A stretch of 34,691 bases of DNA, from the NCBI GenBank assembly GCA_021798015.1, contig JAJZYP010000009.1, forward strand, positions 1-34,691, given 5' to 3'. The position numbers and the translations under genes are program-made. The notes below the pieces were generated by a model. The model searched no databases, was not told the DNA's origin, and saw nothing but the letters and a program-made list of their open reading frames with translations. Positions 1-34,691 of this stretch are shown one piece after another. Source of the DNA: a bacterium (GTDB lineage: Bacteria > SZUA-79 > Acidulodesulfobacterales > Acidulodesulfobacteraceae). Position 1 is the first letter of the stretch, and every line of letters begins with the position of its first letter.

Positions 1-2
1 AA

Positions 3-386
3 GACGGGGTTAAAGCTGGAGACGGGGTTATTTCCTATAGCGGTGTTGTTGGAAGGGTTGTTTACGATGGGAATAATCATTCTAAAGTTATTCCCGTTAC
101 TAATCCCAAATGCGTCTTTTCAGTAGTGGATGCAAATACAGGAACCATTGGTATAGCTCAGGGGCTTGGAAACGGTTATCTTAAAATGCGCTTTGTGTTT
201 AATTCCCAGAAAGTCAATGTAGGCGATGAGATTTTAACTTCAGGATTGGGAGGAGTTTTTACTTCAGGCATAAATGTCGGTAAAGTGTTTTCGGTAAAGA
301 AGAAAGGGTATAAAATATTTCAAAGGATAACAATAACCCCTCAAAAAAATTTATTTAACGCTAAACATGTACTTGTCGAAGAATAA
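3..386 (+). CDS. mreC: Rod shape-determining protein MreC, C-terminal part (5' end outside window)
   Basis: The reading frame is open from the first bases of the window, so the ATG at 126 in the ORF track is internal. The visible ~127 residues have the MreC beta-domain pattern: a G-VVGRVV stretch, 'VIPVTNPKC', then 'VGDEILTSGLGGVFTSG' followed by 'VGKVFSV', which matches the family's GD-x-(V/I)-x-TSG-x-GG-x-(F/Y)-P-x-G-x-x-VG signature. MreC is a periplasmic scaffold anchored in the inner membrane that links MreB to PBP2 and RodA. The neighbours support this: mreD overlaps its 3' end by 20 nt, and PBP2 and RodA genes follow within 7 kb. The N-terminal membrane anchor and coiled coil lie upstream of the window. 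Confidence 0.9.
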   Translation, partial: DGVKAGDGVISYSGVVGRVVYDGNNHSKVIPVTNPKCVFSVVDANTGTIGIAQGLGNGYLKMRFVFNSQKVNVGDEILTSGLGGVFTSGINVGKVFSVKKKGYKIFQRITITPQKNLFNAKHVLVEE

Positions 387-903
387 TACGGTGAAATATA
401 TTTATATATTTTGCTTTTCTTTGTTTTTAATGTTTGTGTCTTTAGTATTAATAAATAATTTTAATAAAATAGACATTTTTCCAAACCTTTCTATTATAGC
501 CTTAATATATATTTCGGCATATACGGATGTCTACTCCGGCGCCATATTATCTTATCTGATATTCTACATTTACGGTTCTATGACAGTTTTAAATCCGGCT
601 GCTTTCTCACTTGTAGGGATTGCCTCTTATTCCGTTGCTTATATTCTATGGCGGAAAGTTTCGGCAGAAAATGGGGTAAACGAGATTTTAATCACCTTTT
701 TTGTATCCACAGTTTATTACTTTATACTTTTTTTGATAGTTTTTTATTCTTTAGGTATGCATTTTAATTACTGGAATTTTTTTCTTTTATATAGTCTTCC
801 GGTATCTATAACTACTTCATTAATTTCACCTCCGCTATTTTTCATTTTTAAAAAGATTGGCTTTAAAAACTTTTTGAAAAGAAACAAAATAATTTTAGAT
901 TAA
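367..903 (+). CDS. mreD: Rod shape-determining protein MreD
   Basis: A 178-residue, very hydrophobic protein with about five membrane segments, immediately after and overlapping mreC. This is the standard place and size (about 160-180 aa) for MreD, the inner-membrane partner of MreC and RodA in lateral wall synthesis. The sequence is poorly conserved in this family, so the call rests mainly on gene order, size and membrane topology. The ATG at 367 has no clear Shine-Dalgarno sequence; an in-frame GTG at 391, just after the mreC stop, is an alternative start that would leave a shorter N-terminus before the first membrane segment. Confidence 0.8.
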   Translation: MYLSKNNTVKYIYIFCFSLFLMFVSLVLINNFNKIDIFPNLSIIALIYISAYTDVYSGAILSYLIFYIYGSMTVLNPAAFSLVGIASYSVAYILWRKVSAENGVNEILITFFVSTVYYFILFLIVFYSLGMHFNYWNFFLLYSLPVSITTSLISPPLFFIFKKIGFKNFLKRNKIILD

Positions 904-1012
904 CTAAATAACCGCCGTTTAATTTTTCATTTGCATAAAATTTTATTGCCGTATAAAATAAGATTATACTGTGATTTAATTTATTTTAATAATTCGAGGA
1001 TTTTAAATTATT

Positions 1013-2056
1013 ATGCTTGATTTTTTAAGAAGATTTTATACCCACCCATTAGGCAAGGTTGTTACCATTCTTGTGGGCGCCCTGTTTGTTATCGGTTTTA
1101 GCTTTCTACCGTATATTATCGGCGGAGGCGGGGTTGTTTCACCGCAAGATGTTGCCACTGTGGGCGGAAAAGGAATCTCTATGAATGAGTTTAACCGATA
1201 TTACGGGTCGCTTAAAAATGAATATGAACATTTATACGGCAATAAATTAAGCCGTGAACAGTTAAAAGGGCTGAATTTACCGGGGGTGGCGTTATCTTCG
1301 TTAATAGCCGACAAAGTTCTTGAGTCCAAAACAGATGTATTTGGAATTTATGTCTCCAAAGGTTTTATAGCAAGAAATATTGCGTTATTCTCCTCATTTC
1401 AAAAAAACGGGAAGTTTAGCAATAAACTATTTAATTCTGTTTTATTGGCTAATCATACTACTCCTGCCGCCTTTGAAAAGACATATAAATCCCAGATAAC
1501 AAGGTCTTACATCAGAAGAGCAATCGAAGAATCTTTCAGTATGGTTGGCGGACAGTTTTTGGATAATTACAGAATAGACAATAAATCCGTTGCTTTTGAG
1601 ATTGCGCTTTTTAAATCTCAAAAGGATGCCGACAGTTTTCTCAAAAGGTCTATTTTATCTAGTAATAATTTTAAAGGGTTAGCAAAAGAATTTAAAGGAA
1701 CATTAGAATCTGTCCCGTTATATCCCAAAATTGACTTTGTTAAATCAGTTTATTTTAAAAAGTATGGTTTGAACGAAAACATATTGAAGGCTATTTTTTC
1801 AACACCTGTAAATACCGTGATAAGCAAGGTTTTTCCGGTAAAATCCGGATTTGCCGCAATTAAAATATCAAAGGTATATTTTCCAAAGTATGTTAATGTA
1901 AATAGCGATAAAAATAAAAGGAATGCAATGTTAAAGCAAAAGGAAACATATGCGCTTCAAAAGGAACAGGAATTTTTATATAATTATGTAAACTATCTTG
2001 AATCGAAAGCAGATGTTAAGATAAACAAAAAGGCGTTAACCGCCTTTCATTTTTAA
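1013..2056 (+). CDS. SurA_N/PpiD-like periplasmic folding factor
   Basis: A 347-residue protein with one N-terminal membrane anchor (about residues 13-37) and then the SurA_N/PpiD N-terminal pattern: 'DVATVGGKGISMNEFNRYY' followed by helical segments with 'GVALSSLIADKVLES'. PpiD-type proteins are inner-membrane-anchored periplasmic chaperones that help newly exported proteins fold. The last third ('ILKAIFSTPVNTVISKVFPV' through the 'GFAAIKISKV' strand) has the shape of a degenerate parvulin domain, but I cannot see convincing catalytic residues, so chaperone activity is more likely than isomerase activity. It is shorter than E. coli PpiD (623 aa). A terminator-like hairpin lies inside the last codons. 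Confidence 0.7.
   Translation: MLDFLRRFYTHPLGKVVTILVGALFVIGFSFLPYIIGGGGVVSPQDVATVGGKGISMNEFNRYYGSLKNEYEHLYGNKLSREQLKGLNLPGVALSSLIADKVLESKTDVFGIYVSKGFIARNIALFSSFQKNGKFSNKLFNSVLLANHTTPAAFEKTYKSQITRSYIRRAIEESFSMVGGQFLDNYRIDNKSVAFEIALFKSQKDADSFLKRSILSSNNFKGLAKEFKGTLESVPLYPKIDFVKSVYFKKYGLNENILKAIFSTPVNTVISKVFPVKSGFAAIKISKVYFPKYVNVNSDKNKRNAMLKQKETYALQKEQEFLYNYVNYLESKADVKINKKALTAFHF
2029..2053 (+). terminator. Terminator-like hairpin overlapping the end of the SurA_N gene
   Basis: A perfect 7-bp stem, AAAGGCG / CGCCTTT with a TTAAC loop, is followed by CATTTTT. It has the form of an intrinsic terminator but lies inside the last nine codons, and larE starts 2 nt after the stop. If active it would attenuate transcription into larE, and translation of the upstream gene would be expected to disrupt it. 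Confidence 0.45.
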
Positions 2057-2057
2057 G

Positions 2058-2906
2058 ATGGAAAATATCTTAAAAGATAAGATAAACAATCTCGAAAAAG
2101 CAATAAGAAAGACGGAAAATATCGCCATTGCATTTAGCGGCGGAATAGATTCGACATTTTTATTATTTATGTCAAAAAAGGTTCTTGGTAATAAAAATGT
2201 TATTGCTATTACAGGGAATTCTTTTGCCATTCCTGAAAGAGAGCTTAATTTTTGTAAAGAAAGGGCTAAGGAACTTGAAATACAACATATAGTTGTCAGA
2301 ACTTCAGAGTTTTTAGAAGAGTCTTATATCAGAAATGACAGGATGAGGTGTTATTTCTGCAAAATTTCATTATTTAAAATGATAATGTCTTATATCCCAA
2401 AAACATATGGCGTAGCGGTTGGAACCAATGCAGATGATGCTTTAATGGTAAATGACAGACCGGATATACTTGCCGAAAAGGAATTCGAGATTTTATCTCC
2501 GTTGCGAGAGACCTCTTTTTATAAGTCAGATATAAGGCAAGCATCGAAGTTTTTCGGTATAGACATTTGGGATAAGCCTCAAACGACATGTCTCGCGACA
2601 AGAATACCTTTTGGGAACATAATAACACAGGATAAAATCAAGATGATCGCCGGGGCAGAGGATATTTTAGCGGAAAACGGTTTTAAAGGGGCTAAGGTTC
2701 GCCATTATGGTGAACTTGCCAAAATAGAGGTTCATAGGGAGCATGTGGCGTTACTTTTCAATTTAGGTTCCATAGACAAATTAGTAAAAGAAATTAAAAG
2801 TATCGGTTTTAGATATGTTGCGATAGACTTAGAAGGATATAGAACAGAAGGCTCTTATTTAAAGGCGGAAGATGCCAAACAAAATTCGTGCCGCACTCAA
2901 TGTTGA
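2058..2906 (+). CDS. larE: LarE-type sulfur transferase, predicted [4Fe-4S] subtype
   Basis: A 282-residue PP-loop ATPase. The ATP-pyrophosphatase motif SGGIDS is at residues 27-32 and the LarE signature 'CLATRIPFG' at 178-186. LarE builds the sulfur atoms of the nickel-pincer nucleotide cofactor of lactate racemase-family enzymes. Lactiplantibacillus LarE sacrifices a single Cys for this. Cluster-type LarEs instead hold a [4Fe-4S] cluster with three Cys and can turn over. Here C98 and C101 form a CxxC (RCYFCK) and C178 is the third Cys, which fits the cluster type. No larA, larB or larC is in the window. The start is 2 nt after the previous stop and the gene overlaps the next one, so it is co-transcribed with its neighbours. 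Confidence 0.87.
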   Translation: MENILKDKINNLEKAIRKTENIAIAFSGGIDSTFLLFMSKKVLGNKNVIAITGNSFAIPERELNFCKERAKELEIQHIVVRTSEFLEESYIRNDRMRCYFCKISLFKMIMSYIPKTYGVAVGTNADDALMVNDRPDILAEKEFEILSPLRETSFYKSDIRQASKFFGIDIWDKPQTTCLATRIPFGNIITQDKIKMIAGAEDILAENGFKGAKVRHYGELAKIEVHREHVALLFNLGSIDKLVKEIKSIGFRYVAIDLEGYRTEGSYLKAEDAKQNSCRTQC

Positions 2907-3703
2907 GACCTGATGCCGATTTAATCGATCTGGAAAAATTTTTGGATTTTGCACTATCCCTTGCAAAAAATTGCGGCAAAATTATATCTAAATCTTTCAG
3001 GAAAACACATTCCGTTAAATATAAAGGGCCTGTGGATATTGTTACGGAGGTTGATATCGCCTCTCAGCATTTAGCCGTAGATAGCATTAGAAAAGCATTT
3101 CCGTATCATTCCATTTTAGCGGAAGAAGAAAACATCGATATTTCTAGCGAAACTAAATTTAAATGGATTATAGACCCCTTAGATGGAACTACCAATTATG
3201 CCCATGGGGTTCCAATTTTTTGTTTTTCCATTGCACTTGAAGTAGGTTCGGAGGTTGTATTGGGATGCGCTTATAACCCTATTTTAAAGGAACTTTTTTA
3301 TGCAACGAAAGGAAACGGGGCATATTTTAATGGAAAAAAGATAAATGTTTCAAAAAACTATTGTTTAGAAAAAAGCCTTTTATCAACCGGATTTCCCTAT
3401 GATAAAAAGACAAATCCGGATAACAATTTTGACCATTTCAGGGATATTTCTATTAATGTTAGGGGGATCAGGAGACTGGGCTCTGCCGTTCTTGATTTAT
3501 GTTATACCGCTGCGGGTTTTATAGATGGATATTGGGAGCTTAATTTAAACCCGTGGGATATGGCTTCAGGAAGTTTAATGGTTAAGGAGGCAGGCGGTAT
3601 TGTAAGTGATTTCTGTAAAAAACCGCTTAATATTTATAACCGAAGAATACTTGCATCTAACGGGCTTATCCACAATGAATTGGCAAAAATTTTATGTAAG
3701 TGA
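2888..3703 (+). CDS. Inositol monophosphatase family protein
   Basis: A 271-residue Mg2+-dependent phosphatase of the IMPase/SuhB/CysQ superfamily. Metal-binding motifs are visible in order: 'LAEEE' (E80 region), 'IIDPLDGTTNYAHG' (D96, D99 region) and 'NPWDMASG' (D224). The family hydrolyses inositol-1-phosphate or related sugar or nucleotide phosphates, and the sequence alone does not fix the substrate. The ORF-track start is a GTG at 2888; an ATG at 2900 is equally possible and neither has a clear ribosome site. Either start lies within the end of larE, which suggests translational coupling. Confidence 0.88.
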   Translation: MPHSMLRPDADLIDLEKFLDFALSLAKNCGKIISKSFRKTHSVKYKGPVDIVTEVDIASQHLAVDSIRKAFPYHSILAEEENIDISSETKFKWIIDPLDGTTNYAHGVPIFCFSIALEVGSEVVLGCAYNPILKELFYATKGNGAYFNGKKINVSKNYCLEKSLLSTGFPYDKKTNPDNNFDHFRDISINVRGIRRLGSAVLDLCYTAAGFIDGYWELNLNPWDMASGSLMVKEAGGIVSDFCKKPLNIYNRRILASNGLIHNELAKILCK

Positions 3704-3722
3704 AAATAAGTGAAAAAGAGTT

Positions 3723-5618
3723 ATGTCATCATTATATAATGAAAACGGAATATTAAAAGGGCAAAAAAACAGAATTAATTTATTAGCTATCATATTTACT
3801 CTATTAATCTTTATTTTAATCATCAGGCTGTTTTATTTGCAGATAATTAGGGGCGGTTATTATTATAAACTGGCAGGAAATAATGCCACGAGGGTTATAT
3901 ATCTTACAGCCCCAAGGGGTGATATACTTTCAAACGGAGGTAAAATTTTTGTAGATGATGAATCCTCGTTTAACATTGCAATTACCCTTGCGCATATAAA
4001 AGATTTAAAGACAGAATTAATCTTTTTAGCAAAGTTAATGCATAAAAGCTATAATAAGCTTTTAAAAACGGTTGAAAAAGAAGAATTTTTACCAACTTAT
4101 GAACCGATTATTCTTATGCGTAATATTTCAGTTAAAGAATTATCAAGGTTTGAGGTAAATAAGATGTTTTTGCCGGGTTTTTTTATCGCAAAGATCCCAA
4201 TAAGGTATTATCCTTACAAAAAAATCGGCGCCCAAATTTTTGGGTATGTCGGACCTATTTCACCTGCTCAACTTAAAGAAAAAAAATATGATTATCTTAA
4301 TTCTTCCGATATTATCGGTGAAACGGGACTCGAATATTATTATCAAAAATATTTGCATGGCAAAGACGGAGAAAAACGCGTTGTCGTAAATTCTCGCGGC
4401 GAGCCTATCGGTAAAATTATTATCAAAAAGCCTGTTATGGGAGCAAATTTATATACAACTCTTGATTTGCCGTTAGAAAGACTTGCCTATAAACTTATGA
4501 AGAAAAGAGAAGGGGCGGTAATTGCCGTGGATCCAAATAATGGAAAGATACTTGCTATGGTTTCCACCCCTTCTTTTAACCCGTTTTACTTTTCCGAAGG
4601 GATTAGTCAAAACCGTTGGAATAAGATTATAAAAAACAATCAACATCCTTTAGAAAACAAAGCTATTCAGAATGCGCTTGCCCCAGGATCTACTTTTAAA
4701 GTAGTAGGCGCCTTAGCAGCCCTTTCTTTGCATTTAATTACACCAAGGAAAAAAATATATGCCGGTCCTACCTTTAAATTGGGTAATGCCGTTTTTTACA
4801 ACTGGAACCCTAACCAGAAATCTAAAATAAATCTTTATAGGGCAATTGCGGAATCGGTTGATACATATTTCTATCATTTAGGGGTGAAAATTAGCATGGA
4901 TGAACTGGCAAGCTATGCGTTTAAGCTTGGCTTTGGAAAAAAAACAGGAATAGACCTGCCTGATGAAAACCCGGGTTTTATACCGACAAGACAGCTTGTT
5001 TATACAACGTATCACAGACACTGGTATAAAGGTTCTACCCTTTCGGCAATTATTGGACAAAGCTATGATCTTGTTACCCCAATTCAGCTTGTAACGGCAT
5101 ATAGCGCTATTGCCAACGGCGGTAATCTATACAGACCTTATTTATTAAAAAAAATTGTGTCACAGAAAGGCACAGTTTTAAAAGAAATGAAACCAGAGCT
5201 TATCAAACATATAAATATTAAAAAAAGCTATTTGAGGGCAGTAAAGAAAGGGCTTTGCGATGTTGTAAACAAAAACTACGGGACCGCGGTAAACGGCAGA
5301 ATTAATGGTATAACTTTTTGCGGAAAAACCGGAACTGCGCAGATCATATCAAAAATATACTCGATTTACGATATTAAGAAAATACCGAGAAAATACAGAG
5401 ATAATGCCTGGTTTGTTGGATTTGCGCCGCTAAAAAATCCAAAAATAGCCGTGCTTGTTTTAGATATGCATGCCAAGTTTCTAGGGGCAAATGCGGCAGT
5501 CATAGCGAAAAAAATAGTCGAAAAATATTTGGAGCAAAAGGGCTTGTGGAAACCGCCGGCTCATAAAAAAGTTAAGAGTAAGAGCAAATTACCAAGTTTT
5601 ATATACACAAGTTTTTAA
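3723..5618 (+). CDS. mrdA: Penicillin-binding protein 2 (elongasome transpeptidase)
   Basis: A 631-residue class B PBP with one N-terminal membrane anchor (about residues 19-41) and a pedestal domain beginning at 'APRGDILSNGG'. The transpeptidase motifs are complete: the active serine in 'GSTFK' (S323), the SxD-type second motif 'SVDTYFY', and 'KTGTAQ' (K535). It crosslinks peptidoglycan in the periplasm during cell elongation, in a complex with RodA and MreCD. rodA follows 42 nt downstream. The length is typical for PBP2. The basic C-terminal tail after 'GLWKPPAHK' is not part of the catalytic domain. Confidence 0.95.
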   Translation: MSSLYNENGILKGQKNRINLLAIIFTLLIFILIIRLFYLQIIRGGYYYKLAGNNATRVIYLTAPRGDILSNGGKIFVDDESSFNIAITLAHIKDLKTELIFLAKLMHKSYNKLLKTVEKEEFLPTYEPIILMRNISVKELSRFEVNKMFLPGFFIAKIPIRYYPYKKIGAQIFGYVGPISPAQLKEKKYDYLNSSDIIGETGLEYYYQKYLHGKDGEKRVVVNSRGEPIGKIIIKKPVMGANLYTTLDLPLERLAYKLMKKREGAVIAVDPNNGKILAMVSTPSFNPFYFSEGISQNRWNKIIKNNQHPLENKAIQNALAPGSTFKVVGALAALSLHLITPRKKIYAGPTFKLGNAVFYNWNPNQKSKINLYRAIAESVDTYFYHLGVKISMDELASYAFKLGFGKKTGIDLPDENPGFIPTRQLVYTTYHRHWYKGSTLSAIIGQSYDLVTPIQLVTAYSAIANGGNLYRPYLLKKIVSQKGTVLKEMKPELIKHINIKKSYLRAVKKGLCDVVNKNYGTAVNGRINGITFCGKTGTAQIISKIYSIYDIKKIPRKYRDNAWFVGFAPLKNPKIAVLVLDMHAKFLGANAAVIAKKIVEKYLEQKGLWKPPAHKKVKSKSKLPSFIYTSF

Positions 5619-5660
5619 TTTAAAATTTTACAGGATTAATTTTTATTAATTTGTTAATTT

Positions 5661-6776
5661 ATGAAATTATTAGATAATGAATATGTAAAAAATTTTGACT
5701 TTGTAATATTTTTTACCGTTATTATAATTTCTATCATGGGCATTATAAATCTTTACGGGTCGTTAAGCGTGGGGCATAAAGACTTCTTTGACCCGTATGC
5801 GATTAAGCAGATTATCTGGTTTGTGATAGCCTTTTTGCTAATGTTTGCAATTATATCTGTCGATTATAACACCCTTATAGAGATTGCCTATTATATTTAC
5901 GGATTTATACTCATACTAATAATAGTCGTGTTGTTAAAGGGTAGGATTACTCATGGCGCTTCCCGCTGGATTTCTCTCGGCACGTTTTCGTTTCAGCCGT
6001 CTGAGTTTATGAAAATTGGATTGGTATTCGCGCTTGTTAAATATTTAACCTCTTATGAAAACAGAAATTGTTATTCCATTAAGGAATTAATAATCCCTTT
6101 GATAATAATCCTTTTACCCGCTTTATTAATTGCAAAAGAGCCTGATTTAGGGACCGCATTAATAGTCCTTTTTGTTGGAATTATAATAATTTACCTTGCA
6201 GGTATTAAAAGAAGTGCTATTTTAATTTTAACAGGCATAGCGTTATTTTTAGGACCCGTTTTATGGTTTCATTTAAAGCCGTATCAAAAAAGCAGAATAC
6301 TAATTTTTTTGCATCCGGCTAAAGATTATTTGGGAGCAGGATATAATATAATACAATCGGAGATTGCAGTGGGAGCCGGAAGACTTTTTGGAAACGGATT
6401 CGGCAACGGTTCCCAGAGCACTTTAAATTTTTTGCCCGCAAAGCACACCGATTTTATATTTTCAACATTCTCCCAGCAGTTTGGTTTTTTCGGAGGAATA
6501 ATCCTTATTGCGTTGTATTTCATACTCATAATAAGCGGATTTAAGATTGTATATCAGACAAAAAAATTGCAGGGGTTTTTGCTTGGAGCCGGAGCGCTTA
6601 GCATACTTGCGCTTCATGCGATAATAAATATTTATATGACTATCGGCTTACTGCCTGTTGTGGGCGTTCCCCTGCCATTTTTTAGTTATGGCGGGACATC
6701 CGTTATTGTAGATATGTCTGCGGTTGCAATACTTTTAAATATAAAGATGAGAAGATATAAATTTCAATCGCCGTAG
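5661..6776 (+). CDS. rodA: Peptidoglycan glycosyltransferase RodA
   Basis: A 371-residue SEDS-family protein with about ten membrane segments. Family landmarks are present: 'GASRWISLGTFSFQPSEF', 'AKEPDLGTALIVL', 'AVGAGRLFGNGFGNGSQ', 'KHTDFIFS' and the C-terminal 'VGVPLPFFSYGGTS'. RodA polymerises lipid II into glycan strands during elongation together with PBP2, whose gene is directly upstream. Its position in a mre/PBP2 cluster distinguishes it from the division paralogue FtsW. Confidence 0.95.
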   Translation: MKLLDNEYVKNFDFVIFFTVIIISIMGIINLYGSLSVGHKDFFDPYAIKQIIWFVIAFLLMFAIISVDYNTLIEIAYYIYGFILILIIVVLLKGRITHGASRWISLGTFSFQPSEFMKIGLVFALVKYLTSYENRNCYSIKELIIPLIIILLPALLIAKEPDLGTALIVLFVGIIIIYLAGIKRSAILILTGIALFLGPVLWFHLKPYQKSRILIFLHPAKDYLGAGYNIIQSEIAVGAGRLFGNGFGNGSQSTLNFLPAKHTDFIFSTFSQQFGFFGGIILIALYFILIISGFKIVYQTKKLQGFLLGAGALSILALHAIINIYMTIGLLPVVGVPLPFFSYGGTSVIVDMSAVAILLNIKMRRYKFQSP

Positions 6777-6859
6777 TTTTTTTATTATCCTATTATTATC
6801 TCAAACTAAAGATATGCGTATTTTAAGGGCTATAAGGAAGAGGGAGGCGAAGGCATAGA

Positions 6860-7345
6860 ATGGAAAAACGAAAGGGATTTAATTTACCTTTATTTATATC
6901 AACCTTTTTTTATGCCGGTTTTTTTCCATATGCACCCGGAACGGTCGGTTCTATTGCGGGATTTATTATATATGCCGTATTACTGAGGTTGCTAAATCCG
7001 TATGAATATATGATAATCTGCCTGTTTGTTTTTATTGCCGGAGTATATTATTCCTCCAAGGCGGAAAAGTTAATGGGGGTCAAAGATCCTTCGCCTGTTG
7101 TGATTGATGAAGTTCTTGGGTATTTTGTAACTATGATGGGGGGATTTTGGACACCTTTTTCCATTCCTTACGCTTTAGTTGGGCTTGGACTGTTTCGGCT
7201 TTTTGATATATTAAAGCCTTTTCCTGTAAGATACATAGATAAAAAAATAGCCGGCGGGTTCGGCATTATGCTTGACGATGTCGTTGCCGCCATATTTTCG
7301 GCAATTATTTTAAGGCTTATTATTATTTTAATCGTTGGAATTTAG
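6860..7345 (+). CDS. pgpA: Phosphatidylglycerophosphatase A
   Basis: A 161-residue inner-membrane enzyme that dephosphorylates phosphatidylglycerol phosphate in phospholipid synthesis. Family motifs are seen in order: 'FPYAPGTVGSIAG' near the N-terminus, 'VIDEVLGYFVTM', and 'FRLFDILKPFPVRYID' followed by 'GFGIMLDDVVAAI'. The ATG at 6860 is preceded by a purine-rich GAGGGAGGCGAAGG region with SD-like matches. Its position just before cinA-recA is common in deltaproteobacterial genomes. A triplet of 7-bp tandem repeats (TTTGAAC type) separates it from cinA. Confidence 0.93.
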   Translation: MEKRKGFNLPLFISTFFYAGFFPYAPGTVGSIAGFIIYAVLLRLLNPYEYMIICLFVFIAGVYYSSKAEKLMGVKDPSPVVIDEVLGYFVTMMGGFWTPFSIPYALVGLGLFRLFDILKPFPVRYIDKKIAGGFGIMLDDVVAAIFSAIILRLIIILIVGI

Positions 7346-7379
7346 CTTTGAACTTTGAACTTTGAAAGAGATAAAATAA

Positions 7380-8639
7380 ATGGATATTAAAATTCTTATT
7401 ATAGCAGATGATAATAATTTTGTTGAAGCGGGGGAAGCTATTAAGGGTTTATCGGAGGTGCTTCTAAACTATAACCTTAGATTTAAAGAAGCCGTTATAC
7501 TTCCCCAAACCGAAAGAGATAGCATTTACAAGGTAATGTCTTACATGGCTTCGGAGGGTTCATTTGTGATAGTTTGCGGAGGGATGAAAGAAGATGACTG
7601 TATTACTCAAAATATAGCTGCCGAAGTTTTTAAAAAAGAGCTTACAAAGAGTAAAGATGCTATGGATTTAATGAGACTCGTGTACGATTTTAATAAGAAG
7701 CAGTTAAATCGGTCAAACGAAAAGGCCTGTTATTTTCCTGAGAATTCTTTTATTATTCCCAATCAAAACTCTGGAATTTCAGGTTTTTATCTAACGGAAC
7801 CTATATTTTTTGCCGCTATGCCTTTAGAACCTAAAAACGCCGTAAATATGTTCAAAAGTCACGTTTTAGGGAAAATGCTTGGAAAATTGGGAGTTAATTA
7901 TTTTATAAAACTGAGGAAATACAAGCTATTTGGTTTAAAAGAAAAGGAATTCGAAAGACTTTTTGAGATATTAAAGAAAAACTTCGAATATAATTTTAAT
8001 TTTGAATATTCTTTTGGCGAGATTATTTTGAGCGCGTACATAAACGGGGTTTCAACACAAAAACTTAATGAAAATATAAGGGTGGTAGATGCGGCAATCA
8101 TAGATACATTTAAGGATTATCTTTACGGTTATGACGATGACGAGCTCAATATAGTCTGTTCGTATTTGTTCAGGGAAAAGGGTGTTAGCATTGCTCTGGC
8201 GGAGTCTTTGACCGGGGGCTATATATCCGATAAACTTACCGATTTACCCGGTTCATCCGGTTATTTTATTTATGGCGGTGTTGTGTATTCAAATTATTCT
8301 AAAACCGATATATTAGGGGTGGATAGCGGCATTGTAGAAAAAGACGGGGCAGTTTCCGAAAGTTGCGCTATGGAGATGGCAAATCAGGTGAGAAAAAAGG
8401 CTTTAAGCGATATTGGTCTTGCCGTTACAGGTTTTGCGGGTCCCAAGACCCCGTACGACAATTATCCTGTGGGCACCGTTTTTATAGCCTTATCATCGGC
8501 TAAAGTAAAAGAGGTAAGAAAGTATTTATTCACAGGCTCCAGATTGGATATCAAGGCTTATACCTCAAAAATGGCTTTGTTCTGGATTTACAGGATGCTA
8601 AGCGGCACTCCTTTATCGCTAATAAAGGAACAACAGTGA
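7380..8639 (+). CDS. cinA: CinA-family protein with degenerate MoCF-like domain and PncC amidase domain
   Basis: A 419-residue two-domain protein. The C-terminal part (about 255-410) is a good nicotinamide-nucleotide amidohydrolase (PncC) domain: 'SIALAESLTGGYISDKLTDL', 'GSSGYFIYGGVVYSN', 'AVTGFAGP' and 'PVGTVFIAL'. It recycles NMN from NAD breakdown. The N-terminal part corresponds to the MoCF/COG1058 domain but is strongly diverged: the usual GT-E-L-L-G strand-loop is lost and the GGLGPTxDDxT motif reads 'CGGMKEDDCITQ'. The ADP-ribose-type pyrophosphatase activity of that domain is therefore doubtful. The gene lies between pgpA and recA, the standard cinA-recA pairing. Confidence 0.85.
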   Translation: MDIKILIIADDNNFVEAGEAIKGLSEVLLNYNLRFKEAVILPQTERDSIYKVMSYMASEGSFVIVCGGMKEDDCITQNIAAEVFKKELTKSKDAMDLMRLVYDFNKKQLNRSNEKACYFPENSFIIPNQNSGISGFYLTEPIFFAAMPLEPKNAVNMFKSHVLGKMLGKLGVNYFIKLRKYKLFGLKEKEFERLFEILKKNFEYNFNFEYSFGEIILSAYINGVSTQKLNENIRVVDAAIIDTFKDYLYGYDDDELNIVCSYLFREKGVSIALAESLTGGYISDKLTDLPGSSGYFIYGGVVYSNYSKTDILGVDSGIVEKDGAVSESCAMEMANQVRKKALSDIGLAVTGFAGPKTPYDNYPVGTVFIALSSAKVKEVRKYLFTGSRLDIKAYTSKMALFWIYRMLSGTPLSLIKEQQ

Positions 8640-8646
8640 ACTAAAG

Positions 8647-8685
8647 CCATTTTAAGGGTTTCTACCTGTAATTTTGGGACCATAA
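8647..8685 (+). repeat. Decayed arm of the 28.4-kb inverted-repeat element
   Basis: CCATTTTAAGGGTTTCTACC continuing TGTAATTTTGGGA matches 28 of 33 bases of 28521-28553, the right arm of the composite element upstream of the cytochrome-porin gene. Only this arm is clear here. A shared GGTGTCATTC string about 100 nt further on (8748-8757) may be a remnant of the element's inner repeat. It lies directly upstream of the recA promoter. Confidence 0.6.
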
Positions 8686-8691
8686 TTTAAC

Positions 8692-8720
8692 TTGATATTA
8701 TTCTTTTTTTAAGCTATAAC
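8692..8720 (+). promoter_or_regulatory. Sigma70-type promoter of recA
   Basis: TTGATA (8692-8697), a 17-bp spacer and TATAAC (8715-8720) form a near-consensus promoter in the cinA-recA gap. It predicts a leader of about 110 nt before the recA start. I see no convincing LexA operator of either the E. coli or the Gram-positive type around it. Confidence 0.7.
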
Positions 8721-8838
8721 TTTAATTAATTAACTTAATAAAAATGCGGTGTCATTCTCCACAGAGCTTCCGGACGGGGATTGTCTGTAATTTAATTAAA
8801 TAATTATATAAATAAATTATATAAATAGAGGAGTTAAG

Positions 8839-9879
8839 ATGTCTTTAAAATCCATGGATAACAAAGATAATAAGGTTAAGGATACCGTAAACGATCAAAA
8901 GCTTAAAGCCTTAGATTTAGCCATTTCTCAAATAGAAAAACAATTCGGCGTGGGTGCCATAATGAAACTTGGCGGGAAGCCGCCTGCCGAAAATATTCAG
9001 GCTATCCCAACAGGGTCTTTATCTCTCGATATTGCGCTGGGTATAGGCGGAATACCAAAGGGCAGGGTTATTGAAATCTTTGGACCCGAGTCCTCAGGTA
9101 AAACCACTCTTACGCTTCAAATTGTCGCTCAAGCGCAAAAAAAAGGCGGGATTGCAGCCTTTATCGATGCTGAGCATGCTCTCGATTTAAATTATGCTAA
9201 AAAAATCGGAGTTAACGTGGATGATTTGTTGGTTTCTCAGCCGGGCACAGGTGAAGAGGCCTTAGAAATTGCTGATTCGCTTGTTCGTTCCGGTTCAATA
9301 GATGTATTGGTTATAGATTCCGTTGCGGCGCTTGTTCCAAAAGCCGAAATAGAAGGGGAAATGGGGGATGCTCATATGGGTCTTCAGGCAAGGTTAATGT
9401 CACAGGCTTTAAGAAAGCTCACATCGGCGATAGCAAAATCTAACACCTCCGTTATTTTTATAAATCAGATAAGAATGAAAATAGGCGTGATGTTCGGTTC
9501 TCCGGAAACCACAACCGGCGGAAATGCCCTAAAGTTCTATTCTTCCGTAAGGATAGATATAAGAAGAATAGGCTCTATTAAAAAAGGGGATGAGGTTATT
9601 GGTTCCCGCACAAAAGCAAGGATTGTTAAAAATAAAGTTGCCCCCCCGTTTAAAGAAGCCGAGTTTGATATAATATATGACAGCGGAATATCGCTGGAGG
9701 GGGATGTGGTGGATTTAGGCGCAGATAGCGGCATAATAGAAAAGGCAGGAACATGGTTTAGTTATGGCAAAGAAAGATTAGGTCAGGGAAGGGAGGCAGC
9801 GAAAGAATCGCTTAAAAATAATCCAGTTTTGAGGGATGAAATATATTCTAAAATTATGGTAAAATATAATCTTAAGTAA
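8839..9879 (+). CDS. recA: Recombinase RecA
   Basis: A 346-residue RecA with the Walker A motif GPESSGKT (82-89), '[22 protein letters not shown]', the DNA-binding loop L2 segment '[22 protein letters not shown]' and the ADP-stacking C-terminal half. RecA forms ATP-dependent filaments on single-stranded DNA for homologous recombination and LexA/UmuD cleavage. GAGGAG lies 8-12 nt before the ATG. It has its own promoter in a 199-nt gap, and recX lies two genes downstream, separated by pilT. Confidence 0.98.
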
Positions 9880-9968
9880 ATTGCACAAAGAAATCTTAGT
9901 GAAACTCTTATTTTCGGATTTTAACAAAGTATAATTAATATAATTAATTAATCTATTGCAATATAGCT

Positions 9969-11117
9969 ATGGATGAACAGCCGTCTTTTATAGAAAAGCT
10001 TTTAAGAACAGCCACCGATATGGGGGCATCCGATGTACACCTTAAGGTAAATTCGCAACCTATATTCAGAATAGACGGAGAAATTTATCTTCAAGAGGGT
10101 TTTGGCATATTGTCAAAGGATGTAATTGAAAAAATTACCTCAAGCATGATGGATAAACATCAGCTTCGGGTGTTTCAGGAAAACAGAGATGTTGATTTAG
10201 CTTACAGCCTGTCTAACATCGGTAGATTCAGGGTAAATATATTTTCTCAAAGAAATTCCATAAGCGTAGCGATGAGATATATACCGTTTAATATTCCTTC
10301 TTTCGATTCTTTAAATCTTCCTAAAATTATAAAATCTATTGCGCTAAAGGAAAGAGGACTTGTTATTGTAACAGGTATTACCGGAAGCGGAAAATCAACG
10401 ACGCTTGCATCGATGATGGATTATATCAACAATAATAAAGCGGTTCACATTATAACGATAGAAGACCCGATAGAGTATTTGCATAAAGATATAAAAGCTG
10501 TAATAAATCAGCGTGAATTAGGCATGGATGTTTACTCTTTTTCGCACGGTTTAAGGGAAGCTTTAAGACAGGATCCCGATGTTATTTTGGTGGGCGAGAT
10601 GAGAGACCTTGAAACTATCGAGACCGCAATAACGGCGGCGGAAACAGGGCATTTTGTTATGAGCACGCTTCATACACTCGATGCGCAGGAAACTATCAAC
10701 AGGATTATAGCGGTTTTTCCGCCGTATCAGCAAAAACAGATCAGGATACAGCTTGCATCGGTAATTTCAGCCGTAATATCCCAGCGCCTTATTATTAAGG
10801 CTAATAAAAAGGGCAGACTTCCTGCTATTGAGGTAATGGTTGGAACAGAGACAATAAAAGAGTGTATTGCCAATGAGGATAAGACGGCAAGCATTAGAGA
10901 TTATATAAAGAGCGGCAATATTCAATATGGAATGCAGACATTCGACCAATCCCTCTATAATTTTTATAAGGCCGGTTTAATTACCTATGAAGACGCCTTA
11001 GCCGAATCTACTTCGCCAAATGACCTTGCTTTATTAATATCGGGAGTAAACGCGACAGATGCAGGTGTAACCGAGTTTTTAGGCAATAAGGCAGCCGGTT
11101 CACATTGGGGTAGTTAA
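9969..11117 (+). CDS. pilT: Type IV pilus retraction ATPase PilT
   Basis: A 382-residue secretion ATPase of the PilT family. The N-terminal 'GASDVHLKVNSQP' is the family opening, Walker A is GITGSGKST (136-144), the Asp box is near 'TIEDPIEY', Walker B 'DVILVGEMRD' (204-213) and the His box 'STLHTLDAQETINR'. The C-terminal 'SIRDYIKSG' is in the position of the AIRNLIRE retraction motif of PilT but is altered. PilT is a cytoplasmic hexamer that depolymerises type IV pili and drives twitching motility. No pilin or assembly genes are in the window. Its place between recA and recX is unusual for function but not rare in deltaproteobacterial relatives. Confidence 0.93.
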   Translation: MDEQPSFIEKLLRTATDMGASDVHLKVNSQPIFRIDGEIYLQEGFGILSKDVIEKITSSMMDKHQLRVFQENRDVDLAYSLSNIGRFRVNIFSQRNSISVAMRYIPFNIPSFDSLNLPKIIKSIALKERGLVIVTGITGSGKSTTLASMMDYINNNKAVHIITIEDPIEYLHKDIKAVINQRELGMDVYSFSHGLREALRQDPDVILVGEMRDLETIETAITAAETGHFVMSTLHTLDAQETINRIIAVFPPYQQKQIRIQLASVISAVISQRLIIKANKKGRLPAIEVMVGTETIKECIANEDKTASIRDYIKSGNIQYGMQTFDQSLYNFYKAGLITYEDALAESTSPNDLALLISGVNATDAGVTEFLGNKAAGSHWGS

Positions 11118-11120
11118 GAG

Positions 11121-11615
11121 TTGAAAGTATCGCAAAATAATATATCGAAAAGAAAATTGAAGACTACGGGGACGCCTTTAGATTATTCTCTTAAGCTTCT
11201 TTCCATGAAGTCCTATTCGGAAAAATCGATGCTGGAAAAGCTGATTAAAAAAAAGTTTTCGACCAATGAGATAAGCCAGACCGTTAAAAAATTAAAAGAA
11301 TACGGCTATATAAATGATGAAGCCCTTGTAGAACGCCTTATAAAAACTGGTAAGGGAAAACTTATCGGAAGGATAAAATTAAGTTATGATATATATAAAA
11401 AAGGAATAAATAAGCAGCTCGTAGATGAATTTATCGGTAAATTTTATACTAAAGAGGAAGAAAAGGATATAGCTGTTAAGGCTTTAAACAAAAAAACGGT
11501 TTCGCTAATTAAATATAAAGAAAACGACCTGATATTTAAAAAAAAGCTATATGATTTTTTACAGCGTAGAGGATTTTCTTCTGATGTTATCGAAGGTATA
11601 TTAAATATAAGTTAA
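11121..11615 (+). CDS. recX: Regulatory protein RecX
   Basis: A 164-residue protein made of three-helix repeats typical of RecX: 'DYSLKLLSMKSYSEKSMLEKLIKKKF', 'LKEYGYINDEALVERLIKTG' and a third repeat ending 'LQRRGFSSDVIEGIL'. RecX binds RecA filaments and limits their activity. The TTG start is 3 nt after the pilT stop, so translation is probably coupled; AAGAG immediately before the TTG is too close for a normal ribosome site, and the true start may be a little further in. Confidence 0.85.
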   Translation: MKVSQNNISKRKLKTTGTPLDYSLKLLSMKSYSEKSMLEKLIKKKFSTNEISQTVKKLKEYGYINDEALVERLIKTGKGKLIGRIKLSYDIYKKGINKQLVDEFIGKFYTKEEEKDIAVKALNKKTVSLIKYKENDLIFKKKLYDFLQRRGFSSDVIEGILNIS

Positions 11616-11662
11616 ATCGGTTAGAAATGATTATAAACAGAAAGGGTTAAAGGTTTTTAACG

Positions 11663-14299
11663 ATGAAAAATTTACTGTCAGGCGAATTAAGAGAAGTATT
11701 TATAAACTATTTTAAGGAAAGAGGGCATAACCCTGTGGCGAGTTCCTCTTTAATTCCTGCGGGCGACGAGTCCATTATGTTTACTAATGCAGGTATGGTT
11801 CAATTTAAAGAGTATTTTACAGGTCAGGTTAAGCCGCCATTTTTACGAGCCGTAACTATCCAAAAATGTATGAGAGCGGGCGGCAAACATAACGACTTGG
11901 AAAATGTCGGCAAAACTTCGCGTCATCATACTTTTTTCGAAATGCTTGGAAATTTTTCGTTTGGAGACTATTTTAAAAAGGATGCCATTATCTATGCCCA
12001 TAAATTTTTAAAAGATATTTTGGAGATGGATGAAAACCGTCTTTATGTTTCGGTTCATAAAAAGGATAAGGAGAGCTATTTTATATGGAAAGACATTATC
12101 GGGTTTGACGAAAGTAAAATTTATAAGTTTGGGGATGATTCAAATTTCTGGCAAATGGGAGAAACCGGTCCTTGCGGTTATTCCAGTGAGATATTTTTCG
12201 ATACGGGGAATAAAAAATCAGGACATAAAGAGTGCGATATAAACTGTGATTGCGGAAGATATTTGGAGATTTGGAATCTTGTTTTTATGGAGTTTAACAA
12301 AGACATAAAAGGCGCCATTGCAAAACTTCCAAAACCGTCGATAGACACGGGCATGGGACTTGAACGAATTTTAAGGGTTTTGCAAAATGTAAAATCTAAT
12401 TATGACACGGATGTCTTTAAACCGTACATAAATGAGATAGATAACATCACAGGTAAAATGTATAACAGCGGGGATGAAAGTTATGATACTGCCGTCAGGG
12501 TAATAAGCGATCATATCAGGACATCAATGTTTTTGTCTGCCGAATCGGTTTTTCCTTCAAATGAAGGCAGGGGTTACGTCTTTAGAAGAATAATGAGGAG
12601 GCTTATAAGATTTTCTTTAAAACTTAATCTCACCTTAGAAAATTTAATATATTTAGGAAATATTGTCGTGATTACAATGGGTGGATTTTACCCAGAGGTT
12701 AGAGACGGCCTTACAGCTTTCTGGAAAATAATGTCCGAAGAGTATGAAAAATTTAACGACACTATTGGTTTTGGTCTAAAACTTCTTGAGGAAAAGATAT
12801 TGGAGCTAAAAAATAATAAGGAGAAAATTATACCGGGTGACTTTATCTTTAAACTTTATGATACTAACGGTTTTCCCGTAGATTTAGCCATAGATATCGC
12901 ATCGGAAAATAATTTATCCTTAGATATAAAAAGATTCGATGAGCTTATGGATATTCAGAGAAGCGGTTCAAAACAAAAAAAAGAAAAATTTAATATTTTA
13001 GACATCGACTTAAGTTTTCCAAAGACAAATTTTACAGGATATAACAATTTTGACGATAACGGTAAAATCCTTGGTTTTTTAAATGAATCGGGCGAATTAA
13101 CAAACAATGTGGAAGAGGGCGATGCAGGCTATATAATATCGGATATTACTCCATTTTACCCCGATGCTGGCGGTCAATCCGGTGATGCTGGGATAATAGA
13201 ATGGGAAGATGGATATTTAAGGGTTTCCAATACTTTTAAGACAAAAGGCGGCATAATATTGCACTATGGAAGGATATTCGGAAAATATAACGCGCCAGCC
13301 CTTGCAAGATTTACGGTCGATAAAAATATTAGAAAAAAAACAGCGTCAAATCACAGCGCCACCCATCTTCTACAGAGCGCTTTAAGAACTGTTTTGGGAA
13401 GCCATGTTATTCAGCAGGGTTCGTCTGTGGATTCGGAAAGATTGAGATTCGATTTTTCGCAGGCAAAGCCTATTTCGGACAGTGAGTTGCGAAAAGTGGA
13501 ATCTCTGACGAATGAGTATATTTTTTCCGATTTCGAGGTTAAAGTAGAAGAGCTTGATGTTAAATCTGCGCTTGATGCGGGAGCGCTTCATTTTTTTGAC
13601 GAAAAATACGAAGATAGGGTTAGGGTTGTTTCAATGGGGGATGTTTCAAAGGAATTTTGCGGGGGAACACATGTAACCCGAACCGGAGAGATAGGATTCT
13701 TTAAAATAATGCGCGAATCTTCCGTTGCTTCCGGTGTAAGAAGAATTGAGGCGGTTACAGGCTATAACTATTTAAATCAGTTATACATCGAAGAAGATAA
13801 TTTAAACAATATTGCTTCATTGTTAGGGGTTTCAAAGTCGGATATATATAATAAAATAATAAATCTTTATTATGACTACGAATATTTAAAAAAAGAGAAT
13901 AGCGATATTAAGTTAAAATTGAACACATTTGAATCTGAAAGGCTTGTTAAAGAATTTAAAAACATTGGCTCTATCTATTACTTAATTTCTAAATTTAAAG
14001 ATTTATCCCAGGATGACCTTAAGGAATTGATTAATATATTAAAATCGAGGCAGGATTTTCCCGAGGGGGACAGTGTCGTGATTTTTATTTCTTTAATTAA
14101 TAAAGAGAGATTAATTTATATCTGCTCTACCGAAGGCGCTATCGATGCATCCAAAATAGTTAAGCTTTTAAATGGACAGGTCGGTGGAAAAGGCGGAGGA
14201 AAGAGGGATTTCGCCCAGGGAGGCTCAACCGACATTTCAAAATTTAACGAAATCGAAAAAATATTAGAGGATTTATTTACAAATAAAATCTCAATTTAG
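11663..14299 (+). CDS. alaS: Alanine--tRNA ligase
   Basis: An 878-residue full-length class II AlaRS. The catalytic core begins 'FKERGHNPVASSSLIPAGDE' and includes 'RTSMFLSAESVFPSNEGRGYV'. The editing domain keeps its zinc and editing residues: H564 and H568 in HSATH, and C666 and H670 in CGGTH. The C-terminal domain ends with 'GQVGGKGGGKRDFAQGG', which binds the tRNA elbow. It charges tRNA-Ala and clears mischarged Ser or Gly. The recA-(pilT)-recX-alaS order is a classical bacterial arrangement. Confidence 0.98.
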   Translation: MKNLLSGELREVFINYFKERGHNPVASSSLIPAGDESIMFTNAGMVQFKEYFTGQVKPPFLRAVTIQKCMRAGGKHNDLENVGKTSRHHTFFEMLGNFSFGDYFKKDAIIYAHKFLKDILEMDENRLYVSVHKKDKESYFIWKDIIGFDESKIYKFGDDSNFWQMGETGPCGYSSEIFFDTGNKKSGHKECDINCDCGRYLEIWNLVFMEFNKDIKGAIAKLPKPSIDTGMGLERILRVLQNVKSNYDTDVFKPYINEIDNITGKMYNSGDESYDTAVRVISDHIRTSMFLSAESVFPSNEGRGYVFRRIMRRLIRFSLKLNLTLENLIYLGNIVVITMGGFYPEVRDGLTAFWKIMSEEYEKFNDTIGFGLKLLEEKILELKNNKEKIIPGDFIFKLYDTNGFPVDLAIDIASENNLSLDIKRFDELMDIQRSGSKQKKEKFNILDIDLSFPKTNFTGYNNFDDNGKILGFLNESGELTNNVEEGDAGYIISDITPFYPDAGGQSGDAGIIEWEDGYLRVSNTFKTKGGIILHYGRIFGKYNAPALARFTVDKNIRKKTASNHSATHLLQSALRTVLGSHVIQQGSSVDSERLRFDFSQAKPISDSELRKVESLTNEYIFSDFEVKVEELDVKSALDAGALHFFDEKYEDRVRVVSMGDVSKEFCGGTHVTRTGEIGFFKIMRESSVASGVRRIEAVTGYNYLNQLYIEEDNLNNIASLLGVSKSDIYNKIINLYYDYEYLKKENSDIKLKLNTFESERLVKEFKNIGSIYYLISKFKDLSQDDLKELINILKSRQDFPEGDSVVIFISLINKERLIYICSTEGAIDASKIVKLLNGQVGGKGGGKRDFAQGGSTDISKFNEIEKILEDLFTNKISI

Positions 14300-14334
14300 A
14301 AATTTTAAACTATATTAAACTATATCCTGTATCA

Positions 14335-14544
14335 ATGATAAAAATATACGGATGTGTGGGTACAAGGGCGGAGGAGGTCGAGGCTTTAATAAGGAAATTT
14401 TTGTTTAAAAAGGAAAGTTTTAAACTTTATAATATAGATAATGATGAAGCGGCATATCTTGAGTTTTTGGATATTACCAAAGGAAACGCTGAACTGCCCG
14501 CGGTATTGGTAATAGATGAAGAAGAAAATATTTGTGAAAATTAA
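14335..14544 (+). CDS. Small glutaredoxin-fold protein, monothiol-like
   Basis: A 69-residue protein that I do not assign to a named family. Its pattern resembles a minimal thioredoxin or glutaredoxin fold: strand 'MIKIYGC', helix 'AEEVEALIRKFLF', strand 'FKLYNIDND', helix, then 'ELPAVLVIDEEENI' with the cis-Pro position. The active site would be C7-V-G-T, a monothiol-type CxxT rather than CxxC; the only other Cys is near the C-terminus. It sits 35 nt after alaS, before two outer-membrane lipoprotein genes. The ribosome site is weak. A role in disulfide or Fe-S chemistry is inference only. Confidence 0.6.
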   Translation: MIKIYGCVGTRAEEVEALIRKFLFKKESFKLYNIDNDEAAYLEFLDITKGNAELPAVLVIDEEENICEN

Positions 14545-14556
14545 ATTAATAAAATT

Positions 14557-15345
14557 TTGAAACCCTTAAAACTAAAATATATAGCTATACCCGTTGTCCT
14601 AATGATTTTATTTGCTTCATCTTTAAGTTTTAGCGGATGCGGCTATTATGTTAAAAAACCCGAAAGATTTAAAAAACCCGTTAAAATCACTTATAAAACT
14701 AAAAAAGAGGTTTTAAAAGGGCTTGCAAAGAATTATGAAAATTTTAAAGGAATGTCGGGAAGACTTGTAATAACAGTAAACAGTGACGATTTTTCCTTTG
14801 AAGAAGCGGGGCTTTATAAATATGTTAAAAACAAATATATAAAGTTTACCATTTTCGATATGTATGGTGATCTGCTTTTTTATGCTAAAATAATCAAGGG
14901 CAAAGATAAGGCTGCATTTTTTGATTCGGGAAGTAAGAGGATTAAAATCATTTATTTTAATAAAAAATATCAAGGTAAAAAACTTTTGTATGAAAAACTT
15001 TTTCGGGTGTTTAGAATTTTTTTAAATTTGAACAGCCTTCATAAAATTAAAAATTCCTATGTTTTTTACAATACGGGCAGCGGATTTTTCTTTGAATATC
15101 ATAAAAAATCCAATGGTTACTATAATAATTATTATATTTATGTCAACAAAAAATATCTTATTAAGAAAATTACCATCGTAAAGCATAAAAAGATGCTCGA
15201 GACTATTTATTTTAAAGATTATATTCCAAAAGACGGGGTTAAAATTCCTTTGAAAATAAATGTTGACGATTATCTTTATAATGTTAAAATAAAAGTGGCG
15301 GTTTCAAAAGGGAGTAAGGTATTTCATATAAACTATTTTAACTGA
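14557..15345 (+). CDS. Outer-membrane lipoprotein, LolB/DUF4292-like
   Basis: A 262-residue protein with a lipoprotein signal peptide: basic start, a hydrophobic stretch and lipobox L-S-F-S-G-C with the Cys at residue 28. The mature part opens with 'VLKGLAKNYENFKGMSGRLV' and continues as beta-strands describing a membrane-facing half-barrel ('FTIFDMYGDLLFYAKI'), the pattern of DUF4292/LolB-type lipoproteins. LolB inserts lipoproteins into the outer membrane; whether this protein does so is inference. The start is TTG without a clear ribosome site, chosen because it gives a complete signal peptide. It precedes the bamD-like gene. Confidence 0.7.
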   Translation: MKPLKLKYIAIPVVLMILFASSLSFSGCGYYVKKPERFKKPVKITYKTKKEVLKGLAKNYENFKGMSGRLVITVNSDDFSFEEAGLYKYVKNKYIKFTIFDMYGDLLFYAKIIKGKDKAAFFDSGSKRIKIIYFNKKYQGKKLLYEKLFRVFRIFLNLNSLHKIKNSYVFYNTGSGFFFEYHKKSNGYYNNYYIYVNKKYLIKKITIVKHKKMLETIYFKDYIPKDGVKIPLKINVDDYLYNVKIKVAVSKGSKVFHINYFN

Positions 15346-15371
15346 AGAGTAATATTGTTAATCGGAGTGAT

Positions 15372-16121
15372 ATGAAAAGTAAAATATATCGGCTATTAGT
15401 TATAGCCATAATGGCAATAACAATATCTTCGGCATCCTTTATCCTTTTAACCGGATGCGCTAAAAATGTCAAAAAGCATATACTGCCCCCCGATGTTTAT
15501 TACAAAAAGGGCATTTTTTATGCCCAACAGCACAATTATTCCGGAGCGGCTAAAAATTTTAAAGCCCTTATCGAAAACTATCCTACATACCACAATGCAC
15601 AAAAGGCGGAGTTAAAACTTGGCGACGCCTATTTTCTGGAAGGAAAGTTTATAGAAGCGCAAGGGGCTTATATGGATTTTATTCATCTTCACCCCAGATC
15701 TAAATTTACCCCTTTTGCGATGTATTATGCAGCTATGTCATATTATAAAAGAAAACAGGCGATTGGAAGAACCCAGAGTCCTTTAAAGCATGCCAAGCTT
15801 GTGTTTGAAGAATTAATATCAAAATATCCTTATTCAAAATATTCAAAAAAGGCTTTTAAATATATTAAAATAATAAATATGGATTTATCTGAAAACAGTT
15901 TTTTTACGGGGCTTTACTATTTTAATGCGAGTCTATGGAAATCTGCCGCTTATATGTTTAAGGTTGTTCTTAAACAGTACCCTGGTACGCCTATTATTCC
16001 AAAGACTTTATATTATTTAACAATGTGCTATAAAAACTTAAACGATAAAAAGATGGAAAGTTATTATAAAAATACTTTGCGAGAAAATTATCCGCAAAGT
16101 AAATATGCAAAAATGGCATAA
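15372..16121 (+). CDS. bamD: Outer-membrane assembly lipoprotein BamD
   Basis: A 249-residue lipoprotein with signal peptide and lipobox L-L-T-G-C (Cys about residue 29) followed by tetratricopeptide repeats: 'YYKKGIFYAQQHNYSGAAKNF', 'AELKLGDAYFLEGKFIEAQG' and 'ALYMDFIHLHP'-like spacing ending in 'TPFAMYYAAMSYYKRKQ'. BamD is an essential part of the BAM complex that folds beta-barrel proteins into the outer membrane; its presence shows a diderm envelope. The GGAGTGAT purine tract just before the ATG is a reasonable ribosome site. The short C-terminal TPR region fits the family length. Confidence 0.88.
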   Translation: MKSKIYRLLVIAIMAITISSASFILLTGCAKNVKKHILPPDVYYKKGIFYAQQHNYSGAAKNFKALIENYPTYHNAQKAELKLGDAYFLEGKFIEAQGAYMDFIHLHPRSKFTPFAMYYAAMSYYKRKQAIGRTQSPLKHAKLVFEELISKYPYSKYSKKAFKYIKIINMDLSENSFFTGLYYFNASLWKSAAYMFKVVLKQYPGTPIIPKTLYYLTMCYKNLNDKKMESYYKNTLRENYPQSKYAKMA

Positions 16122-16135
16122 TCTGCTAAATTTTC

Positions 16136-16164
16136 TTGACACTAAACATGAATTATGCAATAAT
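16136..16164 (+). promoter_or_regulatory. Sigma70-type promoter of the infC-rpmI-rplT operon
   Basis: A perfect TTGACA (16136-16141), a 17-bp spacer and AATAAT (16159-16164) lie 15 nt after the bamD stop. The predicted transcript starts near 16171, leaving a leader of only about 35 nt before infC. This separates the translation operon from the lipoprotein genes. Confidence 0.75.
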
Positions 16165-16207
16165 CTTAAAACCATACTAAAATTTAAAAAACAAAGGAGA
16201 GATTCGC

Positions 16208-16741
16208 ATACAAAAAAATATTAGGACAAATGTAAATGAAGGTATTAAGGCTAAAGAAGTCAGGGTTATAGATGAAGAAGGCAAACAAATTGGAATAATA
16301 TCTTTATTTGCCGCTATTAAACTTGCAAAGGAAAAATCTCTTGACCTTGTAGAGATGTCCAAAGATGCCGCGCCTCCTGTTTGTAGGATAATGGATTATG
16401 GAAAATTTAGATATGAGCAAAGTAAAAAACTTCAGGAAGCTAAGAAAAAACAGGTTGTTGTTCATATAAAAGAGGTTAAATTCAGACCGAATACCGATGA
16501 ACATGACTATCAATTTAAATTAAAAAATATAATTGCCTTTTTGAAAGAAGGCAACAAGGTAAAATTAACCGTTGTATTTAAAGGTAGGGAGCTTGTTCAT
16601 ACAGGACTGGGGATTAAAGTAATATTAAGGGTTATCGAAGACATTAAAGAATTCGGTATTCCTGAATTTCCAATTAAACCCGATGTTAAAAGAACATTCA
16701 GCACTGTAATCGTTCCGGTTAAAGCAAAAAAAGCGCGATAA
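16208..16741 (+). CDS. infC: Translation initiation factor IF-3, non-canonical start codon
   Basis: The ORF track starts this gene at ATG 16355, which would remove about 50 conserved N-terminal residues. Reading upstream in frame gives the normal IF-3 start, '...RTNVNEGIKAKEVRVIDEEG' and 'LDLVEMSKDAAPPVCRIMDYG'. There is no ATG, GTG or TTG between the in-frame stop at 16178 and 16355. AGGAG at 16195-16199 is 8 nt before an in-frame ATA (16208) and 2 nt before ATT (16202), so initiation is at AUA or AUU; I prefer AUA for spacing, which gives 177 aa. IF-3 binds 30S subunits and rejects non-AUG starts, which is why infC itself commonly uses a rare start and is self-repressed. Confidence 0.93.
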   Translation: MQKNIRTNVNEGIKAKEVRVIDEEGKQIGIISLFAAIKLAKEKSLDLVEMSKDAAPPVCRIMDYGKFRYEQSKKLQEAKKKQVVVHIKEVKFRPNTDEHDYQFKLKNIIAFLKEGNKVKLTVVFKGRELVHTGLGIKVILRVIEDIKEFGIPEFPIKPDVKRTFSTVIVPVKAKKAR

Positions 16742-16754
16742 AAGGAGTTTAAAA

Positions 16755-16958
16755 ATGACAAAGATAAAGATTAAAACCAAAAGGGGAGCAAAGAAAAGGT
16801 TTAAGATTACGGCTAACGGAAAGTTGGTTCATTATAAGGCAAACAAAAGCCATATATTAACCACAAAGACAAGAAAAAGAAAGAACAGACTTAAGAAAAG
16901 CGTTATCGTTAATTTGGTTGACGCCATGAATATCAAGAGGCTTGTTCCTTATTTATAA
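16755..16958 (+). CDS. rpmI: 50S ribosomal protein L35
   Basis: A 67-residue highly basic protein beginning 'MTKIKIKTKRGAKKRFKITA' and containing 'HILTTKTRKRKNRLKK', the L35 pattern. AAAGGAG lies directly upstream of the ATG. It is placed between infC and rplT as in most bacteria, in an operon controlled by IF-3 abundance and, in many species, by L20. Confidence 0.97.
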   Translation: MTKIKIKTKRGAKKRFKITANGKLVHYKANKSHILTTKTRKRKNRLKKSVIVNLVDAMNIKRLVPYL

Positions 16959-16972
16959 AAAGGAGTTAAATA

Positions 16973-17323
16973 ATGTCAAGGGTAAAAAGAGGGATTTTAA
17001 CAAAAAAAAGGCATAAAAAGGTTTTAAAGCTTGCAAAGGGTTACTACGGCGCAAGGGGCAGGCTTTTTAAGTCGGCGCAGGAGACTGTCTTAAAGGGTCT
17101 TAATTACGCTTATAGAGATAGAAAGGTTAAAAAAAGGCAGTTCAGAGGGCTATGGATAGTCAGGATTAATGCCGCATGTAGGGCTAACAATATATCTTAT
17201 TCAAAATTTATTAATGCACTTAACAAGAAAGGAATCAATTTAAACAGAAAGGTTCTGGCTGAAATTGCTTTAACCGACCCCGATACATTTACGGGCATAG
17301 TTAAAAAAGCAACATCAAATTAA
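16973..17323 (+). CDS. rplT: 50S ribosomal protein L20
   Basis: A 116-residue basic protein with the L20 start '[20 protein letters not shown]' and the '[17 protein letters not shown]' and '[20 protein letters not shown]' segments. It is an early 50S assembly protein and a translational repressor of its own operon in several bacteria. AAGGAG precedes the ATG. It is followed, after 66 nt, by the ihfA-like gene instead of the expected pheS. Confidence 0.98.
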
Positions 17324-17389
17324 AATTTTAAAGCCGGATAGTTAAATTTAACCTCAATTAAGTCCTATAAATTGGAGTGTTGATAATAA

Positions 17390-17695
17390 ATGTCTTTAAC
17401 TAAATCAGACCTAACAAATAAGATTCGCAGCAAGGTCGGTTTGACCTCCACCGAATCTTTAACTTATGTAAACTCCTTTTTTGATTTTGTAAAATCGGAA
17501 GTCGAAACTGACGGTCCTATTAAACTAACAGGTTTTGGAAGTTTTATTATTAAAGAAAAAAAAAGAAGAAAAGGTCGGAATCCCCAAACAGGCGAGCCTA
17601 TTTATATCAGTGAAAGAAAGGTGTTAAAATTTAAACCCTCGGTTGTTTTAAAATCACAAATAAATAAAAAACATAAAAATGGATCCGGCAGATGA
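17390..17695 (+). CDS. ihfA: HU/IHF family DNA-bending protein, IHF alpha-like
   Basis: A 101-residue histone-like protein: 'SLTKSDLTNKIRSKVGLTSTES' opening, 'GPIKLTGFGSFIIKEKKRRKGRNPQTGEP' with the DNA-intercalating arm (RNPQTG), and 'KVLKFKPSVVLKSQI'. It bends DNA in nucleoid organisation, recombination and transcription. The position after rplT and directly before a MerR gene is the standard ihfA place (normally pheT-ihfA-merR), which supports IHF alpha over HU. Confidence 0.88.
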   Translation: MSLTKSDLTNKIRSKVGLTSTESLTYVNSFFDFVKSEVETDGPIKLTGFGSFIIKEKKRRKGRNPQTGEPIYISERKVLKFKPSVVLKSQINKKHKNGSGR

Positions 17696-18011
17696 GAAGC
17701 TTTATTATAAAATCGGAGAAGTTGCAAAAATAATAGATATTGCACCTTATGTCATAAGATACTGGGAAACTGAATTTACTTTTTTAAAACCATATAAATC
17801 TAAAAGTTCCCACAGGCTTTATTTAAAATCCGATATCGAAAAGCTTTTATTGATAAAGGATTATTTATACAATAAAAAATTTACCATAGAAGGGGCAAAA
17901 AAAGCGATAAAGATAAAATCATCTCAAAAGGATGATAATACGCTGTTTATAAAAAACATTTACAATGAGCTTAATTCTATTAAGTCCCTTTTGTTATCGA
18001 GAAAAAAATAA
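17679..18011 (+). CDS. MerR-family transcriptional regulator
   Basis: A 110-residue protein with an N-terminal winged helix-turn-helix: 'YYKIGEVAKIIDIAPYVIRYWETEF' followed by 'SSHRLYLKSDIEKLLLIKDYLYNKKFTIEGAKKAIK'. This is the short MerR protein habitually encoded after ihfA in Proteobacteria. It lacks a recognisable effector or metal-binding C-terminal domain, so the inducer is unknown. It overlaps ihfA by 17 nt and is followed by surE 2 nt later, indicating one transcript. Confidence 0.88.
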   Translation: MDPADEKLYYKIGEVAKIIDIAPYVIRYWETEFTFLKPYKSKSSHRLYLKSDIEKLLLIKDYLYNKKFTIEGAKKAIKIKSSQKDDNTLFIKNIYNELNSIKSLLLSRKK

Positions 18012-18013
18012 CA

Positions 18014-18823
18014 ATGAATATTCTTCTTTCAAACGATGACGGAGTTTATGCAACAGGTATAAATATCTTATTTGAAGAGCTTAAAAAGTTTGCCGATGTC
18101 GTGATTGTTGCCCCCGACAGAGAAAGAAGCGCAAGTTCCCACTCTTTAACCATCGATAGACCGTTAAGAGTTAATGAAATCAAACCGGATATATTTTCCG
18201 TTGACGGTACACCCACGGATGCCGTTAATATTGCCGTTCACTCCATATTAAAGTCCAAACCTGATTTAATCATATCGGGTATAAATTACGGCGGCAATAT
18301 TTGTGATGATGTTATTTATTCCGGAACCGTGTCTGCGGCGATGGAAGGGGCTATTATGGGAATAAAATCGATAGCCGTTTCATTGGTTGTAAACAAAGGC
18401 GGCGGGTATTTGCCAAAAGACCCGTCTCTTGAAGATGATCTTGAGTTATCGTTTCAAAGGGCGGCTGAGTTTGTTTCAAATCTTGCCGCTTTCGTTCATA
18501 AGTATTTCCTTCCTGAATATACCCTGCTTAATGTAAATATTCCGCAAACGATAATAAATAAACAAAACAGCTTTGAATATCGCATAACAAAACAGGGTAA
18601 GCGTTATTTCGAGGACTTTGTTGTTGAAAAGATAGATCCTCGCGGTAAAAAATATTACTGGATTTGGGGGAAAAATATAAGGTTCGAAGATGCTCCGGGA
18701 AGCGATTACGAGGCTGTTCATAATGGACTTATCTCAATTACTCCTATACACCTCGATATGACAAATTATAAGGCAATGGAAAAATTAAAAAATATCGATT
18801 TCCTTTATAATATTAAATCCTGA
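18014..18823 (+). CDS. surE: 5'-nucleotidase SurE
   Basis: A 269-residue metal-dependent nucleotidase. The metal-binding start 'ILLSNDDGVYATGI' (D8, D9), 'APDRERSASSHSLTIDRPL' and 'SGINYGGNICDDVIYSGTVSAAMEG' are all intact. It hydrolyses nucleoside 5'- or 3'-monophosphates and short polyphosphates, chiefly in stationary-phase survival. The downstream pcm and rpoS-like genes reproduce the classical surE-pcm-rpoS cluster of Proteobacteria, without the nlpD gene normally between pcm and rpoS. Confidence 0.96.
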   Translation: MNILLSNDDGVYATGINILFEELKKFADVVIVAPDRERSASSHSLTIDRPLRVNEIKPDIFSVDGTPTDAVNIAVHSILKSKPDLIISGINYGGNICDDVIYSGTVSAAMEGAIMGIKSIAVSLVVNKGGGYLPKDPSLEDDLELSFQRAAEFVSNLAAFVHKYFLPEYTLLNVNIPQTIINKQNSFEYRITKQGKRYFEDFVVEKIDPRGKKYYWIWGKNIRFEDAPGSDYEAVHNGLISITPIHLDMTNYKAMEKLKNIDFLYNIKS

Positions 18824-18873
18824 TTTGAGTATTCAATACATAGATAGAAATATAAATTAAAAATAAACCAGAC

Positions 18874-18904
18874 TTCCCTCATCCTGTGGGAGGGGACAAG
18901 GGAA
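18874..18904. repeat. Imperfect inverted repeat in the surE-pcm gap
   Basis: TTCCCT (18874-18879) and AGGGAA (18899-18904) flank a G-rich loop (GGGAGGGG). The GAGGTGAG ribosome site of pcm follows immediately. This resembles the short C/G-rich hairpins found in other gaps of this window (24893-24908, 27914-27987) and stands out from the AT-rich background. Confidence 0.4.
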
Positions 18905-18919
18905 AAGAGGTGAGCCCTT

Positions 18920-19564
18920 ATGATAAATTTTAAAAACTCCATAGACAGGGTTACCGAACAGGCTCTCGTTGTGAAGGGAATTACCGATAAAAATGTATTG
19001 GATGCGTTAAGAAAAATTCCAAGAGAGAAATTTGTAGAGGAATCGTTAAAAGAATTAAGTTATTCGGACATACCTCTCCCCATAGGGCATAATCAAACAA
19101 TATCCAGTATTTACACTGTCGCTTTAATGACGCAGTCTCTTCATTTAAATAAAAGCCATAAAATTCTTGAAATAGGAACAGGCTCGGGCTATCAGGCGGC
19201 GATTTTGTCCATGCTTTGTATGAATGTTTTTACGATAGAACGCATAAGGGATTTATCTTTAAAGGCAAGGGATATTGTCGGAAAGCTTAACATTCATAAT
19301 ATTACATTTATTATTGGCGATGGAACGATCGGGTTTAAGGAATACGCCCCTTACGACAGGATACTTGTTACGGCCTGCCCCCCCGATGTTCCAGAGGCGC
19401 TTTTTGCCCAGTTAAGCGAGGGCGGAACAATGGTTATGCCTCTTGAAAATGGCGATTTACAAAATATTTTTGTAATAGAAAAGAAAAATGGTAAAATGTA
19501 TTCTAATAATATTGCCCCTGCAAATTTTGTAAGACTTATAGGTAAGGACGGTTTTAAATCTTAA
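18920..19564 (+). CDS. pcm: Protein-L-isoaspartate O-methyltransferase
   Basis: A 214-residue SAM-dependent methyltransferase that starts repair of isoaspartyl-damaged proteins. The substrate-specific segment 'DIPLPIGHNQTISSIYTVALM' and SAM motif I 'ILEIGTGSGYQAAIL' are clear, followed by 'YDRILVTACPPDVPEAL'. The family length is about 210. GAGGTGA lies upstream of the ATG. It lies between surE and a RpoS-like sigma factor, a conserved stationary-phase grouping. Confidence 0.95.
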   Translation: MINFKNSIDRVTEQALVVKGITDKNVLDALRKIPREKFVEESLKELSYSDIPLPIGHNQTISSIYTVALMTQSLHLNKSHKILEIGTGSGYQAAILSMLCMNVFTIERIRDLSLKARDIVGKLNIHNITFIIGDGTIGFKEYAPYDRILVTACPPDVPEALFAQLSEGGTMVMPLENGDLQNIFVIEKKNGKMYSNNIAPANFVRLIGKDGFKS

Positions 19565-19589
19565 CCATTTATTTTAATTATTTATAATC

Positions 19590-20504
19590 TTGGGAACAAA
19601 AACTAATAAAGATGCCGAGTCTGTAGCCTTAGAAAACAGCGAAAAAGCCGCCGCCGCTCCGTTTGCCGATAATATTATATCCCGGCAATATTTAAAATAT
19701 CTTAAAAAATACCCTCTTTTAACAAAAGAAGAGGAGTATAATCTTGCCTTAAAAGTTCAGGATGGGGATAAAGAAGCCAGAGACTTAATGATTAAATCTA
19801 ACCTTGGGCTTGTCATTAATGTGGCAAAAAGATTTCTTGGAAGAGGACTTTCGTTTGACGATTTAATTATGGAAGGAAATATCGGGCTTATGAAGGCTGT
19901 CGATAAATTTATTCCTAAAAAGGGCTTTAGGTTTTCAACTTACGCTATATGGTGGATAAGACAGTCTATCGAAAGGGGGATATTAAATTCCGGCAGGCTT
20001 ATAAGGCTTCCTATACATATTTCCGAAAACCTTTTTAAATATTCAAGGGCGGCAAGGGATATGACAGGTGAGCTGGAAAGAGAACCAAATATGGGTGAAA
20101 TTGCAAAACATATGGGAATCGAGGAAAAAAAACTTGAAAAGATTTTGGGTTTTATAGGAAATATTTACTCCCTTGATTTTTCCTTTGCGCAGAATCAAAA
20201 TCAGGATGGTGAACAAAATTTAGCCCTTGCAAATGTTATAAAAGAGGATGAGGAAAATACATCCTCTTTTGATATGCTCGATAAAATAGAGACATTAAAA
20301 CTATTAAACAGATGGCTTTTAATGCTTGGTGATATAGAAAGAAAGGTCATAATACTACGATACGGACTTAACTATGAAAAGCCGATGACGCTTAATGAGA
20401 TAGGACTTATTTTTAATCTCACTAAAGAGCGCATCAGACAGATTGAGGTTAAGGCGTTAAAAAAGCTTAAAAATATGGCTAAAGAAGCAGGAATGGACGG
20501 TTAA
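19590..20504 (+). CDS. rpoS: RNA polymerase sigma factor, RpoS-like
   Basis: A 304-residue group 2 sigma70-family factor. Region 1.2/2 is visible from 'LTKEEEYNLALKVQ' through 'FSTYAIWWIRQSIERGI', region 3 around 'LEREPNMGEIAKHMG', and region 4 with the helix-turn-helix 'MTLNEIGLIFNLTKERIRQIE'. It lacks the long region 1.1 of RpoD and the RpoH box, and it follows surE-pcm as rpoS does elsewhere. It directs RNA polymerase to stationary-phase or stress promoters. Start TTG 19590 is the only usual start codon after the upstream in-frame stop at 19575, and it has no visible ribosome site, so expression may be translationally limited. Confidence 0.88.
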   Translation: MGTKTNKDAESVALENSEKAAAAPFADNIISRQYLKYLKKYPLLTKEEEYNLALKVQDGDKEARDLMIKSNLGLVINVAKRFLGRGLSFDDLIMEGNIGLMKAVDKFIPKKGFRFSTYAIWWIRQSIERGILNSGRLIRLPIHISENLFKYSRAARDMTGELEREPNMGEIAKHMGIEEKKLEKILGFIGNIYSLDFSFAQNQNQDGEQNLALANVIKEDEENTSSFDMLDKIETLKLLNRWLLMLGDIERKVIILRYGLNYEKPMTLNEIGLIFNLTKERIRQIEVKALKKLKNMAKEAGMDG

Positions 20505-20510
20505 TTTCAA

Positions 20511-22277
20511 ATGCTAATAACTGAGCCTGAAAAAACCAAGGAAATTATCGGCGCTATATCTAAATATGAAAAAATCTCTTCGAACTTAATCAGTATCATC
20601 CAGACCCACATATCACGCGTTTTTATAACGCCCGGATTTGTCTATAAACAAAAAAAACCCGTTAATTTTAGGTTTGTGGATTATTCATCATTAGAAAAAA
20701 GAAAATTTTTTGCAAGAAAGGAACTGTCTTTAAATAGAAGGACTTGTTCCGGTATATATCTGGATTTGGTGGAATTAAGGCAAAAAAATGAAGATATTTT
20801 TATCGGGTTTAAAGGCGGAGCATTAAAGGATGTTTTTGTAAGAATGAGGCATGTGGACGGCGAAAGGTTTTTAAATAATATATTGGATTCGTTTAATAAA
20901 AATGACGTTAAAAATTATAAATTTAATAAATTAGATGTTTTAAAAAGGGTTGCAAGAAGAATTTATCTATTTCATAAAAACGCAAAATCGTCAAAAAGGA
21001 TAAGTAGTTTTGGTAAAACTGAGGTTTATAGGGAGAACTGGGAGGATAACCTTTTATCCGTTAAAAAACTTGTAAGCGGCTTTAAGGATTTTAATGAAGC
21101 CGAATGGGTAAATGAAGCTAAAAGCGCTGCGGGAGTTGATGTAAACAGCCTTGCGGGTATTCTCGAATATATGGAGAAGTCTTACGATGAGTTCTTACAA
21201 TCGAGGTTATTTAACGAGTTTGTAAATTTCAGGATCAAAAACGGTTTTATTAAAGACTTGCACGGCGATTTAAGAATGGAACATGTAGCCGTTATCGATG
21301 AAGGAAGGATTAACGGCGTGTGTTTAATGGATTGCGTGGAATTTAACGAGAAGTTTAGAAATCAGGATTTGTATTTAGATATTGCATTTTTACTTATGGA
21401 TTTTGAGTTTAACGGCTTTTTTTATGAATCCGTCCTATTTTTTAATTATTACAAGGGGTTTTTCAACTACAAAAGCGATATAGAAGAATATGAAAAATAT
21501 GAACCTTTTATAATTCCTTTTTTTAAAACATACAGGTCTATCGTAAGGACAAAGATTTCTTTCCTCTCTAACAGGTTTAAAGAAGGCTTACAACATTTAA
21601 ATTTAGCCCTGTTTTATATTGAGTTTTTAAAAAAACCCGTTGTTATTCTTAATATCGGTTTATCCGGCAGCGGAAAGACCATTCTTTCCGATTTGCTGGC
21701 AAACTATTTTTATTCTCAAAACATAAAATCAGACAGATTAAGGCAAGAGATGTTTGGCTTTACGGATAAAATATTTAAATATGGCAGGAATGCAAGTAAA
21801 ATGGTTTATGACAATATGTTCCAAGAAGGGGTTAAGCGGTTTAACGAAGGTAAAAATGTGATATTTGATGCAACATTCTTAAAGAGAGAGCACAGAGAAA
21901 AATTTATTGACTATTTTAAAAAAAAAGACTGTCATTTTATTATTATATACTCTAAAATATATGGGGATAAAGAAAAAGTTATACTAAGAAGGCTTGAAAA
22001 GAGAAAAGAGGGAGGTCAAAAGATATCAGGCTTAAAAAAGGGGACTGATGACGTGGGTGGAAAATTTGAAAAAGAATATTCGGAAGCCGATATATCGGTT
22101 TACCTGAACCAAAAAAGGGTGTTTGAGGAGCCCGAGCCGCAGTTCAAGAATTTGTCATCATTTCAAAACCAAAAAGATGCCGCGAATATTAGTTTTATAA
22201 CAGTAGATGCGTCTTTAGAATTAAACGAGCGGTTTAATTATGTATTTGAAAAAATAAGCGGGATAAAGGCTTTATAA
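20511..22277 (+). CDS. Fused aminoglycoside-phosphotransferase-like kinase and P-loop ATPase
   Basis: A 588-residue two-domain protein of the COG2187-COG0645 type. The N-terminal half resembles small-molecule kinases, with catalytic 'LHGDLRMEHVAV' (H251, D253). The C-terminal half is a zeta-toxin/kinase-like P-loop NTPase with Walker A GLSGSGKT (383-390) and 'NVIFDATFLKREHREKF'. The family is widespread and its substrate is unknown; despite the annotation name it is not evidence of antibiotic resistance. Between 'RRLEKRKE' and 'SEADISVYLNQ' there is a hydrophilic stretch of about 20 residues that seems to be an insertion relative to what I recall of the family. It starts 7 nt after the sigma factor gene and ends 1 nt before the GT39 gene. 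Confidence 0.82.
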   Translation: MLITEPEKTKEIIGAISKYEKISSNLISIIQTHISRVFITPGFVYKQKKPVNFRFVDYSSLEKRKFFARKELSLNRRTCSGIYLDLVELRQKNEDIFIGFKGGALKDVFVRMRHVDGERFLNNILDSFNKNDVKNYKFNKLDVLKRVARRIYLFHKNAKSSKRISSFGKTEVYRENWEDNLLSVKKLVSGFKDFNEAEWVNEAKSAAGVDVNSLAGILEYMEKSYDEFLQSRLFNEFVNFRIKNGFIKDLHGDLRMEHVAVIDEGRINGVCLMDCVEFNEKFRNQDLYLDIAFLLMDFEFNGFFYESVLFFNYYKGFFNYKSDIEEYEKYEPFIIPFFKTYRSIVRTKISFLSNRFKEGLQHLNLALFYIEFLKKPVVILNIGLSGSGKTILSDLLANYFYSQNIKSDRLRQEMFGFTDKIFKYGRNASKMVYDNMFQEGVKRFNEGKNVIFDATFLKREHREKFIDYFKKKDCHFIIIYSKIYGDKEKVILRRLEKRKEGGQKISGLKKGTDDVGGKFEKEYSEADISVYLNQKRVFEEPEPQFKNLSSFQNQKDAANISFITVDASLELNERFNYVFEKISGIKAL

Positions 22278-22278
22278 A

Positions 22279-24096
22279 TTGGAAAGGGCGATAGATAAAC
22301 TTTTGGAATATTTTAATACATATTACGATAGATATAAGTATGAATTTTATCTAATTTTATTATCCGTATTAGTTTTCATTATACATTTACATCTTGCCTC
22401 CACTTTAAACTTGGGCAATGACGAGGCTCACTACTATGTCTGGTCGCTAAAACCGTCGTTTGGTTACCTTGACGATGCCCCTTTCGTCAGTTATATTATC
22501 TATTTTTTTACTAAGCTTTTTGGAAAGAGCGAGCTTAGTGTCAGGCTCGGCGCGATTATTTTTTCGTTTTTAGACGGCTTTTTAATATATTATCTTTCGT
22601 ATTTGCTCTTTAGAAATAAAAGGGCATCTTTTTTTGCTTTTTTGTTTTTTTTATCGGCATTAATATTTAGTACCGTTCTATCCGTTATGATGATGCCTGA
22701 CGCGTCTCTTTTGTTTTTCTATCTGTGTTTTTTAGTTATCTTTTATAAAACCCTCGGGTACAGAAATAAAAAAGGTAAAGCCGAAGATGGTTTAGAAAAA
22801 CAGCGAAGGTTCAATGATAGCTTATTGCTATGGATACTTACCGGGGTTTTTTTGGGCCTTGCATTTTTAAGCAAATATACCGCGGCTTTAATCCCTCCTT
22901 CCGTTTTCTTATATTTATTAGTTTCTAAGAAAAATAGGGCTGTTTTAAAAACATTTTATCCGTATCTGGCTCTTGCTATTGCCCTTCTTGTTTTCTCACC
23001 TGTAATTTATTGGAATTTTACGCATAATTTTATATCCTTTAAATTTCAGCTTTCACACGGTTTTTCACACCCTACGCCCGGAATTTCTCTATTTATAGAC
23101 GGATGGCTTGGGCAATTTTTAGTAATTACGCCGTTTATCTATCTGTTTTTAATTGGAACATTCGGTTATTCTATAAAATTTGTTTTGTTTAAAAAGCGGC
23201 ATGATTTAAATATAAAGGGGTCTGATTTCAAATCAGACCCCTTTATTGATAACCTGAAGGCAGAATCCTACGCGGATATTGCCGAGGGGTTTTTATATTC
23301 CATCTGTTTATCGCTTCCTATTTTAGTTTTCTTTATTGTAAACGGATATTCGCATAGGATTCTTGTTCACTGGCCAGATATAGGTTATATGACCGCATTT
23401 CCTATTATGGGGTATGTTGCGGATAGGATTAGCGGAAAAGGAAACCGGATGAAACTCTGGGAAAAATTCAAATTAAATGCCGCCAAATCTTATGTATATT
23501 TTGCAATTTTTTTTGGCTTTTTCTTATGTTTTGTTTTATACAATCAGATTTATTATAATTCAATACCGGTAGGAAAAATAATAAGATATATCGATAAGGA
23601 AAAGCAGCTTAAAAAAAGCGAAATATTTTCATTAATACCACATATCCCCGGAAAACCAAAAACGGCAGATATAACGAATGATCTTTTTGGGTGGAAAATG
23701 AGTGCAAAATATATCGGCATTGTTTTTAAAAGGTGTGAAGCCGTTTATCATCCGCTTTTTATCCTGACGCATCACTATGCCATAGCCGATGAGCTTGTCT
23801 ATTACGGAGGATATAAGCCTGCGAGGAATATTTACAACATATCCGGATTTTTAAATCAATACGACTTATGGCAAAATTTAAACAAAATAAACGGGGAAAA
23901 TGCAATTTTTATAATGGATAATAAGTATATGATAAATCCGATACGGACATATAAGAAGGATTTTAAATCCATAAAAGAAATAGGCAGACTTGATATATAT
24001 GTTAAATTTAGACCTGTTAGGGTATATTATCTGTATTTGATGAAAGATTTTAACGCAAAAAAGGCTATAATACATATTAAAAGAAGGATGTATTGA
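22279..24096 (+). CDS. GT39/ArnT-like polytopic glycosyltransferase
   Basis: A 605-residue membrane protein with roughly ten membrane segments in the first 430 residues and a soluble C-terminal part. The catalytic first loop carries acidic residues in 'LGNDEAHYYVWSLKPSFGYLDD' as in PMT_2/ArnT proteins, which transfer sugars from polyprenyl-phosphate donors to lipids or proteins on the periplasmic side. The adjacent dolichol-phosphate-mannose-synthase-like gene probably makes the donor. Residues about 312-323 are encoded by a perfect 35-bp palindrome inserted in frame. The TTG start follows the previous stop with no separate ribosome site, suggesting coupled translation. Confidence 0.82.
   Translation: MERAIDKLLEYFNTYYDRYKYEFYLILLSVLVFIIHLHLASTLNLGNDEAHYYVWSLKPSFGYLDDAPFVSYIIYFFTKLFGKSELSVRLGAIIFSFLDGFLIYYLSYLLFRNKRASFFAFLFFLSALIFSTVLSVMMMPDASLLFFYLCFLVIFYKTLGYRNKKGKAEDGLEKQRRFNDSLLLWILTGVFLGLAFLSKYTAALIPPSVFLYLLVSKKNRAVLKTFYPYLALAIALLVFSPVIYWNFTHNFISFKFQLSHGFSHPTPGISLFIDGWLGQFLVITPFIYLFLIGTFGYSIKFVLFKKRHDLNIKGSDFKSDPFIDNLKAESYADIAEGFLYSICLSLPILVFFIVNGYSHRILVHWPDIGYMTAFPIMGYVADRISGKGNRMKLWEKFKLNAAKSYVYFAIFFGFFLCFVLYNQIYYNSIPVGKIIRYIDKEKQLKKSEIFSLIPHIPGKPKTADITNDLFGWKMSAKYIGIVFKRCEAVYHPLFILTHHYAIADELVYYGGYKPARNIYNISGFLNQYDLWQNLNKINGENAIFIMDNKYMINPIRTYKKDFKSIKEIGRLDIYVKFRPVRVYYLYLMKDFNAKKAIIHIKRRMY
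23212..23246. repeat. Palindromic element inserted in frame in the GT39 gene
   Basis: ATAAAGGGGTCTGATTT and its exact reverse complement, 17 bp each, flank a single C. Codons through it read I-K-G-S-D-F-K-S-D-P-F-I with no stop, so it is translated in a cytoplasmic or periplasmic loop after 'FVLFKKRHDLN'. The core GGGTCTGATTT matches the palindrome at 26072-26116, making it a dispersed family. Confidence 0.85.
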
Positions 24097-24117
24097 TTTA
24101 ATTTTTATTTATTTTTT

Positions 24118-24888
24118 ATGAACATACTCGTGGCAATACCCACATATAATGAAAAAGAAAATGTCGGAAAGATGATAAAATCAGTTTTAAATCTAAACGA
24201 CAATGAAACGGTTAAGGGATTAAACATTAAGATAAGCCTTGTTATAATAGACGATAACTCGCAGGATGGAACGTGGGAAATCGTGAAAAGTTTTATTGAA
24301 AATAACGGAAAGAATGAAAATACTGGCAGATTTAAAAATAATCTGTTTTTAATCGAAAGGGAAAAGAAATCAGGTCTTGGAACGGCTTATGTCGCGGCAT
24401 TTAAGTTTGCCATAGACAGGGGTTTTGATTATGTTATTACGATGGATTGCGATTTTTCCCATAATCCGGATGAAATTGCCGGTTTTATCAGCCTTATGAA
24501 TGATAAAAAATATGGGATGATTGTTGGTTCAAGATATATAGGTGGAATAAGGATAATAAACTGGAGTATGAAGCGGCTTTTAATATCATATTTTGCCAAT
24601 ATTTACGCTAAATTAATTACAGGGGTTAAAATAGATGATTTGACGGGCGGTTTCAATATGTACGATGTAAACTGTCTTAAAAAGATAAATTTAGACGGCA
24701 TTAACTCAAGGGGGTATGCTTTTCAAATTGAAATGAAATATAGGGTGAAGAAAGAGGCAGGTGAAGGTTTTGAGGAATATCCGATAATATTTTATGAAAG
24801 AACTAGGGGCAAATCCAAGATGTCAAACGGCATTATTTTTGAAGCCTTTTTTACTGTAATTAAACTCAGGCTTGGGCTCTATAAATAA
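24118..24888 (+). CDS. GT2 polyprenyl-phosphate sugar synthase (dolichol-phosphate mannosyltransferase-like)
   Basis: A 256-residue GT-A fold glycosyltransferase with 'ILVAIPTYNEKENVGKMI', 'LVIIDDNSQDGTWEIV', 'KKSGLGTAYVAAFKFAID', the DxD-type 'TMDCDFSHNPDEI' and 'GSRYIGG'. This is the pattern of DPM1-like polyprenol monophosphomannose synthases without the GtrA-like membrane domain. It transfers a hexose from a nucleotide sugar to a polyprenyl phosphate in the cytoplasmic leaflet. The GT39 gene 21 nt upstream is the likely user of the lipid-linked sugar. The identity of the sugar is not shown by the sequence. Confidence 0.88.
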   Translation: MNILVAIPTYNEKENVGKMIKSVLNLNDNETVKGLNIKISLVIIDDNSQDGTWEIVKSFIENNGKNENTGRFKNNLFLIEREKKSGLGTAYVAAFKFAIDRGFDYVITMDCDFSHNPDEIAGFISLMNDKKYGMIVGSRYIGGIRIINWSMKRLLISYFANIYAKLITGVKIDDLTGGFNMYDVNCLKKINLDGINSRGYAFQIEMKYRVKKEAGEGFEEYPIIFYERTRGKSKMSNGIIFEAFFTVIKLRLGLYK

Positions 24889-24955
24889 TTTCCCTCTTTT
24901 GGAGGGGTGTCAGGCTTTGCTTGATGTGGTGTCCATTTTCCTGTTTTTTTTGTAT

Positions 24956-24984
24956 TTGAATTTAATTTTATGATAATATATAAT
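24956..24984 (+). promoter_or_regulatory. Sigma70-type promoter of apt
   Basis: TTGAAT (24956-24961), a 17-bp spacer and a perfect TATAAT (24979-24984) lie about 33 nt before the apt start. The gap upstream also holds a small CCCTC/GAGGG hairpin (24893-24908) that may end the glycosyltransferase transcript, although it lacks a clear U-tract. Confidence 0.75.
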
Positions 24985-25016
24985 AATTTAGTTTTTTTAG
25001 TCGAGGTGAATAAACT

Positions 25017-25565
25017 ATGGATGAGTTAGGCATCGTCAGTTCAATTGATGATTTAAAGGGTTTTGTCAGGGAAATTCAAGATTTTCCTAAAAAAGGGATT
25101 AATTTTAAAGATATTACACCTCTCCTTGCAAACCCAAAGGCTTTTGCATTTTCCATCGACAGTCTTGTAAATAAGTATCTAAACGAAAATATTGATTATG
25201 TTGTTTGTATAGAGGCGAGGGGTTTTGTGATTGGTTCAGCGCTTGCTTACAGGCTTGGAGCAGGGGTAATATTAATTAGAAAGCCCGGTAAACTTCCATA
25301 TGAGTGCAGTTCGTTAAACTATGACCTTGAATATGGAAGCGCAACGTTAGAAATTCATAAGGACGCATTAAAAAAAGGGGATAGGGTAATTGTAGCCGAT
25401 GATGTTCTGGCAACCGGCGGCACGGCGCTTGCGACAATCGACCTTGTCAAGGGTTTTGGTGCAAATGTGGCGGATACGGTATTTTTGGCCGAGCTTTCAT
25501 TTTTAAACGGAAGAGATAAATTAAAGCCATATACTATTAATTCCTTGATGAAATTTGATTATTGA
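25017..25565 (+). CDS. apt: Adenine phosphoribosyltransferase
   Basis: A 182-residue type I phosphoribosyltransferase. 'REIQDFPKKGINFKDITPLL' and 'CIEARGFVIGSALAYRLGAG' are typical of Apt, and the PRPP loop is VIVADDVLATGGTA (125-138). It salvages adenine to AMP with PRPP. A near-consensus promoter and the GAGGTGAAT ribosome site lie upstream. It appears to be its own unit before the cytochrome gene. Confidence 0.96.
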   Translation: MDELGIVSSIDDLKGFVREIQDFPKKGINFKDITPLLANPKAFAFSIDSLVNKYLNENIDYVVCIEARGFVIGSALAYRLGAGVILIRKPGKLPYECSSLNYDLEYGSATLEIHKDALKKGDRVIVADDVLATGGTALATIDLVKGFGANVADTVFLAELSFLNGRDKLKPYTINSLMKFDY

Positions 25566-25668
25566 TAACGATATTAACGATATTAAATTAAACGGTTAAC
25601 TTAAAATTAAAACAAAATAAATTATTTAAATTTTTAAATATAAATTAAGTATAAATTAAGGGGGGTTT

Positions 25669-26058
25669 ATGAAAAAGGGTTTTACAATTATTTTTATCGT
25701 TCTTGTTATTGTTTTAGGTTATATTGTTATTCATGCGATTACTGCGCCGGTTAAATTATCGGCCGCGCAGCTTGGATACCAGCTCATTCACTCTAACAAA
25801 ACAGGGATTGATTGTTTTGCCTGTCATACTATAAACGGAAAGGGTGGAAATATTGGACCTAATCTCTCGAAAGAAGGTGCGCTTAAACATTCTATCAAAT
25901 GGCTTGAGGTACAAATTGCGACACCTTCAAAACATTTTAAATCTGGTTCTATGGTTAAGATAAACGGTAAAACATATATGGCTATTATGCCCGACCACAA
26001 AATGCTTTCCAAAAAAGAGCTTTTTGAGCTTGCCTCATACCTAGACTCATTAAAGTAA
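25669..26058 (+). CDS. Small membrane-anchored class I c-type cytochrome
   Basis: A 129-residue protein with an N-terminal signal or anchor helix (residues 4-26) and one heme-binding motif C49-F-A-C52-H53, followed by 'GGNIGPNLS'. The distal ligand is probably M107 in 'AIMPDHKMLS'. This is the class I, COG2010-type layout of a single-heme electron carrier facing the periplasm, loosely tethered if the signal is not cleaved. GGGGGG lies before the ATG. No oxidase or reductase genes are adjacent; the Cyc2-like cytochrome-porin gene is 2.6 kb downstream and could be a partner, which is inference. Confidence 0.88.
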   Translation: MKKGFTIIFIVLVIVLGYIVIHAITAPVKLSAAQLGYQLIHSNKTGIDCFACHTINGKGGNIGPNLSKEGALKHSIKWLEVQIATPSKHFKSGSMVKINGKTYMAIMPDHKMLSKKELFELASYLDSLK

Positions 26059-26071
26059 GCATCATTTTTGT

Positions 26072-26116
26072 TTAGAAAAAAGGAGTCTGATTTGAAATCA
26101 GACCCCTTTTTTCTAA
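26072..26116 (+). terminator. Palindromic element acting as terminator after the cytochrome c gene
   Basis: A 22-bp arm, TTAGAAAAAAGGAGTCTGAT plus TT, pairs with AAATCAGACCCCTTTTTTCT plus AA with one mismatch and a one-base loop. The run of Ts in the right arm gives it the form of an efficient bidirectional terminator. It shares the GTCTGATTT/AAATCAGACCCC core with the palindrome inside the GT39 gene. Confidence 0.8.
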
Positions 26117-26136
26117 TGAAAATTTTTTTTGAAATA

Positions 26137-26161
26137 ATACTTGACTAATTTAGTAAAGTAT
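26137..26161 (+). promoter_or_regulatory. IscR type-1-like operator overlapping the promoter of the iscS-iscU-tusA operon
   Basis: The 25-bp palindrome ATACTTGACTAA-T-TTAGTAAAGTAT fits 24 of 25 positions of the IscR type-1 consensus as I recall it (ATASYYGACT-RWWWY-AGTCRRSTAT). It contains TTGACT (26141-26146), which would serve as the -35, with TTTACT (26164-26169) 17 bp downstream as a weak -10. Repression by a cluster-bound Rrf2/IscR protein is therefore predicted. No iscR gene is in the window. Confidence 0.75.
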
Positions 26162-26233
26162 GTTTTACTTGTTATATGAAATGTTTTTGATGTTTTAATG
26201 TTTAAGTTTAATATTTAAGACGCGGAGGAAAAA

Positions 26234-27418
26234 GTGAAAATCATAAATTTTGACCATTTTGCGGCAACAATGATGAGACCGGAGGTAAAAGAGGCGATGG
26301 AGCCTTTTTTTATTCAGGAATACGGTAACCCGCAGAGTATTCATACGCTTAGCGACGAGCCAAGAGAGGCGTTGAACAGGGCAAGGCTTCAGGCGGCGGA
26401 CATTTTGAACGCTGCAAGTAACGAGATTATATTCACTTCAAGCGGTTCTGAATCTAACAATCTTGCCATTAAAGGAACGGCTTTTGCCAGAATGGATAAG
26501 GGGAAACATATTATAGTCTCTAAAATAGAACATTTTAGCGTTTTAAACGCCGTTAAGTCTTTAGTTAAACTTGGTTTTGAGGTGAGCGAAGTTTCCGTTG
26601 ACAAATACGGTACGGTTAATCCTCAAGATATTAAAAACGCTTTAAGGAAAGATACGATTCTCGTTAGTATAACACACGCTTCGAACGAAATTGGAACTAT
26701 TCAGGATATTAAAGAAATTTCTAAAATAGTGCATGAAAATTCAGGGGCATATATACATACAGATGCAAACACTTCCTGCGGGTTTATTGAAACGGATGTT
26801 AAAGAATTAGGTGTGGATATGCTTTCTGCCTCGCCACACAGATTTTACGGACCAAAAGGAACAGGGCTGTTTTATCTTAAAAAAGGCGTGCGGATAATGC
26901 CTTTAATCGATGGCGGTATTCAGGAGTTTGGCAGGAGAGCCGGTACGGAAAATGTCCCTGCAATTGTTGGGGCAGGTGTTGCATGTGAGTTGGCAAAAAA
27001 GGAATTAAAAGACAGAACGGCGCATTTACTTCCCATCCAAAAAGAGATTATGGACGGGGTGTTAAGCGGACTTGACGAGGTATATTTAAACGGTCATCCT
27101 GAAAAAAGGCTTCCTAACAATTTAAACTTTGTCGTTAAATATATCGAGGGCGAGTCGATGCTTATGTGGTTGAACAACAACGGGATTATGGTGGCAAGCG
27201 GTTCAGCATGCACATCCAAGATTTTAAAATCTTCACATGTGTTAAGCGCAATAGGAGTTGACCCTGCACTTGCTCAAGGCTCTTTACTCATCTCGCTCGG
27301 TGAGGATAATACAATGGAAGATGCCGCTTATTTTGTAAAGGAACTCCCTCCGATAGTCGATAAATTAAGGCAGATGTCTCCTCTTTACGAAGAGGTTAAA
27401 AGAAAGAATAAAGTATAA
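26234..27418 (+). CDS. IscS/NifS-family protein lacking the PLP lysine
   Basis: A 394-residue class V aminotransferase-fold protein that aligns by eye along the whole cysteine desulfurase family. It keeps H100 (KIEHFSV), N151 (SNEIGTI), D177 and the catalytic-loop C326 (SGSACTS). However, the Schiff-base Lys of the 'HKxYGPKG' motif is Arg: 'SASPHRFYGPKGTG' (R203, codon AGA). The Gln that normally follows D177 is Thr (T180), and the phosphate-site Arg of the 'SIRxS' motif is Leu (L352). Normal PLP chemistry is therefore unlikely. A lysine-less IscS from Archaeoglobus fulgidus has been reported as inactive as a desulfurase but able to assemble clusters with IscU. The start is GTG with GGAGG upstream. 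It is first in an operon with iscU and tusA. Confidence 0.9.
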   Translation: MKIINFDHFAATMMRPEVKEAMEPFFIQEYGNPQSIHTLSDEPREALNRARLQAADILNAASNEIIFTSSGSESNNLAIKGTAFARMDKGKHIIVSKIEHFSVLNAVKSLVKLGFEVSEVSVDKYGTVNPQDIKNALRKDTILVSITHASNEIGTIQDIKEISKIVHENSGAYIHTDANTSCGFIETDVKELGVDMLSASPHRFYGPKGTGLFYLKKGVRIMPLIDGGIQEFGRRAGTENVPAIVGAGVACELAKKELKDRTAHLLPIQKEIMDGVLSGLDEVYLNGHPEKRLPNNLNFVVKYIEGESMLMWLNNNGIMVASGSACTSKILKSSHVLSAIGVDPALAQGSLLISLGEDNTMEDAAYFVKELPPIVDKLRQMSPLYEEVKRKNKV

Positions 27419-27472
27419 GTATAAATATAAATAAAATATAGATAAAGATAATATAAAATATGGAGGTATGTT

Positions 27473-27913
27473 ATGCCGGTATATTCGGAAAAAGTTATGG
27501 ATCACTTTCAAAATCCAAGAAATGTCGGAGAGATAGAAAATGCGGACGGTGTAGGGGAACTTGGCAATCCCACTTGCGGCGATATAATGAAAATATATAT
27601 CAAGGTTAAAGACGATAAAATCGACGATATAAAATTTAAAACATTCGGTTGCGGGGCTGCAATTGCCACAAGTTCTATGGTAACCGAGCTTGTTAAGGGG
27701 AAAGCTCTGGAAGAGGCTGAAAAAATATCAAACGAGGTCGTTGCCGAGGCTTTGGACGGACTCCCCCCCGTTAAGATGCACTGTTCCAATCTTGCCGCGG
27801 ATGCGCTTCATCTCGCCGTGGAAGATTACAGGGCAAGAAAGGCGGGCAAAGGTCCCATCGGAAGAGTCGAAACACCGGAACACGACGAAAGCGACATTCT
27901 TGAGCATGTTTGA
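27473..27913 (+). CDS. iscU: Iron-sulfur cluster scaffold IscU/NifU-N
   Basis: A 146-residue scaffold protein. The three cluster-ligand Cys are intact: C35 in 'GNPTCGD' (with D37), C60 in 'FGCGAAIATSSM', and C104 in 'MHCSNLAADAL'. IscU assembles [2Fe-2S] clusters and passes them to apoproteins, normally using sulfur from IscS. Here the partner encoded 54 nt upstream is a lysine-less IscS. GGAGG is at -5 to -10 of the ATG. There is a short hydrophilic C-terminal tail ('GPIGRVETPEHDESDI') but no NifU C-terminal Nfu domain, hscA, hscB or fdx in the neighbourhood. Confidence 0.95.
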   Translation: MPVYSEKVMDHFQNPRNVGEIENADGVGELGNPTCGDIMKIYIKVKDDKIDDIKFKTFGCGAAIATSSMVTELVKGKALEEAEKISNEVVAEALDGLPPVKMHCSNLAADALHLAVEDYRARKAGKGPIGRVETPEHDESDILEHV

Positions 27914-27987
27914 CATACTCGCATTTATTGAGGCAGACAACACCCCTCCTCTCCACTTGCGGGAGTGAAGAGGTGTTGTAAGAGTAT
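27914..27987. repeat. Hairpin in the iscU-tusA gap
   Basis: ACAACACC (27937-27944) pairs with GGTGTTGT (27972-27979). The inner segments CCTCTCCACT and AGTGAAGAGG extend the stem imperfectly, and ATACTC/GAGTAT enclose it. There is no U-tract, so it is more likely an mRNA processing or stability element, or an old mobile repeat, than a terminator. Confidence 0.55.
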
Positions 27988-27999
27988 AAGAGATAAATT

Positions 28000-28224
28000 A
28001 TGAAACACGATTACGAACTTGACACATTTGGGTTATCCTGTCCAGTCCCCATTATGAAAGTGGCGGAGGAGTTTAAAAACATTCCTGAAGGCTCCGTATT
28101 AAAGGTAATAGCTTCCGATGGGGGTATTGTCGAGGATTTAAAAAGCTACTGCAAAAAAACCAATCACGATTTCTTATTTTATGAAATTAACCTTCCCGAA
28201 TACATAGTTTATGTAAAAAAATAG
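28000..28224 (+). CDS. tusA: TusA-family sulfurtransferase
   Basis: A 74-residue small protein with 'LDTFGLSCPVPIMKVAEEF', the TusA signature in which C14 of the C-P-x-P motif carries a persulfide, followed by 'LKVIASDGGIVEDLKSYCKK'. TusA-like proteins relay sulfane sulfur between desulfurases, rhodaneses and targets such as tRNA thiolation, molybdopterin or Dsr/Hdr systems. Its location after the IscS-like and IscU genes suggests it delivers or receives sulfur in this unit. DsrE/DsrH-like genes lie 3 kb downstream. Confidence 0.92.
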   Translation: MKHDYELDTFGLSCPVPIMKVAEEFKNIPEGSVLKVIASDGGIVEDLKSYCKKTNHDFLFYEINLPEYIVYVKK

Positions 28225-28289
28225 ATAAATTAAAGCCGCTTTAAGTCTTAGAAGTTTAATTTATTTATCAAATTTATTTAATTTAATTA

Positions 28290-28318
28290 TTGACAAAACT
28301 TAATTTTAGATATATATA
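28290..28318 (+). promoter_or_regulatory. Sigma70-type promoter upstream of the cytochrome-porin gene
   Basis: A perfect TTGACA (28290-28295) with a 17-bp spacer to TATATA (28313-28318), in a run of TATATA repeats that also offers later -10 candidates. It would give a leader of about 380 nt that includes the whole inverted-repeat element. Confidence 0.65.
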
Positions 28319-28384
28319 AATATATATAATATAATTGGAATTAAAGCGGCGTATTTTAAGCCTATTAATATATTGCAATTGATA

Positions 28385-28554
28385 ATCCCAAAATTGCCGA
28401 TAGAAAATTATTTTTCTGGATTCCCGCCTACGCGGGAATGACTTTGCGGGGATTTAACTTTTCACCCAACGGGTGTCATTCCCGCGTAGGCGGGAATCCA
28501 GTGTTAATATAACTCTAAAACCATTTTAAAGATTTCTATCGGCAATTTTGGGAT
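28385..28554. mobile_element. MITE-like composite inverted-repeat element
   Basis: The outer arms are a perfect 22-bp inverted repeat: ATCCCAAAATTGCCGATAGA plus AA (28385-28406) against its complement (28533-28554). Inside lie two inverted copies of a 27-bp unit, CTGGATTCCCGCCTACGCGG plus GAATGAC (28416-28442 and 28475-28501), each itself a palindrome (ATTCCCGC-CTAC-GCGGGAAT). The unit is far more G+C-rich than its surroundings and resembles widespread REP-like repeats. There is no coding capacity, so any transposition would be in trans. Confidence 0.85.
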
Positions 28555-28610
28555 AATGTGAAAAAATTAAAAATGTTTAAGGAGGTGGAAAAGAGGAAAG
28601 AGATTAAAAC

Positions 28611-28679
28611 ATGTCATCTCTGCAGTACATTTGGGCAGGGATTTGTAGTTTGTTAAGTGTTGGTTTGTTTTTTTATTAA
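28611..28679 (+). CDS. Possible 22-residue single-pass membrane peptide
   Basis: ATG to TAA encodes 'MSSLQYIWAGICSLLSVGLF' plus two residues, a short amphipathic start and one hydrophobic helix, located 27 nt before the cytochrome-porin gene. An AAGAGGAAAGAG purine tract lies upstream but is somewhat far from the ATG. Small membrane peptides often accompany respiratory proteins, but I recognise no family and this could be chance. Confidence 0.25.
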   Translation: MSSLQYIWAGICSLLSVGLFFY

Positions 28680-28706
28680 TTTTTAACTTTTAGAGAGAGG
28701 AAAGTT

Positions 28707-30170
28707 ATGAAAAAGAAATTGGCAGTAACTCTGGTTTCCTTGCTCATTTTGGCGTTTTCTTTTGCTATGGCGCCAAAAAAAGCAAACGCAATTCCGGCTT
28801 TTGCGCAAAAGTACCATTTTTCATGCGCAGTTTGTCATACGGTATTTCCAAATTTAAACCCGTTCGGCAGGGCTTTCTGGAGAAACGGCTTCAGGCTTCC
28901 CGGAACAAACGGAACCCCATCCGATGCAACACAGATAACCGATGGTTTAAGCCTTCCAAACCCATGGCCTATTCCGGTTATGATCGAGCCGATTATCGGT
29001 TATCAACACTATACAAATGAACATGTATCATCCGCAACGGATGCATTTAGCGCAGAGGCTGATTTAGTGACGGCCGGTGCATTTAAGATTTATACTCCGT
29101 TGGCAAATTCTATTTCATTTTATGTCCATTACAACAGTGCAACAACCTTTCTGAAATCTAATGGAACATCATCAGCTCCAGCATTCGCACAGAAACAGAT
29201 ATTTGCATCAATCAACGGTCTTGGAAGTGGATACGGCGTTCCGTCGCATTTGCTTAACTTAAAGCTCGGTGAGGTTACAACAGCAAGCCCGTATTTTTAC
29301 AGACAGATGCCGTTCTACATTCTTGGCGGTCCCGTAGGAAATGGGCAGGGATTAGCCGTAGGTTATGACGGTGAAGCAGCTAACTTAATCCACGCAAGAA
29401 ATGAAGGATTTGCCCTTTACGGAACGCCCGGTTACCATTTGTGGTATAAAGTAACGGTTACGAATGATGCGGGAAGTGGAACAGGAGAGGCGGCAACAGT
29501 AGTAAATAGTAGTGGTGGTGATACTTCTGTATCTAATGCTATGGAGTATTCCTATCAGTTAAAGGAATATTATCCAATCCCAATGGGTCAGTTAGAATTT
29601 GGTTATTACGGGGCAACAGTTGCAGAACCTTTCAATGGGAATGCTGGTTCTTGGACTAACCGTGTAACGATAAACGGCGTTGACCTTGACCTTGCCAACG
29701 ATATTTACGAGCTTGGCTTGACATACATGGTTCAGAGCGATAATCATCCATATGGAAATCCATCGTTACCGGCTACCCAGTTATATGTCGGTTCTAGTAA
29801 TGTCGGTAATACCAATTCAAGCAATGGTTACTCAACCTTTGAGGTTTATGGAAGATATTTGTTTCCGCAAATTGGTAAGGGTTTAATGCTTTCTGCAGAT
29901 TATGCCCAGTATTCCTGGACGCATAAAGACCTTCAGGAAGGTTTTAATCAATATATTAGTAGTACTCCATTATGCGCAAGCAATAGCGGTTTATATGAAT
30001 CAGGAACCTACGCAAGCAACAACGATTGCACTAATGAAGGCATAAAAGATGCGTTTGCAATTAATGCTGAATACAACTTAGCTTACAACGCCCATTGGTA
30101 TCTTGGATACTTGTTCACCAATAAATCTCAAGACGATACATTAGGCACAGGTCTTGACTTTGCATTCTAA
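28707..30170 (+). CDS. Outer-membrane fused cytochrome-porin, Cyc2-like
   Basis: A 487-residue exported protein. The signal peptide ends at about 'AKKANA'-type A-N-A (residue 28). Directly after it is one heme c motif, C40-A-V-C43-H44, followed by 'TVFPNLNPFGRAFWRNGFRL', and then about 400 residues of alternating beta-strands rich in Y, G, S and N ending in F, as in outer-membrane barrels. This is the architecture of Cyc2-type cytochrome-porins, which carry electrons across the outer membrane (Fe(II) oxidation in Acidithiobacillus and others), and the length is close to Cyc2. Related uncharacterised barrels share it, so the substrate is not certain. The ribosome site is GAGAGAGGAAAG. Confidence 0.8.
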   Translation: MKKKLAVTLVSLLILAFSFAMAPKKANAIPAFAQKYHFSCAVCHTVFPNLNPFGRAFWRNGFRLPGTNGTPSDATQITDGLSLPNPWPIPVMIEPIIGYQHYTNEHVSSATDAFSAEADLVTAGAFKIYTPLANSISFYVHYNSATTFLKSNGTSSAPAFAQKQIFASINGLGSGYGVPSHLLNLKLGEVTTASPYFYRQMPFYILGGPVGNGQGLAVGYDGEAANLIHARNEGFALYGTPGYHLWYKVTVTNDAGSGTGEAATVVNSSGGDTSVSNAMEYSYQLKEYYPIPMGQLEFGYYGATVAEPFNGNAGSWTNRVTINGVDLDLANDIYELGLTYMVQSDNHPYGNPSLPATQLYVGSSNVGNTNSSNGYSTFEVYGRYLFPQIGKGLMLSADYAQYSWTHKDLQEGFNQYISSTPLCASNSGLYESGTYASNNDCTNEGIKDAFAINAEYNLAYNAHWYLGYLFTNKSQDDTLGTGLDFAF

Positions 30171-30199
30171 TCGGGTTTATGCCTGATTGTCATAAAATT

Positions 30200-30231
30200 A
30201 AAGCGAGGGTTAATCCCCTCGCTTTTTTTAT
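30200..30231 (+). terminator. Intrinsic terminator after the cytochrome-porin gene
   Basis: AAAGCGAGGG (30200-30209) and CCCTCGCTTT (30216-30225) form a perfect 10-bp stem with a 6-nt loop followed by further Ts. It is the strongest terminator in the window and makes the cytochrome-porin gene a separate transcription unit. Confidence 0.92.
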
Positions 30232-30312
30232 TTCCTTCTATCTTAACCAAATCGTAACAAAAAGTTCATCCATTTTTAATATTCCGGTCATCATTTTTTA
30301 ACATTCGTTTAG

Positions 30313-30372
30313 TATAATAATAAAATAAATCGCAAATTTGTAATTTGAAAAAAATAATTTGAATGTTATAAT
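30313..30372 (+). promoter_or_regulatory. Candidate promoters of the coiled-coil protein gene
   Basis: Two -10 boxes are visible. TATAAT at 30313-30318 lacks a good -35. TTGAAA (30345-30350) with a 16-bp spacer to TATAAT (30367-30372) is closer to consensus but would start the transcript at about the ribosome site AAGGAG (30377-30382). The upstream one is the more workable for translation. Confidence 0.4.
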
Positions 30373-30387
30373 TAAAAAGGAGATTTA

Positions 30388-30939
30388 ATGGAAGAATTCA
30401 AAAAAGAGGATGATTTTGTGAATATGAGCTTATCGGTTTCTCCCGAAAAATATTTCGACGCTCGTTTTGACGGTCAGGAAAAGCTCTTTACCGAAAAGTT
30501 TAATGGGCTTAAGACGCAATTCGACGAACGGTTTAACAGCCTTGAAGCAAGAATCGATAATCTTGAATCTAAATTTGACGAAAAGTTTAACAGCTTTGAA
30601 GCAAGAATCGATAATCTTGAATCTAAATTTGATGGGAAAATTAATAATCTTGAATCTAAATTCGACGAACGGATTAACAGCCTTGAATCTAAATTCGACG
30701 AACGGATTAACAGCCTTGAATCTAAATTCGACGAACGGATTAACAGCCTTGAATCTAAATTCGACCAGCGGATTAACGGCTTGGAAACTAAGTTTGACGG
30801 TGAGATCAAAATTCTATTGGAAAAGATTGAAAGCGTTGATAAAAAATTAAACTGGACATCTAATTTGACTTTTGCAATTCTTGGATTAGCGTTGGTTATG
30901 GTTGGAACTTTATTTGCCAAATTAGTTTTGCACTTTTAA
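30388..30939 (+). CDS. Repeat coiled-coil protein with C-terminal membrane anchor (DUF1640-like)
   Basis: A 183-residue protein. After a short N-terminus it consists of 11-residue repeats of the type 'NSLESKFDERI', predicted as one long hendecad coiled coil (about residues 25-150). The C-terminus is a single membrane helix ('FAILGLALVMVGTLFAKLVL'). The layout resembles DUF1640/CCDC90-type proteins, whose bacterial members have no known function. Three units are identical at the DNA level over 33 bp, so recent expansion is likely. AAGGAG lies before the ATG. Its target is unknown; its neighbours do not point to a role. Confidence 0.82.
   Translation: MEEFKKEDDFVNMSLSVSPEKYFDARFDGQEKLFTEKFNGLKTQFDERFNSLEARIDNLESKFDEKFNSFEARIDNLESKFDGKINNLESKFDERINSLESKFDERINSLESKFDERINSLESKFDQRINGLETKFDGEIKILLEKIESVDKKLNWTSNLTFAILGLALVMVGTLFAKLVLHF
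30649..30780 (+). repeat. Tandem 33-bp repeats in the coiled-coil gene
   Basis: Three perfect copies of a 33-bp unit (starting CTTGAATCTAAATTCGACGA) lie at 30649-30681, 30682-30714 and 30715-30747, with a near-identical fourth to 30780 and diverged units upstream. The unit equals eleven codons, so copy-number change keeps the frame. Confidence 0.92.
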
Positions 30940-31010
30940 CAAAAATAAGGAAGATATTCGAAGAAACCGTTGGAGTGGAAATAAAAAAAATAATATTATG
31001 TGGGATTTTT

Positions 31011-31289
31011 ATGAAAAAGATTGCCGTTATACTTACTAATACTTATGGACACTCGGAAGGATTAAGGATGGCGGCAGGCCTTAGCCTGCTGGATGATAGG
31101 GTCGATATTTATCTGATAGATAAAGATTTTGATGTCAAGGATACTCTTGCTATCGAAAACTACCTTAATATGATAAAGTTGGTCGGCATCGGGTTATATT
31201 CTAATTTTAAAAAGGATGAATTTAATTTTATATCCACGGCTGATATCGGAAGAAAATTTCCGGAATATGATTATGTAATTCCTTATTAA
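31011..31289 (+). CDS. Small DsrE-fold protein without cysteine
   Basis: The ORF track begins at GTG 30975, but GGAG overlaps that codon, and the fold starts at the ATG 31011 (GGGA five nt upstream), giving 92 residues: 'MKKIAVILTNTYGHSEGLRM', 'ALSLLDDRVDIYLIDKD'-type strand, 'MIKLVGIGLYSN' and a final 'FPEYDYVIPY'. This strand-helix order is like DsrE/TusD-family sulfur-relay proteins, but the protein has no Cys, so it cannot carry a persulfide itself and could be a structural subunit. It pairs with the small ORF just downstream. Confidence 0.6.
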   Translation: MKKIAVILTNTYGHSEGLRMAAGLSLLDDRVDIYLIDKDFDVKDTLAIENYLNMIKLVGIGLYSNFKKDEFNFISTADIGRKFPEYDYVIPY

Positions 31290-31340
31290 CTTCCTTATTA
31301 ACTTAATTTATTTTTATTATATTATTGTGAATATTTTATC

Positions 31341-31520
31341 ATGAAAATATTGTACTTGGTGAAGGAAAAAGCCAGTTTTACGGATACTCTAAAAGGGATT
31401 ATAGATGCGCAAGTTTCTAGCGGAAACGAGGTGTCAATCATAAATCTTTACGAGGAAAATATCGATTACGATATTCTGGTTGACAAAATATTCGGGCATG
31501 ACAAAATTATATGTTTTTAA
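31341..31520 (+). CDS. Small DsrH/TusB-like protein, below the ORF-track cutoff
   Basis: A 59-residue ORF not in the track: 'MKILYLVKEKASFTDTLKGI', then 'VSIINLYEENIDYDILVDKI', ending 'HDKIICF'. The strand-helix-strand order and the end (D-K-x-I-x-(W/F)) resemble DsrH/TusB-type sulfur-relay subunits. The only Cys is the penultimate residue. It follows the DsrE-like gene by 51 nt, which supports a joint complex. No clear ribosome site is seen, and the ORF-track start of the next gene (31480) overlaps it in another frame. Confidence 0.5.
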   Translation: MKILYLVKEKASFTDTLKGIIDAQVSSGNEVSIINLYEENIDYDILVDKIFGHDKIICF

Positions 31521-31596
31521 TTATTTAAGATATAATCAAAAACTTAGCGTTACTTTATACAATATACAACTAAAAAAAAGGAGGAGTAAAGGCATT

Positions 31597-32373
31597 ATGG
31601 ATTACGGTTTAAAAAACAGACTTTCGAGAATCATTAAACCAAATGATAACAGGACGGTTATGCTTGCTATAGACCACGGCTATTTTATGGGACCTACAAG
31701 CGGGCTTGAAGATGTTAAAAACTCTATTACTCCGCTTTTGCCCTATGCCGATTCGCTAATGCTTACAAGAGGTATTTTAAGAAATCAAATCGATGCGGGC
31801 ATCGATATTCCCATTGTTTTAAGAGTTAGCGGGGGGACAAGCATATTAAAGGACGACTTATCCGATGAAGATATTACCGTTTCAATGGAGGAAGCCGTAA
31901 GATTAAATGTAAGCGCGGTAGCTTTATCGATATTTATCGGCTCAAAAAATGAGAAACAGGGTATAATAAATCTTGCAAGATTGATTGACGAAGGAAATAA
32001 ATTTGGTATTCCGGTTTTGGCGGTTACGGCTGTCGGAAGGGAAATGGCAAGGGATGCACGTTATCTGTCGTTGGCTGTGAGAATTGCGGCGGAAACAGGG
32101 GCAAGCATCGTAAAGACTTATTATTGTGAGGATTTTGAAAAGGTGATAAACACCTGTCCCGTGCCTGTCGTTGTTGCGGGAGGCAAAAAAACAGCGGAAA
32201 GGGATGCCTTAGAACTTGCGTATAATGCTGTGAGGAGCGGTGCGGCCGGCGTGGATATGGGCAGAAATATATTCCAGTCGGAAAAACCTGTTAATATGAT
32301 TAAGGCGGTGAGGGCAGTCGTGCATGAAGGGCTGACCGCTGAAGAGGCTTATAATACCATATGTAATAAATAA
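31597..32373 (+). CDS. LsrF/DhnA-type class I aldolase family protein
   Basis: The track's ATG 31480 gives a non-conserved leader. The ATG at 31597 has AAGGAGGAG about 10 nt upstream and begins the conserved sequence, giving 258 residues. 'RTVMLAIDHGYFMGPTSGLE', 'LTRGILRNQID', 'GASIVKTYYCEDF' (Schiff-base K173), 'VVVAGGKK' and 'GAAGVDMGRNIFQSE' match LsrF (3-hydroxy-5-phosphonooxypentane-2,4-dione thiolase, AI-2 breakdown) and its relatives, archaeal-type fructose-bisphosphate aldolase and ADH synthase. No other lsr genes are present, so aldolase activity in central or aromatic metabolism is at least as likely as AI-2 processing. Confidence 0.83.
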   Translation: MDYGLKNRLSRIIKPNDNRTVMLAIDHGYFMGPTSGLEDVKNSITPLLPYADSLMLTRGILRNQIDAGIDIPIVLRVSGGTSILKDDLSDEDITVSMEEAVRLNVSAVALSIFIGSKNEKQGIINLARLIDEGNKFGIPVLAVTAVGREMARDARYLSLAVRIAAETGASIVKTYYCEDFEKVINTCPVPVVVAGGKKTAERDALELAYNAVRSGAAGVDMGRNIFQSEKPVNMIKAVRAVVHEGLTAEEAYNTICNK

Positions 32374-32394
32374 AATATAATAATCGATAATCCG

Positions 32395-34320
32395 ATGAAT
32401 AACTTAAAAAGCGAAAAGGGTTCATATCTAAAATCCGCAGTTCGTCAACCTGTTAACTGGTATCCATGGTGCGCGGAAGCGTTTGATAAGGCAAAAGAAA
32501 ATGATTTGCCTGTGCTTTTGGATATCGGGGCTGTCTGGTGCCATTGGTGTCATGTAATGGACAAAGAGTCTTACGAAGATGAAGAGACGGCAAGTATAAT
32601 AAATCAGGATTTTGTTGCGATTAAGGTTGATAAAGATGAAAGGCCGGATATCGATTCCCGTTATCAAAAAGCGGTTAGCGTATTCTCCGGTAACGGAGGG
32701 TGGCCTCTTACCGCATTTTTGACGTACGAGGGGTACTTTTTTTATGGCGGGACATACTTTCCGAAGGAAGCAAAATTTGGAATTCCTTCTTACAAATCGG
32801 TTTTAGCGGAGATTGCAAAATATTATAAGGAAAATAAAGAGGCTATTTTTTCGCAAAGCAAAGATTTTTATGACAGGATATTTAGGGATTCAAACAAATT
32901 TTTAATCTTTAACATTCAGAGAATAAACGAAGCCGTTAAAGAGGGTAAAAGTTTAAGCGAAGAATACGTTAAAGGGCTTTTAAGCGAGGCGGCGCAAGAG
33001 TTCAAACTTCATTTTGATAATGAAAACGGAGGAGTTGACGAGTTCCCCAAATTTTTTTATTTTTCTTCGCTGGAACTGCTTTTGTGGGATTATGCGGTAA
33101 ACCATGATAAAGATTCTTTGTCAAAAGGGGTTTTTACCCTGAAAAAGATAGCCGATGGCGGTGTTTTTGACCATGTCGGCGGCGGTTTCCACAGATATTC
33201 CACCGATAAAAAATGGATAATACCCCATTTTGAAAAGCTTGCCAATGACAATGCAAATGCATTAAGGGTTTATTTGAATTATTACAGGATTACAGGCGAC
33301 AAAGTCATATTAAATGCTATAAACAGGACGCTGGATTTTATTACAAACGATTTATATGACAGAATTAATGGGGGCTTTTATGCCAGTATGGATGCCGATG
33401 TAACAGAGGGCGATGACGGAAGTTTTTTTACATGGACTTTTGATGAGCTAAAGGGTATTTTTCCGGATAACGAAGAGTTAAAAGCGATAATAAATTTGTT
33501 TAATATCGGTAAAGACGGCAGAATGCGGGAGCAAGGCGAAAACGGTAACGGGGCGGCTGTAATAGGCGGGATAAATGGAGCAACCCCAAATGTTTTATAC
33601 ATTAATTCGCGAGAACGGGAAGGGGATATTGTTTTAAGTAAATTTTACAATGATGCCGTATGCAGACTTAAAACTCAAAGAGATAAAAGAAAACAGCCGT
33701 TTATAGATAAGATTAAATATAGTTCCGTAAACGGAAATATCATATATTCGATAACTGAATTAAGTAAGATTTTCAGTTTTAATAACAACGATAACGGTAA
33801 TAGACAAAAACTTAATGAAATAGCCGAAAAATCTATTAAGCCTTTTTTAGACGTTTTTGATAAAAACGGTGATGTAGGAAGATTTATTGGCGAGCCTGGC
33901 GGTTCTCTTCTTGAGGACAACGCTTATATAATTTTAGCTTTAACAGGTTTGTTCGAAACAACATCTAAACCGATGTATCTGGTTTATGCAAAAAGAATTG
34001 CCGAGCATGTTATAAAAAACTATTATGACGGCGAAGAGGGCGGTTTTTTTGACATAAAGCATACCGTAAAAAGTTCAAAAATTGGATTTCTAAGTCATAA
34101 AGAAAAATCTATTGCCGATTATGGGGGTTATTCGCCAAATTCAATGATATTATTGGGGATGGCAAGGCTTTATGTATTAACGAACGAGATTCGGTTTCAA
34201 AATGTCATATTAAAATCCTTTGAGTATTTTATTAATGATGCAAATAATTTTAAATATAACAGCTCAAGCTATATAATGAGTTTGATGCATCATGCGCTGG
34301 GAATAAATAAAAATATCTAA
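32395..34320 (+). CDS. Thioredoxin-domain protein of the DUF255/YyaL family
   Basis: A 641-residue protein with an N-terminal thioredoxin-like domain, 'VNWYPWCAEAFDKAKENDLP', 'WCHWCHVMDKESYEDEETA' (C49 and C52 as CxxC) and 'FVAIKVDKDERPDID', followed by an alpha/alpha-barrel-like region with 'GGVDEFPKFFY', 'DHVGGGFHRYSTDKKWIIPHFEKLANDN' and 'GGFYASMDADVTEG'. This is the complete YyaL/SPATA20 layout, with the long C-terminal domain related to N-acylglucosamine epimerase folds. The biochemical role of the family is unclear. It starts 21 nt after the aldolase gene, probably one operon. Confidence 0.9.
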   Translation: MNNLKSEKGSYLKSAVRQPVNWYPWCAEAFDKAKENDLPVLLDIGAVWCHWCHVMDKESYEDEETASIINQDFVAIKVDKDERPDIDSRYQKAVSVFSGNGGWPLTAFLTYEGYFFYGGTYFPKEAKFGIPSYKSVLAEIAKYYKENKEAIFSQSKDFYDRIFRDSNKFLIFNIQRINEAVKEGKSLSEEYVKGLLSEAAQEFKLHFDNENGGVDEFPKFFYFSSLELLLWDYAVNHDKDSLSKGVFTLKKIADGGVFDHVGGGFHRYSTDKKWIIPHFEKLANDNANALRVYLNYYRITGDKVILNAINRTLDFITNDLYDRINGGFYASMDADVTEGDDGSFFTWTFDELKGIFPDNEELKAIINLFNIGKDGRMREQGENGNGAAVIGGINGATPNVLYINSREREGDIVLSKFYNDAVCRLKTQRDKRKQPFIDKIKYSSVNGNIIYSITELSKIFSFNNNDNGNRQKLNEIAEKSIKPFLDVFDKNGDVGRFIGEPGGSLLEDNAYIILALTGLFETTSKPMYLVYAKRIAEHVIKNYYDGEEGGFFDIKHTVKSSKIGFLSHKEKSIADYGGYSPNSMILLGMARLYVLTNEIRFQNVILKSFEYFINDANNFKYNSSSYIMSLMHHALGINKNI

Positions 34321-34349
34321 AAAATATTAAAAATTCACATTAGATTTTC

Positions 34350-34379
34350 TTGACATACTTAAGCCGGTTGTAGTAATAT
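34350..34379 (+). promoter_or_regulatory. Promoter of the LysM protein gene
   Basis: A perfect TTGACA (34350-34355), an 18-bp spacer and TAATAT (34374-34379), about 94 nt before the ATG at 34473. An AGGGGGGGT tract near 34455-34463 is a G-rich ribosome-site candidate. Confidence 0.6.
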
Positions 34380-34472
34380 ACATAAAAAAAATAGCATAAT
34401 AGCATAATTAGGATTAGGTTCAATAAAAATAAATAAATGAGTTATTAAAATTACAGGGGGGGTAAAGAGTAA

Positions 34473-34691
34473 ATGAAGAAAAGAAATTTTTCTTTGCGTG
34501 CTAAGTTTCTTTTGTTTATTTTATCTTTCTTAGTATTTTTTGTTGGTTTTTCCCCTTTTAATGCTTATTCTTTTTATAATTACATGACCGTTCACTCGGG
34601 AGAAACACTCTCTCAGATTGCAGATAGCCATAATACCACGGTTGCATCTATAATGTCTTTAAACAGACTCCATAGTTATATCATATTTCCG
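34473..34691 (+). CDS. LysM-domain cell-wall protein, N-terminal part (3' end outside window)
   Basis: The first 73 residues of an ORF that runs off the window. A basic start and a hydrophobic stretch ('FLLFILSFLVFFVGF') form a signal peptide or anchor, and a LysM domain follows: 'YMTVHSGETLSQIADSHNTT' with 'IMSLNRLHSY'. LysM binds peptidoglycan. NlpD-type M23 endopeptidases and LysM-SPOR or transglycosylase proteins all start this way, and what follows the LysM cannot be seen, so a more exact call is not possible. Confidence 0.82.
   Translation, partial: MKKRNFSLRAKFLLFILSFLVFFVGFSPFNAYSFYNYMTVHSGETLSQIADSHNTTVASIMSLNRLHSYIIFP

Follow-up and report, generated by a model that had tools for sequence, protein, structure and literature searches.

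REPs and Rickettsia palindromic elements (RPEs) lying in frame within genes are already known (PMC3733652). The intragenic GTAG and CGTC REPs are short palindromes in frame, sometimes two in one gene, and are otherwise mostly intergenic (PMC3733652); the element described here resembles them in its in-frame short palindromes but lacks the GTAG/CGTC tag and has another core. Like RPEs, it is inserted in frame in unrelated proteins (a glycosyltransferase, a shikimate kinase and an aldolase) and is absent in orthologues, whereas its core and lineage are different, and a candidate mobiliser can be named here; RPE-1 is also longer than this element (PMC3733652). A further likeness is to TIRtrons and to TIRYT (TIR-associated tyrosine transposases). 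GGGGWSAS is a motif common to many TIRYT terminal repeats (Di Nocera et al. 2013, PMC3733652), and their repeat families occur as single, dimeric or grouped copies (PMC3733652). Most TIRYT have been placed in subclass 2.1, with a C-terminal HTH (Bac_DnaA_C, HTH_23 or HTH_28) (PMC6006769). We likewise find a GGGGWSAS-type core beside a RAYT-like HUH/Y1 gene, with single, dimeric and grouped copies, but unlike in TIRtron/TIRYT the dimers are collapsed to near-perfect palindromes, many copies are intragenic and their mirrored outer stems are site-specific. REPINs, in which two inverted REPs are moved as a unit by a RAYT, are a possible parallel to the inverted pairs with spacers of 0-1 nt, 10-12 nt and longer that we observe.

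The features discussed below lie in what we call the window, that is, the whole stretch of 34,691 nucleotides that was analysed:

22279-24096, plus strand: PMT_2 (GT39/ArnT-like) glycosyltransferase of 605 aa, the host gene of the element; the listed start is TTG
23197-23265, plus strand: hypervariable loop, residues ~307-329, with other in-frame palindromes or none in relatives
23212-23246, no strand assigned: in-frame copy of the element, a 35-bp palindrome (17+1+17) with the peptide IKGSDFKSDPFI
23217-23241, no strand assigned: constant core GGGGTCTGATTT-C-AAATCAGACCCC
26072-26116, no strand assigned: second copy of the element, AAAAAAGGAGTCTGATTTGAAATCAGACCCCTTTTTT, intergenic and terminator-like

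The sequence ATAAAGGGGTCTGATTTCAAATCAGACCCCTTTAT at 23212-23246 is perfectly palindromic, and every other perfect palindrome in the window has arms of 9 or fewer. At 35% GC, arms of at least 17 are expected by chance about 9e-6 times in the window; the longest arm over 20 window shuffles was 13, and the core, with up to three mismatches allowed, had no occurrence in 100 dinucleotide shuffles. The palindrome is in phase with the 605-aa ORF and supplies residues 312-323 without a stop, as an earlier note on this DNA had reported, while the outer stem ATAAA/TTTAT around the core is specific to this copy. The ORF matches PMT_2 (PF13231, E 5.9e-28), and an NCBIfam search yielded nothing beyond a weak match to an ArnT model. 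In an AlphaFold2 model built from 25 family orthologues, the mean confidence of which is modest (66.6), residues 307-329 have a pLDDT below 50 and are flanked by the predicted membrane helices 285-307 and 328-354, so that the predicted structure agrees with the placement of the palindrome at a loop after a membrane segment.

The free-standing terminator that the same note had seen downstream is a genuine copy, since 26079-26109 differs from the window palindrome at one of 31 positions; it has a single mismatched stem pair (GGAG/CCCC), and 26085-26103 within it scores as a terminator-like hairpin with a T run. Its neighbours are judged, from their translations only, to be a cytochrome-c-like gene and a cysteine desulfurase-like gene. 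Two repeats of other kinds were also observed in the window: a nested inverted repeat at 28382-28557, with outer 25-nt arms (96%) around perfect 27-nt arms CTGGATTCCCGCCTACGCGGGAATGAC, which is probably a miniature element, and in-phase 33-nt repeats at 30454-30792 encoding a coiled-coil-like protein with SLESKFDERIN repeats.

When the glycosyltransferase orthologues were compared across 27 family genomes, the palindrome was present in G000 and G003 and shortened in G002. Within the genus of the window, G003 carries NINGSDLKSDPFID at the palindrome site, G002 has NIKGSDLDPFIDN, in which the hairpin tip has lost six bases with the frame intact, and G001 has an unrelated short linker in its place; in the orthologues of G005 and G025, from other genera, the palindrome was not found at the loop. 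The same linker in genus g6 reads KGTDFKSVPF in G010 and KGTDLKSVPF in G022, holds half-site pairs with a spacer in G028 and G021, and single halves in G023 and G008. The residues are thus missing from G001, G005 and G025, and the outcome that the earlier note had named as refuting, namely that every orthologue carries them in non-palindromic codons, did not occur. An ancestral protein segment is ruled out by these alignments and, judged on the orthologous sequences, the glycosyltransferase palindrome is an insertion. It is accordingly extremely improbable that we are dealing with an ancestral segment, or with a palindrome produced by chance or replication slippage and devoid of mobility: the loop is hypervariable in all relatives and slippage is able to create palindromes, but the same 25-nt core occurs in unrelated genes, its ACAGA variant occurs in unrelated genomes and contigs, and the core is missing from close orthologues, so that the alignments have largely refuted this explanation.

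Copies are also present in two further loops of the glycosyltransferase, around residues 165 and 390, in G003, G012, G010, G022, G021 and G027; other genomes, for example G023, have these loops short and empty. A second, unrelated palindromic element, CTCCCCTCCTTNNAAGGAGGGG(T/A)GTCGGCCGAAGGCCGACGGGG, read in frame as RRGVGRRPTG, was observed in the same loops (L023, L027, L028, L029, L032, L035 and L041), where it sometimes adjoins the first.

Other genes show the same states. In the shikimate kinase, the element is present in G000 and G003 and missing from G002, which is 79% identical, and the additional residues separate two blocks that adjoin one another in 2pt5, a shikimate kinase of solved structure. 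In the aldolase, the element is near-intact in G002 and G003, while elsewhere there are decayed remnants or none; the KFKSVPL-like aldolase segments in g6 look like such remnants. Taken together, the orthologues of the three genes display insertion, divergence and decay. The shikimate kinase loop of G018 (L246) and G016 (L247) holds different palindromes, GGGGGACAGATTTAAAATCCGTCCCC and ATAAAGGTATCGGATTTTAAATCCGATACCTTTAT, which makes it a second recurrent target. At an orthologous intergenic site 3′ of the shikimate kinase in six genomes (L143, L145, L151, L117, L181 and L124), the core is kept and the outer stems differ, and these still pair in G010, G026, G008 and G016.

Pattern searches and fetched stretches yielded 97 copies of the element in the family, 33 of which lie in ORFs by a simple criterion (an ORF of at least 110 codons, with at least 15 codons before and at least 8 after the element), although a few of these are near the N-terminus and may precede the true start; the remainder are mostly intergenic. 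Many of the carriers are backed as genes by Pfam, several strongly, among them shikimate kinase, chorismate synthase, a sigma-54 response regulator, DNA polymerase III alpha (DnaE), class II aldolase, an AAA_33 kinase and an NADH dehydrogenase-type subunit. The frame KG[ST]D[FL]KS[DV]PF is used by 25 of the 33 in-ORF copies, an excess that is at least partly due to stop filtering, since it is the only core frame that is open whatever the centre base. These counts, which the earlier note had called for, together with the orthologue comparison, bear out its view of a dispersed small repeat that can sit in frame and is missing from some orthologues, and the in-frame insertions support its comparison with the coding palindromes of Rickettsia, in another lineage and with another sequence. 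Its suggestion that the repeat favours frame-neutral insertion does not hold up in the same way, given that about two thirds of the 97 copies lie outside a clear ORF and that the frame excess at least partly reflects stop filtering. The relation to RAYT/TIRYT terminal repeats, the mirroring of host flanks and the repeated insertions into one gene had escaped the earlier note.

All collected copies contain the core GG.C.GATTT, and a GTAG or CGTC tetranucleotide at the stem end was not found in any of them. When 85,000 species genomes were searched for exact matches to the core as it stands in the window (TCTGA), nine stretches were recovered, and this core is so far known only within the family. 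The ACAGA core is wider: four of the 356 genomes sampled from elsewhere have it, as do environmental contigs, and these extra-family copies are partly in frame as GTDFKSVP. Among viral contigs, 13 stretches, mostly on GC-rich contigs, have the ACAGA core and none has the TCTGA core.

We consider it probable that we are dealing with a small non-autonomous repeat of REP/TIR type, of which the palindrome is one in-frame copy. Its half-sites were most likely spread by a RAYT/TIRYT-like transposase, and its stems would be upheld by template switching. The repeat unit would be the half-site AAAGGGG[AT]CAGATTT (window variant GGGGTCTGATTT), and the palindrome would consist of two half-sites head to head, with the interior shrunk to 0-1 nt. 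Such compact forms may have arisen from head-to-head pairs losing their interior, as suggested by spaced intermediates in which the halves lie 10-12 nt apart (G003 and G000) or are separated by longer spacers (the loops of G022, G021 and G028). Copies that fall in surface loops and keep the frame open would be tolerated and inherited, in line with the presence and absence of the element among orthologues.

Each half-site equals a single arm of the palindrome, and its half-core GGGG[AT]CAGATTT(ATTT) is found in related genomes on the flanks of a RAYT-like Y1 transposase. RAYT-like Y1 genes of ~240-270 aa occur in G016, G022, G021, G014 and G010; they match PF01797 (E 1.3e-13), and the match of a RAYT-like gene to NF047646 REP_Tyr_transpos (E 4.7e-21) reaches 75 bits against a cut-off of 80. 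In these five genomes, AAAGGGGACAGATTTATTT or AAAGGTGTCAGATTTATTT, exact or near-exact, is found 0-330 bp from the gene on at least one side, and three of them, G022, G021 and G016, have half-sites on both sides, the last with its exact upstream half-site 1.1 kb off and nearer ones carrying two mismatches. Exact half-sites number only 20 per ~1.8 Mb in G022. They are inverted around the gene in G021 and opposite-facing downstream of it in G014 and G010, while the flanking half-sites of G016 and G022 are direct rather than inverted repeats; near the RAYT-like genes of G008 and G009 an intact half-site was not found. In G022, G021 and G014 the RAYT-like gene is located 4-7 kb from the glycosyltransferase. 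Because half-sites flank or surround this Y1 (HUH) transposase in related genomes, the RAYT/TIRYT-like family is the most likely spreader. From this association and from REP biology, we infer that the transposase would act on single-stranded DNA, in trans or in the past, and that it would move the palindromic form itself.

A RAYT-like gene was searched for and not found in G000 (79% complete) and G003 (97% complete, with 10-12 copies), and a weak Y1 match on contig 155 of G000 proved to have no HUH-bearing ORF; the mobiliser is therefore absent from the same genome now. Y1 genes of IS200 size (~140-185 aa) were left aside as candidates for the mobiliser after a regex scan revealed no matching flanks, with the exception of one ATCTGTCCCC located ~1.4 kb from a Y1 match in G004. 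Neither a target-site duplication nor a transposition event was observed. The half-sites GGGGACAG and GGGGTCAG and most palindromes fit GGGGWSAS. In comparison with TIRYT, the window copy, which reads GGGGTCTG, is one base away from the motif, the transposase is not found in the carrier genome, and the C-terminal HTH of subclass 2.1 was not detected, no second Pfam domain being found in the 245-aa RAYT-like protein up to E 1. Since the motif matches, the HTH is undetected and the inverted placement is partial, we argue that the repeat behaves as TIRYT/REP repeats do and that its membership in TIRYT is likely.

The alternative that these copies form an RPE-like class of coding palindromes of its own, agent unknown, and that the proximity of half-sites to RAYT-like genes only reflects shared repeat-rich arrays, seems to us rather unlikely. 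It could account for carrier genomes such as G003 that lack any Y1 gene, and for toxin-antitoxin arrays that bear half-sites although the stretch examined has no RAYT-like gene, and CGTC repeats, including the intragenic RPEs of Rickettsia, are not transposase-linked (PMC3733652). It sits poorly with half-sites lying so close to the RAYT-like gene in five genomes and with a half-site motif equal to the published TIRYT-end motif.

Arrays of half-sites were observed in L183 (G016 contig 16, 325-6690) and also in L184, L185, L186 and L191, where half-sites AAAGG[GT]G[AT]CAGATTTATTT follow one another at intervals of 0.2-2 kb and often face the same way. They separate small gene pairs (HicA/HicB and DUF2283/DUF4258), with a RAYT-like gene among them in G016, and similar pairs recur in other genomes; the whole resembles an array of toxin-antitoxin cassettes with transposase repeats set between them. 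Two copies of the N-terminus of a GT2 gene, a homologue of the window gene at 24118, flank the G016 array (L183 0-302 and 6334-6645), one of them running directly into a half-site (..GTGQINKRGQIYFTPADLKA), and the array appears to interrupt this gene.

The outer stems differ from site to site. When the left flank of each copy was compared with its own right flank and with the right flanks of other copies (n=93), the palindrome was found to extend a mean of 7.2 nt past the constant core, whereas 2000 permutations gave 2.76, with a maximum of 3.3; the mirroring drops to background by position 12. For example, a loop of G012 reads AAAGCGGTGGAA-core-TTCCACCGCTTT, and its left part is host sequence common to G010, G014 and G028; the right flank is therefore a reverse-complement copy of host DNA. 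Mirrored flanks also occur in other lineages (e.g. GAGGAATTGGGGGACAG..CTGTCCCCCAATTCCTC). Within the core, two variable positions are Watson-Crick paired in 83 and 89 of the 93 copies, with three pair types each, the remaining positions being set by the search pattern and uninformative on pairing. Three pairs of orthologous coding copies show five changes within the stems, and four of these are two-sided, a test limited by related sequences and small numbers.

Template-switch mutations create and maintain hairpins, as documented for RNA genes (PMC8794818), and the mirrored flanks and two-sided stem changes, the less expected features of this element, fit copying of this kind. Our copies share perfect stems, two-sided changes and possibly a reversed centre base with those cases but differ in being mobile repeats in protein-coding sequence, and their switches are inferred, not traced on a tree. 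The simplest route would be fold-back at replication, with the template switch copying one arm, together with host flank, to the other side, so that stems stay perfect and grow outward. The mirrored flanks could also reflect hairpin selection or a palindromic target, and are not a known property of REP/TIRYT insertion; alternatively, transposition may itself mirror the flank as the copy inserts.

Were the palindrome kept by selection because it forms a hairpin in RNA or DNA (as a terminator or for mRNA stability or pausing), perfect stems and two-sided changes would be explained without template switching. Such selection would suit the intergenic copies with A-run/T-run flanks, the terminator score of 26085-26103 and the coding hairpin at the window palindrome, which is far stabler than shuffles (z -4.3). 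We nevertheless regard it as quite improbable for the palindrome, given a strong mid-gene hairpin in shikimate kinase, aldolase and glycosyltransferase without evident function, the patchy presence and decaying remnants, and stems that reach into host codons differing at each site. Template switching, rather than hairpin selection, would then keep the stems. A more tentative proposal, in which we place distinctly less trust than in the spread of half-sites by a transposase, is that the palindrome is self-extending, a TIRYT-derived core seeding a coding hairpin from which repeated template switching copies adjacent host codons to the opposite side as their reverse complement.

A literature search with the core DNA returned unrelated matches only, and with the peptide KG[ST]DxKSxP none. 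As far as the literature consulted shows, what is new here is coding palindromes with a TIRYT-type core, relatives with repeated insertions in the loops of a single gene, and mirrored stems particular to each site. For the coding palindromes of Rickettsia we found no named mobiliser in the literature consulted, and this family offers a candidate in the RAYT/TIRYT-like transposase with its matching half-sites. Full, decayed and empty states at several orthologous sites, together with the measurable signature of mirrored flanks and two-sided changes, make it possible to test how coding palindromes originate and are maintained. If the palindrome does extend itself, it would turn host antisense DNA into new in-frame protein loops and at the same time preserve a perfect stem of its own.
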